From NCBI GenBank assembly GCA_030424975.1, contig JAUHVY010000002.1:744001-808000 (forward strand): 64,000 nt of DNA, written 5' to 3'. Origin of the DNA: Alphaproteobacteria bacterium (GTDB taxonomy: Bacteria; Pseudomonadota; Alphaproteobacteria; Micavibrionales; Micavibrionaceae). The position numbers and the translations under genes are program-made. Within the stretch, counting starts at the first letter, position 1. Each line of letters starts with the position of its first letter. The notes beneath the pieces were generated by a model. It saw only the letters and a program-made list of their open reading frames with translations. It was not told the DNA's origin and did not search any database. This document shows positions 1 to 64,000 of this stretch, one piece after another.

Positions 1-2
1 AA

Positions 3-1757
3 CAAAAGGAAATTATTGCGCCTGATAAAAAGCGTAAGCCTACAGAAAAAAATATTTTGGTTGGCCCTGAGCTTGCAAAGCTCGCACTGGATAAGGGCGT
101 GAAACAAGTTATTAAAATTCATGAGGTGTTGGGCGGCAAGCGTTTGCTACTGAAGATCAAGGAAATTCCCGTGTTGGCTTATGGTATTACGGTCGGGGTT
201 GCACGTGATATTACCGAAGAAGAAGAGATTATCGGACAAATTGAAAATAACCAAAGTGCAAACCGTGCATTACTGGAGCAATTGCGCTCTGCGATCGGTA
301 TTTATAACGCCGATCAGGCGCTCGTATTCTATAATTCCTCATTTTCACAGCTTTGGGGTCTGGAGGATGGTTGGCTGAATACAAAGCCGAAACTTGGCGA
401 GGTCATGGAAAAGCTTCGTGAGTCCAGAAGGTTGCCTGAGCAGGCCGATTTTAAGTCATATAAAAAAAGCTGGCTGAATATGTTTACCGGTTTGATCGAG
501 CCACATGATGATATGTTGTATTTGCCTGATGGGTCGGCTCTTCGCATGTTGGTCGTGCCGCACAAATTAGGCGGTCTGATGATGACATTCGAAGATGTGA
601 CCAGCAGGCTTGAGCTTGAGTCATCATATAACACCCTTATCGCGGTTCAAAAAGAGACCCTGGATAACCTCGAAGAGGGGGTCGCCGTGTTTGGTGGCGA
701 TGGTCGTTTGAAACTATGGAACCCGTCATTTGCATCTTTATGGGGGTTCAATCCGGAAACATTAGAGGGTGAACCACATGTGACACGCATCACTGATAAG
801 GTGTCATCGTTTTTTAATGATACGGATTGGCCGCAAATGAAAGAAAAGATCATTATGCTTGCGCTTGATCGTTCCGTAAATAGTGGCCGTTTCGAAAGGC
901 AGGACGAAAAAATCGTCGATTATGCCACGGTACCATTGCCGGATGGCGGGGTTTTGATCACATATTCCGATATGACCGATACAGTGCGTGTTGAAAATGC
1001 GTTGCGTGATAAAAATATTGCTTTAGAAACGGCGGAGAAGCTGAAACTTGATTTCCTTGCCAATGTTTCATATCAACTCAGAACCCCCTTGAATGCCATT
1101 ATGGGGTTCAATGAGATGTTGACCCAAGAATTCTTTGGTCCGTTGAACGAGAAGCAAAAGGAGTATACGGGTGACATTCAAAACGCGAGTGAGAAGCTCC
1201 TGAATCTGGTGAATAACATCCTTGACCTATCAACGATAGAAGCGGGTCAAATGTCATTGGATATTATTGATACTGATATAAATGCGATGATGGATAGCGT
1301 GTTTGATTTGGTATCCGAATGGGCACGTAAGGAACGAATAGAAGTTAAACTTGATTGCTCGGCACATGTCGGTATTGCACAAATTGATGAAAGTCGCATG
1401 AAGCAGGCTATTGTGAATTTGGTGCATAACTCAATTTCCTACACGCCTGAGGGTGGAGAAATTATACTGAAAGCTGAGTCTATAGAGGATGCTGTACAGT
1501 TTAAAGTTATTGATAACGGCCCCGGAATTGCGCCGGAGGATCAGGAACGGATCATACAGCCGTTTGAGCGTGTTGACAGTGCATCATCGGAACGTGGTGC
1601 CGGGCTTGGGCTTGCACTCGTTAAAAACATTGTCGATTTGCACGGCGGTCAGTTCGTATTGGAATCAGTTGCGGAGCAAGGCACAACTGTGATTTTATCC
1701 GTTCCGCGCAAATCAGATATTATTCAAGCTGAACATGCAGAGGGTGCAGTGGCCTAG
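3..1757 (+). CDS. divL: DivL-like PAS-domain histidine kinase homologue with Tyr at the H-box position; 5' end truncated by window edge
   Basis: H-box reads FLANVSYQLRTPLNAI (Tyr instead of His); N/G boxes NSISYTPEGG, DNGPGIAPEDQ, ERGAGLGLALVK; frame is open upstream of the TTG at 57 to the window edge. Confidence 0.75.
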   Translation, partial: QKEIIAPDKKRKPTEKNILVGPELAKLALDKGVKQVIKIHEVLGGKRLLLKIKEIPVLAYGITVGVARDITEEEEIIGQIENNQSANRALLEQLRSAIGIYNADQALVFYNSSFSQLWGLEDGWLNTKPKLGEVMEKLRESRRLPEQADFKSYKKSWLNMFTGLIEPHDDMLYLPDGSALRMLVVPHKLGGLMMTFEDVTSRLELESSYNTLIAVQKETLDNLEEGVAVFGGDGRLKLWNPSFASLWGFNPETLEGEPHVTRITDKVSSFFNDTDWPQMKEKIIMLALDRSVNSGRFERQDEKIVDYATVPLPDGGVLITYSDMTDTVRVENALRDKNIALETAEKLKLDFLANVSYQLRTPLNAIMGFNEMLTQEFFGPLNEKQKEYTGDIQNASEKLLNLVNNILDLSTIEAGQMSLDIIDTDINAMMDSVFDLVSEWARKERIEVKLDCSAHVGIAQIDESRMKQAIVNLVHNSISYTPEGGEIILKAESIEDAVQFKVIDNGPGIAPEDQERIIQPFERVDSASSERGAGLGLALVKNIVDLHGGQFVLESVAEQGTTVILSVPRKSDIIQAEHAEGAVA

Positions 1758-2167
1758 AGGCACTCAACCCATGTTTTGCTGGTACCGTCTTCGTTTAGGG
1801 TACCTTTGATAATGACATCCCCAAATTCAATACTCGTTTTGCAGTTAAAAATAGGGAAGAGCGCTCTGAGTGTGATTTCAAGTTGCCGCCCGGGATAAAA
1901 CGGGCCGCGTGCGCAAAATTCAGCGCGATCTTGCAGATAGTCTTCCGTCGGGTGCCGTGTGCCTGCGGCTTCTAATCTGAACGTGCTGACGTTACGGCGT
2001 TTATCACCTTCATCATTTGTGTAATAGGGCGTGCTAAGGTCGCCATAAACTTTGTATGGAGCTTCGTTCACAAGGTTAAAGCAAATAGGGCTCGCCGTAA
2101 TCTCCTGTGCATGTGCCAGGTGTGGCGAAAGAACGATTGCGACGGTGATAAGAAGTAATCTTTTCAT
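1754..2167 (-). CDS. Hypothetical secreted/periplasmic protein
   Basis: 137-aa ORF with N-terminal signal peptide MKRLLLITVAIVLSPHLAHAQ. Confidence 0.6.
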   Translation of the reverse strand: MKRLLLITVAIVLSPHLAHAQEITASPICFNLVNEAPYKVYGDLSTPYYTNDEGDKRRNVSTFRLEAAGTRHPTEDYLQDRAEFCARGPFYPGRQLEITLRALFPIFNCKTSIEFGDVIIKGTLNEDGTSKTWVECL

Positions 2168-2208
2168 GTATTTATTTTAACATCATACGGTGCTTTTCAC
2201 CAAGCGTC

Positions 2209-2667
2209 TTGTGCTTTATAACCAATACTATGAGAAGAGAATCCACCACTATCATAACACATAGTGAGGCCGAAACAGTTCGCGCCGCACAAAGCTTTGC
2301 AGGTGTTTTAAAGGATGGTGATGTGTTGTTATTACACGGTGATTTAGGAGCGGGAAAAAGTGTTTTTGCACGGGCCCTAATTCGTGCCTTAAGCGATGAT
2401 GCAGATCTGGAGGTGCCGAGCCCGACCTTCACATTGGTGCAAACCTATGACACAGCGATGGGTGGTATTTGGCATTTTGATTTATATCGTCTTTCTGATC
2501 CGTCTGAAATTTATGAAATTGGTTGGGAAGAGGCACTGCAGGGCGGTGTCGCAATTATCGAGTGGCCTGAACGTTTAGGCAGTTTGCGCCCGCAAAACGC
2601 GATTGATATTCATATATCGGTCCAACAAGATGGTGAGAGCTCTCGCCAAATAGAGGTGATTATTTAA
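2209..2667 (+). CDS. tsaE: tRNA threonylcarbamoyladenosine biosynthesis ATPase TsaE (start may be 2230)
   Basis: LLLHGDLGAGKSVFARALIRAL P-loop, SPTFTLVQTY and HFDLYRL motifs. Confidence 0.9.
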   Translation: MCFITNTMRRESTTIITHSEAETVRAAQSFAGVLKDGDVLLLHGDLGAGKSVFARALIRALSDDADLEVPSPTFTLVQTYDTAMGGIWHFDLYRLSDPSEIYEIGWEEALQGGVAIIEWPERLGSLRPQNAIDIHISVQQDGESSRQIEVII

Positions 2668-3401
2668 TGACGCAGGATTTAATCACGAATAAGGCCTTTA
2701 TTTTGGCTGCGGGCTTTGGAACGCGGCTACGACCATATACAGATCATGTGCCAAAACCGATGGTACAGGTGAACGGGCGGAGCTTGATATACCGCACATT
2801 GGATAAGCTGCGATCTGTTGGTATTAACGATGTCGTGGTGAATGCACATTATTTGCCCGATGTTTTAAAGCAGCATTTAGATGTATATTGTGCGCAGCAT
2901 GACGATATGTCTATCACATTTATTCACGAAAAAGACATTTTGGATACGGGTGGCGGTATCGTGAATGCCTTGCCGCATTTTAAGGGGGCGCCCTTTTATG
3001 TTATTGCGGGCGATAATCTCTGGACCGATGCGGATGTGTCGGCGTTGAAGCGTTTATCAGATGCGTGGGATGATCAAACCATGGATATCCTGACCTTGAT
3101 GATGCCGATTGATCGTATGGTGTTGACGCATGGGGTGGGGGATTATGATATTCTACCTGATGGCCGGGTGAAACGATCACCAAGCAAAGATGGTGATGCC
3201 ATGTGGACGAATATTCGTCTGAACCATCCGCGTATTTATGATAATGCACCTGAAGGTGCGTTTTCATTCCTGCAAATAATGGATGCTGTACAAGAAGCAG
3301 GGCGTTTTTACGCATTGCATCATGATGGTGATTGGCACCATATTAGTACCCCTGCGGATCTTGAAGCCGTTGATAAGGTGTTTCGGGAGCAAGACGCATA
3401 A
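2667..3401 (+). CDS. Sugar-phosphate nucleotidyltransferase (mannose-1-phosphate guanylyltransferase/MurU-like)
   Basis: AFILAAGFGTRLRPYTDHVPKPMVQVNGRSLI signature. Confidence 0.85.
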   Translation: MTQDLITNKAFILAAGFGTRLRPYTDHVPKPMVQVNGRSLIYRTLDKLRSVGINDVVVNAHYLPDVLKQHLDVYCAQHDDMSITFIHEKDILDTGGGIVNALPHFKGAPFYVIAGDNLWTDADVSALKRLSDAWDDQTMDILTLMMPIDRMVLTHGVGDYDILPDGRVKRSPSKDGDAMWTNIRLNHPRIYDNAPEGAFSFLQIMDAVQEAGRFYALHHDGDWHHISTPADLEAVDKVFREQDA

Positions 3402-6400
3402 TGACGGGCGAAGCGCAAAGCGAGATTTATAATATTCCCGCAGGCATGCCGTTTTTGCGCACATTAGCGCAGCATTTGTTGGGTAAGACAAAGGGGCAAC
3501 CCGAAGAGCTGACGCGGCACCGCATTTTACTACCGACTCGCCGAACATGCCGTATTATGCGTGAGACTTTTTTACGGTTGAATGACGGGCAGGCCTTATT
3601 GCTTCCGCAAATGATGCCGATTGGCGAAGTCGATGAGGAAGAGCTATCACTTCTGATGTATGGAAGCGCAGAAGCTTTCCTAGATATTCCCGATGCGATA
3701 AAACCGATGCACAGGCAGCTTTTACTCGCGAAGTTGATCATGCGCGCACCTGATTTTGCCCAAGGGTATGATCATGCTCTCATGCTTTCAAAGGCATTAT
3801 GTGAGCTTATGGACGAAGTGCAGGTTGAGGGGCTTTCAATGCGCGATCTCGACAAAATTGTGCCTGAGGATTTTGCGCAGCATTGGGGGATTACCCTGAC
3901 GTTTTTGAATATTGTCAGTGAGGTTTGGCCGAGTGTTTTAGAGGCGCAAGGCGTCATTGAGCAAGGTGAACGTCGTAATCTCTTGCTGCAGGCGTTATCG
4001 AATTTTTGGAAAAATACGTCGCCTTCATACCCCGTCATTGCTGCGGGTTCTACCGGTTCGATTCCTGCAGTGGCTGAGCTGTTGGGGACGATTGCAAAAA
4101 TGCCGAACGGTTGTGTTGTTTTGCCCGGCGTTGATATGGATATGGATTCAGGAACTTGGGATTGTATTACAGAGAGCCACCCACAATATGCACTGAAACG
4201 ATTTTTAAATTTAGCACAGGCAGGTATTTCTGATGTGAAATACATTAATGAAGCAGCAAAGCATCAAAGCTCGCGCGCGCCTTTGGCATCGGCGGTTATG
4301 CTGCCTGCGGAAAAGTCCTATGCTTGGAAAACTTTTTTCAAAGACGAGGGCGCTAAGCGTTATTTGGATGATTTGTCCTATTACGATTGTAAAACACAGC
4401 AAGAGGAGGCCGCGGTTATCGCGCTGATGATGCGTGAAAATGTGCAGGATCCTTTTGCTGATAATGTTACGGCATTGGTGACACCAGATCGTAGCTTGGC
4501 GCGCCGCGTCAGTGCGTATTGCCGCAGATGGGGAATAGAGGTCGATGATTCCGCAGGCGCAAAGCTACAGGATTCCAGACTTGGTAAATTTATCCTTCTA
4601 AGCTTTCATGCCGCGATTACTTATGACCCTTATGTCTTCTTATCCTTGCTAAAGCTTTCGCTGTGTCGTTTTGGCTATGCGGATGATACGTATAAAAATA
4701 TTTTATCAACACTGGAGATTGATTATCTGCGCCAAGGGCGGATCATTTCATCATTGAATGATCTGATCGCCTATGTGAAGCAAGAAGAGGGTGAGGAAAC
4801 CGTCGTTTATGATTTTCTTTGTGCTTATGAGAGCGCGGTAAAGCCCTTGCGCGGTTTCGTAAACCGCAATGCGACGCATAATTTTTCAGATATGTTAAAG
4901 GCGCATGTACAGGTGGCAGAAAATTTGGCATGCACCGCAGATGCACCCGGGCGTGATCTTTTATGGCGTGGTGAAGAAGGCGAGAGCGCGGCGCTTTTCC
5001 TGACGGAGCTTATGGGGCATGCTGACTTATTGGCGGATGTCACCATTGATGATTATGAGCAAATATTTGCATCTTTGCTTGGTGCGGTGACTGTACGACA
5101 ATCCTATGGGGTGCACCCGCGTTTGCTTATTCTCGGGCAGTTAGAGGCAAGGTTAAGCCATGCCGATTTGGTTATTATGGGCGGTTTGAATGAGGGGACA
5201 TGGCCATCTGATACTGGGCATGACCCATGGATGTCGCGGCCGATGCGTAAATCATTTGGTCTGCCTGCAAAGGAACAAGCAATTGGTATCGCTGCGCATG
5301 ACTTTGTGCAAAATTTCTGTGGCACAAAAGTTGTGATGACCCGTGCACAGAAGGTTGACGGAAGCCCCACCGTGCCATCGCGTTGGGTGATGCGATTGGA
5401 CACAATTTTAAACAGTGCGCATATGAATTTATCCGATTTATCGACCGGTTCTTATATTGCGTGGGCAGGCATGATTGACAAAACAGGTGAAGCGCAGCCA
5501 TGCGACCCGCCGGAACCAAGGCCGCCTGTTAGTGTGCGTCCGAATGCTGCTTCTGTGACGAAAATTGAAAACTGGTTACAGGATCCGTATGGCATCTATA
5601 TGCGTTATGTTCTGAAAATCAGAAAATTGCAGCCTTTGTTGCAAGATAGTGATGCAGCATTAAAGGGGGCGCTGTTACACGAAGTGCTCCATCAATTTGT
5701 TTTGAAATATCCTGCTGCTCTGCCTGATGATGCGCATAATATATTAATGGAAACGGCGAAGGATATCGTAGAGCGCGATATAGAATCACCTGAATTACTA
5801 CGCTATTGGTGGCCGAAATTCGGAAAAATAGCAGAATACTTTATTTCGCATGAGGCCGTATGGCGGGAGCGTGCAAAGTTTGTGGAAGGCGAGATCAGAG
5901 GCAATATTGATATCAATATTGACGGCATTCTGTTTAATTTATACGGCGTTGCCGACCGTATTGATAAGGTGCGCACCGATGATGGCGATGGTTACGCGGT
6001 CATTGATTACAAATCAGGTGGCGGCGGGTTCACCGCGAATAAACTTCGAGACGGGGCTTTGCCGCAATTACCGCTAGAGGCTATTATGCTTCGGGGCGGT
6101 GCATTTTACGGTAAGGGGTTCAAAAATGAAAAGGCAGATATCGAAAAAAAATATGTCCCCAAAGGCGATACGAAATATCTGGGCTACTGGACGTTGAATG
6201 CCAAGGGCGATATGGATAGCGCAAAGATTGAAGGGGATCTGGATCAAGTGATTGATACCGTGATGGACGGTTTCCAGGAGCTTGTACGAACATTTCGCAA
6301 ATATGAAACACCGTTTTACGCGGTACCGAATTCCGATAACGCGCCGCGGTTTAATGATTATGAACATGTTGCCCGTATTCGTGAGTGGACAGTGCTTGAT

Positions 6401-6424
6401 GATGCAGACGGAGGCGAGTCATGA
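3401..6424 (+). CDS. addB: Double-strand break repair protein AddB
   Basis: 1007-aa ORF immediately upstream of and overlapping addA; MGGLNEGTWPS motif and C-terminal nuclease region VIDYKSGGGG. Confidence 0.85.
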   Translation: MTGEAQSEIYNIPAGMPFLRTLAQHLLGKTKGQPEELTRHRILLPTRRTCRIMRETFLRLNDGQALLLPQMMPIGEVDEEELSLLMYGSAEAFLDIPDAIKPMHRQLLLAKLIMRAPDFAQGYDHALMLSKALCELMDEVQVEGLSMRDLDKIVPEDFAQHWGITLTFLNIVSEVWPSVLEAQGVIEQGERRNLLLQALSNFWKNTSPSYPVIAAGSTGSIPAVAELLGTIAKMPNGCVVLPGVDMDMDSGTWDCITESHPQYALKRFLNLAQAGISDVKYINEAAKHQSSRAPLASAVMLPAEKSYAWKTFFKDEGAKRYLDDLSYYDCKTQQEEAAVIALMMRENVQDPFADNVTALVTPDRSLARRVSAYCRRWGIEVDDSAGAKLQDSRLGKFILLSFHAAITYDPYVFLSLLKLSLCRFGYADDTYKNILSTLEIDYLRQGRIISSLNDLIAYVKQEEGEETVVYDFLCAYESAVKPLRGFVNRNATHNFSDMLKAHVQVAENLACTADAPGRDLLWRGEEGESAALFLTELMGHADLLADVTIDDYEQIFASLLGAVTVRQSYGVHPRLLILGQLEARLSHADLVIMGGLNEGTWPSDTGHDPWMSRPMRKSFGLPAKEQAIGIAAHDFVQNFCGTKVVMTRAQKVDGSPTVPSRWVMRLDTILNSAHMNLSDLSTGSYIAWAGMIDKTGEAQPCDPPEPRPPVSVRPNAASVTKIENWLQDPYGIYMRYVLKIRKLQPLLQDSDAALKGALLHEVLHQFVLKYPAALPDDAHNILMETAKDIVERDIESPELLRYWWPKFGKIAEYFISHEAVWRERAKFVEGEIRGNIDINIDGILFNLYGVADRIDKVRTDDGDGYAVIDYKSGGGGFTANKLRDGALPQLPLEAIMLRGGAFYGKGFKNEKADIEKKYVPKGDTKYLGYWTLNAKGDMDSAKIEGDLDQVIDTVMDGFQELVRTFRKYETPFYAVPNSDNAPRFNDYEHVARIREWTVLDDADGGES

Positions 6425-9400
6425 CCCGTAATCAAGTCTTGAGCCAACAGGAAATATTATCTAAAACCGCACAAAAGCAGGGCATGGCCGCGGCACCCGA
6501 AAGCTCGGCATGGGTTGCGGCTTCTGCGGGGACGGGAAAGACAAAGGTTCTGACTGATCGTGTATTACGCTTACTATTACCGCGTTCTGACGGCAGACCG
6601 GCGACGTTGCCCTCGCGTATCTTGTGCTTGACCTTTACAAAGGCGGCCGCCAATGAAATGGCATTACGTATTAATAAAACGCTTAGCCGTTGGGCCGTAG
6701 CAGATGATTTGGATTTGCAAAAGAACCTGACGTCATTATTTGGCCGCGCGCCGACATCTGAACAGGTGAGCGCGGCACAACGTTTATTTGCCAATGTCAT
6801 CGACAGCCCGGGCGGCTTGCCCATTATGACCATCCACTCCTTTTGCCAATCCGTCTTGGGGCGTTTCCCGATAGAGGCAGGTTTATCCCCCAATTTCGGG
6901 ACACTCGATGAAAGCATGGGGCAGGAATTAATGGCCGAAGCGATCGCTTTTGTTATTGATACGGCACAGCGCGCCGATCAGGCGGGGTCGCAAATCGCAA
7001 ATGCCGTTGATCATTTATTATCCGATATTGATGAGCAAAGCTTTATCTCCGCCGTACGCTCTGTCGTTTCAGAGCGCACACAGTTTGAAATGCTAATGGG
7101 GCAATATCATACGATAGAGGGTGTTTATGCTGCGGTTTGTGCGCATTATGATGTTGCACAAAATATGTCTGAAGATGCACTGATTTCTGCGTTTTGTGAA
7201 AAGGGGCGAGGGCGAGAGGATGATTTGCGATCTGTGGCGATGGCGATGCTCTCCCCCGATTGTAAGGCCAAAACAGCAAAACCATTGGCGCAGTCAATGA
7301 TTGCATGGCTGGACGCGCCCCATGATCAACGTATATCTATGTTTGATCGTTATTGCGCGGCGTTTCTAAGCGGAGATAATGAGAATATTCGAAAACAAGG
7401 CTTCCCACCGGCAAATGTGAAGAAGCAAGACCCGAATGCCGAGGATATTCTGAAAGCGGAAGGCGCAGAATTACTCCGTTTGTTGGACATCGTCAAAGCC
7501 ATAAAATCAGCAGAGAAAACCCGTGATATTTTATATATCGCCCAAGCCGTGATTGAAAAATATAAGGCGTTAAAGGAAGCAAAAGGCCTTCTGGATTATG
7601 ATGATCAGATTATTTGCACGATGAGACTTCTCAGCGGGGAGAGCAAAGCCTTTGCAGGAATGAAGGGTATAAACGCACAGGCATTGATCAATCAATGGAT
7701 TATGTACAAGCTCGATCAGGGGATTGACCATGTCCTTGTTGATGAGGCGCAAGACACAAACCCCGAGCAATGGCGCATTATTGAATCTTTAACATCCGAA
7801 TTTTTTGTCGGTGACGGTGCGCGTGACGATGTGTTACGCACCAGCTTTGTTGTCGGTGATATTAAACAATCAATTTATAGTTTCCAGCGTGCTGCCCCAA
7901 AAGAGTTTGCACGCATGCAAAATATATTCGATGAGCGTATATCCGTGGGCGGGTATGTGAACCATAACATTAGTCTGGATACATCGTTCCGCACGACGCA
8001 AAGTGTGCTTGGCGTGGTTGACAAAGTTTTCGCCTCTGAGCCGATGCACCACTCCCTTGGGGTGCATCATGTTGATCACCAACCGTATCGTGCGGGTCAG
8101 GAAGGCATGGTTGCATTATGGCCCGAATATAAAAGCGCAGAGCAGGAGCAGCGCGATTTTTGGGACCCGCCAATTTCCAGGAATTCAACGGAAAGCGGTT
8201 CCACACAGATGGCGCGCCGTGTGGCGGATGAAATCCGAAACTGGTTGGATAGAAAAGAGGTCCTGTCGAGCAGAAATCGTGCCATTCAGCCCGGCGATAT
8301 TATGATACTACTTCGTTCTCGTTCAGCATTACAGCAACAGCTCATACGGGAATTGAAGCTAAGAAATATCCCTGTCAGCGGTGCGGATCGCATGATCCTG
8401 AGTGAACAGATCGCGGTGCAGGATTTATATGCGTTGGCACGGTTCTGTTTGCTACCGGCGGATGATCTGACACTGGCGGAGATACTAAAATGCCCCTTGT
8501 TAGGCTGGAGCGAAGAGGAGCTTTTTACACTCGCTTATAACAGAAAGGGGTCACTATGGCAGGAAGTTTGTAATCCCGATCCGCTGAAATTAAACGGGAT
8601 TACAGACCATATAGATGACCTTGTATTCGCAAGTGATGATAAACGCGCGCGCACCCGCGATTACCTTTCACGCCTTATCGGGCGGGTGTCGTATCTTGGT
8701 ACATACGAATTTTTTGCACATGTGTTAAATATGCCGTGTCCCGCAGATGATCAATCAGGCATGCATGCTATGCTGCGTCGTTTGGGCGAGGATGCGATTG
8801 ATCCGCTCGAAGAGATGCTCAGTGCTGCGATGAATTTCGGGAAACTGCACATTGATCAGATGCAGCTGTTTTTGAAAGAGCAGGAAAAAGCGGAAACGGA
8901 AATTAAACGAGAAATGGAAGAAGCATCCGGCCAGGTGCGTATTATGACGGTACACGGATCAAAGGGGTTACAGGCGCCCGTCGTGATTATGCCTGATACG
9001 ATGAAGTCATCGGGGGGCGCAAAAATTTCAAGGTTTCTGTGGCCAGATAAATCCGATTTGGACATTCCGTTATATACAACGCGTAAAACCTTTGAGCCTG
9101 CACCATATGTACGGGCACGTGAAAATGTCAAAACGAAAGACGAGGATGAATATTATCGTTTGCTTTATGTTGCAATGACACGTGCGGAAGACAGGCTTTA
9201 TATTGGAGGATTTAGAGGGAAAAGAAGCGCGCCTGAATCGTCGTGGTATTATCAAATCAGGAACGCCATGCAGGATATGGACGATGTGCAAGAATTGGAT
9301 GACGGTACATTGTTGCTCCACAACCCGCAAACTGCTGCGCCTGATAAGGCAAAGGATGAGCGTGCGGATGTGGTTGGTGCGGATGATATTCCCGTATGGG

Positions 9401-9987
9401 CAACAACAAACGCGCCTGATGTTCCTTATCCTCCCCGGCCTCTTATTCCCTCGCGGCCATTACCTGAAGACGATGCGCCGGCAATGTCACCACTTTACGC
9501 GGCAGACCAGAAGCGATTTAGACGTGGTAATGTTACGCATAAATTATTGCAGTTCCTGCCGGATATCGAAGAGGGGAAACGTCAAAATGCTGCGCTTAGG
9601 TTTGTGCACAAAAATGCTGTGGACCTGACGCAAGGCGTGCGAGAGGGGATTGTTAAAGAGGTGATGGGTATATTGGGTAATCCGAAATATGCACCTTATT
9701 TTGCAACTGATTCTTTGGCGGAGGTTCCTGTAACCGCGCTCATAGGTGATCGCATTATCAGTGGCCAAATTGACAGGTTGGTTGTAGGCGATAAGGCATT
9801 ATGGGTGATTGATTATAAAACCAACAGGCCGCCGCCGACGGATCCGAATAATGTGCCGCCGATTTATCGCAAGCAATTATCCGCTTATCGTGATTCGTTA
9901 TCATTGATATATCCCGGTTATCAGATTCATTGTGCGTTGTTATGGACGGATGGCCCGAACCTGATGGTGATGGATGATTATCTGTAA
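6421..9987 (+). CDS. addA: Double-strand break repair helicase AddA
   Basis: UvrD-like helicase motifs (ASAGTGKTKVLTDR, VLVDEAQDTNPEQW, MTVHGSKGLQAPVV) and C-terminal nuclease motif WVIDYKTNR. Confidence 0.9.
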   Translation: MTRNQVLSQQEILSKTAQKQGMAAAPESSAWVAASAGTGKTKVLTDRVLRLLLPRSDGRPATLPSRILCLTFTKAAANEMALRINKTLSRWAVADDLDLQKNLTSLFGRAPTSEQVSAAQRLFANVIDSPGGLPIMTIHSFCQSVLGRFPIEAGLSPNFGTLDESMGQELMAEAIAFVIDTAQRADQAGSQIANAVDHLLSDIDEQSFISAVRSVVSERTQFEMLMGQYHTIEGVYAAVCAHYDVAQNMSEDALISAFCEKGRGREDDLRSVAMAMLSPDCKAKTAKPLAQSMIAWLDAPHDQRISMFDRYCAAFLSGDNENIRKQGFPPANVKKQDPNAEDILKAEGAELLRLLDIVKAIKSAEKTRDILYIAQAVIEKYKALKEAKGLLDYDDQIICTMRLLSGESKAFAGMKGINAQALINQWIMYKLDQGIDHVLVDEAQDTNPEQWRIIESLTSEFFVGDGARDDVLRTSFVVGDIKQSIYSFQRAAPKEFARMQNIFDERISVGGYVNHNISLDTSFRTTQSVLGVVDKVFASEPMHHSLGVHHVDHQPYRAGQEGMVALWPEYKSAEQEQRDFWDPPISRNSTESGSTQMARRVADEIRNWLDRKEVLSSRNRAIQPGDIMILLRSRSALQQQLIRELKLRNIPVSGADRMILSEQIAVQDLYALARFCLLPADDLTLAEILKCPLLGWSEEELFTLAYNRKGSLWQEVCNPDPLKLNGITDHIDDLVFASDDKRARTRDYLSRLIGRVSYLGTYEFFAHVLNMPCPADDQSGMHAMLRRLGEDAIDPLEEMLSAAMNFGKLHIDQMQLFLKEQEKAETEIKREMEEASGQVRIMTVHGSKGLQAPVVIMPDTMKSSGGAKISRFLWPDKSDLDIPLYTTRKTFEPAPYVRARENVKTKDEDEYYRLLYVAMTRAEDRLYIGGFRGKRSAPESSWYYQIRNAMQDMDDVQELDDGTLLLHNPQTAAPDKAKDERADVVGADDIPVWATTNAPDVPYPPRPLIPSRPLPEDDAPAMSPLYAADQKRFRRGNVTHKLLQFLPDIEEGKRQNAALRFVHKNAVDLTQGVREGIVKEVMGILGNPKYAPYFATDSLAEVPVTALIGDRIISGQIDRLVVGDKALWVIDYKTNRPPPTDPNNVPPIYRKQLSAYRDSLSLIYPGYQIHCALLWTDGPNLMVMDDYL

Positions 9988-10002
9988 TCGAGCGGGTGCA
10001 AA

Positions 10003-10036
10003 AAAAGACCTGCGGTAAAGTGGAGTAAACCGCAGG
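10003..10036 (-). terminator. Intrinsic terminator for trxA
   Basis: CCTGCGGT/ACCGCAGG stem, followed on the minus strand by a T-run (plus-strand aaaaaaa). Confidence 0.65.
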
Positions 10037-10061
10037 CCTCAAACTCAAGTTTCAAAGGAAA

Positions 10062-10382
10062 CTAGATCTTTTCGCTTAACCAATCGGCAAGCTGTGATTT
10101 TGGCATTCCGCCAACGCGTGTATCAACGACTTTACCGCCTTTAAACAGCATCAAAGTCGGTACACCGCGTAATCCATATTTTGTTGGTGTTTCAGGGGCT
10201 TCTTCGATATTTAGTTTTACAACCTTTACCTTATCACCCATTTCGCCTGCGATCTCTTCTACAACAGGCAACAGAGCCTTACACGGGCCACACCATTCTG
10301 CCCAAAAATCAACCAAAACGGGGCTGTCAGAATTGACAACTTCAGCTTCAAAATCTTTGTCAGTTACGGCCTTTAACGACAT
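10062..10382 (-). CDS. trxA: Thioredoxin
   Basis: VDFWAEWCGPCKALLPVVEEIA active site and GVPTLMLFKGG. Confidence 0.96.
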   Translation of the reverse strand: MSLKAVTDKDFEAEVVNSDSPVLVDFWAEWCGPCKALLPVVEEIAGEMGDKVKVVKLNIEEAPETPTKYGLRGVPTLMLFKGGKVVDTRVGGMPKSQLADWLSEKI

Positions 10383-10565
10383 GGCTATATCCTTTCTTTA
10401 ACTTACGCATATGTTTAAGCACTATGAACCATCAATGCGATTCGTCAAGGTTTTAAACAGTTTCTATGGGATTCATTCGTGAATAGTCTTGAATCGTTAC
10501 TTCATGGTTCTCTTATGTACCAAAAAATTGTTGTCTTCATTGCTGATAATAGATAAGTATGAATT

Positions 10566-11618
10566 ATGAATAATCTTATGAAAGATAATTTCTCTGAAAA
10601 AGCGTCGCGCGAGATAAACAATGCAGAACAAGGCGGTGTATTATCATCGGCGCGTGATATGCTGCATACTGTGAAGCGAAATTTCGGTATTGCTGCTCTG
10701 TCTATGATGATGTCGTGCTTAGCAGTTCATGAGGCGAATGCGCAATGCCGTCCCGAGCGTGAAACCTTCGTCGCAATCAATGCCGATACGGGTGAGGTGC
10801 TTTTGGATCATGACGGTAATGAAAAAATACAACCTGCATCAATGACCAAAATGATGACCTTGTTATTAGCTTATGAAGCCATGGAAGAGGGGCTGATTAA
10901 TAAGGATGATCGTTTATATATCGCAAAGGGAACATATTTACGACAAGATATGCAGCGATACAGCGGTTGGCGCAGTCCTGTGCGTTTCGAAGAGGCTTTG
11001 GTCGGTGCAGCGGTGCGTTCCTATAATGATTTGGCCGCAACAATTGCCGAAAATGTTGCAAAGGTGCGTAAGGTTGGTGATTCCGAAACCAGCTTTATTG
11101 CGTTGATGAATGAAAAAGCGCGTGAAATCGGCATGGATAGTACGGTTTTTTATAACTCAAGCGGCTTGCCAACGGCATTGGTGCGCGCGAAAGGTAAGGG
11201 CTCAACCACCAAGGATATGACGACCTTGCTCAAGCATATTGCGGATAATTATCCTGATTTGCTGCAGCTTTTGGGGACGAGTGAAACGCATGTCAGGCGC
11301 ATGAATTTGCGTAATACGAATACGTTATTACATAAAGATGAGCTGCCCTATGATGTGGTGTCGGGAAAAACGGGTTTTACGTGTAAGGCCGGATTTGCTT
11401 TAACCGCATATGTGGCAAAGGGTGATGACCATGTTATCGCATCATATGTTGGCGGCAAAAACCCGCAAGATCGTGAGAAGGATTTTATGGCGTTGCTGGA
11501 CGATGCATTTCACAAACTTGATTCTATTCGCCAAGTACGAACGGTGCCGCCACCTGTGACCGATTTCGGTCAATGCAGTGAAGATGAAATTGATCCCGCA
11601 CAGCATTGTGGCTGGTAA
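10566..11618 (+). CDS. D-alanyl-D-alanine carboxypeptidase (S11-like penicillin-binding protein)
   Basis: PASMTKMMT (SxxK), SYND (SxN-type), SGKTGFT (KTG). Confidence 0.88.
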   Translation: MNNLMKDNFSEKASREINNAEQGGVLSSARDMLHTVKRNFGIAALSMMMSCLAVHEANAQCRPERETFVAINADTGEVLLDHDGNEKIQPASMTKMMTLLLAYEAMEEGLINKDDRLYIAKGTYLRQDMQRYSGWRSPVRFEEALVGAAVRSYNDLAATIAENVAKVRKVGDSETSFIALMNEKAREIGMDSTVFYNSSGLPTALVRAKGKGSTTKDMTTLLKHIADNYPDLLQLLGTSETHVRRMNLRNTNTLLHKDELPYDVVSGKTGFTCKAGFALTAYVAKGDDHVIASYVGGKNPQDREKDFMALLDDAFHKLDSIRQVRTVPPPVTDFGQCSEDEIDPAQHCGW

Positions 11619-11629
11619 AGCATAGTCTA

Positions 11630-11992
11630 TTACTTTGATGTAGATTTGACTTTGTTCTGTTCATCCAAAAGCAAGACAGTCGGTTCGAATGTTTCGGCTT
11701 CTTTTTCATCCATTTGGGCATAGGCACATATAATCACAAGATCACCTGTTTTAACCAAATGTGCCGCTGCACCGTTAATGCCGATAACGCCTGATCCGCG
11801 CTCTCCCTCAATCACATATGTGGTTAAGCGATTGCCATTCGTAATATCAAGAACATCAACCTGTTCATTGAGTAAAAATCCGGCCTGATCAATCAGATCG
11901 CGATCAATCGTAATCGAGCCTTCGTAATCCAGGTCAGCTTGCGTCACTGTCGCGCGGTGCAGTTTTGATTTTAAAAGAGTTAAAAACATCAC
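11630..11992 (-). CDS. panD: Aspartate 1-decarboxylase (start likely 11989)
   Basis: [23 protein letters not shown] with Gly-Ser self-cleavage site; [17 protein letters not shown]. Confidence 0.93.
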
Positions 11993-12070
11993 TTTACTTC
12001 TTTTGGTCTTCGGTGTGTAATTTCACGCATGTTTAATATCAATTGCGTGAAAAATCAAAGGAAAAGATAA

Positions 12071-12433
12071 ATGCCAGTATATGACGATAATAATATCTTT
12101 GCGAAAATCCTTAAAGGGGATATTCCGTGCGACAAGGTTTATGAAGATGATTTCGTGTTGGCGTTTAACGATATTTCACCGCAGGCGCCTGTCCATATCC
12201 TTGTTATTCCAAAGGGGAAATATGTATCGATTGATGATTTCGGTGCCAATGCTGATGCCCAAGAAATTAAGGCGTTTTTTGTTGCAGTTGATAAAATTGC
12301 CAAGGAAAAAGGCATCGCGGAGGAGGGATTCCGATCCATCGCAAATACAGGTACAAATGGCGGTCAAGAAGTACCGCATTTCCACCTGCATTTGCTTGGA
12401 GGAAAAAAAATCGGAGCAATGGTTGCGGGGTAA
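12071..12433 (+). CDS. HIT family (HINT-like) protein
   Basis: NIFAKILKGDIPCDKVYEDD and histidine triad HFHLHLLGG. Confidence 0.93.
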   Translation: MPVYDDNNIFAKILKGDIPCDKVYEDDFVLAFNDISPQAPVHILVIPKGKYVSIDDFGANADAQEIKAFFVAVDKIAKEKGIAEEGFRSIANTGTNGGQEVPHFHLHLLGGKKIGAMVAG

Positions 12434-13003
12434 TTAGCCCGGGAACCGAACGACATTATCCGCAGCATAGCCTGTAATCAGCGGAGCAGGGATGTCTAAT
12501 GCGTTTTCTATTTCAACTTTCATTGCGATCACTTCGTCAACAATGACCAAATGTGATTGCAATTGGATGATCAAAACATTCAGGATCTGTGCGATTTTCG
12601 GCTCTGTGATTTCGAATGACATGTGACAAAGTGTAATAATGTCAATGAAGCCTTCGATATCTTCGGCGAGCGGCACCATCATATCCATTTGTGTTTCTTC
12701 CCAAAGGGCAGCGTTATCTTGTGCCAAATCATCTCTGGCGGCGTAGCGCTCGACTAAACGTTCGCATTCCATATTCAGAAATCTAAGGTCTTGTTGATCA
12801 ATGGTTTCATTGGCGGCGATTTCTTGCATAACGAAGGCAGCACTCAGGATCGCATAATCCGGTGCAAAATTCCCCATCATTTCATGTAATGCGTAAGTAC
12901 CTTCTGCGTTTAACGGTACACCTGTTACAAGATGATCACGAATAATCAGCGGCATCTGTAATTTGTTCATAAGATACGCAATGTGTTCTTTACTCTGTGC
13001 CAT
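12434..13003 (-). CDS. Hypothetical protein
   Basis: 189-aa ORF in a single gene-sized gap; no recognised motif. Confidence 0.55.
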   Translation of the reverse strand: MAQSKEHIAYLMNKLQMPLIIRDHLVTGVPLNAEGTYALHEMMGNFAPDYAILSAAFVMQEIAANETIDQQDLRFLNMECERLVERYAARDDLAQDNAALWEETQMDMMVPLAEDIEGFIDIITLCHMSFEITEPKIAQILNVLIIQLQSHLVIVDEVIAMKVEIENALDIPAPLITGYAADNVVRFPG

Positions 13004-13158
13004 CTTTTCCTCCCCAGTTCGGATGTTTTGGCCTGTGTTCTATTCTTCTGATTAATGGGTAAAGGTGAATAAAATGTTAATGATGTTCGTTTTGGTAAAA
13101 ATAAATGCTAGATTGCGTTCTGATCCAAAATAACCGCCAGCATTAAGGGGCATACAGA

Positions 13159-14727
13159 ATGAGTAAAAAGACCAAAGCGCAGCCTGTGAAAGCAAGGGAT
13201 CAAGCAAATATAGAGATAAGAACCGCTACCCCTGCAGATGTGCAGCAGATTTATGAATTAAGCGTGCGTGTCTATCAGGATGAATGTTTTAGCGCCGAGA
13301 TGATCCGCGGGCAAATTGCGAATTTTCCGGAAGGGCAGATCGTAGTTGTCTATGACGGATTAATTGTCGGTCATTGCGCGACCTTTATTATAAGTGGTGA
13401 TATTTGCTTAAAACCACATAGCTGGTCAGAAATTACCGGCGGTGGTTATGCATCACGTCACGATTCTGACGGGGATTACTTGTATGGGATGGAAGTTTGT
13501 GTTGACCCTGAATATCGCGGTATGCGCATCGGAAGCAGGCTCTATCAACAACGTGTACAATTATGCCATGACTTGAACCTTGATGGCATCGTCTTTGCCG
13601 GTCGCATGCCCGGATATAATAAGCGTAAGAAAAAATTAAGTGGCCCCGAGGAGTATCTGGAGTTGGTGCAGGCGCGTAAAATTCGTGACCCTGTCTTATT
13701 CTTTCAATTATCAAATGATTTTGAACCGATGGGCATCTTACCGAATTATTTGCCATCAGATCGTGAATCATGCGGCTTTGCCGTGCATATGATATGGAAA
13801 AATCCGCTACAGGCTGAGCCGGTGGTAAAAGAGAAGAAAAAGCGCGGGCGTTTACCGCGCTCGGTACGTGTTGCCACGGTGCAGTTTCAGATGCGTAAGG
13901 TCGATACCGAAGAGCAATTCCAACATCAACTGGAATATTTTATTGATATCGCATCGGATTACAGTGCTGATTTTGTTGTCTTCCCTGAACTGGTAACGCT
14001 TGCGCTACTCTCGGCGACGAATAAGAAAATGCGCCCGGAAGAAGCGATTGACCATCTGACGAATTATACGGACCGCTATATTAAGTTTATGCAGGAAATG
14101 GCGATATCCTATAACATTAACATTATCGGCGGTTCACATCCGACGAAAATGCCTGATGGCGACATTCATAATATTTCTTATGTGTTTTTGCGTGATGGTG
14201 CGACCTACGCGCAGGAAAAATTACACCCGACCCCGAATGAACGCTATTGGTGGAATATCCAGGGGGGAGAGAAGCTCGAAATGATTCAAACAGATTGCGG
14301 GCCGATCGGTGTGTTGATTTGTTATGATACGGAATTTCCCGAAACGGCGCGCCATTTGGTGGATCAGGGGGCATTAATTATATTTGTGCCGTTCTGCACA
14401 GATGAGCGTCAGGGCTATTTGCGTGTGCGATATTGTTCGCAAGCGATTGCAGTACAAAACCAATGTTATGTGGTGATGTCGGGCACAGTCGGTAATATTC
14501 CTGATGTTGAGAATATGGATATTAATTATGCGGAGAGCTGTATCCTTACGCCATGTGATTTCCCGTTTGCACGCGACGGCATTGCCGCGATCTGTACGGC
14601 GAATACGGAAACCATTGCCTTTGCTGATTTGCAACTTGAAAACCTGTTAACCAGCCGACAACACGGTAGTGTGCAAAACCTCAGGGATCGACGTTTCGAC
14701 CTTTATAATATTCAGTGGCGCAAATAG
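13159..14727 (+). CDS. Bifunctional GNAT N-acetyltransferase / carbon-nitrogen hydrolase family protein
   Basis: N-terminal GNAT (VDPEYRGMRIGSRLYQQR) fused to nitrilase domain (VFPELVTL, EKLHPTPNE, GVLICYDTEFPE). Confidence 0.88.
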   Translation: MSKKTKAQPVKARDQANIEIRTATPADVQQIYELSVRVYQDECFSAEMIRGQIANFPEGQIVVVYDGLIVGHCATFIISGDICLKPHSWSEITGGGYASRHDSDGDYLYGMEVCVDPEYRGMRIGSRLYQQRVQLCHDLNLDGIVFAGRMPGYNKRKKKLSGPEEYLELVQARKIRDPVLFFQLSNDFEPMGILPNYLPSDRESCGFAVHMIWKNPLQAEPVVKEKKKRGRLPRSVRVATVQFQMRKVDTEEQFQHQLEYFIDIASDYSADFVVFPELVTLALLSATNKKMRPEEAIDHLTNYTDRYIKFMQEMAISYNINIIGGSHPTKMPDGDIHNISYVFLRDGATYAQEKLHPTPNERYWWNIQGGEKLEMIQTDCGPIGVLICYDTEFPETARHLVDQGALIIFVPFCTDERQGYLRVRYCSQAIAVQNQCYVVMSGTVGNIPDVENMDINYAESCILTPCDFPFARDGIAAICTANTETIAFADLQLENLLTSRQHGSVQNLRDRRFDLYNIQWRK

Positions 14728-14738
14728 GGGGCGTTTAG

Positions 14739-15377
14739 ATGGTCGCACGCATTAACACAGTGGCTTTTCAGGGGGTGGAGGTTAAATCTGTTGATGTGCA
14801 GGTGCAAATTTCTAATGGATTACCCGCGTTTAATATTGTTGGTCTTCCCGATAAAGCTGTCGCGGAAAGCAAGGAGCGCGTTCGTGCGGCGCTCCATGCG
14901 CTGGGGTTATCCCTGCCGCCGAAGCGTCTGACCGTGAATATGGCACCTGCGGATCTGTCGAAGGAGGGAAGTCATTTTGATTTACCCATTGCGATGGGGG
15001 TTCTTGGCGCGATGGGAGTTCTGCCAAAGGAAGAGCTGGAAAATTACGTGGTCTTGGGGGAGCTGTCACTCGATGCATCCATCCGCGCCGTGTCAGGTGT
15101 ATTGCCTGCGGCGATGCATGCAGGGGCGATTGATCGTAACCTGATCTGTCCGCGTGATTGTGGCGGTGAGGCCGCTTGGGCGGGGGAGATTGATATTCTT
15201 GCGCCCTCTGATTTATTACAATTGATTAATCACATAAAGGGATCGCAGGTTCTTGCGCGCCCCGAAGCAAAATTGGCCAATGATAATGCCGTCCATATTC
15301 CGGATCTTGCGGATGTAAAAGGGCAGGAAAGTGCCAAACGTGCGTTGGAAATCGCCGCCGCAGGCGGGCATAATATG
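14739..15377 (+). pseudogene. comM: comM (YifB/Mg-chelatase-like AAA ATPase), 5' part, interrupted by genomic island; the local ORF continues to 15455 with 25 island-encoded codons
   Basis: MVARINTVAFQGVEVKSVDVQVQISNGLPAFNIVGLPDKAVAESKERVRAAL...GGHNM; remainder starts at 25245. Confidence 0.92.
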
Positions 15378-15400
15378 CTATTGTTGTGGCCAATTAAATA
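15366..15400 (+). other. attL of serine recombinase element: chromosomal gggcataatatg + CT core (15378-15379) + attP arm attgttgtggccaattaaata
   Basis: Arm 15380-15400 is the imperfect inverted repeat of 25224-25244; frame analysis places the CT core. Confidence 0.85.
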
Positions 15401-15745
15401 CGTAAAAAAAGTAGGTCGTACTATATTTGTTCGAGGTTTTATCGTGTCTTTTTAATACAATTTGGCATTCTTATTAGAGGCAAAGGGGGGGGCGCGATTA
15501 TGTTTACGCATTAGCAAATTAGAATGATATCGAAATATTGGCATCTAAAAGCGGTCAGCCACAATGGAGATCAACAGCAAGCTTGTGTAAAATATTAAAG
15601 ATCTCAAAAAACTAAAATTTCTACTTTTGGGCTATTAGTCGAAGAAGAAAGGAATAGTTTTAATAAAAAAAGAAGCCTTGATTTTTTTAATTTTTTATGT
15701 ATTAAATTCTACTAATTACATACAACTATTGCTTGTGAGAATTCT

Positions 15746-16039
15746 ATGAAAAAGAAAAAGTTTTTAACCCCCCTTGCTCTTTCAGTTGCAGCCTTGGTTT
15801 CGGCTGCAGGTGTAGCTGATGCAAAAGCAATAGATACAGAAAGCTTAGAAGCTAAATCAAAAACTCAGACAGAAATTTCGCGATTTTTTGACTTAGACAA
15901 AGATTTTGTTTTAGAAAGAAGCCAAGAAACAATGCAATATGCGCAACATCGTTCTCATTACTCACATAGATCTCATTCGAGTCACTCAAGTCACTCAAGT
16001 CATTCAAGCCATACTTCGCATTATTCAAGTTCTTATTAA
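15746..16039 (+). CDS. hxsA: His-Xaa-Ser repeat precursor protein HxsA
   Basis: N-terminal hydrophobic signal-like segment and C-terminal HRS-HYS-HRS-HSSx4-HTS-HYS repeats; followed by hxsD/B/C. Confidence 0.93.
   Translation: MKKKKFLTPLALSVAALVSAAGVADAKAIDTESLEAKSKTQTEISRFFDLDKDFVLERSQETMQYAQHRSHYSHRSHSSHSSHSSHSSHTSHYSSSY
15947..16027 (+). repeat. Coding triplet repeats for nine His-X-Ser triads
   Basis: Codons read HRS HYS HRS HSS HSS HSS HSS HTS HYS; local 9-nt near-repeats cactcaagt. Confidence 0.95.
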
Positions 16040-16053
16040 AAGGGGGCGGTTTA

Positions 16054-16362
16054 ATGTCGAGTGAGGGTACGGCTACTGTAAGCTTTGATAGTTCTGTTTT
16101 TGACCTCGATACTGTTAAAAAGTCCGCTTACAAATTTTCGGACTTAGTGTCTTTTGATATTCGTACTTCCAAAAATGAAATTGTCTGTGAACTTACTTTA
16201 CTTGATAAGAAAACTACAGACAGCCTAGAAAACATCGTTAAGAAATTAAAAAATGAAATCTTAGATCAAGATTTGAGAAAAAAAATCTTTGACGAGACAG
16301 AAATTGTAAGAAACGTCATTTTAGCTCACGTTTTTTCAAATACAGGTCTACAAGATGGCTAA
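16054..16362 (+). CDS. hxsD: His-Xaa-Ser system protein HxsD
   Basis: 102-aa ORF with strong RBS (agggggcgg) between hxsA and the radical SAM genes; size and position match HxsD. Confidence 0.85.
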   Translation: MSSEGTATVSFDSSVFDLDTVKKSAYKFSDLVSFDIRTSKNEIVCELTLLDKKTTDSLENIVKKLKNEILDQDLRKKIFDETEIVRNVILAHVFSNTGLQDG

Positions 16363-17821
16363 ATTTAGAGAACAATGTCATTACTCAAGTGTGCTAGACT
16401 CCGGATATAAAATTTTACCGTTTTCATTTACAAGTCTTGATGAGAATCGCTATGTAGCAACAAATGTTGCAGGTGAGTACATCGTTATTGAGCGTAATGA
16501 TCTTTATGATTTTGCTCAGCATAAACTTGATAACGCTTCAGAGATTTATAATGACTTGAAATCAAAGCATTTTTTATATGATGATGATAGTAATGTTGCT
16601 ATCGATCTGCTGGCACTCAAGCAGAGAACAAAACTAAGAAGACTCTCTGATTTTACTGGGTTGCATATGTTTGTAGTTAGCCTGAGATGTGAACATTCAT
16701 GCCCATATTGTCAAGTATCTAGAGCGAATAATGATGCAATGAAAGCAAAGTTTGATATGACGCAAGATGTTGCTGATAAGGCACTTGCTATGACTTTTCG
16801 ATCACCATCACCTGCTATCAAGGTTGAATTTCAAGGCGGTGAATCATTACTAAATTTTGATATAATCAAGTACATTGTTCAGAAAGCAAAACAAATAAAT
16901 GAAACAGAGCAAAGAGATTTACAGTTTGTTATTGCAACAAATCTTGCTCTTGTTGAGGAAGATATACTTGAGTTTTGTAAGGAACACAATATCTTGATTT
17001 CAACATCACTCGATGGTCCTAAAGAGCTACATAATAAAAATAGACCAAGGCCAGGCAACAACAGCTACGAAAAGACGATTGAGGGAATTGAGAAGTGTCG
17101 TGAAATTCTTGGCCCTGAACGCGTTTCAGCATTAATGACAACAACAAAAGAAAGTATTAGTCAGCCTATTGAAATTATTGATGAGTATATTGCCCAAAAA
17201 TTCAATGGAATATTTTTAAGACCTCTTTCGCCATACGGCTTTGCAATTAAAACAAAATTTTTCAGAGCTTATGGGTTTCAAGAATGGCTGGATTTTTACT
17301 TTGAAGGCTTAGAGTACATTATAGAATTAAACAAAAACGGTTTCTTCTTTATTGAGCAGTATGCTGCAACAATTCTTTCAAAAATGCTTACGCCGTACGC
17401 TACAGGCTATGTCGATTTGATGAGTCCTGCTGGCATAGGCATTGGTGCTGTGATTTACAACTATGACGGTGATGTTTATGCGTCTGATGAGGGGCGTATG
17501 CTTGCAGAAATGGATGACAAGTCATTTCGTTTGGGCAATGTCAAGGAAAACACATACGAAGAAATTTTTACATCTGAAACTTTGCTTGATGCAATTGAAG
17601 AAAGCTATACAGGTAGTGTTCCGATGTGTTCTGAGTGTGCTTTCGAAGTATATTGTGGATCAGATCCAGTATATCATCATGCAACTCAAAAAGATTTTGT
17701 TGGTCATAAACCATCATCTGAATTCTGTGGTCGTAATATGAGCATCTTTAAAAGGTTAATTGATATGATGGAAGCGGATGCACAGGTCAAAGAAGTTTTT
17801 TATTCATGGGTGAGAATGTAA
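16355..17821 (+). CDS. hxsB: His-Xaa-Ser system radical SAM maturase HxsB
   Basis: LRCEHSCPYCQVSR (CX3CX2C), C-terminal SPASM-like cysteines CSECAFEVYCGSDP...FCGRN. Confidence 0.92.
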   Translation: MAKFREQCHYSSVLDSGYKILPFSFTSLDENRYVATNVAGEYIVIERNDLYDFAQHKLDNASEIYNDLKSKHFLYDDDSNVAIDLLALKQRTKLRRLSDFTGLHMFVVSLRCEHSCPYCQVSRANNDAMKAKFDMTQDVADKALAMTFRSPSPAIKVEFQGGESLLNFDIIKYIVQKAKQINETEQRDLQFVIATNLALVEEDILEFCKEHNILISTSLDGPKELHNKNRPRPGNNSYEKTIEGIEKCREILGPERVSALMTTTKESISQPIEIIDEYIAQKFNGIFLRPLSPYGFAIKTKFFRAYGFQEWLDFYFEGLEYIIELNKNGFFFIEQYAATILSKMLTPYATGYVDLMSPAGIGIGAVIYNYDGDVYASDEGRMLAEMDDKSFRLGNVKENTYEEIFTSETLLDAIEESYTGSVPMCSECAFEVYCGSDPVYHHATQKDFVGHKPSSEFCGRNMSIFKRLIDMMEADAQVKEVFYSWVRM

Positions 17822-17824
17822 AAT

Positions 17825-18988
17825 ATGATACCACTAGCCGCCCATAAACTTAAATTTTTAAATTTCTCTGAACAAGAAGAACCATTCATTATTAAATTGT
17901 ATGAAGATAAAATGCTACCTGTACCTCTTAGAAAGGCCGGAGCTTATATCATCACAGACGATGACATTCCAGATCATTATTCATGCTATATTTGTTTTGA
18001 TAAGAAACAGGCTGAGAAAATAATAGAGCAAAGTAAGCGGGCTGTCTGTTTAGATGATAATTACAAGCATCTTTCGAATGGCGATGTAGTAAGAATTAAT
18101 CCAGCAAACAAAAGTATGAGAATTCTTTATAGGCGGAATTCTGAACACAATAGTTTCTTAGTTACAGAAAGATGCAATCATTATTGTTTAATGTGTTCTC
18201 AACCACCTAAAAAGATTGATGATAGCTGGATTGTAAATGAAATATTAGAAACGATACCATTAATAGATCCTGAGACCAAGGAAATCGGTTTTACTGGCGG
18301 TGAACCGACGCTTCTGGAAGATGATTTTTTACGAATTTTACAAAAATGTAAAAACTATCTTCCAAACTCGGCAGTTCATATTCTCAGTAATGGACGAAAG
18401 TTTGCAGATATTGACTATGCAGTCAAATATTCGCAAATTGACCATCCTGATATGATGTTGGGTATTCCACTTTACTCTGATGTTTCTCATATTCATGATT
18501 ATGTCGTACAAGCTGACAATGCTTTTGATGAAACAATTCGGGGAATACTAAATCTTAAAAAACTACGTCAAAAAGTTGAAATACGTATTGTAATACATAA
18601 ACAGACATATAAGCGTTTACCGCAGTTAGCTGAGTTCCTGGCACGTAATCTACTATTCGTAGATCATGTTGCTTTGATGGGGCTAGAAATTATGGGATTT
18701 ACAAAAGCAAACATGGATGATCTTTGGATTGATATGCATGATTATCAGCATGAGTTAGTGGTTGCAACAAAAAGGCTTGCAAGTGCTGGGATAAACGTTT
18801 CAATCTATAACCATCAACTGTGTGTTTTAGATAAATCAATCTGGCCTTATGCGCGCAAATCTATTTCTGACTGGAAAAATGATTATCTTGCTGAGTGTGA
18901 AATGTGTGCAAAACAAGATCAATGCGGTGGTTTCTTTAGTTCTCAACTTCTGAAGCCTAGTAATTATATTAAGGCATTTGATGATTAG
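17825..18988 (+). CDS. hxsC: His-Xaa-Ser system radical SAM maturase HxsC
   Basis: ERCNHYCLMCSQPPK (CX3CX2C), GFTGGEPTLL, C-terminal CEMCAKQDQCGGFF. Confidence 0.92.
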   Translation: MIPLAAHKLKFLNFSEQEEPFIIKLYEDKMLPVPLRKAGAYIITDDDIPDHYSCYICFDKKQAEKIIEQSKRAVCLDDNYKHLSNGDVVRINPANKSMRILYRRNSEHNSFLVTERCNHYCLMCSQPPKKIDDSWIVNEILETIPLIDPETKEIGFTGGEPTLLEDDFLRILQKCKNYLPNSAVHILSNGRKFADIDYAVKYSQIDHPDMMLGIPLYSDVSHIHDYVVQADNAFDETIRGILNLKKLRQKVEIRIVIHKQTYKRLPQLAEFLARNLLFVDHVALMGLEIMGFTKANMDDLWIDMHDYQHELVVATKRLASAGINVSIYNHQLCVLDKSIWPYARKSISDWKNDYLAECEMCAKQDQCGGFFSSQLLKPSNYIKAFDD

Positions 18989-19174
18989 ATTGTATTCTAT
19001 AATTGTAGCTCCAATCTTTAAAAGCTAATCTCAAAAACGCATGTATTCTGCACTTTTAATTGATCTGCCTTGGTTAATGCTGCCTTTATCCTTCTAATTA
19101 TTTCTCTTTTCCTTATCTGGCATCATTAATTCCTTTGTTGCTTCTTAATAATTCGTAATATATGTTTGCGAATG

Positions 19175-19349
19175 AAAGTCTATGTAAGACTTTTGAGGCT
19201 TGGAAACCTCTTCTGAAAGCGATTTGTGTAATCGTTAATACACTCCTCGACACTTCGTATGTCGGGGAGGCAATGATGTATGTTCAAGTGTGAAAACACT
19301 AAAGATTATTGCGGTCTCTCTTTCAGAAGACTTTCCAACTCCCCGACAC
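19175..19349 (+). ncRNA. Predicted multi-hairpin structured RNA (or structured ssDNA) element of unknown class
   Basis: AAAGTCT/AGACTTT (19175/19187); long pairing TTGGAAA..TCTTCTGAAAG (19200-19219) with CTTTCAGAAGA.TTTCCAA (19320-19338); CGATT/AATCG (19220/19230); CTCCTCGACA/TGTCGGGGAG (19243/19260); AGTGT-GAAA-ACACT; extra perfect complement CTCCCCGACA at 19339. Confidence 0.55.
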
Positions 19350-19369
19350 CAGTGAAGAGGAAGAAAGAC

Positions 19370-19474
19370 ATGAAAGAAGAAAAACACTCCGACAAATCAG
19401 CTTTTGTATTTGCATATAGTGCGTGCGCATTTTCAGGATTTTTAGTCGGTGTGTGCGTAGGGCTGATGTTTTAA
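19370..19474 (+). CDS. Small single-TM peptide MKEEKHSDKSAFVFAYSACAFSGFLVGVCVGLMF (ORF track start at 19280 is probably too early)
   Basis: Purine-rich RBS (gaagaggaagaaag) before ATG 19370; one hydrophobic segment. Confidence 0.4.
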   Translation: MKEEKHSDKSAFVFAYSACAFSGFLVGVCVGLMF

Positions 19475-19477
19475 AGG

Positions 19478-19747
19478 ATGAAGAAAAATAATTTAAAATC
19501 TAATGGATATGGAAGATTCATACAAAAAGTAGTATTAAGCGTTGATCGTAAATATATTGAAGCTGCAGCATCTGCTTTATGTTGTTCTGACATTAAAAAT
19601 TTGAAGAATACTCATTCTGAAATAATCTGGATGCGTAAATCGACAGTATGTGGGGATGATGAAACAATTAATCTTGAAGCGGAAATTTTGCTACATGAAA
19701 TTCCGCGATCAAGTTGGACGATCATATGGGATCGCTCAGTTTATTAA
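19478..19747 (+). CDS. Hypothetical 89-aa protein
   Basis: ORF 3 bp after the small TM ORF, ribosome-binding aaagg upstream. Confidence 0.45.
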   Translation: MKKNNLKSNGYGRFIQKVVLSVDRKYIEAAASALCCSDIKNLKNTHSEIIWMRKSTVCGDDETINLEAEILLHEIPRSSWTIIWDRSVY

Positions 19748-20337
19748 TTTTTTTCTTTAACTATGATGATGAAGTCATCGGATGTGAAGGTGCTTTTTGT
19801 GTATTTCTTGAAGCAATAATTTACACATCTATCATAATCGCAATCACTGCATAACAGGGCAGCGTATAGGCTTTGTAATTGCGGGCGGGTTTTGGGAAAG
19901 TCGAGCTTGTTTTTTTTGTTGTAATTAGGATCAATAAATTTCCTATGAAAATCTATTCTGATTTCACAATCTTTGATTTTTTCATTGTAATTAAAATAAA
20001 CAGATTCAAATGTTTTTCTCTGAAAGCGTTGCATTCTTTCTTTATGAACGAATAGAAATCCATGATAATGCTGCGCAAGAGGTTCTTCTGGAATTAAAAA
20101 AAGCATTGGCGCTTTCTTATTTTCTGATGAGTTTAAAGAAATCACATTATCATATTTGTAATAAATTTTTTGAAAAACTTTTTCGTAATCTTCATGTTTA
20201 TATGTAGTCTTCATATCATTGAATGTGTAAGTCATAAAAATTACATTGTATTTATCTTTTTGATTATGGATTATTTGGTTAAAGTTATTTGCAAAATCTC
20301 TCTTGTCTTTGTTTTCTCTAATGTAATTTTCAATCAT
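19744..20337 (-). CDS. Putative HUH endonuclease / replication initiator-like protein
   Basis: Motif I-like VIFMTYTFND, HUH motif QHYHGFLFVH, motif III-like VNYCFKKYTK (YxxK). Confidence 0.55.
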   Translation of the reverse strand: MIENYIRENKDKRDFANNFNQIIHNQKDKYNVIFMTYTFNDMKTTYKHEDYEKVFQKIYYKYDNVISLNSSENKKAPMLFLIPEEPLAQHYHGFLFVHKERMQRFQRKTFESVYFNYNEKIKDCEIRIDFHRKFIDPNYNKKNKLDFPKTRPQLQSLYAALLCSDCDYDRCVNYCFKKYTKSTFTSDDFIIIVKEKN

Positions 20338-20831
20338 TTTTTTTATTATTAATTATCTGTCTTTCTTTATGTTGTTTCTTGTTTTTTCTATTAGACAATA
20401 TTCAGCACATAGCGAGTATGCACATTGATACTCACTTGTTCAGAATTTTCAGACGGAACAAATAATGAGGCTACAGCGCGTCATATGATCGCGTTTTTTA
20501 TGGGCACTCACTTTGTAACTGTCATGCATTTCTTTTGCTGAATTTATGCAGCACAATTATTTATAAAATTTTGAAGGAGATATTCTGTTTGGGTCTGTAA
20601 ATGGACTTTGGCAGGTTGTTCTGCTTCTTATTTTTTTATGATGAAATTATACAGAACTTTACATAAAAAATAAACAAAAAAACACTCATTATAAAAATAA
20701 TATTATCTAATAAGTTGCTTTGTAAGGCGCAGTTTCATTGGAGTTTTCTTTTATTTTTGAGTTGATAAAATTTTGGAATGTTATAAAAATATAGATAGGT
20801 ATATTTTCACAATTAGTTTGCGGAAGGGGAA

Positions 20832-21422
20832 GTGATGTCACTAGGGAAACAGGCCAAAGTTCTGACAAAGCAACAGCAAAATGCAGTGCTTTCATATTTG
20901 GAAACGACGCGGTATTCAAAACGTAATAAAGTTATTTTTTTATTTTCAGTTCGAGCAGGTTTAAGAGCAAAAGAAATAGCAGCAATTACATGGGGGATGG
21001 TTACTGATGCGGAAGGAAATGTTTCTGATTCTATTAATATCCAGAATGTTGCATCAAAGGGAAGATCGGGTGGTGTTGTTTGGATGAATAAAGAATTAAA
21101 GCAAGCAGTATTGGAATATCGCTCAATATTAAAAAGCGTTAATGCGACAGATAAAATTATACGCACTGAACGGAATTCAAATACGACAGCGCAAGTTGTC
21201 GTCAATATGTTCGATGGTTGGTATAAAAAGCTCGGTTTTGATGGTTGTTCATCACATAGTGGGCGACGAACATTTATTACAAATGCTGCACGTAAAATAT
21301 CAACTGTTGGTGGCTCTATACGAGATGTACAGATGTTAGCCAGACATTCATCATTGCAGATGACACAGAGATATATCGAAGCGGATGTGGAGGCTCAGAA
21401 AAAAGTCGTGCAGTTGGTTTAA
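20832..21422 (+). CDS. Compact tyrosine recombinase / phage integrase family protein
   Basis: Catalytic residues: SVRAGLRAKEIAA (R), SKGRSG (K), HSGRRTF (HxxR), ARHSSLQMTQRYIEAD (H...Y). Confidence 0.88.
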   Translation: MMSLGKQAKVLTKQQQNAVLSYLETTRYSKRNKVIFLFSVRAGLRAKEIAAITWGMVTDAEGNVSDSINIQNVASKGRSGGVVWMNKELKQAVLEYRSILKSVNATDKIIRTERNSNTTAQVVVNMFDGWYKKLGFDGCSSHSGRRTFITNAARKISTVGGSIRDVQMLARHSSLQMTQRYIEADVEAQKKVVQLV

Positions 21423-21452
21423 GAGTAATGGCAAAAGTTTGAAGGGGGCGGT

Positions 21453-22964
21453 ATGGATGCTGAACTAGATTTTATAGAGCCTAATCAGGGTATACTTACA
21501 TATTTGAAGAAGATATATGGAAATGACAATGTGTATCAAGAGAAACGAAAAATATTTCTTTCGAGAAATCTTGTGCATAGTTTAAAGCCAGTTTTATCTA
21601 TGAAAGAGGAGTTTTCTGTTGGTGAGCAGGGGATAAGAAAATTTGCGGATTATATACATGCAAGCATCGAGCAAAACCTTGTTGGAGTAAATTCAAGAAA
21701 ACACATTGAGAATATCCGTCAAAAGGGAATACCAGAGATATTTGGTGGGCTCGGGATGATCTCTCAGCTTGAGAGTGGTTTTCGCGATCACTGGTTATGT
21801 CTTGGCTCTGATGTTGAAAAGAAAGCGGTGCTGCAAAATGAAATTTTACCTCAAATAATAGATGTCTTTCCTAAACAATTATTCTGCGTGGCTGTGAATC
21901 TTGATTATAAGTATCAACAATCTATTCTTAGTTTATACAGAGTAGGACTACAAGTCGATCGGCATGGTTTAGAAAAAGCGGAAGAGATTAGAGCTAATGA
22001 TGTAGGATTCGGTCTTGGAATGCAGGGCGGGTTTGAAATTCTTAATATGCTTGGAGCTTATGTAGGTAGGGGATCGATTGGCTATACACTTCCTTTAAAT
22101 TTGTCGTCTACATCATCTTTTCATTTGTATGTGGATGATGGATCGATAAAGTTTGGTAGTGAAATGCGTAAGTCTTTTCAAAACTACTTTCAAACTAGTA
22201 CGAGTTTGTTTCAAGACTATGATTATGGTGGTTCTACAGCAGTTGGGGCAAATAAGATAAATAAAGATTATAATTGGCGATATTTGAGGTATAGCGTTGA
22301 ATGTGTAAATAGGATTATTTCGTATGCGAATAATCCTTTTAATTTTGTTGATCAGAGAGGGGTTGTTCAAGGAACAAAAAAATTACAGTTTTTATGCTCC
22401 TTGCATCTGTTATATGCAGATATCTTAGCTATAAATTATACTTCTAGCAGACATATTCAATATCATTTGGCATTCAGTGCGATTGAGAAAATTGCCAATT
22501 TAATTCTGGGTAATGTAAAAAATAAAAAAACTAAGACAGGCAAAGAGGCAAGGGAAAGGAATGTAAATCATATACTACTTTTATTGAAAAGTTCGGAAGA
22601 GATAAAGACGATTATCAGCGAATGTATCGGCGAAACTAAGGAGGATGTATCTGAAAGTTTGATAGCTTTTTGTGATAAAATTTATAAAGACTTTCATGGT
22701 GAATTGAAAAAGTATTTCAATCAGGACAAAGAAGAAAAAAATATTTCGCAATTTTATGAGTTCAGGCGATTTTATGCCCACGGAGCTTTTTTGAATGAAG
22801 ATACATTTGAACGAGCATATTTTAATACATCGGCTAAGCTGCCTTCTTCTATGATTTTTTTGCCTTTCTTATTGCTCTTAGCTTTGACAAGTAACCCCCA
22901 GCAGTTTTTTGATTATTTTGCAAACGAAATAGCTCAATACGATCACGGCAAATTTAAATTGTAA
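21453..22964 (+). CDS. Hypothetical 503-aa protein; possible HEPN-like C-terminal motif (RRFYAHG)
   Basis: Long ORF with RBS (aagggggcgg) directly downstream of the tyrosine recombinase. Confidence 0.65.
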   Translation: MDAELDFIEPNQGILTYLKKIYGNDNVYQEKRKIFLSRNLVHSLKPVLSMKEEFSVGEQGIRKFADYIHASIEQNLVGVNSRKHIENIRQKGIPEIFGGLGMISQLESGFRDHWLCLGSDVEKKAVLQNEILPQIIDVFPKQLFCVAVNLDYKYQQSILSLYRVGLQVDRHGLEKAEEIRANDVGFGLGMQGGFEILNMLGAYVGRGSIGYTLPLNLSSTSSFHLYVDDGSIKFGSEMRKSFQNYFQTSTSLFQDYDYGGSTAVGANKINKDYNWRYLRYSVECVNRIISYANNPFNFVDQRGVVQGTKKLQFLCSLHLLYADILAINYTSSRHIQYHLAFSAIEKIANLILGNVKNKKTKTGKEARERNVNHILLLLKSSEEIKTIISECIGETKEDVSESLIAFCDKIYKDFHGELKKYFNQDKEEKNISQFYEFRRFYAHGAFLNEDTFERAYFNTSAKLPSSMIFLPFLLLLALTSNPQQFFDYFANEIAQYDHGKFKL

Positions 22965-22984
22965 GTTTATTTCGAGAATTTATG

Positions 22985-23005
22985 TGTGATACAAACTGTG
23001 ATACA
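22985..23005 (+). repeat. Two direct repeats TGTGATACA with 12-bp period, next to tRNA-derived att site
   Basis: TGTGATACA-AAC-TGTGATACA read directly; second copy lies in ACTGT-GAT-ACAGT inverted repeat. Confidence 0.7.
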
Positions 23006-23010
23006 GTATA

Positions 23011-23032
23011 GAATCCTGTCGTCTCCGCCATT
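23011..23032 (+). other. tRNA-Ser 3'-end fragment, candidate att site of tyrosine recombinase element
   Basis: gaatcctgtcgtctccgccatt is identical over 22 nt to 41302-41323 (3' end of tRNA-Ser). Confidence 0.85.
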
Positions 23033-23294
23033 GATCTTTTCTAATCATATAAATCAAAAACTTATTTTATAACAGACACTTAATATTGCCACTGGTGCAC
23101 ATGAGGTATGGATAAAGTGGCTGGACATACACAAAATTACATGCAAAATCGCTCGAACCTCCCATTATAATTTTCCTGATTTTTTTATCTCCAATAAAAT
23201 TATGGGAGCCTTTCCATTCTAAAGTTTTAGCACTCATATCTTCCTTACACATTTTGAGTCTGGTAAATTGCAGGATTATTAAAATGTAGTTTTT

Positions 23295-25190
23295 TTATTT
23301 TTCACTATTTTTATTTTTTATGGATCTTGTTTTGTACTTAGAGGATTTTTGTCTTTTTGCTAATGCTTCAGCAGCTAATTTACTTTGTTCACGTTTCTCA
23401 ATGTTTCCTATAAAGGCTAAGAATTTCTTATTGTCGTGCTTCCATGACATTTTTGTGTATGGATGTATTTTCTTTTGTGCTCCATTCTTAAACACAACAA
23501 CAAAGTGTCTCCCCATTTCATTAATAAGGCGTTTTCCATGATCTGTTTTAAGTAATTCTATAAATTGTTCTTTAGTATATCCTTTTTGATCAATAGCGCG
23601 CCGAACTAATAGAGGAAGAATTTCACTGATATCTTCCCAAGGATAAAAATCTATTGGCTCATTATACATTTTTATTTCTGAAACTATTTTGGATATCTGA
23701 CTATGTATTCTTCTTCTTAATGATGCTCGTTCTTCGGAGCTAGCTAATTTCTGTTGTTCTTCAATTGCTATCAATAATTCTTTCTTAGTTTCTTTCGAAT
23801 TTCTGCCTTCTATAGCAGTCAACTCTAATTCTATTTCTTTTTGTCGTTTTTCTATAGATGCGGATTCTATGCTTAGGTCGTTGATTTTATCAGTCAGCTT
23901 TTTTTTAGCTGCATCTTTTATCTCGCCCTCCAAATCAAGTAGTTGATCAATTTTTCTATCAATCTGATTTATCTTCATTTCATTGATTTTTTGTTCGTCT
24001 GATAGCTTGGTTTTTAGACTTTTGTCATTTCCTTTCTTAAGTGCTTCTTCAAACTCAACTTCTGAAACAAAATCAAAGAAATGTTTTTCAAAATCATCAT
24101 ATCTCCAAGAAGTAGAGTTACATGAATGACGCAACTCTGCACCACCGCATCTTAAATATTGTTGCCCTTTAGGTGGTTTACCTTTGTTTAAATATTGTAC
24201 AGTTGCACCACAATTTCCACAGATCAAAAGCTTAGTAAAAATGTTGCTGAAATTATCACCTTTTCTGCCTCCTGATTTATTTGATTTGTTCTTCATGAGT
24301 GATTGCGTTAATAAAAAACGATCTTTAGTAATGACAGCAGGAAAGTAATTTTCGTAGACAGTATTTGTCTCATGTCTTTTTCCGTTAATCATTTCATGTG
24401 GAATAAATTCACCGCAAACAGCAGGATTATTTAAAATTTTAAGAACATAAGATTTTTGCCACCCCATATTTCTATTGGATTTGTTATTTAAGCGGCTAAA
24501 TTTAGGAAATTGCTCTAGGTGAGTGTTTAGAAAACGAGCTATTGAATACGCGCCCATACCCTCGTCTATATATAGTTCAAAGATTTTTTCAATAGTCTTT
24601 GCTCTTTCTGGAATAATTCTAAAATCAGTCTTTTTCTTGCTTGCTTCTAGCCAAGCAGGGCAGACAGTTGTAAGAATACCTTTATCAAGGTTATTTCTTT
24701 TGTTTTGCCAACTTTTTTTCAGACGCCTTGACTTTTCTTCGCTCTCAGAGTGAGCCCGAAGCATGTAGCCTATTGAAGAAAAAAGCTGGCCTGGATTACT
24801 TTTCAGACTACTTTGAGTGTAGATTTGTCTATCAAAAACTGTATGTATTTCAATGCCAGTTTTTAAAATATCATTGAATTGACTAAAAGCGTCGGCAGGG
24901 CTTTCTCTAGACAAGCGATCTAGACTTTCTACAAGCAGAATGCAATCACTGTCGATTTCTCCCCTTTCTATAGATTTTAAGAATAAGCCTAGTTTCCCTT
25001 TTTTTATGTTAGCGCCATGATAAGCAGATATTCCAATATCACGTAAATCTTCAACAAGTTGAAAGCCTTTTTCTTCTGCATAATCACGCGTTAATTGTAA
25101 TTGTCGCTCTAGAGAATTGCCCTTCAATTGAGTTTCTGTACTCATTCTGATATAGCTGAAAGCGAGTTTTTTAGACATTTTCTTCCGCAC
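23295..25190 (-). CDS. Large serine recombinase
   Basis: N-terminal resolvase domain FSYIRMSTETQLKGNSLERQ, VESLDRLSRESPADA; zinc ribbon LLICGNCGATV...YLRCGG; coiled-coil region; adjacent to attR. Confidence 0.93.
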   Translation of the reverse strand: MRKKMSKKLAFSYIRMSTETQLKGNSLERQLQLTRDYAEEKGFQLVEDLRDIGISAYHGANIKKGKLGLFLKSIERGEIDSDCILLVESLDRLSRESPADAFSQFNDILKTGIEIHTVFDRQIYTQSSLKSNPGQLFSSIGYMLRAHSESEEKSRRLKKSWQNKRNNLDKGILTTVCPAWLEASKKKTDFRIIPERAKTIEKIFELYIDEGMGAYSIARFLNTHLEQFPKFSRLNNKSNRNMGWQKSYVLKILNNPAVCGEFIPHEMINGKRHETNTVYENYFPAVITKDRFLLTQSLMKNKSNKSGGRKGDNFSNIFTKLLICGNCGATVQYLNKGKPPKGQQYLRCGGAELRHSCNSTSWRYDDFEKHFFDFVSEVEFEEALKKGNDKSLKTKLSDEQKINEMKINQIDRKIDQLLDLEGEIKDAAKKKLTDKINDLSIESASIEKRQKEIELELTAIEGRNSKETKKELLIAIEEQQKLASSEERASLRRRIHSQISKIVSEIKMYNEPIDFYPWEDISEILPLLVRRAIDQKGYTKEQFIELLKTDHGKRLINEMGRHFVVVFKNGAQKKIHPYTKMSWKHDNKKFLAFIGNIEKREQSKLAAEALAKRQKSSKYKTRSIKNKNSEK

Positions 25191-25223
25191 ATAAAGGATA
25201 GTTAAAATATTGTAGCATAGTAA

Positions 25224-25260
25224 TATTTAATTGGCCATAATATACTCATGATCGGTCCGC
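25224..25260 (+). other. attR of serine recombinase element: attP arm tatttaattggccataatata + CT core (25245-25246) + chromosomal catgatcggtccgc
   Basis: Inverted-repeat partner of 15380-15400; CT core restores comM frame. Confidence 0.85.
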
Positions 25261-26135
25261 CCGGATCGGGGAAATCGATGCTCGCCAGCTGTTTGCCGGG
25301 TATTTTACCGCCTTTATCACCCAAAGAAGCGCTTGAACTGTCGATGATTCATTCTATCGCCGGTGCTTTGCCCGAAGGCGGGCTTATTCGTACGCGGCCA
25401 TTTCGATGCCCTCATCATTCAGCGTCGCAACCTGCGTTAATCGGTGGCGGGCAACGCGTAAAGCCTGGAGAAATTTCTCTGGCACATCATGGTGTGCTTT
25501 TTCTGGATGAGTTGCCGGAATTTGCGCGTGGCACACTCGAGGCTTTACGCCAGCCATTGGAAACGGGTGATGCGTTGGTTGCGCGGGCAAATGCCCATAT
25601 TAAATATCCTGCGCGGTTTCAATTGATCGCTGCGATGAATCCGTGTCGGTGCGGTTATTTAGGGGATGTCGATATGGAGTGCACAAAGGCGCCGCGATGC
25701 GGGTCGGATTATCAATCAAAGATTTCAGGGCCGCTTATGGATCGTATTGACATACATGTGGATGTGCCCGCTGTGCAGCTCAGTGATTTGCATGGTGCGC
25801 CTGTGGGCGATTCATCGGCTGTCGTGGCTGCGCGCATTATAAAGGCACGTGAAATACAGGCCGCTCGTTATGCGAATACTGACTTCCCGATCGGGCGTGC
25901 ACCGATAAACGCAAACGCAGATTCGACCCGTATTGAGGCTGTGACCCAGATGGATGTTGATGTGCGTGATATATTCATGAAATCGATTGAAAATGCCAAA
26001 ATTTCAGCGCGCGGGTATTACCGTATATTGCGCGTGGCACGGACGATTGCTGATTTGGATGGAGGCAAAGAAAAGCTTACGAAACAAGATGTTGCACAGG
26101 CTTTAAGCTATCGCAGAATGGCGCTAAATGCCTAG
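25245..26135 (+). pseudogene. comM: comM 3' part (Walker A to C-terminus), separated from 5' part by island
   Basis: MIGPPGSGKSMLASCLPGILPPL, FRCPHHSAS, LFLDELPEF, AAMNPCRCG. Confidence 0.93.
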
Positions 26136-26241
26136 AAATCGAGGAATGTGACCGTAATGTGACGAAAGATTAAAATTTATTTGTATTTTATGGTAACGCT
26201 GAGATATACTGAAGCATTAGAAGAAAGAATGGCCGCATTGG

Positions 26242-27510
26242 GTGATAAGCGTAAATAGCGGCACGATACGGGAATGTAATGTCATGATGGTAGATTTTAA
26301 CAAGGTGGGGTATAGCGGCAGCGGAACAAGCCGTGATATCATGGATGTGTGGGATAAGCATTCAAGACCCAGACCATCAGAAGACTTCTACAGTAGTAAT
26401 TATAATTCAGACACATCTTTATCCGGCGCTTTTGCGAAGGCTGACCCTATTTATGGCGATCAGACACAAACGTTCAATCAGGCTGCTGCCGATCAGGAAG
26501 CGCCGAAAGAATCCTTAATGGAGAAAATGTATCCAGGCAAGGATTATGGCGGGCCAAAGGTTGAGACAAATACATTAAAACGTGATGCATCAAAAGTTGT
26601 GACTGATGGTGCTGTTGTTTCCAGAAAAGCCAATATGGCGATGGAAGATACCAAAGAACAAATCCAAACATTCAAAGATGATTTTAAGCAAGCCCGTAAA
26701 GAAGCATTGGATGCAATGAAAGAATCTGCGCAAAGTATGGATATTCCGCTAGATCAGGCGTTTGATTCACTTGTTCCGGACGGTTCTGCGGGTAAAGCTC
26801 AGGCGGCTATGTATTTAGGTCTTGAGCTAAGTACTCAGGGTTTGGGCTCCATGGTGACTGCGCCAGGTAAGGCGGCATATGTATCACAGGAATTAAGTAA
26901 GGAAGATAAGAAGTTATCGCCTGAACAACAAAAAGCGTTGCTTGAGGATATGTCAAAGAATCTTCAAGCGTCTCGCGCTGCACCGGCTGATACACGTGCG
27001 GAAGGCGGAAGTGCGCCATCTGTTCCGACAGATACGAAGGCCGAAGAAATTGCTTGGGAAAATATGGAAGCCGATGATTTAAAAGAACTTTTGGCGGCCG
27101 ACCCTGAGGGTGAAGATCAACCTGAGCTTGAGCAATTAATGACTTTGGAAGAAGATCTGGATGAGGTTCTTGATAACCACCGTTTTGTTTCTGAGCATTA
27201 TCATGAAATGGGTGATCTGGTACAAAAAGGTATTGCCCTTGAGGCGACAGATCAAAGTCATGCGGTGAAGGAAACTCTCAATGAGGCGACGGTAGCCGTT
27301 GATGCACCTGCCGTTGAGCTTGCCAGCCAATCATTGAACGGCATTGTGCGTTTGGATACAAATGCAACCACTATTGATCAGGTTGTATTTGCCAGTGTTG
27401 ATGACATTTCCACGAAAGTTGATGACTCTAAGCTGGATCACGACATTTTGGCGCACGAATTGCAGCAGCATATGGCTAGAGAAATAGCCCCGGGGATGGG
27501 ATCAATCTAA
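26242..27510 (+). CDS. Hypothetical acidic protein (start may be 26284)
   Basis: 422-aa ORF followed by strong terminator; no recognised domain. Confidence 0.6.
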   Translation: MISVNSGTIRECNVMMVDFNKVGYSGSGTSRDIMDVWDKHSRPRPSEDFYSSNYNSDTSLSGAFAKADPIYGDQTQTFNQAAADQEAPKESLMEKMYPGKDYGGPKVETNTLKRDASKVVTDGAVVSRKANMAMEDTKEQIQTFKDDFKQARKEALDAMKESAQSMDIPLDQAFDSLVPDGSAGKAQAAMYLGLELSTQGLGSMVTAPGKAAYVSQELSKEDKKLSPEQQKALLEDMSKNLQASRAAPADTRAEGGSAPSVPTDTKAEEIAWENMEADDLKELLAADPEGEDQPELEQLMTLEEDLDEVLDNHRFVSEHYHEMGDLVQKGIALEATDQSHAVKETLNEATVAVDAPAVELASQSLNGIVRLDTNATTIDQVVFASVDDISTKVDDSKLDHDILAHELQQHMAREIAPGMGSI

Positions 27511-27531
27511 TAATTTAAAAATATGATTATT

Positions 27532-27560
27532 AAAGCCGTAAATTTACGGCTTTATTTTTG
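27532..27560 (+). terminator. Intrinsic terminator
   Basis: Perfect palindrome AAAGCCGTAAA/TTTACGGCTTT followed by atttttgttt. Confidence 0.75.
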
Positions 27561-27652
27561 TTTGATTAAGTTTTCTCAATTCATTTGTTGAAACGAAATA
27601 ATCATGTATTATATTCACTCGAGAATATTGAGTAAATAATTGGAAATATAAC

Positions 27653-28708
27653 GTGTCTGAATTACCATCCGCCGACCGTGTTCAAAAGATCGCAACTGAA
27701 GCGTTTACCCATATTAAAAAATGGGGTCTGATGCCCACGCCTGAAAATTATGAATTATGGTTTATTTACAGTTCAGAATCTGAACCGGAAATGAATAAGG
27801 TCGTTGATACGATAATTAAGCGAAATAAGGGATATATTTCTGACACTGAATGCTACAATATTTTCAATGACTTTCTGAGCGGCAATCGTGAAGAAAAAAG
27901 TGTTCAGCAGGCCGGTGATCAAATTCAAAAAACCATCGAAGATGTAAATGATGTTGTCGTATCGGCGAAAAAACGTGCGGAAAAATATGGCGGTAGCCTC
28001 GCAAAGGCAAATAAAGATTTAGCCTCAAATAAAAGTAAAGAAGAGATCGGGAAGATACTGGAAGGTGTCGTGACCGACACCGAAGACATGATTGCGCGTA
28101 ATGATGAGCTGGAAAAAATGCTAAAAGATTCTTCACGCGTTGTTGAAGATATGCGACGTGATTTGGAAATTGCACGTAAGGAAGCAATCACGGATAGTTT
28201 GACCGGATTATCGAATCGTAAGGGGTTTGACAAACAAATATCAAAACTGATTGATCTGGCCAGAGAAGATCAGTCTCATCATTTTAGCATTATTCTGCTC
28301 GATATTGATCATTTCAAAAACTTCAATGATACGTTTGGTCACCAAATTGGTGATCAGGTTTTGAAATTGGTTGCCCGAACCCTTAAGGAAGGGGTAAAGG
28401 GGCGTGATGTCGCCGTTCGTTATGGTGGAGAGGAGTTTGCTATCCTTTTGCCTGAAACTGACATTCAAGGCGGTTTAAAGGTTGCTGAGCTTCTGCGTAA
28501 AGAGGTTGAGAAAAAAGAAGTTGTGAACCGTACATCAGGTAAAGCAATCGCCAAAATCACATTATCTGCAGGGATTACGGAATACAGACCTCCTGAGCTG
28601 AAGGATGATTTGATTGCGCGTGTTGATGCTGCGCTATACAGTGCAAAAAATGCAGGACGTAACCGTGTTGTTGCAGCGCCTTCTGCCGATTCTGAAAAGT
28701 CAAAATAA
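27653..28708 (+). CDS. Diguanylate cyclase (GGDEF domain)
   Basis: DSLTGLSNRKGFDKQ, RYGGEEFAILLPET; start GTG at 27653. Confidence 0.92.
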   Translation: MSELPSADRVQKIATEAFTHIKKWGLMPTPENYELWFIYSSESEPEMNKVVDTIIKRNKGYISDTECYNIFNDFLSGNREEKSVQQAGDQIQKTIEDVNDVVVSAKKRAEKYGGSLAKANKDLASNKSKEEIGKILEGVVTDTEDMIARNDELEKMLKDSSRVVEDMRRDLEIARKEAITDSLTGLSNRKGFDKQISKLIDLAREDQSHHFSIILLDIDHFKNFNDTFGHQIGDQVLKLVARTLKEGVKGRDVAVRYGGEEFAILLPETDIQGGLKVAELLRKEVEKKEVVNRTSGKAIAKITLSAGITEYRPPELKDDLIARVDAALYSAKNAGRNRVVAAPSADSEKSK

Positions 28709-28780
28709 CCATCCCCGTTATTCACAATATTTCCGCCTAATGTCCTTGCATCAGGCGGTTTATCATGCCTATCTATAGCT

Positions 28781-31012
28781 ATGCAGAACTTATTTGAAAT
28801 TGAAGAAGAGCGTCCCGCCATGCATTATCCATATCTTGACGGGCTAAATGCCCCGCAACGTGATGCCGTGGAAACATTGGACGGTGCGCTATTGGTTTTG
28901 GCGGGTGCGGGTACGGGCAAGACACGTGTTCTAACCACGCGTCTTGCACATTTATTGAATACGGGAAAGGCATATCCGTCACAAATCTTGGCCGTGACCT
29001 TTACGAATAAGGCTGCGCTCGAGATGAAGGAGCGGATCAGTGCAATGATGGGCGGACGCCCCGTTGAGGGCTGGTGGCTTGGCACATTCCACTCACTCGC
29101 CGCGCGTATGTTACGCCGTCATGCTGATCTTGTCGGGCTTGGCAGTAATTTCACCATTATTGATCCGGATGATCAGGTCAGGTTATTAAAACAATTAATG
29201 GAAGCCGATGGCATTGATACGAAGAAATGGGCGCCGCGCGCCTGTATCGGTATTATTGATCGGTGGAAAGATCGCGGTTTATTACCCAGCCAAGCGCCTG
29301 TCGATGATGCATCCGATGTCGCAGATGGAAAAATGATCAAGATGTATACGCAATATCAACAACGTCTGCGGGCCGTAAATGCATGCGACTTTGGTGATTT
29401 GCTGTTGCATATGATTACAATATTAAAGAACCCTGAGAACAAAGCGGTGCTGGAAGATTTTCATGCTCGTTTTCGCTATATCATGGTTGATGAATACCAA
29501 GATACCAATGTCGCGCAATATCAATGGCTCAGGTTGCTCGCAAAGGGATCAGGAAATATTTGTTGTGTCGGTGATGATGACCAATCCATTTATGGTTGGC
29601 GCGGCGCAGAGGTTGGCAACATCCTGAAATTTGAAAAAGATTTCGAAGGCGCAAAAATTATACGTCTTGAGCAAAATTACAGATCGACCAATAACATTCT
29701 GAAAGCATCAGGCGCAGTGATTTCCAATAACGGTTCACGTTTGGGTAAGACCCTGTGGTCGGAGCAGGGCGATGGCGCCCTCATAAAATTATGCGGCCTA
29801 TGGGACGGTGAAGCAGAGGCGCGTTGGGTCGGTGAACAAATCGAGCAGTTACAGCGCGGCGCATATGGCGATCATGACGCGTCACCCTTGTCGCAATGTG
29901 CGGTTCTTGTACGAACGGGTTTCCAAACACGCGAATTCGAAGAGCGATTTATAAAACTTGGTGTTCCATATAAGGTTATTGGCGGCCCTCGATTCTATGA
30001 GCGGATGGAGATTCGAGACGCGCTGGCTTATTTTAGGGTTGTATCCCAATTTGCAGATGATCTGGCGTTCGAACGTATTATTAATACCCCAAAACGCGGC
30101 ATCGGGAACACAACAGTAAACACGTTACATGCTTATGCCCGTGCCAAAGGCATTAGTTTGCACGGCGCGATAATGGATTTAACGCAGACAGATGAGTTTC
30201 GTGCCAAGACAAAGGGCATGTTGATGAAAATCCTTGATGATTTTGATCGTTGGCGTTCGATGATGGATAACACCAATCATGCGGAGCTGGCGGGACTGAT
30301 TTTGGAGGAATCCGGTTATATGGATATGTGGAAGCGCGATAAATCCGCTGAAGCACCGGGGCGTATCGAAAACCTGAAGGAATTGATCGGCGGGATGCAG
30401 GAATATGGCTCCATGCAGGATTTTCTGGAACATGTCGCATTGGTTTTAGAGAATCAAGATGCAAGCGGCGGTGAATATGTGACCCTGATGACCCTGCATG
30501 GTGCAAAGGGACTTGAATTTGATAATGTGTTCCTGCCCGGATGGGAAGAGGGGTTGTTTCCCTCTCAGCGATCTATGGATGAGAGCGGCATGAAGGGGCT
30601 GGAGGAGGAGCGCCGCCTTGCCTATGTCGGGATCACGCGTGCGCGCAATCGGGTCTTTATTTCGCATGCGGGATCACGTCGCATGTACGGGAATTGGGTG
30701 AATGCTATTCCGTCACGTTTTATCGATGAAATTCCAAAAGAGCTTGTTGATGTGACAAGCCAAAGCGGCATGATGCGGGCGGGGCGTTCACGTCATTGGG
30801 ATTCAAGCGGATTTACACCAAAGGCCAAAACCGCCCCACAGGAGCGCAAAGTGCAAACCGCCAGCGGTAATGTGCTTGCGCGTGGTGATCGTATTTTCCA
30901 TGATAAGTTCGGCTATGGCAAAATCATTAATATTGACGGTCATAAATTGGACATCGCATTTGAAAAAAGCGGCACAAAACGTGTCATGGATAGCTTTGTC
31001 GAAAAAGTTTAG
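28781..31012 (+). CDS. uvrD: UvrD/PcrA family DNA helicase
   Basis: LVLAGAGTGKTRVLTTRLAHLL, VDEYQDTNVAQYQW, VGDDDQSIYGWRGAE, TLHGAKGLEFDNVFLPGWEEGLFP. Confidence 0.93.
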   Translation: MQNLFEIEEERPAMHYPYLDGLNAPQRDAVETLDGALLVLAGAGTGKTRVLTTRLAHLLNTGKAYPSQILAVTFTNKAALEMKERISAMMGGRPVEGWWLGTFHSLAARMLRRHADLVGLGSNFTIIDPDDQVRLLKQLMEADGIDTKKWAPRACIGIIDRWKDRGLLPSQAPVDDASDVADGKMIKMYTQYQQRLRAVNACDFGDLLLHMITILKNPENKAVLEDFHARFRYIMVDEYQDTNVAQYQWLRLLAKGSGNICCVGDDDQSIYGWRGAEVGNILKFEKDFEGAKIIRLEQNYRSTNNILKASGAVISNNGSRLGKTLWSEQGDGALIKLCGLWDGEAEARWVGEQIEQLQRGAYGDHDASPLSQCAVLVRTGFQTREFEERFIKLGVPYKVIGGPRFYERMEIRDALAYFRVVSQFADDLAFERIINTPKRGIGNTTVNTLHAYARAKGISLHGAIMDLTQTDEFRAKTKGMLMKILDDFDRWRSMMDNTNHAELAGLILEESGYMDMWKRDKSAEAPGRIENLKELIGGMQEYGSMQDFLEHVALVLENQDASGGEYVTLMTLHGAKGLEFDNVFLPGWEEGLFPSQRSMDESGMKGLEEERRLAYVGITRARNRVFISHAGSRRMYGNWVNAIPSRFIDEIPKELVDVTSQSGMMRAGRSRHWDSSGFTPKAKTAPQERKVQTASGNVLARGDRIFHDKFGYGKIINIDGHKLDIAFEKSGTKRVMDSFVEKV

Positions 31013-31017
31013 CGCGC

Positions 31018-31767
31018 CTAATGTGTTTGACCGTTATTGAACTTTAGCTTGCCCGCCGCGCGGATTGGGCCGTAACCGTCCTTTTGGGCGATGACAACAA
31101 TGCCGTCCATATTTTCTTTTGGAATATTGAACCGTAGCATCGTTTCATTGCCGTCCCATGCCCCTAAATTCAGGTAAGATGTAACTGGCGTGGTGTATTT
31201 AATTTTACGGCCGCTGTTTTCGCCTCCGCCAATCGATAGGTTAATCGAATCGATATATCCGAATGCCCATAAATGGTATTTCGCTTTTTGCGCCTTTGGC
31301 AGAATGTAATGCACCTGATTTGCGCCGTATAATTTCATACGGATATTTTGGATGGGGTCTTTCTGTGCGCGTGTTATCGCGGCGAGTGCTTTATTGGAAT
31401 TTGAACCGACGAAGCCGGGGGCGCCATTTACAATCATTTGCGGCGTGTATATTTGCTGTGATCCGCTTATAGCGCTATATCCGTGTTGGCGAACATCACA
31501 AAATTGTTGTGATAGCTTGTCCGACCAATGCGGGCCGTTCCAATATTCAACATGACACGCTAATGTGATTAGGTTGTCATTATCAGAGAGTTTGTCGAGT
31601 AGGCGATCCGCCGGTGGGCAAGAGGAGCATCCTTGCGATGTGAATAATTCAATCACCGTCGGTGCTTTATCTTCTGCTTTTGCGTTTGTAAGCGGGAGAG
31701 TAAATGCGACGGCTAAGGCTGATAATGCTAAAAATTTTCTTTTCATAAATCTATATTCGGATGTCAT
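31018..31767 (-). CDS. DUF1223-like secreted protein
   Basis: Signal peptide; VIELFTSQGCSSCPPADRLLDKL signature. Confidence 0.82.
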   Translation of the reverse strand: MTSEYRFMKRKFLALSALAVAFTLPLTNAKAEDKAPTVIELFTSQGCSSCPPADRLLDKLSDNDNLITLACHVEYWNGPHWSDKLSQQFCDVRQHGYSAISGSQQIYTPQMIVNGAPGFVGSNSNKALAAITRAQKDPIQNIRMKLYGANQVHYILPKAQKAKYHLWAFGYIDSINLSIGGGENSGRKIKYTTPVTSYLNLGAWDGNETMLRFNIPKENMDGIVVIAQKDGYGPIRAAGKLKFNNGQTH

Positions 31768-31945
31768 TGCAATTTCGTTTCATACAACAGTAATAGAAAT
31801 GAAAAGGTCAGGCAAAGAAATAGTTTTGCACCGGAATGCGCCGTGTCAACTTTTCCCCTGAAAACCTTTGGGTTTTGGTTGCATGACATTGCGTTCTGAT
31901 CTAAATTTCATCATATTGATGACATCATAACAACAGGTAGAAATT

Positions 31946-32911
31946 ATGGCGCGAAATTATAAGATTGCGACGGTTTTTGGTGGTACAGGCTTTGTCGGCA
32001 GACAGATCGTCAGGGAGTTAGCGGCACGCGGTGTCGTGGTAAAGGTTGCAACGCGCTTTCCGGAGAGTGCTTATTTTTTAAAGCCGTATGGCGCTGTTGG
32101 TCAGGTCGTACCCGTTGCCTGTAATTATGCGGATTCCACATCCGTTCATGAAGCGATAAAGGGCGCGGACTTCGTTGTGAATTGCATCGGTATTTTGTAT
32201 GAACGCGGCAAAAAATCAAAGTTTCAGCGCATGCATGTTGATGTGCCGGCAATGATTGCGAAGGCTTGTGCTGATGAGAACGTAGAACAGTTTGTGCATG
32301 TTTCTGCACTGGGGTGTGATGTCGGCCAGTCGAATTATGCCAAAACTAAATTAGAAGGTGAGCACGCTGTGCAATCTAATTTCGCAAAAGCGGTTATTCT
32401 GCGCCCGAGTGTGGTTTTCGGCGAGGATGATAATTTCTTTAATATGTTTGCAGAATTGGCCCGATATGTACCGTTCTTGCCGTTGATTGGCGGTGGTAAA
32501 ACGAAATTCCAACCCGTTTATGTTGGTGATGTTGCGGATGCAGCCATAGGCGCATTATATGATTATTCCGGTAAATATAGCGGATCTGTTTATGAGCTTG
32601 GTGGCCCTGAGGTCGTTGACTTTAAAGGTGTTTATGAGCGCTTGTTCAAATATACAGGGCGTGAGCGTAGATTGGTGAATTTGCCGTATTGTGTTGCGAG
32701 GTTCGAGGCAGCATTCTTAAGCTTATGGCCGCGTCCTCTTTTGACGCGTGATCAGGTGGAAAGCTTGAAGACAGATAATGTTGTTGCGGAAAATGCGAAG
32801 ACCCTTGCAGATTTTGGCATTAACCCGACGTCAATGGATACAATATTGCCGGGATATTTATCACGATATCGTGCAGGCGGCGGGCGTTTTAATACGCAAA
32901 CAACAGCATAA
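31946..32911 (+). CDS. Complex I NDUFA9-like NAD(P)-binding protein
   Basis: TVFGGTGFVGRQIVRELAARG, FVHVSALGCD, RPSVVFGEDDNFFN. Confidence 0.85.
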   Translation: MARNYKIATVFGGTGFVGRQIVRELAARGVVVKVATRFPESAYFLKPYGAVGQVVPVACNYADSTSVHEAIKGADFVVNCIGILYERGKKSKFQRMHVDVPAMIAKACADENVEQFVHVSALGCDVGQSNYAKTKLEGEHAVQSNFAKAVILRPSVVFGEDDNFFNMFAELARYVPFLPLIGGGKTKFQPVYVGDVADAAIGALYDYSGKYSGSVYELGGPEVVDFKGVYERLFKYTGRERRLVNLPYCVARFEAAFLSLWPRPLLTRDQVESLKTDNVVAENAKTLADFGINPTSMDTILPGYLSRYRAGGGRFNTQTTA

Positions 32912-32927
32912 CCAAAGGATGTTTTTT

Positions 32928-33887
32928 ATGAAACGAATTCTACGGACTATCATTTTTGTTGCACTCGGATCGAGCACTTTTGTTGCTGCGCCGACACAAT
33001 ATGTTCATGCAGCAAATACCCAAGAGATTGTCGCAGTTGTGAACAGTGATGCCGTTTCGTTGAGGGATTTAAATCGTCGTCTGAAATTGGTTATGATTTC
33101 ATCAGGATTACCGAATAAGGCGGATATCCGCGATAAATTGACACCACAAGTTCTGGATACGTTGATTAATGAAAAGATTATGTTGCAAGAGGCCAAAAAG
33201 CAGGGCGTAGAGGTGACGCAAGGCGATATTGAGGCAGGTTTTGCACAGGTCGCACAGCAAAATAATATTCCTGCTGACAAGTTTAAGAAAATGGTGTCGG
33301 CTAGTGGTATCGATATTAATACCATGTATGACCAGATTCGTGCGCAGGTCGCGTGGTCAAAGGTTGTGCAAAAAAGCTTGCGTCCGAATGTTTTGATTTC
33401 AGATCGTGATATTGAAGCAGCACGTGAGCGCATGGAAGCCAAGGTCGGCACAACAGAATTTTTAGCAGCAGAAATTTTCCTCCCCTTTGACGATGAGAGT
33501 AAGGAAGCGCGTGTTAAGCAATTAGCGAACAGATTATATTCTGAAACGCGTAGCGGTAAGGCTAGCTTTTTTAAACTGGCGCAGCAATTTTCACGTTCTG
33601 CAGGCGCGATGCAAGGTGGCGATACGGGCTGGATGAATGAAGCGCAGATTCCTGAAGAGATACTTGATGGTCTGAAAAAGGTCAGTAAAAATCAAATCAC
33701 CCCACCGATCAGAACGTTGAACGGGTATCATATTTATTTCTTGCGCGATACGCGTACCCTGAGCGAGGATACATTGCCATCAAATCAGCAAATTGAATAT
33801 TCTTTGGGAACGGAGAGACTGAATAAAGTGCAGCATCGCCGTTTGCAAGATTTACGTTCTGCTTCATTTGTAGACATCCGCGTGTAA
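32928..33887 (+). CDS. surA: SurA-like peptidylprolyl isomerase (ORF track start 32778 overlaps upstream gene)
   Basis: Signal peptide; SurA_N-like region VVNSDAVSLRDLNRRLKLVMISSGLP; parvulin region GGDTGWMNEAQIPEEI. Confidence 0.8.
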   Translation: MKRILRTIIFVALGSSTFVAAPTQYVHAANTQEIVAVVNSDAVSLRDLNRRLKLVMISSGLPNKADIRDKLTPQVLDTLINEKIMLQEAKKQGVEVTQGDIEAGFAQVAQQNNIPADKFKKMVSASGIDINTMYDQIRAQVAWSKVVQKSLRPNVLISDRDIEAARERMEAKVGTTEFLAAEIFLPFDDESKEARVKQLANRLYSETRSGKASFFKLAQQFSRSAGAMQGGDTGWMNEAQIPEEILDGLKKVSKNQITPPIRTLNGYHIYFLRDTRTLSEDTLPSNQQIEYSLGTERLNKVQHRRLQDLRSASFVDIRV

Positions 33888-33895
33888 GCGCCCTG

Positions 33896-34759
33896 ATGAC
33901 CTCGTCGACCTTAAAACAGAGACATGAAGCGGTGGAGGCCTTGCCACCGTTAAAAGAGGTAATTGCCGCACATGGCTTAAGTGCGCAAAAGGCACTGGGA
34001 CAAAATTTCCTGCTTGATCGCAATATAACAGATAAGATTGTCCGTGAAGCCATCGTCCATGATAGTGATGCTTGGGAAGGCGTGCATGCCATAGAAATTG
34101 GCCCAGGGCCGGGCGGTTTAACCCGTTCATTGTTGCTGTCGCCGGCGGCGGACGTTCATGCCGTTGAGCTGGATACGCGCGCTGTTGGTGCACTGCAGGG
34201 GACATGCGATGCGGCAGGCGGTGATTTAACAATTTTACAACATGATGCCATGCGCGTTGACTTGGCCGCACTGGTGCCTGCGCCGCGCGTTATTGTCGCA
34301 AACTTGCCGTATAATATTGCTACGCCGCTATTGGTTGGGTGGTTAAAGCAGACCAGAGCGGAGCGCAGCACTTATCAATCTATGAGTTTGATGTTCCAAC
34401 AGGAAGTTGCGCAGCGTATCACCGCACAGGAAAACACAAAAGCATATGGGCGTTTGGCCGTAATATCACAATGGTTATGCGATGTGCGTATCATGTATAA
34501 TTTGCCGCCATCGGCATTTACACCACCGCCAAAGGTTAATTCATCGGTTGTGTTTTTTAAACCGAAAGCGTTGGCAGGTGATGCGCCGAAATTTGATATG
34601 GTCGAAAAGGTCACCGCCGCAGCATTCAACCAGCGCCGAAAAATGATAAGACAAAGTTTGAAAGCGTATATGCCTGCAATTGAGGCGTTAGGCATTGATC
34701 CGCAAAAACGAGCAGAGAATTTATCGGTTTCTGACTATCTCGCTATCGCTTCTTTTTGA
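33896..34759 (+). CDS. rsmA: 16S rRNA (adenine1518/1519-N6)-dimethyltransferase RsmA/KsgA
   Basis: KALGQNFLLDRNIT, AIEIGPGPGGLTRSLL, ANLPYNIATPLL, FNQRRKMIRQSLK. Confidence 0.95.
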   Translation: MTSSTLKQRHEAVEALPPLKEVIAAHGLSAQKALGQNFLLDRNITDKIVREAIVHDSDAWEGVHAIEIGPGPGGLTRSLLLSPAADVHAVELDTRAVGALQGTCDAAGGDLTILQHDAMRVDLAALVPAPRVIVANLPYNIATPLLVGWLKQTRAERSTYQSMSLMFQQEVAQRITAQENTKAYGRLAVISQWLCDVRIMYNLPPSAFTPPPKVNSSVVFFKPKALAGDAPKFDMVEKVTAAAFNQRRKMIRQSLKAYMPAIEALGIDPQKRAENLSVSDYLAIASF

Positions 34760-34803
34760 CAATTGCGTGATTGCGGCGTAAAAACGTGCAAACAGGTGGT
34801 GAT

Positions 34804-35472
34804 ATGAAAAAAGTTAAAGATATAAAATCAAGTTCCCGTGCATGGTGGATGGCTGAAAATCCAGATGCCCTCAGTATTAGTCGTAGTGAGCTTCTGCGTT
34901 CCGATTGGGACGATGTGACAGGCGCTGTCAAGCAAGAGGGTAAAGCGGTTGTTTTGCTCGAGCATAAAGACATGGTTGGCTTGATTGTGCCGCCGTCTTT
35001 TTTGTATGAGCATCATCGTAAAATGCCGCATCTAAGCGAAATGGACCCAATCATGCATATTTCCGTTGACGATTATCGCAACGAGCCGTCTCTGCTTGCG
35101 GGCCATGTTGAAAATGGCGGCAGTGCGGTATTATTGGACCAAGAGGGTAAGCCGGCACTAGCCGTGGTTAGTCGTGGCTTTGCCATTGATATTCAGGCCG
35201 ATGCACAAAGCACAGCCTCATTTAAGGAGCCTATGGCTGCCTTTATGTTTAATGACCGTGCCTTAACGCAAGAGGAGCTTGACGATAAAGGTGATTTAAG
35301 CCAAGAGGAGCTGGATTATCTTGGTGATCTTGCGGGAGATTATATGGCGGCTTTGCCCAAAATGTCAGATTCCGATCTGTTAAAGCTTCAAAAAGCAATC
35401 AGTGCGATGAATATGGCGAGCCAAGACCGCCATGGTATTGACGGTGCGGTTGAATCGCTTTCTTTTGATTAA
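34804..35472 (+). CDS. Hypothetical protein
   Basis: ORF 34771-35472; more likely start MKKVKDIKSS at 34804. Confidence 0.55.
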   Translation: MKKVKDIKSSSRAWWMAENPDALSISRSELLRSDWDDVTGAVKQEGKAVVLLEHKDMVGLIVPPSFLYEHHRKMPHLSEMDPIMHISVDDYRNEPSLLAGHVENGGSAVLLDQEGKPALAVVSRGFAIDIQADAQSTASFKEPMAAFMFNDRALTQEELDDKGDLSQEELDYLGDLAGDYMAALPKMSDSDLLKLQKAISAMNMASQDRHGIDGAVESLSFD

Positions 35473-35479
35473 GGGAGGT

Positions 35480-36121
35480 CTACAGGCCGCCTTTTAACCC
35501 TCTTACAAAGTCTGATAAACCGACCATGCGGCGGCGCTTTATGCGCTCTGCATCTAAAATCAGTTGTGCTTTTTGTATCGCTTCGTCAACATCGCGGTTA
35601 ATGATCACATAATCATATTCAGTGTAATGTGACATTTCATCAGCGGCCTTTGACATACGTCCTTGGATATCGGTTTCTGACTCCAATGTGTCGCGCGATC
35701 TATTCCGCAAACGTTTTTCAAGCTCGGCTCTTGCAGGCGGAAGAATGAACACAGTGACCAAGTCTTCACGCGCAATTTCAGAGAGTTGTTGCGTGCCTTG
35801 CCAATCAATATCAAAGATCACGTCCTTGCCACTCGAGAGTGCTTCCTCAACGGGTTTGCGCGGTGTGCCGTAATAATTATCAAACACTTTGGCATGCTCC
35901 AGCATATCGCCGTTATCAACCATTTCACGAAATTCATCGGTGGTCACAAAGTAATAATCCTGTCCGTGGACTTCACCTGCGCGGCGTTTGCGTGTGGTGG
36001 CCGAGATTGAAATCGTCAGGTCATCATTATCTTTTAAAAGAGAGCGCGTAATTGTGGTTTTACCTGCGCCCGACGGGGAGGACATAACATACATCAGGCC
36101 TCGACGTTGAATATTGTTCAA
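35480..36121 (-). CDS. gmk: Guanylate kinase
   Basis: YVMSSPSGAGKTTITRSLL, SATTRKRRAGEVHGQDYYF, FDIDWQGTQQL. Confidence 0.96.
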   Translation of the reverse strand: MNNIQRRGLMYVMSSPSGAGKTTITRSLLKDNDDLTISISATTRKRRAGEVHGQDYYFVTTDEFREMVDNGDMLEHAKVFDNYYGTPRKPVEEALSSGKDVIFDIDWQGTQQLSEIAREDLVTVFILPPARAELEKRLRNRSRDTLESETDIQGRMSKAADEMSHYTEYDYVIINRDVDEAIQKAQLILDAERIKRRRMVGLSDFVRGLKGGL

Positions 36122-36215
36122 AATAACTCTCCGGTTATTGTTAATTTTACTTATTGCCTATAAACCTAAACATTGAAATGAAAAATCGCAATTCCAAAGT
36201 AAGCAGGGCAAGGAA

Positions 36216-37019
36216 ATGTTTGCGCATAAGTCACGGCAAAGCAAGCCACCAAAGCATATTGTCATCACAGGTGCATCAAGCGGCATCGGCCAGGCGCTTG
36301 CTGAATATTATGCCGCGCCTGATGTGGTTTTGGGGTTAACGGGGCGTAATAAAGAGCGCCTGGAGCAAGTTTCAAGTATTTGCCAAGAAAAAGGTGCATC
36401 TGTTACTTGCGGTGTCGTAGATGTCAGCGATGAAAAAGCGATGGCTGATTGGTTAACATCATTTGATGATCAATTCCCGATTGATTTGGTTATTGCGAAT
36501 GCAGGGATTTCGGGGGGGACGGGTGATGTGATGTTCGGCGAAGACCAAACCCAAGTGCGCCGTATCTTTGAAGTTAATTTATTCGGGGTTCTGCATACGA
36601 TACAACCCATTCAACAGAAAATGACTGACCGAGGTGCTGGCCATCTTGCAATCGTCAGTTCGTTAGCGGGGTATCGCGGGTGGCCCGGCGCGCCTGCATA
36701 TTGCGCATCAAAGGCGGCTGTTCGTGTATATGGAGAGGGGCTACGGGGGGCATTGGACAAAACAGGTGTACGTGTCAGTGTCATTTGTCCGGGCTTTGTT
36801 CGCTCTCGTATGACAGATGTAAATGAGTTTCCCATGCCTTTTATTATGGACACAGCAAAAGCAGCAAGACATATTGCATTACAATTAGCCAAGGGAAAGG
36901 GGCGCATATCTTTTCCCTTTATACCTGCGTTTTTTGCATGGGTGTTTATGGTTTTACCCAACGGCATTGCACATAGATGGTTGTTAGGCATGCCGAAGAA
37001 GCGTCCTTCAGATGTATAA
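36216..37019 (+). CDS. Short-chain dehydrogenase/reductase
   Basis: VITGASSGIGQALAEYY, NAGISGG, SSLAGYRG...YCASKAAV. Confidence 0.92.
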   Translation: MFAHKSRQSKPPKHIVITGASSGIGQALAEYYAAPDVVLGLTGRNKERLEQVSSICQEKGASVTCGVVDVSDEKAMADWLTSFDDQFPIDLVIANAGISGGTGDVMFGEDQTQVRRIFEVNLFGVLHTIQPIQQKMTDRGAGHLAIVSSLAGYRGWPGAPAYCASKAAVRVYGEGLRGALDKTGVRVSVICPGFVRSRMTDVNEFPMPFIMDTAKAARHIALQLAKGKGRISFPFIPAFFAWVFMVLPNGIAHRWLLGMPKKRPSDV

Positions 37020-37172
37020 GAAATGTACGTTTGTGCTTGATTGATAAAAAGAATAGGTATAAAAATAGTAATATTATTTTGTAAGTTAGTAATAAAGTTT
37101 TGATTTTAAATATTAATTTTAATTTATCTTGTGCAGGTAAATTTTTTTTATTTATTAAATGAGTGTCGGTAG

Positions 37173-37469
37173 ATGGATGTTAATGAAATTGAACATAATG
37201 TAGAGGCCGCAGTAAACCTCTTGAAAGCCCTTTCTAATGAAAAGCGTCTTTTAATTGTCTGTGCTCTTTACAAGGGAGAGAAGAGTGTAGGGGAGCTTGA
37301 AAAGATTGTCGGATTAAGCCAATCAGCCCTATCACAACACCTTGCCCGATTAAGACGTGATCGTGTCGTTAGTACGCGCCGTGATGCGCAAACGATCTAT
37401 TATTCTCTGGATGATCACGCCACGAATAAGCTTCTTCATTGTTTGTACGGAATATACGGCGCCGCCTGA
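37173..37469 (+). CDS. ArsR-family HTH transcriptional regulator
   Basis: ALSNEKRLLIVCALYKGEKSVGELEKIVGLSQSALSQHLARLRRDRVVSTRRDAQTIYYSL. Confidence 0.92.
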   Translation: MDVNEIEHNVEAAVNLLKALSNEKRLLIVCALYKGEKSVGELEKIVGLSQSALSQHLARLRRDRVVSTRRDAQTIYYSLDDHATNKLLHCLYGIYGAA

Positions 37470-38410
37470 TTTCTGAGCATTGGTAACAGGTCATTGTAAA
37501 CCGCATCTGTTTCTAATTCTGATATATTATCTGCTTGCATCGTTTTAACGTTATCACCTTTTGGTGCATGACGTTCAGGTGTGCTGTGTCCTGAAAATAA
37601 AACAAGTGAAGGGCAGCCCGTTGGCCCTATCATGTGCATCGGCCCCGTATCATTGCCGAGCGCGCCGCTTGCGCCATGCGCAAGGTTGATGATCTGGAAC
37701 AGGGATGTTTGTCCTGTGAGATCTAATGCTGCAGGGCATAGCTCTTTTATCTCGCCTGTAACATCACGTTCTGCATCGGTGCCAAGTAAGACAATCTGGT
37801 AATTTTCCGCACTTAGCAAATTGGCTATTGCGCCATATTTTTCTTTTGGCCAGCGTTTTTGCGGATGCTGCGGGGCAGAGCCGGGGACAAAGAGAATATA
37901 GGGCGTTTTCAGATTAAACATGCCGATGTCGTCATTAATCCATTTCATGCTATCTACATGCACGTTATCAATGCCTGCGAGTTTTAATGTCATGGCATGC
38001 CCGTCGAATGCGTGTCCGGCTATGCGCTCAGGGGCGTTGTTTTCGTGCGATGCCCCTTTGGCTGTGCCGACCCACTCGGGGCGTTTAGCTTTGGGGAAGA
38101 GCTTGAAATATAGCGCTGTGCGGTCATTATTTTGTAAGTCATAAACGCGATTATAATTTCCGTTTATCAAGGTGCTGCGCAGTCTTATCCAGCTGCCAAT
38201 GTTGAATGTCTTGGGGCGTTCATCAATGATGATATCGTCGAAATAGCCGCTTTTTTGTGCAAAAGATTGAAACCCCTTTGTGGTCATAAGGGTGATATGT
38301 GCATTTTTATGGTGTTTGCGAATGGCAGCCATGGGGCCAAGCGCCTGTATAAAATCACCGAGTGCGCTGAGCTTGATAACAAGGATGCGTTCTGCGGGCG
38401 ATTCTCTCAT
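37436..38410 (-). CDS. Glycosyltransferase family 9 (heptosyltransferase-like)
   Basis: ILVIKLSALGDFIQALGPMAAIRKHH, LVLFSGHSTPERHAP. Confidence 0.88.
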   Translation of the reverse strand: MRESPAERILVIKLSALGDFIQALGPMAAIRKHHKNAHITLMTTKGFQSFAQKSGYFDDIIIDERPKTFNIGSWIRLRSTLINGNYNRVYDLQNNDRTALYFKLFPKAKRPEWVGTAKGASHENNAPERIAGHAFDGHAMTLKLAGIDNVHVDSMKWINDDIGMFNLKTPYILFVPGSAPQHPQKRWPKEKYGAIANLLSAENYQIVLLGTDAERDVTGEIKELCPAALDLTGQTSLFQIINLAHGASGALGNDTGPMHMIGPTGCPSLVLFSGHSTPERHAPKGDNVKTMQADNISELETDAVYNDLLPMLRNQAAPYIPYKQ

Positions 38411-39627
38411 TATTCAGCCGCGCGTGCATTTTGCGATTGCGATGATCCCGCGAAAGGGTCGGAATGATTGACGCGGGTGATTTTGTCTTGCAAAAGCTCC
38501 GCATAAACATCGAGGGTTTTTTGCGCCATGATGTCTTTTGTAAAGTTTTGTGCAACATGTGCCATCGAGCGTGTTGCAAGAACGGCGCGTTGATTTTCAT
38601 CAAGAGATAGTGCTTCTTTGATCGATTGTGCCAATGCATCACTATCATTCGGCGGGATAAGCCATCCTGTTTCGCCGCGCACCACGGTTTCTTGTGCGCC
38701 GCCATGATCCGTTGCGATAATCGGGCGTCCCATGGCTTGGGCTTCGACAGGAATGCGACCGAACCCTTCGGGGTCTGTTGATGCGGAAACAACAACCGTG
38801 GAAAGCATATAGGCCGCAGGCATATCATGGCATTGATCAATAATGCGCACACGGTTGCCTAAGTTTTTTTCTTCGATCGCTTTGTCTAATTCTTCACGGT
38901 ATTCCGTACGGCCCTGATCTGATCCGATCATTACACAAAAAACGTCATCACGTTGCAGCTTTGCCATGGCCTCGATTAAAACATGGTGCCCTTTCCAACG
39001 GGTAATGCGCCCCGGCATCATCACAATGTTAGACCCGTCAGGAATCCGCCATTCACGCTCAAGGTTAATCATGCGCTCGGCTGTGACGCCTGTGGGGTGA
39101 AAACGTTCCATCGGAATGCCGCGATGGATCAGGCGGATACGATCCTCGGTGATGTTGTAATTATCGAGCAAATATTGCGCCACGTAATTAGAGATCGCAA
39201 TGACCAATTCGCCATGCGCGATAGATCCGTTATAGATGCGTTTGGCTTCGCCGCTAATGTTATAGGGGGCGTGACAAGTCGTTAGAAAACGCGCACCTGT
39301 TGACTGGCATGCGCGCCATGCACTCCAAGCGGGGGCACGGCTGCGGGCGTGTACAATATCAACGCTATGCTTTTTGATGATCTTCTTTAATCGCCCGATA
39401 TTACGCCACATCACAATCGGGTTCTTGCTGTGTACAGGCAGGTCAATATGCGTTGCACCTACGCGCGCAAGCTCAGAAATACGGTATCCACCATTTGATA
39501 CGACGATGGCTTCTGCGCCTGCATTTACGATTTCTGCGGCAATATCAATGCATCCTTGCTCGGCACCACCGGCACCAAGTGAGGGGATGATTTGCATGAT
39601 CACGGGTTTTTTATCAATCTTGTTCAT
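38410..39627 (-). CDS. Glycosyltransferase family 4
   Basis: IIPSLGAGGAEQGCIDIA, ASTDPEGFGRIPVEAQAMGRPIIATDHGGAQETV. Confidence 0.9.
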   Translation of the reverse strand: MNKIDKKPVIMQIIPSLGAGGAEQGCIDIAAEIVNAGAEAIVVSNGGYRISELARVGATHIDLPVHSKNPIVMWRNIGRLKKIIKKHSVDIVHARSRAPAWSAWRACQSTGARFLTTCHAPYNISGEAKRIYNGSIAHGELVIAISNYVAQYLLDNYNITEDRIRLIHRGIPMERFHPTGVTAERMINLEREWRIPDGSNIVMMPGRITRWKGHHVLIEAMAKLQRDDVFCVMIGSDQGRTEYREELDKAIEEKNLGNRVRIIDQCHDMPAAYMLSTVVVSASTDPEGFGRIPVEAQAMGRPIIATDHGGAQETVVRGETGWLIPPNDSDALAQSIKEALSLDENQRAVLATRSMAHVAQNFTKDIMAQKTLDVYAELLQDKITRVNHSDPFAGSSQSQNARAAE

Positions 39628-39710
39628 GACGTTAAAATACGTTTGTTTTTATGATCTGGAAAGTGTTTTTAGAATGCATTAGGTTGGTTTGTACACAAGC
39701 ATGATTGCAA

Positions 39711-40487
39711 AAAGGAAAAATGAAGATGTCTGTGCAATATTTTACCAAGGAAAACGGTCAAAAACTGGCATATGTGCATGTGCCCGCCACAGAGAGCGGT
39801 GCGGCATTGCCGCCGATTATGTTCTTGGGCGGGTTTAAATCCGACATGCAAGGGTCGAAGGCGCAATTCCTTCAGGCGCAATGTGAGGCTCGCGGACAGG
39901 AATTTGTTCGTTTTGATTATAGAGGGCATGGCCAATCTGATGCGGAATTTGTTGATGGAACGATTGGTGACTGGATGGAGGATGCTGCCGATATTCTTGC
40001 AAATATTTTGCCGCCGCGCCCCGTTGTTTTGGTTGGTTCATCCATGGGCGGCTGGATATCGCTGTTGTTATTGCTTTCACACCCGCAACGTGTACATGGT
40101 TTTGTCGGTATCGCCAGCGCGCCTGATTTCACGGCGGAAATAGAAGAGGGGATGGGGGAGCAAGAGCATAAGCAGATGAATGAAACAGGTCGCCTTGTGA
40201 TCCCAAGCGAATATGAGGAGCCGTATATCTTTACTCGTGACTTGATTTTAGACGGTGCGAATCGGTGCATTTTGGGTTCAGAGCATGATGCGTCTCTGCC
40301 GATGGTGTTATTGCAGGGGAAACAAGATGCGCAAGTGCCATGGGAAAAGGCGCACCGTATTCAGCGCGCCTTTCCGAAATCTGAAGTTGATGTCATCTTT
40401 ATTGATGATGGTAATCACAGCCTGTCTCGCCCGCAGGATTTAACACTGATTGATCAGGCTGTCCTTAAATTATCATCTGTAAACTAG
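39711..40487 (+). CDS. Alpha/beta hydrolase
   Basis: FDYRGHGQSD, LVGSSMGGWISLLL (GxSxG), C-terminal DGNHSLSRP; exact start among 39705-39726 uncertain. Confidence 0.88.
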   Translation, partial: KGKMKMSVQYFTKENGQKLAYVHVPATESGAALPPIMFLGGFKSDMQGSKAQFLQAQCEARGQEFVRFDYRGHGQSDAEFVDGTIGDWMEDAADILANILPPRPVVLVGSSMGGWISLLLLLSHPQRVHGFVGIASAPDFTAEIEEGMGEQEHKQMNETGRLVIPSEYEEPYIFTRDLILDGANRCILGSEHDASLPMVLLQGKQDAQVPWEKAHRIQRAFPKSEVDVIFIDDGNHSLSRPQDLTLIDQAVLKLSSVN

Positions 40488-40496
40488 GCGATTTGC

Positions 40497-41105
40497 CTAT
40501 TTGCGGCTGTATTGATAATTGCCGGATTTGCCTTTTTTCTTTATCTGACGAATTTTTTGCATGCCATCTGTATCTTCTTTTTTGCCAAACATCTTGCAAA
40601 GAATGGCATTTAGTAAAAAGATGATGATAGCAAAGCCAAAGAACACAGTGACAGCTTTTTGCTCTAGTAAAAAGCCGATAGCGTGTACGACTTTGGTTTT
40701 TTGAACCTCTTTTGGTTCATCTGTTTTTACCTGTCCTTCAATAACGTCACCTTTGTCGTTGGTTTCTTGTGAGAAACCTTTCATATAATCAGGCGTGTCA
40801 TCTGTTTCGACATCATTTGTGGCCTGGGGTGTATCTTCTGTTCCCATCAAGTCTTTCGGCGCCATGTCTTTTACGCTGTCTTTAACGGTATTGACGGTAT
40901 TGCTTACATTATCACTGAATTCATTAACCTTGATTTTCCATTGATCATGGCTTTCCTTGTGGTATTTGTCCCACAATGCGCCAAGATCCATCATGCGAAA
41001 GCCTTTTTCAGGATTTTCCGTGTAGATGTAAACATCGTTAGCAAGCGCCGCGAGGCCGGGAATGAGAAGCAAAATAAAGAGGAATTTTTTCATGGTATAG
41101 ATCAC
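40497..41105 (-). CDS. Hypothetical membrane protein
   Basis: N-terminal and C-terminal hydrophobic segments with hydrophilic middle. Confidence 0.55.
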   Translation of the reverse strand: MIYTMKKFLFILLLIPGLAALANDVYIYTENPEKGFRMMDLGALWDKYHKESHDQWKIKVNEFSDNVSNTVNTVKDSVKDMAPKDLMGTEDTPQATNDVETDDTPDYMKGFSQETNDKGDVIEGQVKTDEPKEVQKTKVVHAIGFLLEQKAVTVFFGFAIIIFLLNAILCKMFGKKEDTDGMQKIRQIKKKGKSGNYQYSRK

Positions 41106-41233
41106 CGTTAAACATAAAACTGCACGCAGTCTATCAGTGAAGTTATGTTTGGGAAAGGTAGGACTTGAATTTTTCCCAAAGAGTGTCTATCTTGCGCGCA
41201 GCTTTTATAAACACATATGTGTTTTTCCAAAAA

Positions 41234-41321
41234 GGAGACGTGGCCGAGTGGTTTAAGGCGCACGCCTGGAAAGCGTGTTGGGGGCAACTCCTCGCAGGTT
41301 CGAATCCTGTCGTCTCCGCCA
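41234..41321 (+). tRNA. tRNA-Ser (anticodon GGA), CCA encoded
   Basis: Acceptor GGAGACG/CGTCTCC, anticodon arm CACGC-CTGGAAA-GCGTG, variable arm, T arm GCAGGTTCGAATCCTGT, terminal GCCA. Confidence 0.95.
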
Positions 41322-41466
41322 TTTACTGCAATTTTTCTTTGTTTTTCAAGTATACCGCCTTATGACAATACCTGTTGTCTATTTTGTATTGTGATGACCT
41401 AAAATCAGGGATGGAGAAAGACGATGTGCGCAGGGTGTTGAGCAATGATCACTGTTTCAGGTGAAA

Positions 41467-41841
41467 TTAAACCAATTCCTCAATGTCTTCTTTTGTCATG
41501 ACCTTGGTATAGAAGTCCTCAACAATGCCGTAGCTTTCTACGCGCTGTTTGTCGAAATCGCTATCGGATGAGGTAACAACCACAATGCGCGTTGGGGCTT
41601 TGTCGTATTTTGATTTAACGGCATCCAAAAAATCAAACCCATTTGCGCCGGCCATATTCAGGTCAAGTAAAACCAAATCAGGGATTGGTGATTCGTCCTC
41701 AAAAAAGGTTAGTGCCTCCTGCCCGTCATAAGCCTGTGAAAGCTTGATTTCAGGAAAGTTTTTGTTGAACAAAGCCTTCATAAAGAATTGATAGCTTGTG
41801 TCATCTTCAACGATCAGAACGGTTTCCACTTTTTTGTCCAT
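41467..41841 (-). CDS. Single-domain response regulator
   Basis: LIVEDDTSYQFFMKAL, DLVLLDLNMAGANGFDFL. Confidence 0.9.
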   Translation of the reverse strand: MDKKVETVLIVEDDTSYQFFMKALFNKNFPEIKLSQAYDGQEALTFFEDESPIPDLVLLDLNMAGANGFDFLDAVKSKYDKAPTRIVVVTSSDSDFDKQRVESYGIVEDFYTKVMTKEDIEELV

Positions 41842-42078
41842 TAGGATTTCCTTATTTGACTTTGCACAAGATAAACAAAGGTGATACTTTTTAAAAGAGT
41901 TAAATATACTTTTTCATTTCATAATACAGGGTAAAACGATGCAGTTATGCGAATTAAAGTGCATACACACGCAGTTTTGCACCTTTTAATGATTATATAA
42001 TAATCTCATGCTTTTGCGTTATGGTATAATGCGATACGATTATGCGAGAGTATTTTTTTATGTGTGGAAATGGTGGGG

Positions 42079-43356
42079 AACATGAGCACAAAGTATAAGA
42101 TGTCGCGTCGTCAATTCATGAAAAATGCCTTGATTACGTCTGCAGGTGTGGCACTGAGTGTGAAGGCCCCATTTGTGCATGCAAAAACGCGCCCGAAACT
42201 GCGTGTGTTGGGAACACATGTTACATTGCAGGAGCAAATAAGAGCACGGGCGCAGCAAGAGCTTGATATAGATATAGAATTTACACCTGGTGGTAGCGCC
42301 GAGGTTTTGCAAAAAGCATCAAGTGCGCCCGAATCATTTGATCTTTACGAGCAATGGTCTGATAGTATGGGGGTCTTGTGGCGTGCAAATGCCATTCAAC
42401 CAATCGAAACAGAGCGCTTAACGTATTGGAATGAAATCAATAACCTGACGAAAACCGGCCAAATTGTTGAGGGCGCAAAAATTGGCGCCGGGGATGCGCC
42501 GCATAAATTACTGTTTGTGCAACCTGATGGTTCCCTAGGGGAAACAAATACAGGGAAAATAAGTTTTATGCCCTATGTCCATAACACGGATTCGTTCGGA
42601 TATGACACGCGGTATATGGAGCGAGGCATTCCATATGAAACAGAAAGCTGGGGTTGGCTTTTTGATGGACGGCATAGCGGTAAAGTCGGGTTAGTGAATG
42701 CGCCGACGATCGGGATTTTTGATGCAGCATTAGCCGCGCAAGCAAAGGGGTTAATGACATTTCAAGATATTGGAAATATGACCCGTGATGAGATTGATAA
42801 ATTATTCGATATTTTGATCGATCTAAAACAACGCGGACATTTCTGCGGCTTATGGAATTCTGTTCCTGAATCGACAGAATTTTTTATCAGTGGTCGTGCA
42901 CAAATTGCCAGTATGTTTTCACCTGGAATATCAGAACTTCAAGGGCGCAATATACCGGTTGTTTATGCTGCACCAAAAGAAGGGTATCGCGGTTGGCATG
43001 GCGTTATGTGTTTGTCTTCCAAAACAGAAGGGCATGTTAAAGACGCAGCATATAAATATATGAATTGGTGGCTTTCCGGTTGGCCCGGCGCATTAATTGC
43101 ACGCCAAGGGTATTATATTTCAAACCCGCAACGCTCCCGCGAAATCTTAAGTGAAAATGAATGGAATTATTGGTATGAGGGCAAACCTGCAGTGCAGTCG
43201 ATGAAAAATACACAAGGAAGAGTTTCAATCCAGCCGGGAGATGTGCGAAACGGCGGGTCATACGAAAACCGTTTTAGTAATATTGCCGTTTGGAATACTG
43301 TGATGGATACCTATGAGTATAGTTTACCGCGCTGGCATGAATTTATATTATCATAA
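42079..43356 (+). CDS. Tat-dependent extracellular solute-binding protein
   Basis: Twin-arginine signal MSRRQFMKNALITSAGVALS; solute-binding-like body; start may lie between 42064 and 42103. Confidence 0.75.
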   Translation, partial: NMSTKYKMSRRQFMKNALITSAGVALSVKAPFVHAKTRPKLRVLGTHVTLQEQIRARAQQELDIDIEFTPGGSAEVLQKASSAPESFDLYEQWSDSMGVLWRANAIQPIETERLTYWNEINNLTKTGQIVEGAKIGAGDAPHKLLFVQPDGSLGETNTGKISFMPYVHNTDSFGYDTRYMERGIPYETESWGWLFDGRHSGKVGLVNAPTIGIFDAALAAQAKGLMTFQDIGNMTRDEIDKLFDILIDLKQRGHFCGLWNSVPESTEFFISGRAQIASMFSPGISELQGRNIPVVYAAPKEGYRGWHGVMCLSSKTEGHVKDAAYKYMNWWLSGWPGALIARQGYYISNPQRSREILSENEWNYWYEGKPAVQSMKNTQGRVSIQPGDVRNGGSYENRFSNIAVWNTVMDTYEYSLPRWHEFILS

Positions 43357-43364
43357 ACGTCAGG

Positions 43365-45596
43365 GTGCGTATGTTTTGCGATAAGTTAATATCACGATTT
43401 TCTATTCAAAAGCAGATAATGATCGGTTTTCTACCGGTTTTGTGCGTGTTGATTTTTTTAGGGCTGAGCAGCCAGATCAACATGAAAAATTACAAAGAAA
43501 ACTTTGATTTCCTGAAAAGCGCGACCGAAGAAGGCGGGCATTTCGATGAAATTCAAAAGGATATGTTGGCGTTGCAACGTCATGTCCTTGTCTATTCATA
43601 TACAGGCTATCGCGGCATCTTAAAAAAGATTGAGTATCTGCAAAGTGATATAGAAGCAGAATTTGAAATTATTTTGCCTATGGCGCAAACCGATGATGAT
43701 ATATATGACCGCACAAAGCGTATTTATAATCATTACATGGATCATAAAAAAGGTTTTTCAGAGGCTGTTCAGCGCCGTACAAATTTAAATAAACTGAAGA
43801 AGGATCGTCTTGGCCCTCTTTATGATGAGGCAGAAGGAATTTTAGATGGAATTTCCGGTGAGTATAGGGATCGTGGGGATTTTAAGCGTGCGTATTTCAC
43901 CGAAGAAACAGAAGAAAAACTTTTAAATATCCGTCTCAACACACTTAAATATGAATTAAGCAATGATCGTGGGTATATCAATTCTATCAATGCGGAAATG
44001 GAAGCGATTAGAGAGCAGGTAAGGGCGATCACAACCGAATATGAACCGAGAGTGCCGCAACCGGATCAATTTGATGAGTTTTTAAAAGTTGCTGATGAAT
44101 TTGAGACAGTTTTAAATGATGTGATCCATGTAAACAGCATTTATATCCAATTAGTAAATGTTGTATTGCCCGGAAAAGTCGCGGAGATAGATAAGCTGAT
44201 TGATGAGTTGGAAATTTTGCATGATGAGCGCTATTATGGCATCACGCAAAATCTTTCGTCGCGTATATTTAATGCGCAGCATAATTTTACTTGGTTAACA
44301 ATTATTGCCGGGTTATTGGGGGTTTTAGGTTCATTTTTTATTGCGCGCGGTATTGCTATTGCTGTGCGTGATATGTCGCAGACGCTCTCAATTCTGGCTA
44401 GCGGCGTTTGGGATACAGATATTCCGGGGCGAGAGCGTCGTGATGAGGTGGGTAGCATGGCGCGTGCTGCACAGGAATTCAGCAACATGGTTGAGAAAAT
44501 CGAACGTCAGAGCAGGGAGATTGAAGATAACCGAATTATGCTCTCCAATACGTTGGAGAATATAGTTGATGGCCTGATTACGATAGATCAAGCGGGGAAT
44601 ATTCTCACATATAACAAAGCTTGTTTTAATATTTTTGGATATACAGCCGAGGAAGTCATTGGTCAAAATGTGAAAATTTTAATGCCTGATCCATATAGAG
44701 CAGAACATGATGGGTATTTAACGGCTTATCATGATACGGGGGTCGGACAAGTTATTGGTATTGGCCGGGAAGTTCAGGGCCTCAGGAAAAATGGTGAAAT
44801 TTTCCCTCTGGAGCTAAGTGTTAGCCGTGTGGAGCTTGATAAGGGGCTTATTTTCTGCGGTATTGTGCGTGATATTACAGAGATGAAAAAAGCGCAGGAT
44901 GAATTGGTTAACGCGAATTCTGAGCTGGAGGAGTTTGCGTATCGTACCTCTCACGATCTGCGCTCTCCGCTTGTTTCTTCTTTGGGGTTGTTGAGTTTAG
45001 GTAGGGACGCCATCCAAAGCGACAATAAAGAAGAGGCGTTATTGAGCATTGATCATGTCGAGCGCTCTCTCGAAAAATTAGAAGTGTTGGTGCGCGATAT
45101 CTTGTCCTTGACGCAAATTAGAAATGCAGAGGAGGATGAGGTGTTGGTTGATGTTGCGCAAGCTATCGATAATGCCAGGTCGGCTCTTTCACATATGGAT
45201 AATGCCGATCGCCTTGGTTTTATCCTTGATTTACAATATGAGGAGCCCTTGAGGGTAAAGGAGAGCCGCTTTGTCTTGTTGTTGGAGAATCTAATATCCA
45301 ATGCAATTAAATATCAAAATAAGGACGAAGAAAAACCATATGTGAGCATCAAAACGTTACGTGAGGATAGCCGTTTTATCCTGATTATTTCGGATAATGG
45401 AATGGGGATTCCCAAAAAGTTTCAGGAGGATTTATTTTCTATGTTCAAGCGCTTTCATCCTAAGGTTTCATTCGGTTCAGGATTGGGGATGTATATGATG
45501 AAAAAAAGTGTCGGTATCATGGGGGGGGAAATCGAATACATCGACCTTGGAGAGGGGAGTGGCGCAATGTTTAAGGTTACATTGCCTATAAAATAA
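43365..45596 (+). CDS. Membrane sensor histidine kinase with HAMP and PAS domains
   Basis: Two TM segments, HAMP region after second TM, PAS (ENIVDGLITIDQAGNILTYNKACFNIFGYTAEEVIG), H-box SHDLRSPLVSSLG, N-box LLENLISNAIKYQN. Confidence 0.92.
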   Translation: MRMFCDKLISRFSIQKQIMIGFLPVLCVLIFLGLSSQINMKNYKENFDFLKSATEEGGHFDEIQKDMLALQRHVLVYSYTGYRGILKKIEYLQSDIEAEFEIILPMAQTDDDIYDRTKRIYNHYMDHKKGFSEAVQRRTNLNKLKKDRLGPLYDEAEGILDGISGEYRDRGDFKRAYFTEETEEKLLNIRLNTLKYELSNDRGYINSINAEMEAIREQVRAITTEYEPRVPQPDQFDEFLKVADEFETVLNDVIHVNSIYIQLVNVVLPGKVAEIDKLIDELEILHDERYYGITQNLSSRIFNAQHNFTWLTIIAGLLGVLGSFFIARGIAIAVRDMSQTLSILASGVWDTDIPGRERRDEVGSMARAAQEFSNMVEKIERQSREIEDNRIMLSNTLENIVDGLITIDQAGNILTYNKACFNIFGYTAEEVIGQNVKILMPDPYRAEHDGYLTAYHDTGVGQVIGIGREVQGLRKNGEIFPLELSVSRVELDKGLIFCGIVRDITEMKKAQDELVNANSELEEFAYRTSHDLRSPLVSSLGLLSLGRDAIQSDNKEEALLSIDHVERSLEKLEVLVRDILSLTQIRNAEEDEVLVDVAQAIDNARSALSHMDNADRLGFILDLQYEEPLRVKESRFVLLLENLISNAIKYQNKDEEKPYVSIKTLREDSRFILIISDNGMGIPKKFQEDLFSMFKRFHPKVSFGSGLGMYMMKKSVGIMGGEIEYIDLGEGSGAMFKVTLPIK

Positions 45597-45642
45597 TGGT
45601 AAATTTTACTATATAATTTTTTTATATATCAGGAGTGTGTGT

Positions 45643-46017
45643 ATGAGTGTGCAATCTATCTTGATTGTTGATGACAGTGAGCCGGAGCAGTTTTTTGTAA
45701 GGGCTTTGATCAAAAAATATGATCCCGAGATCAGTGTTATTGATGCTTTTGATGGAGCGGAGGCTCTTGCAGTTTTAGATGCTATGGGCGATATGCCTGA
45801 TATTATTTTTCTGGACGTTAATATGCCGGGCATGAATGGTTTTGAATTCCTTGCGAAGTATAAGGAAAAATATAAACAAAGCGCATCGAAGGTTTTGATG
45901 TTGTCATCGTCTGATCAGGAATGTGATAAACAAAAAGCCTTGAGCTATGATTTCGTGAAAGACTATTTTATCAAGCCTTTAACGCCACAGCATCTCGAAG
46001 TTTTGAAAGATATTTAA
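45643..46017 (+). CDS. Single-domain response regulator
   Basis: ILIVDDSEPEQFFVRAL, DIIFLDVNMPGMNGFEFL. Confidence 0.9.
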   Translation: MSVQSILIVDDSEPEQFFVRALIKKYDPEISVIDAFDGAEALAVLDAMGDMPDIIFLDVNMPGMNGFEFLAKYKEKYKQSASKVLMLSSSDQECDKQKALSYDFVKDYFIKPLTPQHLEVLKDI

Positions 46018-46044
46018 TTTCATAACTGAATTTGTTTATGCAGA

Positions 46045-46398
46045 TTATTCTTCGTAATAGCCGTTTTCTATGAGATAGCGCGTTGCGCGATTATACTGTT
46101 CATGAATATCGTTGTAGATCTCTCTGCGCTCCGCTGAAGATGCGGTTTCCATGTCTTGTGATTTCGCGCATAGTTCTCGCATTTCGTCAGCACCGACTGC
46201 ACCTGCTGTTCCTTTTAAGGCGTGCGAAATTTCAACCCAATCATGGCTGGTGCCATCGGTGCATATTGTTTCCAGAACATCAAGTTGTTCTTTTGCCTGA
46301 GAAACAAACAGGCTGATCAAATCAAGCATAAATTCTTCATCTCCCATTGAGTTTTCGCGCAAATTTTCGAGATTTACTGCTTGAGTATTTTCAGTCAT
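46045..46398 (-). CDS. Hpt domain phosphotransfer protein
   Basis: WVEISHALKGTAGAVGADEMRELC (HxxKG). Confidence 0.9.
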   Translation of the reverse strand: MTENTQAVNLENLRENSMGDEEFMLDLISLFVSQAKEQLDVLETICTDGTSHDWVEISHALKGTAGAVGADEMRELCAKSQDMETASSAERREIYNDIHEQYNRATRYLIENGYYEE

Positions 46399-46439
46399 GC
46401 TTCATTGCCTCACAATTTCTTAGGTTTGTTTGTAAGCGG

Positions 46440-47216
46440 TTATGCCTGTTGTCCGGACCGAACTGTAGGGGATGTCATAAAGCTTTTGTAAACACGCATT
46501 TTCTCGATCGGCTTAACGATAAAACCGTTTGCACCGTGTTTTTTGATGTCCATAATCATATCGGAATTTGTATCGCTACTGATCATAATCACATGGGCTT
46601 TCGGGTCTACGCGTTGTTTTAATGATTTGAGCAATTTATTTCCCTGCGATGTTTGTAAATGGATGTCCAGAAACAAAAGATCAGGTGCATATTGCAAATA
46701 TGTTTCAAATAATTTTTCAGGCTGCTGCAATGTTATGACATTGCCTAGAGGCGCCAATATTTTTTCCATTTGTTTCAAGACGATCATATCATCATCAAGA
46801 ATGACAACAAGGTTGGTCGGTCGGCGCATACGACGAAAAGCGACGGCCGCGGGAAAATCACTCATATCGACATGTTTTTCAATCGCTAAGGCCAGATTTT
46901 CCAGCCCCGAACCTTGCGCGGATCTGTTTGTTACCCGCACTTTGCCGTTCATATCGTTTTGCGATAGTGCCGTTTCAACCTTACTTAACGCTAAGGAATC
47001 TTTGTTTAATGCAAATGTAAAAATCTCTTGGTCCGTTATGAGGGTTTCTGCGGACATGTTGTTGAAATGAAATTCAATAAATTGAATCAGTTCATCTTTG
47101 TTTACAGCGGCATCCTCGATCACAAAGTGAAAGTATTGCCACTTGTCTTTACTTTTCTTTTTCTCTGCAACCATGTGCATGAAATCAATAATGTTGTCTT
47201 TTGTATATTTTATCAT
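46440..47216 (-). CDS. Response regulator receiver protein with N-terminal extension
   Basis: LVVILDDDMIVLKQMEKIL, DLLFLDIHLQTSQGNKLL, GFIVKPIEK. Confidence 0.85.
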   Translation of the reverse strand: MIKYTKDNIIDFMHMVAEKKKSKDKWQYFHFVIEDAAVNKDELIQFIEFHFNNMSAETLITDQEIFTFALNKDSLALSKVETALSQNDMNGKVRVTNRSAQGSGLENLALAIEKHVDMSDFPAAVAFRRMRRPTNLVVILDDDMIVLKQMEKILAPLGNVITLQQPEKLFETYLQYAPDLLFLDIHLQTSQGNKLLKSLKQRVDPKAHVIMISSDTNSDMIMDIKKHGANGFIVKPIEKMRVYKSFMTSPTVRSGQQA

Positions 47217-47560
47217 AACACAATCATTTTAATTCGCGTGAATATCCTAACAAGTTTCTTTATTGGAATATACTCATAGTATTCTACTATTAGTTTAATA
47301 AAATTATATTTAAGTTACCTTAAGATTATATATATTACTGTTTTATAATGTTTTTTCATCTCTTTTTCACCCTTAGTCTGCGTGATATCCACGATGATTT
47401 TTATGGTGCATGCATACGTTGATATGGATGTTCCATGTAAGAGGGGTTCTGGATATTGGAATGTACCGATGATGGTGTATATTCTCTGACATTATTATTA
47501 CGTTTTATCATGGATCTTTAACACGTCATAAAAAGCCGTGTTTATTAAAAAGGACTTCTT

Positions 47561-48697
47561 ATGAATAAATTTCTTACGGTCATTCTTGTTATTTTGGCTT
47601 TAGTATTTTTCAAAATACTGGGCACATCTTTTAATGCTGCACCTTTGCCAAAATCATCACCTGTTGATGTGAAAACGGTCGAGATAGCGGGTGGCCTTGA
47701 ATTTCCATGGGGGATGGCGTTTTTGCCGAATGGAGATATTCTGGTGACAGAGCGCGAAGGGCGCTTGCGCATAATTAAAGACGGCTTGCTGCAGGATGAA
47801 CCTGTTCAAGGCCTGCCTGAAAATATTTATGTTGCAGGGCAGGGCGGCTTACTCGATGTTGTGTTGCACCCCGGGTTTTCAAAAAATCGTTTGATTTATT
47901 TCTCTTATGCAGCCGAGGAAAACGGGCTTGCAGGCACGCAGGTTGCGCGCGCAAAATTCATGAACACCCATTTGGAAAATGTGGAGGTCATATTTAAAGC
48001 GAACCCTAAAACAGGGGGCGATAATCATTTCGGATCACGTTTGGCATTCGACGCTAAGGGGTATTTGTTTATTACACTGGGGGAGCGCTATAGCTATATG
48101 AAAGAGGCGCAAAATGTTGCGAATCATTTAGGCAGTATCATCCGCATTCATGATGACGGGCGTATACCGCAGGATAACCCGTTTGTCGGGCAGAGCGGTG
48201 CAAGGGGAGAGATCTACGCCTATGGGGTGCGAAATGCGCAAGGGCTGGCGATGCGGCCTGAAAATGGTGAGATTTGGTATCATGAGCACGGACCCAAAGG
48301 TGGTGATGAGGTGAATATCCTAAAGAAGGGTGCGAATTATGGTTGGCCTGTTATTACCTACGGTATTGATTACACAGGGTTTAAAATCAGCGATAAAACA
48401 GAAATGGATGGCATGGAACAGCCTGTTATTTATTGGGATCCGTCCATCGCACCAAGTGGCATGGCTTTTTATCAGGGTGATAAATTCCCGCAATGGCAGG
48501 GCGATTTATTCGTCGGCGCCTTGGCGCATCGCCACTTACGTCATTTGGTTTTAAGCGGAGATGAGGTGATTGAGCAGGAATCACTCCTTGTCGATTCGGA
48601 GGAGCGAATCAGAGACGTGCGCATCGGCCCGGATGGCTATATTTACGTCTTAACCGATAGCCATGACGGCAAAGTGCTGCGTTTGGAACCGCGCTAA
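47561..48697 (+). CDS. PQQ-dependent sugar dehydrogenase (glucose/sorbosone dehydrogenase family)
   Basis: LEFPWGMAFLPNGDILVTEREGRLRII, YGVRNAQGLA, HGPKGGDEVNILKKGANYGWP. Confidence 0.92.
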   Translation: MNKFLTVILVILALVFFKILGTSFNAAPLPKSSPVDVKTVEIAGGLEFPWGMAFLPNGDILVTEREGRLRIIKDGLLQDEPVQGLPENIYVAGQGGLLDVVLHPGFSKNRLIYFSYAAEENGLAGTQVARAKFMNTHLENVEVIFKANPKTGGDNHFGSRLAFDAKGYLFITLGERYSYMKEAQNVANHLGSIIRIHDDGRIPQDNPFVGQSGARGEIYAYGVRNAQGLAMRPENGEIWYHEHGPKGGDEVNILKKGANYGWPVITYGIDYTGFKISDKTEMDGMEQPVIYWDPSIAPSGMAFYQGDKFPQWQGDLFVGALAHRHLRHLVLSGDEVIEQESLLVDSEERIRDVRIGPDGYIYVLTDSHDGKVLRLEPR

Positions 48698-48780
48698 AAC
48701 CTGCGGATTATCGGAAATTCCACTACTTTATTTGGCTATGGATTGACATTTTCAATTCTTTGGGCTAGCGTATAACAATC

Positions 48781-48842
48781 AGAAGGTGCCTACGGTTGGG
48801 CCTTCAATAAAATCGTAACCTTGCTAATTTTAGGAGGAAACA
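48781..48842 (+). promoter_or_regulatory. ROSE-like RNA thermometer in hsp20 5' UTR
   Basis: Hairpin GAAGG...CCTTC (48782-48805) and CCTTGCT (48819-48825) pairing with SD AGGAGG (48832-48837) leaving a bulged G. Confidence 0.7.
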
Positions 48843-49337
48843 ATGTCTAATATTGCAACTTTTACACCCTTAATGCGTCAATCTGTCGGCTTTGATCGTT
48901 TTAACGATCTGTTTGAAAGCTTACTGAATGATAAGAATGACCGTTTTGAGGCGTATCCCCCATACAACATCGAAAAAAGTGATGAAGACGGCTATCGTAT
49001 TACTATCGCCGTTGCAGGTTTCTCGGAGGAGGAGCTGAACATCGTTGCGCAGGATGACCGTTTGACGGTTTCTGCGGCTAAAGTCGATAAGCCGGAAAGT
49101 GAAGAGGTGCGTTATCTGCATCGCGGTATCGCAACCCGCTCATTTGAACGTGTATTCCGCTTGGCGGATCATATTCGCGTGGTGGATGCATCGCTTGAAA
49201 ATGGCTTGCTGACGGTCTCTTTGGTGCGTGAAGTACCGGAAGAGAAGAAGCCGCGTATGATTGCGATTAACGGCAAAACGCACGCCACGACAAAGTCGGC
49301 TTTGCTTGAAAAGCAAAAAAAATCAAAAAATAGTTAA
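48843..49337 (+). CDS. Hsp20 family small heat shock protein
   Basis: YPPYNIEKSDEDGYRITIAVAGFSEEELNIVAQDDRLTVSA alpha-crystallin domain. Confidence 0.95.
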   Translation: MSNIATFTPLMRQSVGFDRFNDLFESLLNDKNDRFEAYPPYNIEKSDEDGYRITIAVAGFSEEELNIVAQDDRLTVSAAKVDKPESEEVRYLHRGIATRSFERVFRLADHIRVVDASLENGLLTVSLVREVPEEKKPRMIAINGKTHATTKSALLEKQKKSKNS

Positions 49338-49407
49338 CCTTTATATTCGAGCTAACGAATAAATAAGTAAGGAACTGTATATGCCCTGAGTCATTAGGAC
49401 ATGTACT

Positions 49408-49468
49408 GGCCTTTTCCGACGCGAACCTCTCTCCCCACCCCCTACAAGCGCGGAAAAGGCCTTTTTTT
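49408..49468 (+). terminator. Intrinsic terminator-like hairpin with long C-rich loop (possible sRNA 3' end)
   Basis: GGCCTTTTCCG (49408-49418) / CGGAAAAGGCC (49451-49461) + T7; loop contains cctctctccccaccccc. Confidence 0.7.
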
Positions 49469-49521
49469 GTTTGAAAACAGACAGTTTTCTGATCTATTGT
49501 GAAAAAAAACGAGGTTTATCA

Positions 49522-49764
49522 ATGGAACAGGAAATACACGGATATCGCTATTTTATGGTTGGTCGTTTTCCGGTGAAGATTCATTTAAATAAACGCGGTC
49601 AATATATGGATGCGCATGTTCCTGATCGTGATACGCGCGGTTTAAAGCGGGATTTGAAGTATATAGACTTTGTTATGGATGGCCAGTATGTTACGGAAAT
49701 TGATGAAGATCAATATGACACAGAGGTCGAGGATTTTTTAAATAGAGAACCTAAAAGGTTTTAG
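49522..49764 (+). CDS. Hypothetical protein (ORF track start 49471 overlaps terminator region)
   Basis: MEQEIHGYRYFMVGRFPVKIHLNKRGQ. Confidence 0.55.
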   Translation: MEQEIHGYRYFMVGRFPVKIHLNKRGQYMDAHVPDRDTRGLKRDLKYIDFVMDGQYVTEIDEDQYDTEVEDFLNREPKRF

Positions 49765-49784
49765 CCATAAGTCAGGGGTGAAGT

Positions 49785-50579
49785 ATGGGGAAGTTACCAA
49801 AAATTGCGCATCAGCAGTTCGATAATATGGATGATATCATGGCGCACGCCAAAGAGGCCGAGCCGGAATTTGCTGAGCAAATGGCACGTTTTCTTGATTT
49901 GTTAAATGAAGATCCTGCATTACAAGGGAATGTCGCGTTAACCGTCGGTAAAATGAAATTGTACAATAAAGCGCGCGACAACATCAGGGATAAATTTGAC
50001 GGTGACGCGTCTATGCTTTGTGATGTGTTGCGGGCCAAAATGGTCGCAAATGTCGATGTCGTTAAGCAAGTTGCGGAAAAAGCAGAAGAGTTTTTTGATA
50101 TTGTTGCGAAAGAAGATCGCGTGGCAAACCCGAATGAGTTTGGCTATCGTGATTATAAATTCAACCTCCAGCTCTCAAACGGGCATGTTTGTGAATTGCA
50201 ATGCGTTATTCCCGAAATTGCAGCGGTGAACGATATTACACATGCAGCGCGTGAAAATTCCAAGGCAGTGAAAAATCAAGCTGGCGTAGAGGATCGCCCA
50301 TTAACAGAAAAGGAAATTGGTGAACGTGATTATTGGCGCAAAGTTGCCTTAACCGAGCATAATACGATTGCGGTAAAAGGTGGATTGAATGATCGGTTAT
50401 CAGAGGATTTATCAGATAATGATCGTTTGATGCTCACCGTTCCGGCATTCCCGGTTGTTCGTTTCAAGGCCGCCGCTTCACCAAAAGATCCTGATCCTGA
50501 AATGTCACTATCGGTGCCTTTAGATGGTGTTTTAAAATTAGATAGAAACAAAACGCCTCAAGAAACGTTGATTATATAG
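49785..50579 (+). CDS. Hypothetical protein with RelA/SpoT nucleotidyltransferase-like region
   Basis: DVLRAKMVANVDVVKQ... and FGYRDYKFNLQLSNGHVCELQCVIPEI resemble RelA/SpoT GYRxxH...G...ElQ blocks. Confidence 0.55.
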   Translation: MGKLPKIAHQQFDNMDDIMAHAKEAEPEFAEQMARFLDLLNEDPALQGNVALTVGKMKLYNKARDNIRDKFDGDASMLCDVLRAKMVANVDVVKQVAEKAEEFFDIVAKEDRVANPNEFGYRDYKFNLQLSNGHVCELQCVIPEIAAVNDITHAARENSKAVKNQAGVEDRPLTEKEIGERDYWRKVALTEHNTIAVKGGLNDRLSEDLSDNDRLMLTVPAFPVVRFKAAASPKDPDPEMSLSVPLDGVLKLDRNKTPQETLII

Positions 50580-50655
50580 TTAAAGCTGTTAACCGCTCTT
50601 GATTAGAAGAGGGGATCATTTATTATTTTGGCACAGATCAAATAAAGGAAAAATA

Positions 50656-51525
50656 ATGTCAATTGTTAAAAAAGCCGCAAAACTCAGCCTTGTTTTATTC
50701 AGTGCGCTTGTCCTGCTTTTTGTGGCGGGCAGTATTTATTTCTATGTGAATATGGGAGCCATCGCCAAGGAAATATCGGAAAAATCGGCGACAAATGCGT
50801 TGGGTGTGCCTGTGACGATTGGTGATATGGATATTGATTTAGATAAAAAGACCGTAACGGTTACGGATATCAAAGTCGCAAATTTGCCGCAATACCGCAA
50901 AGAGCATGCTCTGACTATAAAAGATATCACAGTCGTGGGGGAGAGCTTTTCCCGCGATTTATTGGTCTTTTCAAACATAAAAGTTACGGGGGCGGTCGTT
51001 AATTTAGAGGTAAAGCCCACAGGTTCAAATCTGGGGGATATCCGTGCGCATACTGAAAAACGTTATATAGGTCAGGAGCCGATTGAAACTGAAGGGCAAT
51101 ATTATAACCCTGCGAAAGATCTAAGGGTTATTGTGCGTCATTTCAACATGGACGGCACACAAATCATTCCGCGTACGGCCCTGGTTAATAAGGATTTCAA
51201 AACAATTTCAGTGCCGAATGTCAGTGTTGACGGTGTGGGTGAGCAGGAGAATGGTCTTTTGGCGCGCGAAGCTATTGCGCAAATCGCTATCGCCTCAATT
51301 CAGCAGCTCAATACTGCATCTGACGCCGCAGGATTTTTCGAAGGCTTGCCGCTGGAAACGCTCAATGAAATGGGCGTGAACACGGTTGATGTTTTTAAAA
51401 AGAACCTCAAAAAAAGCTATGACAAGGAAGTTGAGAAGTTCAAAAGCGGTTATCAGAGCCTAAAGAAGATGTTCGCCGAAGAGTTTGCAGATGATGGGGA
51501 ACCCGAGGCTCAGCCACAAGAATAA
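50656..51525 (+). CDS. AsmA-like membrane-anchored protein
   Basis: N-terminal TM followed by VPVTIGDMDIDLDKKTVTVTDIKVANL. Confidence 0.6.
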   Translation: MSIVKKAAKLSLVLFSALVLLFVAGSIYFYVNMGAIAKEISEKSATNALGVPVTIGDMDIDLDKKTVTVTDIKVANLPQYRKEHALTIKDITVVGESFSRDLLVFSNIKVTGAVVNLEVKPTGSNLGDIRAHTEKRYIGQEPIETEGQYYNPAKDLRVIVRHFNMDGTQIIPRTALVNKDFKTISVPNVSVDGVGEQENGLLAREAIAQIAIASIQQLNTASDAAGFFEGLPLETLNEMGVNTVDVFKKNLKKSYDKEVEKFKSGYQSLKKMFAEEFADDGEPEAQPQE

Positions 51526-52653
51526 TTATTTGACCTTGGTTGCTCTGGTTTTTTTACAAATCGTTTTAAGGTTCTGCCATTCCCGATCATTCAAAACGGC
51601 CGGATAGGTATTGTTGTTATCAACGACTAAAGCTTTTATCCGCTTATCCGTATTTGGGTGCGTAGAGAAATATTCCAGATATTCAGAGCCCTTTATCTCA
51701 TCCAATTTTAAGAATTCATCGACGGTTTTTTCCATGTCATGAATACGCATTAAAAAGGCTTGCAGGCCGCGCGGATCGATATTAACGCGCTCCATGATCT
51801 GTTTGGCGTTCATATCGGCTTCGGTTTCGTCATGACGGCTATAACTCATCTGGCTAAAGAATTTGGCGATATCGCTAAAGCTGCCGCTGTCGCCGATCAT
51901 CAGCGTGAGAAAGAAGCTCAGGCCCATATCAACGATAATTGATTTTGTGGCATGACGCAGATCTACATGTGACATTTCATGGGCTAAAACGCCCGCGACC
52001 TCCTCGGGTGATCCTGCATCTGCTATGACCTTTTTATAGATAATGACATACCCGCCGGGCGCGGCAAATGCATTAGGCATCCAGCTGTTATCGATGACGA
52101 ATATTTTGTAATCGATATCCCGTTTCATTTGGGTCTTGAGCTTACTTGCAATTTTATCAAGCGCCTGCACACCATCCGGCGCAACGCATGTTTTACTGTC
52201 GCCGACTATGGAGGTGACGGCATGTTGTCCTAATGTTTTTTGCCATGATAGCGGCACAAAATAGGCGAGGCTGCCGATGACGCTGGGGAAGAGGTAGAAG
52301 ATTGCGATGATCGCACCAACGGACATACCGCCATATCCCAACAATGTTCCGATGTGAATGGGGACGGATCGTTTAAAGGCGCTGCGTGGCAGGCGTGATT
52401 TAATATATTTCCATCCCTTATCCTCCGCCAGTTGCAGGCGCGCCTCTGGCATGGTGGTGGAAGTAATGGTCGCGGGTAAATGCCCCTCGGGCATATCGAC
52501 GACTTTAATCGAATTGAGTGACCACGACGCGAGCGTGCTTCGATTCTCATCTGATATTTGTAAGGTCGAGCCATGAAGAACGACAGAAACAGTATGTGTT
52601 TTACTGCTTCTGCCGTCATAAAATTTCGTTTCTTTGGCGACCGTTACTGACAT
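51526..52653 (-). CDS. M48 family metalloprotease
   Basis: VLAHEMSHVDLRHAT (HExxH), DETEADMNA, STHPNTDKRI. Confidence 0.92.
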   Translation of the reverse strand: MSVTVAKETKFYDGRSSKTHTVSVVLHGSTLQISDENRSTLASWSLNSIKVVDMPEGHLPATITSTTMPEARLQLAEDKGWKYIKSRLPRSAFKRSVPIHIGTLLGYGGMSVGAIIAIFYLFPSVIGSLAYFVPLSWQKTLGQHAVTSIVGDSKTCVAPDGVQALDKIASKLKTQMKRDIDYKIFVIDNSWMPNAFAAPGGYVIIYKKVIADAGSPEEVAGVLAHEMSHVDLRHATKSIIVDMGLSFFLTLMIGDSGSFSDIAKFFSQMSYSRHDETEADMNAKQIMERVNIDPRGLQAFLMRIHDMEKTVDEFLKLDEIKGSEYLEYFSTHPNTDKRIKALVVDNNNTYPAVLNDREWQNLKTICKKTRATKVK

Positions 52654-52679
52654 GTGCTTATCTTAGGCCAAAACAGGGT

Positions 52680-53834
52680 TTAGAAAAAGCCCACATCGAT
52701 ATCAAGTGCACCGTCCAGACCTTCGCCTGTCTTAATGCCTTGGTCTTTGGCTTGTTGAGCGTCAAATTCATCAAGGCTCCCCATAATAACCGTATGGCGT
52801 GCAAATAATTGCGCATTACGTTGTACGATAATCGGGTATCCGAAACCAACTGTGAAAGCCAGAATAACGCCGTTCATCATTTTGTGTTTGAACAGATCCA
52901 TACCGCCCAAAGTGGACATAAAACGCATATTACCGATTTTAAGGCCGCGCATTTTTTCACGGAGTAATGCGGCCTTGTAGATATTGCGCGCCGCCTTAAA
53001 CCCTATGATCATAAGCCAAATGCCAATTAGATAGCTTATGGCGGATATGAGGCCAGGTACTGCATTAACAGTGGTGTTGATACCCCCTCCTGTCTCATAA
53101 AATGATTCAAGAACGATAGGGGCCGCAACAAGCACACCGCCGAAACCCGCACATAGAAAACCAACCAATATAGATTTGATATGCGCGCCGAATAACACCT
53201 TGGAATCGCCGTTATATTCGGCCTTGATGTTGCCGAAATATGTGTTGTCCATAATGTATTTATGTTTGGCAATATCCGATGACGGAATTGCAAAACCGAG
53301 TGTGATGGCGTTCAAAATGGTGCGTCCGAAAGCCAAATTCGCATAGGCAATCATTGATCCGTCAACATAACCGCGAATTCCGCGCCAACGTGTACGGCTA
53401 TAGCGATAGCGAATAGCGCCGTATATGCCAATGCCGAAAACATAGAATAATACAGGATAAGCAATGATCGCGAGAACGGGGTAGGTTTCGGCGGCGATAA
53501 TCATGCCCATGATAACGACAAGAAAGGGCAGAACCTTCAGGAACCCCTTAAACAACTCTCCGCCTGTGCCGGTATATTCAAAACGATCGCCCGCCAGAGT
53601 ATGACTGCCGACCAGATATTTACGCATGCGCGTCTTACCCCAAAAGCTATAGATCCCTAGGGTAATAATACTCAGGAGGAGGTCGACAATCATCAATTTG
53701 AAAATATAGCCTTTGCGCCCGTCATACTGCAGGTCGTATTTTTGAGGTTTCGCCGGTTTTTTTTGGCGCTCTTCCTGAATGGGGGCGGCAAATTCTTCGG
53801 GTTCGGCAAGCTGTAAATCTGTATCGTTTGTCAT
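52680..53834 (-). CDS. YjgN-like (DUF898) membrane protein
   Basis: Multiple TM segments; FWGKTRMRKYLVGSHTLAGDRFEYTGTGGELFKGFL. Confidence 0.85.
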   Translation of the reverse strand: MTNDTDLQLAEPEEFAAPIQEERQKKPAKPQKYDLQYDGRKGYIFKLMIVDLLLSIITLGIYSFWGKTRMRKYLVGSHTLAGDRFEYTGTGGELFKGFLKVLPFLVVIMGMIIAAETYPVLAIIAYPVLFYVFGIGIYGAIRYRYSRTRWRGIRGYVDGSMIAYANLAFGRTILNAITLGFAIPSSDIAKHKYIMDNTYFGNIKAEYNGDSKVLFGAHIKSILVGFLCAGFGGVLVAAPIVLESFYETGGGINTTVNAVPGLISAISYLIGIWLMIIGFKAARNIYKAALLREKMRGLKIGNMRFMSTLGGMDLFKHKMMNGVILAFTVGFGYPIIVQRNAQLFARHTVIMGSLDEFDAQQAKDQGIKTGEGLDGALDIDVGFF

Positions 53835-54000
53835 TTTTAAAAAAATCTCATGTAATATAGTTAAAACATTAATAAATGTAGAATACGTAAAAACCTATTC
53901 ATAGTAGTAAGGTCGTGAAAAGACAAGATATTCTCAATTTTTTGGCTCTGTTCAATATTTCGCGTGAAGTTTTTCTGAATTTAGGGTAAGCGTCTTTGTT

Positions 54001-55023
54001 ATGGATTTAGCAAAAGAAGCATTATTCGACAAAATTTCATCAGGCGTTTTCCCGATTGCCGGAAGTCGCGTGACATTCATCAATGCGCGTCATCATGAGT
54101 GCTTGGAGCGTATACCAAGTGATGATCTGCAGGCCGTACAATTTTTCAAACCCTACGCCGATGAGCTATCACATGGTGGCATAAACAGTGTTTGTGATTT
54201 TGATGATCTGGATGCGCAGCAGGATATCGTCATCATCTTAGCACCCAAGGGAGCCATTGAGGCGCGTTTTTGGATCGCACATGGTTCACGCCTGTTGCGC
54301 GATGGCGGCATGATGATTTGCACCGCAGAGAACAAATCAGGCGGTGGTCGCTTACGTAATATTTATGATGAATACGGATTTGCCAATGTCGATCATGAGG
54401 GCGTAAACAAGTCGCGCATTATCTGGGGCGTAAAGGAAAATTTGAACCAAACCGTCATTGAAAAAGATTTACAAAACGGATCGCAGCAAAATATGACGGA
54501 AGGCGAATTTATCTCTCAACCCGGCGTGTTCGGGTGGAATAAGATAGACCGCGGATCGGATATATTGACACGCTGCGTACCGAAAGATTTGAAGGGCAAG
54601 GGCGCAGATTTTGGATGTGGGTACGGTTACCTTTCATTTGAAATTTTGAAATCATGTCAAAAGGTTAAGTTTATTTCTTGTCGTGATGCTGATGCGCGCG
54701 CGCTTGATTTATGTGAACAAAACCTATCTGTATATGACGGTAAATTTGATACGGTTTGGGCAGATTTAACGGTCGCGCAACGTGATCTGCGAAATCTTGA
54801 TTTTGTAATTATGAATCCACCCTTTCATGAGGGTAAAAAAGCCGATATTGAAATCGGCGTGAATTTTATCCGTTCGGCCTATGAGGCTCTGCGTCGTGGT
54901 GGTCGCCTGTATATGGTGGCGAATGCGCATTTACCCTATGAGCGTGCCTTGAATGATATTTTCTTTGAGGTTGAAAAGATACATGAAGGGCAGGGCTTTA
55001 AGGTTTATAACGCCCTGCGATAG
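54001..55023 (+). CDS. Class I SAM methyltransferase, RsmC-like
   Basis: GADFGCGYGYLS, DFVIMNPPFHEGKKADIEIGVNFI. Confidence 0.85.
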   Translation: MDLAKEALFDKISSGVFPIAGSRVTFINARHHECLERIPSDDLQAVQFFKPYADELSHGGINSVCDFDDLDAQQDIVIILAPKGAIEARFWIAHGSRLLRDGGMMICTAENKSGGGRLRNIYDEYGFANVDHEGVNKSRIIWGVKENLNQTVIEKDLQNGSQQNMTEGEFISQPGVFGWNKIDRGSDILTRCVPKDLKGKGADFGCGYGYLSFEILKSCQKVKFISCRDADARALDLCEQNLSVYDGKFDTVWADLTVAQRDLRNLDFVIMNPPFHEGKKADIEIGVNFIRSAYEALRRGGRLYMVANAHLPYERALNDIFFEVEKIHEGQGFKVYNALR

Positions 55024-55044
55024 CTGTTTATGCTAATGAAGCGA

Positions 55045-56202
55045 TTATGCGCCGCCGCTGCTTTGTTGTTCAGTAGGTGCGGGAGCAGGTGTGCTTTCCT
55101 GCGGCTGATTATTTTGGACGGCATGGGTTGAGTTTTCAACGCGCTCTGTCTGCGCTTCTTTTTCAGCGGCAAGCTCGGCTTGAAATTCCTTGTCCATTTC
55201 AACGTCTTTCAGGTTAGCATTCGGATTATAGGCGACTTCCTCTTGGTCCGATTTATTAACTTTTTTACGTCCCTCCAGGATCGCAACCTGTTCGTCAATT
55301 TCACGGATCAGAACTTCATCATGCATCGCTTTCGCGTTTAATCCGGTTTCCCGTGCGACCATGTAATAAATGGAATCTAAATCAATTTCCTGATTAATAC
55401 CGTGTTGCATAACATGATAGGCCATCGCCGCATCGGCGGTAATGATCGATTTATCCGGCTGGTTCCGTTTACGCATATGTTCCTGGGTTAGGTGAACAAT
55501 CAGCATTAGCTGTTCATCAGAAATAGATACGCGGTGGTGTTTCTCTAAACCCGGGCGTAGCGCTTTCATAATGGCGTATGTTTCTTCGATATTCGGAATT
55601 TTAAGGAATACTTTTTGGAAACGACGATCCATCGCAGGGTCGAGTGCAACATACATTCTGAATTCGTCCAAAGTGGTCGCGCCGATCATCAGCAAGTCAC
55701 CCGCCGTTAGATATGGTTTCATAGTATCCGACAAACCGGCATAGGAACTGCCCTCACAATTGGGCATGATCTGGTGAATTTCGTCCAAGAATAGGATAAT
55801 GCGCGGTTCATTCGGGTTGTGGTAGCGTTCGGCCACCCCCTTACAGAGCGGCAAGAAGCGATCTTGGAATTCTGCGCGGGATGCCGTTCCTGATGCCATA
55901 CGCGCAAGGTCAACCTCGATCACACGGGCATCTTTTAGGTAATCAGGCACTTTTTCTGCAACAATTTGTTGTGCCAAACCAACAACAGCGGCGGTTTTAC
56001 CCACACCGGCAGGAGCAAGGAAACAGACGTTTTTACGTCCTTTTTGAAGCAAAATCAAAATACAGTCATTGATCTCTTTTTCACGACCGGTAATCGGGCC
56101 ATAGCGACCTTCGCGCTCAAGCTGCGTAAAGTCTGTACAGTAATTCTTGATCAACTCTTCAAATCGCTCATTCGGTACGAGATAATCCCATTTTTCGGTC
56201 AT
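55045..56202 (-). CDS. Stand-alone AAA+ ATPase related to ClpA/ClpB first nucleotide-binding domain
   Basis: GPITGREKEINDCILILLQKGRKNVCFLAPAGVGKTAAVVGLAQQIV; ILFLDEIHQIM; IGATTLDEFRMYVALDPAMDRRFQ. Confidence 0.88.
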   Translation of the reverse strand: MTEKWDYLVPNERFEELIKNYCTDFTQLEREGRYGPITGREKEINDCILILLQKGRKNVCFLAPAGVGKTAAVVGLAQQIVAEKVPDYLKDARVIEVDLARMASGTASRAEFQDRFLPLCKGVAERYHNPNEPRIILFLDEIHQIMPNCEGSSYAGLSDTMKPYLTAGDLLMIGATTLDEFRMYVALDPAMDRRFQKVFLKIPNIEETYAIMKALRPGLEKHHRVSISDEQLMLIVHLTQEHMRKRNQPDKSIITADAAMAYHVMQHGINQEIDLDSIYYMVARETGLNAKAMHDEVLIREIDEQVAILEGRKKVNKSDQEEVAYNPNANLKDVEMDKEFQAELAAEKEAQTERVENSTHAVQNNQPQESTPAPAPTEQQSSGGA

Positions 56203-56325
56203 GTTGCCTCTTTAAAATTTGTTTGGCCGCAAGAAAAGCGCACCGTTTTACATCAACAGAGTATAGATGCTTTATTAATCAGAGATTAAAAGCAAGTGCA
56301 GTGTAGAGGATTTTTTACAAAAAGT

Positions 56326-57228
56326 TTAGAGGCGTTCGAAATAATCGGTGCTGTAGCCCTGCGCATAGAGCGCTGTCGTTAAATCGCCGTACAAAATACA
56401 ATTTGCGATTTCGGCCTTAACGGTTTCTTTCGGGTGATAGCCTATGCCGAGCCCCGCCATTTTAAGCATCGGCAGGTCATTCGCACCATCGCCGATCGTC
56501 AGGCAGTCATCTTTGGTCAGGCCCAGATCTTTGATGTAATGCTCAAGGAAGTTGACCTTTGCAAATTTATCGAGGATCGGGTCTTCCACTTCGCCTGTTA
56601 AGGCTTCGTTTTCAATTTTCAGGATATTGCCGTGATTGAAGTTAAAGCCGCAGCGTTCAGCTATGGCTTGGGTAAAGAACGTAAAACCGCCTGAAACCAA
56701 TACACATGCCGCGCCGCTCTTGCGCATGGTCGATACAAATACCTCCGCACCCGGGTTTAGTGCGGTTTCTTCCAATGTTGCTGTTAGTGCTGTTGTTTTT
56801 AAACCTTTAAGCAATCCTACGCGCTCGCGCAGGGCAGAATGAAAATCAAGTTCACCTTCCATGGCGCGTTGGGTGATCGCCGCGATTTGATCTTTAATGC
56901 CTGCATATTCGGCAAGCTCGTCGAGGGTTTCTGTTGAGGCTATCGTGCTGTCCATATCCGCGAGCAGAAGTTTTTTCTGGCGGCGTTCATTCTTGGTAAT
57001 GAAAAAATCAATTTCATCTTTCGCGAGTGTTTCGCGCAAATGTGAGACAAGCGCAAATTGAGAACCGCCCGATATGGATGCTTCTGCGGCTTTGCCTTTG
57101 CAGAGCCAAATAACATCACTTGTGAATTTCAGATTATAATGTTCGATAATATTCGAGATTGTACGAAAATGTTTTTCCGTCACAGGGGCGGATTTTTTTG
57201 ATGCAACCAGTGTCAGAACATAACTCAT
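56326..57228 (-). CDS. serB: Phosphoserine phosphatase
   Basis: LLLADMDSTIASTETLDELAEYAGIKD, VLVSGGFTFFTQ, TIGDGANDLPMLKMAGLGIGYH. Confidence 0.94.
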   Translation of the reverse strand: MSYVLTLVASKKSAPVTEKHFRTISNIIEHYNLKFTSDVIWLCKGKAAEASISGGSQFALVSHLRETLAKDEIDFFITKNERRQKKLLLADMDSTIASTETLDELAEYAGIKDQIAAITQRAMEGELDFHSALRERVGLLKGLKTTALTATLEETALNPGAEVFVSTMRKSGAACVLVSGGFTFFTQAIAERCGFNFNHGNILKIENEALTGEVEDPILDKFAKVNFLEHYIKDLGLTKDDCLTIGDGANDLPMLKMAGLGIGYHPKETVKAEIANCILYGDLTTALYAQGYSTDYFERL

Positions 57229-57381
57229 AGTAAACCGTTTCTTTTCAATTCTTTTAAGAATGCAAAAACTTTTTATTCATAAATATCAGAAAAACACTTG
57301 TTTTTGTCACGGAAATTCCTTAACGCTTGAGCAAGTCATCTTTCAAATAAACACTTATAGTCTTAATAACGGTGAAATCAA

Positions 57382-58554
57382 ATGGAAAAGCCATCAATCA
57401 GACCTAAAAACCCTAATTTTTCTTCCGGACCTTGCGCAAAACGCCCTGGTTGGAGCTTTGAAAAGCTTGAAGGCGTCATGCTTGGCCGTTCGCACAGAGC
57501 GGGGCCACTCAAGGCAAAGCTTAAAGATGTAATTGAACTGCACCGCCGTCTTTTGGGCATTCCTGCAGATTATAAAATCGGTATTGTTCCCGGTTCTGAC
57601 ACCGGTGCCTTTGAAATGGCCATGTGGTCAATGCTTGGCGCACGCGGCATTGATGTGTTCTCATGGGAGAGTTTCTCGGAAGGGTGGTTGAAGGATATTG
57701 TCAATCATTTAAAAATTGAAGATGTGAAAAGCTATGCAGCGGATTACGGTGATTTACCTGATCTGTCGAAGGCTGATCCTGCACGTGATTGCGTTTTCGC
57801 ATGGAACGGAACGACAAGCGGTGTTTGTGTGCCGAACGGTGACTGGATCGCGGCTGATCGCGAAGGTTTGACCTTCTGTGACGCAACATCTGCCGTATTT
57901 GCATATGATATGCCGTGGGACAAGCTGGATGTGACGACATGGTCATGGCAGAAGGTTCTGGGCGGTGAAGCTGCACACGGTATGCTTGTTCTGTCACCGC
58001 GCGCGGTTGAGCGTTTGGAGAGTTATACTCCGGATCGTCCGTTGCCGAAGATTTTCCGCATGACAAAAGGCGGCAAATTGATCGATGGTATTTTCGAAGG
58101 CGCAACAATCAATACGCCGTCAATGCTTGCGGTTGAAGATTGCCTTGATGCCCTGAACTGGGTTGATCATATTGGTGGCGTGACAAACAGCATTCGCCGC
58201 GCACAGATTAATTACGAAGCTATGGAAAAATGGGTTGCACAAACAGATTGGGTTGATTTCTTGGCACAAGATCGTGCGTCACGATCAATTACATCGGTTT
58301 GTTTGAAAATTACAGACCCATGGTTTGAAGCTTTGCCTGATGCGGAAAAAATGCCGTTCATCAAGAAAATGACGAAATTACTTGATGAAGAGGGCGTTGC
58401 CTATGACATCGCGGGATATCGTGATGCGCCTGCGGGCTTGCGTATTTGGTGTGGAGCAACTGTCTCTATGACCGATTTGCAAGAGGTTCAGCCATGGCTC
58501 GAATGGGCATTTGCGAAGGCTAAATCACAATCTGCCGGTACTGTTGCTGCGTAA
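57382..58554 (+). CDS. serC: Phosphoserine transaminase
   Basis: [44 protein letters not shown]. Confidence 0.94.
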
Positions 58555-58586
58555 TAAAACGCATCAATCGTATGAGGGTATAATAA

Positions 58587-58615
58587 AAAAGAGCGGGTTT
58601 TCCGCTCTTTTCTTT
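58587..58615 (+). terminator. Intrinsic terminator after serC
   Basis: AAAAGAGCGG/CCGCTCTTTT stem-loop followed by ctttt. Confidence 0.7.
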
Positions 58616-58639
58616 TGTGCGTATATCTTTTGGAAGGGC

Positions 58640-59410
58640 TTAGAATTCGTAACCCAGTTTCAAAGAGTATTTTACATCTTCTTCTTTTACGCCTGCTTCG
58701 GGTGCGTTATCCCAGTCAAAGTCGATCTGTGCGGAGCCGACCAGCACCTTGGCAATCGGAAAGCGAACGCCTGTTTCACCGTCATACAAGAAGCCGTCAA
58801 CTTCGTCTGTCGGAACCGACAAATCGTGCTTGTAGAAAATCTGTATCGTGTCTTCGATAAATTTTTGATCGTAATCAACACCCCATGAAAGCGCAGCGGA
58901 ATCTTCGCTTTCGCCGTTTGCAAATTCTTCGTTGATATAGTCAAGACCAACGCGGGTAGACAGGTTCAGCGGATCACTTTCATAGAATTGATAACCGACA
59001 TAAGGACCGACTTTAATACGGCGATCCAGATCAGCAATGTCATCAGATCTGTAGCTAACGCGTGTACCGGCATAGAGCTTGTCGTTGATGAAGTGATCAT
59101 ATTCACCATAGATCAGATATTCATTTTCTGTTTCTTCACCTTCGTCCTTCGCGTAGTTCATTTCCGCGCCTGCACGATAACGATTTTTTTCTGTACGGGC
59201 TTCTGTACGGCCATCAAGGCTTACGGCCTTTTTGTTTGTATTGCCATCGGTTAAAAATCCGCCGAAATTGATGCGGCCGGACCATTCAATAGCCGGTGCT
59301 TCTTCTGTTTGCGGGGCTTCATCTTGTGCCATAGCAATGTTTAGGGGGAGGGCGGAGGTAAATGCCAAAAGGCCGGCGGCCAAAAGGCGGTGTGTCGTAT
59401 TTTTACGCAT
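58640..59410 (-). CDS. DUF481-like outer-membrane beta-barrel protein
   Basis: Signal peptide; alternating beta-strand pattern; C-terminal YSLKLGYEF. Confidence 0.8.
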   Translation of the reverse strand: MRKNTTHRLLAAGLLAFTSALPLNIAMAQDEAPQTEEAPAIEWSGRINFGGFLTDGNTNKKAVSLDGRTEARTEKNRYRAGAEMNYAKDEGEETENEYLIYGEYDHFINDKLYAGTRVSYRSDDIADLDRRIKVGPYVGYQFYESDPLNLSTRVGLDYINEEFANGESEDSAALSWGVDYDQKFIEDTIQIFYKHDLSVPTDEVDGFLYDGETGVRFPIAKVLVGSAQIDFDWDNAPEAGVKEEDVKYSLKLGYEF

Positions 59411-59562
59411 CAGTAAGTCCTTAGTTTAATTATGGATTGCGCGGCACCATACAGGCATGAATACGTAAAATCAAATTTAATATTAAAAGTTTGACTTTTG
59501 CCCGCGATGCGCGTAATTCTGAACGCCTGTTTTCCTAAACAAGACAAAAATAGGAGTAAATG

Positions 59563-61146
59563 ATGCCAAAAGTCTTGATCAGCGATAAGCTGGACCCGTT
59601 GGCCGTGGAAATTTTTGAAAAAAACGGCATTGACGTTGATTTCAAACCCGGTCTTACCCCCGAAGAACAATTAGAAATTATTGACCAGTATGACGGCCTT
59701 GCCATTCGTTCGGCAACAACCGTGACTGCGGAAATGATTGAAAAAGCAACAAATTTAAAGGTTGTCGGTCGCGCCGGTATTGGTGTTGATAATGTCGATA
59801 TTCCTGCTGCGACATCGAAAGGTATCGTGGTTATGAACACGCCGTTCGGTAACTCGATCACGACGGCCGAGCATGCAATTGCGATGATGATGGCTTTGGC
59901 GCGTGATATTCCTCAAGCCAATGAAAGCACGCATGCAGGTAAGTGGGAAAAGAAACGCTTCATGGGAGCGGAGCTTTACAACAAAACATGTGGTGTAATC
60001 GGTTGTGGTAATATCGGTTCTATCGCAGCGGATCGCGCGCTTGGTTTGCGCATGAAGGTCGTTGCGTTTGACCCGTTCTTAACCGAAGAGCGTGCGCAAA
60101 AGCTGGGTGTTGAAAAAGTTGAGCTGGATGAATTATTCGCCCGTGCGGACTTCATTACAATTCACGTTCCGAAGAACGAGCACACAGCCGGATTGATCAA
60201 CAAAGACACTATCGCAAAGATGAAAGACGGTGTGCGCATCGTTAACTGTGCGCGTGGTGGTATTGTTGTTGAAGCCGACCTGAAGGAAGCACTTGATTCA
60301 GGTAAGGTTGCAGGCGCAGCATTGGACGTTTTCGAAGTTGAACCGGCAAAAGAGAACCTGTTATTTGGTCATGATAAGGTTATTTGTACACCGCACCTTG
60401 GCGCGGCAACAAAAGAGGCACAGGTTAATGTGGCTATTCAGGTTGCTGAACAGATGTCAGATTATTTGGTTAACGGTGCCGTTACAAATGCGTTGAACAT
60501 GCCGTCGATCTCTGCTGAAGATGCGCCGAAGCTGAAGCCTTATTTGAAATTGGCAGAGCAGCTTGGTGAATTTGCAGGTCAGATCACTGAAACAGCGATT
60601 AAATCGATTGAAATTGAGTATAAGGGCACAATCACATCTGTGAATACAGACCCTATTACATCAACTTTGATTGCGCATTTGCTTGGTGCAACAATGGAAA
60701 GCGTGAACATGGTGAACGCGTTGCAGGTTGCCGAAAGTCGCGGTATTCAGATCAAGCAAAGCTATGATAATGATGGTAAGGACTGGCGCTCACTCATTAG
60801 CGTGACGGTTACAACATCAGAGCGCACACGTAATGTTGACGGTACATTGTTCACAGGCAAAGAGCCGCGTATCGTGAATATCGAAGGTGTGCCGATCGAG
60901 GTTGCGTTAAGCCCTGACATGTTGTTCATCCGTAACAAAGACAAGCCGGGTTTGATCGGTGGTCTGGGTACGATCCTTGCAAATGCAGATCAGAACATAG
61001 CTGATTTCCGTCTTGGTCGTAAGTCGAGCGGTGAAGATGCGATTTGTTTGGTGTCATTAGATGCACCATTGCCTGATCTTTTGTTCCAAAAGGTTCAGAA
61101 CTTGCCGCAAATCCAAAGCGTGAAGCGTTTGAAGTTTCAGGCCTAA
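59563..61146 (+). CDS. serA: D-3-phosphoglycerate dehydrogenase
   Basis: VLISDKLDPLAVEIFEKNGIDVD, GVIGCGNIGSIAADRALGLRMKV, C-terminal ACT region. Confidence 0.95.
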   Translation: MPKVLISDKLDPLAVEIFEKNGIDVDFKPGLTPEEQLEIIDQYDGLAIRSATTVTAEMIEKATNLKVVGRAGIGVDNVDIPAATSKGIVVMNTPFGNSITTAEHAIAMMMALARDIPQANESTHAGKWEKKRFMGAELYNKTCGVIGCGNIGSIAADRALGLRMKVVAFDPFLTEERAQKLGVEKVELDELFARADFITIHVPKNEHTAGLINKDTIAKMKDGVRIVNCARGGIVVEADLKEALDSGKVAGAALDVFEVEPAKENLLFGHDKVICTPHLGAATKEAQVNVAIQVAEQMSDYLVNGAVTNALNMPSISAEDAPKLKPYLKLAEQLGEFAGQITETAIKSIEIEYKGTITSVNTDPITSTLIAHLLGATMESVNMVNALQVAESRGIQIKQSYDNDGKDWRSLISVTVTTSERTRNVDGTLFTGKEPRIVNIEGVPIEVALSPDMLFIRNKDKPGLIGGLGTILANADQNIADFRLGRKSSGEDAICLVSLDAPLPDLLFQKVQNLPQIQSVKRLKFQA

Positions 61147-61175
61147 TGGCTGTTTGACATCTCTATAAGAATAAC

Positions 61176-61204
61176 AACGTCCCTGAGTGATCGGGGACGT
61201 TTTA
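61176..61204 (+). terminator. Intrinsic terminator after serA
   Basis: AACGTCCC...GGGGACGTTTT stem-loop. Confidence 0.65.
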
Positions 61205-61217
61205 TATGTGCTGTGAT

Positions 61218-61730
61218 TTAAGAGGTTTTTTCATCCGCATTGGCGGCTGTTTTCTTGATTTTGTAGTAGCGTTCACATGCGCTGGTCAGCTCTTTTTCAA
61301 ACTGTTCACCGATTGCGCCGCAATCCCCGCGCATATCTTTATTAATTAGTGTAGCGAGGGTCTTGTGATGTGCGGATACAATCTCGAGCGCGTGCTGATC
61401 CATTGTTTCCATGCTTTCAAGGAAGTTTAGCATAATATTGGCCAAATTGCCCATCAGGTCATATTTGCACATCGGCGCTGTGGCTTTTATTTGCATGATG
61501 AGATCTGTCATCTCAGGTTTTGCTTCTTCGAGCGCCATTTCATTTGCGCGGGTTTTTTCTACGCAAGTGAAGAGTCTGTCCAATATGTCTTTTGCGTAAG
61601 GTGCAAAATCGTAGTCGAGTTCATCAATGATTTTTTCGCACTCTTTAATCTTTTCGGGGCTGACATGGCCTGATCCGATTTTGTCCTTCAGGAGGTAATC
61701 TGCTTTTATTACTCTGACGCGCTTTTTCAT
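61218..61730 (-). CDS. Hypothetical protein
   Basis: 170-aa helical ORF adjacent to response regulator. Confidence 0.55.
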   Translation of the reverse strand: MKKRVRVIKADYLLKDKIGSGHVSPEKIKECEKIIDELDYDFAPYAKDILDRLFTCVEKTRANEMALEEAKPEMTDLIMQIKATAPMCKYDLMGNLANIMLNFLESMETMDQHALEIVSAHHKTLATLINKDMRGDCGAIGEQFEKELTSACERYYKIKKTAANADEKTS

Positions 61731-61771
61731 CTTTTTTCTGTGCTATCTCTGCTTATTGTGATGTCATTTGT

Positions 61772-62287
61772 TTAATTCCAAAAAATGCCGATGCGCTTTT
61801 GATCAGTCTTTCTGCGCATAGAGCCTGTATATTCTTTTTTCCGGTTGCGTCGGCGATCGGGGCCGAAATAATCACTGTTATCGATGAAGTCTCTCGGGCG
61901 TTTAATGACATGTGAAATGCGCATGATCAAATCCTGTGCGGTAAAGGGCTTGACCATATATTCTGTGACACCTTCGTCACGGCACGTTGCAATACGGTTA
62001 TTGGCATTATAGCCGGTGATCATGATAACGGGTGCCATTGGATTTGGTGAAGACGGTGATTTTCGAATATTTTGCAATAAATCAATGCCGTCCTTATTTG
62101 GCATATGCCAATCTGTTATTACGATATCAGGGTTGACACGACAAAAGATATCGAACCCTTTTTCTCCGTCCTCGGCCACATGTATTTGGCACGTGCCTAA
62201 TGTTGTCAATATGTGCACTATCAGGTTTTTGATAGGCGGGGTATCTTCAACGACGAGCACCTTTAATTTATCAAGTTTAAAAGACAT
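61772..62287 (-). CDS. Response regulator (CheY-like; ORF track start 62353 probably too early)
   Basis: LKVLVVEDTPPIKNLIVHIL, PDIVITDWHMPNKDGIDLL, YMVKPFTAQDL. Confidence 0.9.
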   Translation of the reverse strand: MSFKLDKLKVLVVEDTPPIKNLIVHILTTLGTCQIHVAEDGEKGFDIFCRVNPDIVITDWHMPNKDGIDLLQNIRKSPSSPNPMAPVIMITGYNANNRIATCRDEGVTEYMVKPFTAQDLIMRISHVIKRPRDFIDNSDYFGPDRRRNRKKEYTGSMRRKTDQKRIGIFWN

Positions 62288-62499
62288 TGTTTGTATATAA
62301 AAAATTAATATTTCAATAGGTTTTAGAGTATGTGTTTTTATGAGAATCGGCAAGAATTGATTGTTATTAAATGCATTTTTTTACAACCATATGTATATGA
62401 TAAATATCTTATATAAATTCTTTATCTTTATTTTCAAGCTATTGATTTCAATGAGAAAATTTTTTTTGAAAAAACCCCTGTGATTTTACCATAATTATT

Positions 62500-62529
62500 T
62501 TGACAAAATTAAGGCGGGTCTGCTATAAG
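62500..62529 (+). promoter_or_regulatory. Sigma-70-type promoter upstream of adhesin-like gene
   Basis: TTGACA (62500-62505), 18-bp spacer, TATAAG (62524-62529). Confidence 0.55.
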
Positions 62530-62632
62530 CTGCCCACAGTTAGTTAAGAAATGGTTAATTTTTAGACAGGGTACCTCTGGAGCGAGGGGGCTTTGTCGTG
62601 TTTTAGTAATTATAATTCGGGAGTGAGTATCT

Positions 62633-64000
62633 ATGGCTAAGCCTCAACAAAGTATAAACACGGGTGATATCTTAAAGACTGAACAATCACTAAATGATGT
62701 TAATCAATTCGAAAATTGTGAAATGACAGATCCTGTTTTGGGCGAAGGCGTAACTTTGGCAAGTTTGGCCGATGACTTGGCGATGATTGCGCCGGCTGCG
62801 GGCAAGGAAGAAATTCAAGCGGATGCGGCTGAGAACACTGAAGAAGCAGAGAGTGAGCAATTAGCACTTTTACAATTCGGCGGAGAAGAAGCTGATGTCG
62901 TCCCTGAGCCATCACCTCAACAGCTTGAATCTATGGCTGATAAAGTCCAAGCAGAATTAAAAGAAAATCAAGCGGAAGAGCAAGCGGAAGCTGAGCCTAG
63001 TGTGAATACTATTCGTGATTTGGCGCAAATTGAACCTGCTGCAGGTGGTGCGCAGGCCGGAGCAGGCGGAGCGTCCGGTGGCGGTTACGGTTTCCAGAGC
63101 GATTTCTCGGCGCAAGGTGTTATTGGTATTGAAGATGTCGGCCCGATTAATCCGACGGAATTACAATATAACCTTCCTGAATTCCAAGAGCGTTATTTTG
63201 TTGAAGAAGAGCCTTTGCCAAATCTTAATCCAAGCTTTGAAATGGCTGATGGTCAGGTATATGAAGATGGTTCGGTAGCTTTACCTTTGATCGCTGCTCC
63301 TGAATCTGCGAATGGTGATTTAACTATTGTTATCTCAGGTATTCCGACAGGCTGGGGTGTTTCTTTGGATGTTCCGACATCAGGCGGCGGCGTTGCAACG
63401 GGTGTTTTTGATCCGATTGCCGGTACGTGGACACTTACATTAACAGGCGGTGAGGGTATTACTGACGGTCCTGTCTTTACACCACCTGCCGATAGTGATG
63501 TTGATGCGCTTGATTTACAGCTTTCATTATCAGAAGTTGACACGGCAACAGGCCAAACAGGTTCTGCCAGCGGTGAATTTGATGTGATCGTTGATGCAGT
63601 TGCAGATGATCCGTCTATCGTAGCAGATGATGACAGCGGCGTTGAAGGCGCAACACTCAGTGTTGATTTGAGTGCTCTAACGGGCGAAGAAGTGAATAAC
63701 GGCGCGGGTTCTGATGACGGTTCTGAAAGCATCGTGAAATACCAAATCTCAGGTATTCCTGCGGGCTTTACGGTTTCTGCCGGGACTGATCTTGGCGGCG
63801 GTGTATGGGAATTCACACCTGCTGAAATCGTTGGTTTAACAATCACGCCAAATGATTCAAACTTCTTCGGCTCGATTAATTTGACGGCCACTGTATTTAC
63901 CGAAGAATCTATTACGGATACAGACTTCGATAATACAAATGACACGAATAACGCATCTGATCCGTTCACATTGACATGGACACCTGTTATTCACCCGCCG
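62633..64000 (+). CDS. Large acidic repeat protein, probable adhesin/type I secreted surface protein N-terminal part; truncated at window end
   Basis: ATG 62633 begins MAKPQQSINTGDILKTEQSLND...; 456 codons open to window end; Gly/Asp-rich repeats with ISGIPTGW/ISGIPAGF motifs. Confidence 0.8.
   Translation, partial: MAKPQQSINTGDILKTEQSLNDVNQFENCEMTDPVLGEGVTLASLADDLAMIAPAAGKEEIQADAAENTEEAESEQLALLQFGGEEADVVPEPSPQQLESMADKVQAELKENQAEEQAEAEPSVNTIRDLAQIEPAAGGAQAGAGGASGGGYGFQSDFSAQGVIGIEDVGPINPTELQYNLPEFQERYFVEEEPLPNLNPSFEMADGQVYEDGSVALPLIAAPESANGDLTIVISGIPTGWGVSLDVPTSGGGVATGVFDPIAGTWTLTLTGGEGITDGPVFTPPADSDVDALDLQLSLSEVDTATGQTGSASGEFDVIVDAVADDPSIVADDDSGVEGATLSVDLSALTGEEVNNGAGSDDGSESIVKYQISGIPAGFTVSAGTDLGGGVWEFTPAEIVGLTITPNDSNFFGSINLTATVFTEESITDTDFDNTNDTNNASDPFTLTWTPVIHPP

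Follow-up and report, generated by a model that had tools for sequence, protein, structure and literature searches.

The RNAs that most closely resemble the one described here are the C4 RNA of phages P1 and P7, the CI RNA of the satellite phage P4 and the small RNA sRNA-Xcc1. Processing of C4 RNA by RNase P is known. C4 of P1 and P7 (Citron and Schuster 1990, cited in PMC8201110) has a layout of the A-RNA-C type. The P4 CI RNA pairs with two sites, seqA and seqC, located up- and downstream (PMC4825925). sRNA-Xcc1 was mapped by RACE as an 88-nt RNA (PMC2996969) and, in E. coli EDL933, an 89-nt match to it yielded 40,293 reads, near the level of CsrB (PMC5331693).

We analysed a stretch of 64,000 nucleotides from an alphaproteobacterium of the family Micavibrionaceae (contig JAUHVY010000002.1, positions 744,001 to 808,000), hereafter the window. 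The first-pass annotation of this DNA had described a multi-branched RNA-like structure of no recognised class at 19171-19349, and had suggested that a competing 10-nt strand might make it a conformational switch upstream of a small ORF at 19370. We divide the locus as follows.

19174-19194, + strand: 5' hairpin GAAAGTC/GACTTTT, from the predicted fold and the flanks of homologues
19195-19369, + strand: structured leader, full extent
19195-19219, + strand: segment A, the GAGG/CCTC hairpin (19195-19210) and the 5' strand of the closing helix, CTTCTGAAAG (19210-19219), supported by covariation
19220-19243, + strand: P2 hairpin CGATT/AATCG (19220-19224/19230-19234) with its loop pairing, supported by covariation in 99 copies
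19243-19252, + strand: 5' strand of P3, CTCCTCGACA, the weaker partner of 19260-19269, with a U.G wobble kept in most copies
19260-19269, + strand: 3' strand of P3, TGTCGGGGAG, the most conserved segment, which pairs with 19243-19252 or 19339-19348
19270-19312, + strand: P4 and P5 region, with P4 GCAAT/ATTGC at 19270-19274/19308-19312; the stems covary in 99 copies
19287-19300, + strand: P5, AGTGT-GAAA-ACACT, with a covarying stem
19314-19338, + strand: segment B, the 3' strands of the closing helix and of its pseudoknot, which pairs with segment A
19339-19348, + strand: competing 3' strand, CTCCCCGACA, which forms the alternative helix with 19260-19269 and whose first nucleotides complement the ribosome-binding site in other copies
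19348-19351, + strand: ACCA directly 3' of the alternative stem, a tRNA-acceptor-like sequence
19358-19369, + strand: ribosome-binding site AGGAAG and spacer (segment C), read from the sequence
19370-19474, + strand: 34-aa ORF with one hydrophobic stretch, 14 nt past the RNA core, the putative regulated gene
19478-19747, + strand: 89-aa ORF after the 34-aa ORF and in the same direction, possibly co-transcribed

The fold predicted for 19171-19349 has a minimum free energy (MFE) of −60.1 kcal/mol, against −38.1 ± 4.1 kcal/mol for 200 shuffled sequences, none of which reached it (z = −5.4). The fold is not due to chance, and every helix that had been named from the sequence is present in it at the same coordinates. 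The imperfect ~18-bp closing helix proposed earlier is also found as pairing, between 19200-19206 and 19332-19338 and between 19210-19219 and 19320-19329, but its outer 7 bp are a loop-to-strand pseudoknot, in which the loop of the GAGG/CCTC hairpin, TTGGAAA (19200-19206), pairs with 19332-19338. In a second pseudoknot, the P2 loop GTGT (19226-19229) pairs with ACAC (19240-19243), just 5' of the 10-bp hairpin P3. Segments A and B are complementary, with a pairing energy of −23.1 kcal/mol in the window. P4 and P5 are separated by a conserved internal loop, GATGTATGTTCA ... CTAAAG, and many plasmid copies carry a GC-rich hairpin in their flanks at the equivalent of 19174-19194.

No terminator hairpin was found in the window copy. 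Nucleotides 19314-19324 (GTCTCTCTTTC) show a modest complementarity to the ribosome-binding site at 19359-19369 (10 bp with one mismatch, −12.5 kcal/mol). When the leader was extended to the ATG, the MFE structure favoured the alternative helix and the freed 5' strand of P3 covered the SD sequence; thus modelled, the window SD may be covered by this released strand rather than by segment B. The 91 nt at 19261-19351 fold into an sRNA-like form (−33.6 kcal/mol, z = −4.6). The reverse strand of the stretch has about the same folding energy, so energy alone does not assign a strand. At one position of the 10-bp helix, however, the commonest pair in an alignment of 99 copies is U-G (52 copies, with C-G in 38 and U-A in 3), and an RNA from the + strand fits these conserved U.G pairs as well as the terminators and ribosome-binding sites on the same strand.

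The RNA lies directly downstream of a complete His-Xaa-Ser peptide-modification cassette, hxsADBC (HxsA-like, HxsD, HxsB and HxsC; 15746-18988). ORFs at 14739-15455 and 25248-26135 read as a ComM/YifB-type gene in two halves, N-terminal and C-terminal respectively, separated by an island of ~9.8 kb. Besides the RNA, this island contains two recombinase genes, one of the tyrosine type (20832) and a large one of the serine type (23295-25190, minus strand). A 197-aa protein with an HYHGFLF motif is encoded at 19744-20337 (minus strand); it had no match in Pfam, NCBIfam or PHROGs and no plasmid relative. The 89-aa ORF at 19478-19747 likewise matched no family in these three databases.

Used as a BLASTN query, the window segment matched no plasmid or phage. 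Among 191 genomes sampled from the class, one, G116, which belongs to another alphaproteobacterial family, had a 69%-identical copy. Between the two copies, both sides had changed in nine pairs with pairing kept, as where GTGT/ACAC of the window is GTGC/GCAC in G116, and every loop motif was retained, the P4/P5 internal loop being invariant. The wider family was detected only after the G116 copy had served as a BLASTN bridge. We built a covariance model, R1, from the window and G116 copies, which helped to reveal the wider family, and a second, R2, from 25 sequences that include the window copy. The 99 copies analysed below come from covariance-model searches. With R2, the window copy scored 139 bits, the second highest of 99 copies, as a member of the model itself.

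Copies occur on plasmids, genomic islands and prophages. Plasmid copies were found in Shinella, Agrobacterium, Rhizobium, Sinorhizobium, Bradyrhizobium, Paracoccus, Methylobacterium and Brucella anthropi, and also in the planctomycete Singulisphaera. A single query matched 302 plasmid records, Ti-type plasmids included, of which 250 are predicted to be conjugative. According to the R2 search, 52 of 387 alphaproteobacterial genomes (~13%) have a copy, and several have four to seven; in a phylum-wide sample, a copy was present in 33 of 399 genomes, 12 of them outside the Alphaproteobacteria. Two contigs of one deltaproteobacterial MAG carry further copies. The genome of the window has a second one, with a terminator-like hairpin (G000:C2:258876-259058, equivalent to L101:2377-2559, minus strand), followed by an excisionase-like ORF (PHROGs phrog_66, E = 2.6e-4). 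At L075:1382-1650, two tandem copies precede a 35-aa hydrophobic ORF similar in size and character to the 34-aa ORF of the window. On a Shinella sumterensis plasmid (NZ_CP132306.1; L050:6632-8093), the 5' part of the RNA is apparently interrupted by a group II intron: ltrA is annotated just upstream and the core alignment begins in intron sequence.

At the gathering threshold, Rfam returned only tRNA in the window and only an unrelated plasmid sRNA and tRNA at 15 homologue loci; matches in the window to snoRNA-like and cow-rumen-1 entries (E = 0.8-3.5) were dismissed as chance. A literature search, conducted mostly without subscription papers, found no name for the family, and in it sRNA-Xcc1 was nowhere called a C4-like leader RNA. 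The window RNA belongs to a large family of structured RNAs that had not been catalogued before; the family is absent from Rfam 15, and current genome annotation therefore misses it.

The first-pass annotation had named a lack of covariation among homologues as grounds for discarding the structure. In the 99-copy alignment, 90.9% of cells in the modelled fold pair and 39 of 42 pairs show compensatory changes, a result reached by none of 500 shuffles; slid controls, like the shuffles, came nowhere near the observed pairing. This alignment was fitted to the model and thus favours the modelled helices. The alternative helix is absent from the model and its support is consequently free of this bias. 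The perfect complementarity of 19339-19348 to 19260-19269 that had been noticed in the window extends to the family: 95.7% of cells are paired, nine of the ten pairs show double changes, and double-change cells number 48 against 9.4 expected (0 of 500). Strand pairs in other copies include GTCGGGGTG with CACCCCGAT, GTCTGGGAG with CTCCCAGAC, GCCGGAGG with CCTCCGGC, and GTCGGGAAG with CTTCCCGAC. The alternative helix is the stronger of the two in 86 of 90 copies (mean −19.8 versus −14.5 kcal/mol for P3), since P3 keeps its U.G wobbles; the 10-bp hairpin therefore appears to be built for displacement. Comparison across copies accordingly shows two conserved, mutually exclusive folds of the 3' part of the leader, which bears out the suggested conformational switch upstream of the ORF at 19370.

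From the end of the RNA to the next start codon, the median distance is 45 nt in the 99 copies. Start codons were picked by rule, and for several downstream genes the description was read off the translation. These genes include traM, HTH regulators, a plasmid family of ~105 aa, pilin-like proteins, DNA methyltransferases or restriction-modification genes, lipoproteins and very small hydrophobic proteins; they are accessory and varied, and share no metabolic theme. The traM leaders are on pSinA (L054), pTiAg57 (L068) and pAtK84b (L069). TraM acts as antiactivator of TraR, which regulates conjugation. In an hfq mutant of A. tumefaciens, TraM is lowered (PMC4201532), possibly through the traM leader RNA.

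Of 91 copies, 49 have a terminator-like hairpin that is G+C-rich and runs into T's. Its 5' arm nearly always begins with the GACC/GATC at the end of the competing strand, so that the terminator excludes the alternative helix. The competing strand also matches the ribosome-binding site of its own gene better than those of others (0 of 5000 permutations, relatedness uncorrected), as in CACCCC/GGGGTG (L084, L123) and CTCTCC/GGAGAG (L119), and the preference holds in the 45 copies without CTCCCC (p = 0.001, relatedness uncorrected). Among the alphaproteobacterial copies, complementarity of the RNA to its own ribosome-binding site was likewise matched by none of 3000 permutations (relatedness uncorrected). 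An RCC follows the stem in 67 of the 99 copies, including 25 of the 42 without a terminator, and is absent in a third. From its sequence, the RCC, ACCA in the window, could be a determinant for RNase P. The possibility that the GATGTATG motif encodes a leader peptide was dropped, as frames and lengths differ between copies.

The sole Rfam relation of the window RNA, to sRNA-Xcc1 (RF02221), is sub-threshold at 24.6 bits against a gathering cut-off of 53, in keeping with the earlier statement that the class was not recognised. The match starts at 19261. The second copy in the same genome scored 48.6 bits, also below the cut-off. The RF02221-type architecture, a stem enclosing two hairpins in about 88 nt, is nonetheless present at 19261-19351. 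The entry spans exactly the 3' half of the leader, from the 3' strand of P3 to the competing strand in their alternative pairing, and so does not explain the whole structure. The two models are connected by loci hit by both: G000:C2:258877-258966 (48.6 bits with RF02221, 50.2 with R2), G116:C16:80666, and L165 (71.3 bits with RF02221, 26.3 with R2). A GAGG-loop-CCTC hairpin is also found upstream of RF02221 hits. Judging by sequence, the window RNA is a relative of sRNA-Xcc1.

At 26 of 29 sRNA-Xcc1 loci, a start codon with an SD sequence lies no more than 110 nt downstream. Antirepressor genes that follow such loci include L164 (PHROGs) and, in E. coli EDL933, the phage antirepressor Ant, 41 nt downstream of the RF02221 match in the same arrangement. 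The published EDL933 coordinate, 1392052, differs from that in the RefSeq assembly, 1394619-1394707, and strand and length agree; the two loci are likely identical.

The segment that separates P4 from the 3' strand at the sRNA-Xcc1 loci has two complementary sites, one in the upstream hairpin region and the other in the ribosome-binding region of the gene that follows. In L172, for instance, the RNA contains CTCTGG...GGTTTCTTAG, which is matched by CTAAGAAA...CCAGAG on the upstream side and by CTAAGAAAGCAGCCAGAGG at the SD sequence. Over the 29 loci, segment B paired with the upstream site at −23.4, versus −19.0 ± 0.5 when permuted, and with the downstream site at −17.4, versus −12.9 ± 0.5 (each 0 of 5000 permutations, relatedness uncorrected); both pairings are 8-9 standard deviations beyond the permuted values, and sites A and C share longer words than expected by chance. 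The layout of C4 and P4 CI, in which one segment pairs with sites on both sides, is thus found in these 29 loci and in the alphaproteobacterial copies. In the window alone, the upstream pairing is strong and the downstream pairing modest. In sRNA-Xcc1 loci such as L172, L173 and L181, a hairpin resembling an intrinsic terminator (CCGCACCCGACAG...GCGGTTTTTTT) is located between segment A and the RNA core, and its loop contains the 5' strand of P3.

We consider that the window RNA is probably a leader-encoded, self-targeting antisense RNA of a mobile element, of the C4/P4-CI kind and related to sRNA-Xcc1. By comparison, the leader runs from segment A through the A-complementary segment B to the start of the next gene. 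In the P3 state, 19260-19269 would pair with its upstream strand, leaving the 3' strand free to form a terminator or to cover the ribosome-binding site. In the alternative state, the same nucleotides would pair with the 3' strand and close a compact domain of ~90 nt with a tRNA-acceptor-like end (RCC). The closed domain matches the mapped extent of sRNA-Xcc1. We infer that it is excised as a stable small RNA, probably by RNase P, the enzyme known to process C4 and a natural candidate because the RCC end resembles a tRNA acceptor. By analogy and complementarity, segment B of the excised RNA would then pair with segment A, the ribosome-binding site or both in further transcripts of the same element, leading to premature termination or blocked translation. 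An RNA that pairs with its own transcripts would therefore allow an established element to keep its adjacent gene low and a newcomer copy to express it briefly. In the window, this gene would be the 34-aa hydrophobic ORF at 19370.

The main rival is a purely cis-acting switch, either a riboswitch or a protein-dependent attenuator, in which a ligand or protein binds the core (GATGTATGTTCA/CTAAAG loop and pseudoknots) and selects P3, with the terminator formed or the SD covered (OFF), or the alternative helix (ON). Judged by complementarity and terminator counts, the family does have the exclusive, conserved helices controlling a terminator or SD that characterise riboswitch-type regulators, and the pseudoknots and invariant internal loop of its elaborate core, together with its several copies per genome before different genes, also suit such a switch. 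Downstream genes as varied as these would suit the sensing of a ligand or protein equally well, although their lack of a metabolic theme counts against it. For a riboswitch, moreover, the A-B-C complementarity and the discrete 88-nt sRNA-Xcc1 product would be superfluous, and we regard this explanation as unlikely, albeit a serious one.

The RNA might instead be a stand-alone sRNA that acts in trans on unrelated chromosomal genes, as proposed for sRNA-Xcc1, with its position incidental. The title of the 2011 paper by Chen et al. reportedly describes sRNA-Xcc1 as trans-acting. sRNA-Xcc1 is indeed expressed as a small RNA (PMC2996969), but in nearly all copies a start codon follows directly, and changes in the RNA track those in the ribosome-binding site of the adjacent gene, which makes this proposal improbable. 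Still less probable is the suggestion in the first-pass annotation of a single-stranded DNA structure that serves the HUH-like protein encoded at 19744-20337 or, more broadly, a site for conjugative transfer, replication or recombination. Copies are frequent on conjugative plasmids, in some cases with a relaxase gene nearby, yet the conserved U.G pairs of one strand, the terminators and the SD complementarity fit an RNA. Prophages or islands that lack relaxases account for many of the copies, the 19744-20337 protein itself matches no family in Pfam, NCBIfam or PHROGs, and no HUH protein turns up repeatedly among the genes annotated next to the plasmid copies. An integron attC site, considered because sRNA-Xcc1 is integron-borne, was rejected: the R/L-box layout is lacking and the element occurs outside integrons. 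Finally, a chance structure or a decayed, functionless element, to which the missing terminator, the modest SD complementarity and the tiny downstream ORF of the window might point, is scarcely credible given that every helix and conserved loop is intact and the copy ranks second of 99 at 139 bits, as a model member.

Returning to the self-targeting antisense RNA, we tentatively propose, with somewhat less conviction than for the window itself, that the window RNA, the more than 300 plasmid leaders and all sRNA-Xcc1 form a single proteobacterial superfamily, with at least one planctomycete plasmid, of private, password-like self-repression RNAs that let an early or accessory gene be expressed mainly when the element enters a naive cell. 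On this view, sRNA-Xcc1 would be an immunity RNA rather than a regulator of virulence. If so, RNA self-silencing, known from few phages, would be common on conjugative plasmids, islands, integron cassettes and prophages, and sRNA-Xcc1, for which studies of its part in virulence regulation give many predicted targets, would have a simpler role directed at the gene immediately downstream. As the family includes the traM leader of Ti-type plasmids, the hold-down and release of conjugation genes would therefore gain a testable RNA component.

Among known systems, transcriptional and translational riboswitches share with this family mutually exclusive helices and a terminator or SD as output; they differ in that no ligand class is indicated here and the downstream genes have no common pathway. 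C4 (P1/P7, RF01695) is also found upstream of antirepressor operons, is complementary to the next ribosome-binding region and has a closed stem. RF01695 itself gave no match at the gathering threshold in the window or the loci scanned, and the search of the window stretch found none even with E values of up to 5 allowed. The P4 CI RNA is similar in layout: it is leader-encoded, its central segment pairs with up- and downstream sites, and its output is transcription termination. Unlike in P4 CI and C4, the match to the SD in the alphaproteobacterial copies comes chiefly from the 3' strand instead of the P1 strand. By description, IsrK/STnc1160 of Salmonella Gifsy-1 is comparable in having a terminated upstream RNA and a processed antisense RNA before an antirepressor operon (PMC4825925), and the hairpin of L172, L173 and L181 recalls the terminated SeqA and IsrK RNAs of P4 and Gifsy-1. 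sRNA-Xcc1 is treated in the literature as a trans-acting virulence sRNA, unlike the leader reading presented here, and its 87-nt Rfam model lacks segment A, P2 and the 5' strand of P3 and gives no mechanism. Like the window RNA, however, it has a closing stem that corresponds to the alternative helix, a P4/P5-like hairpin, an antisense hairpin and an RCC after the stem, and, like the window family, it resides on mobile elements directly before a gene.
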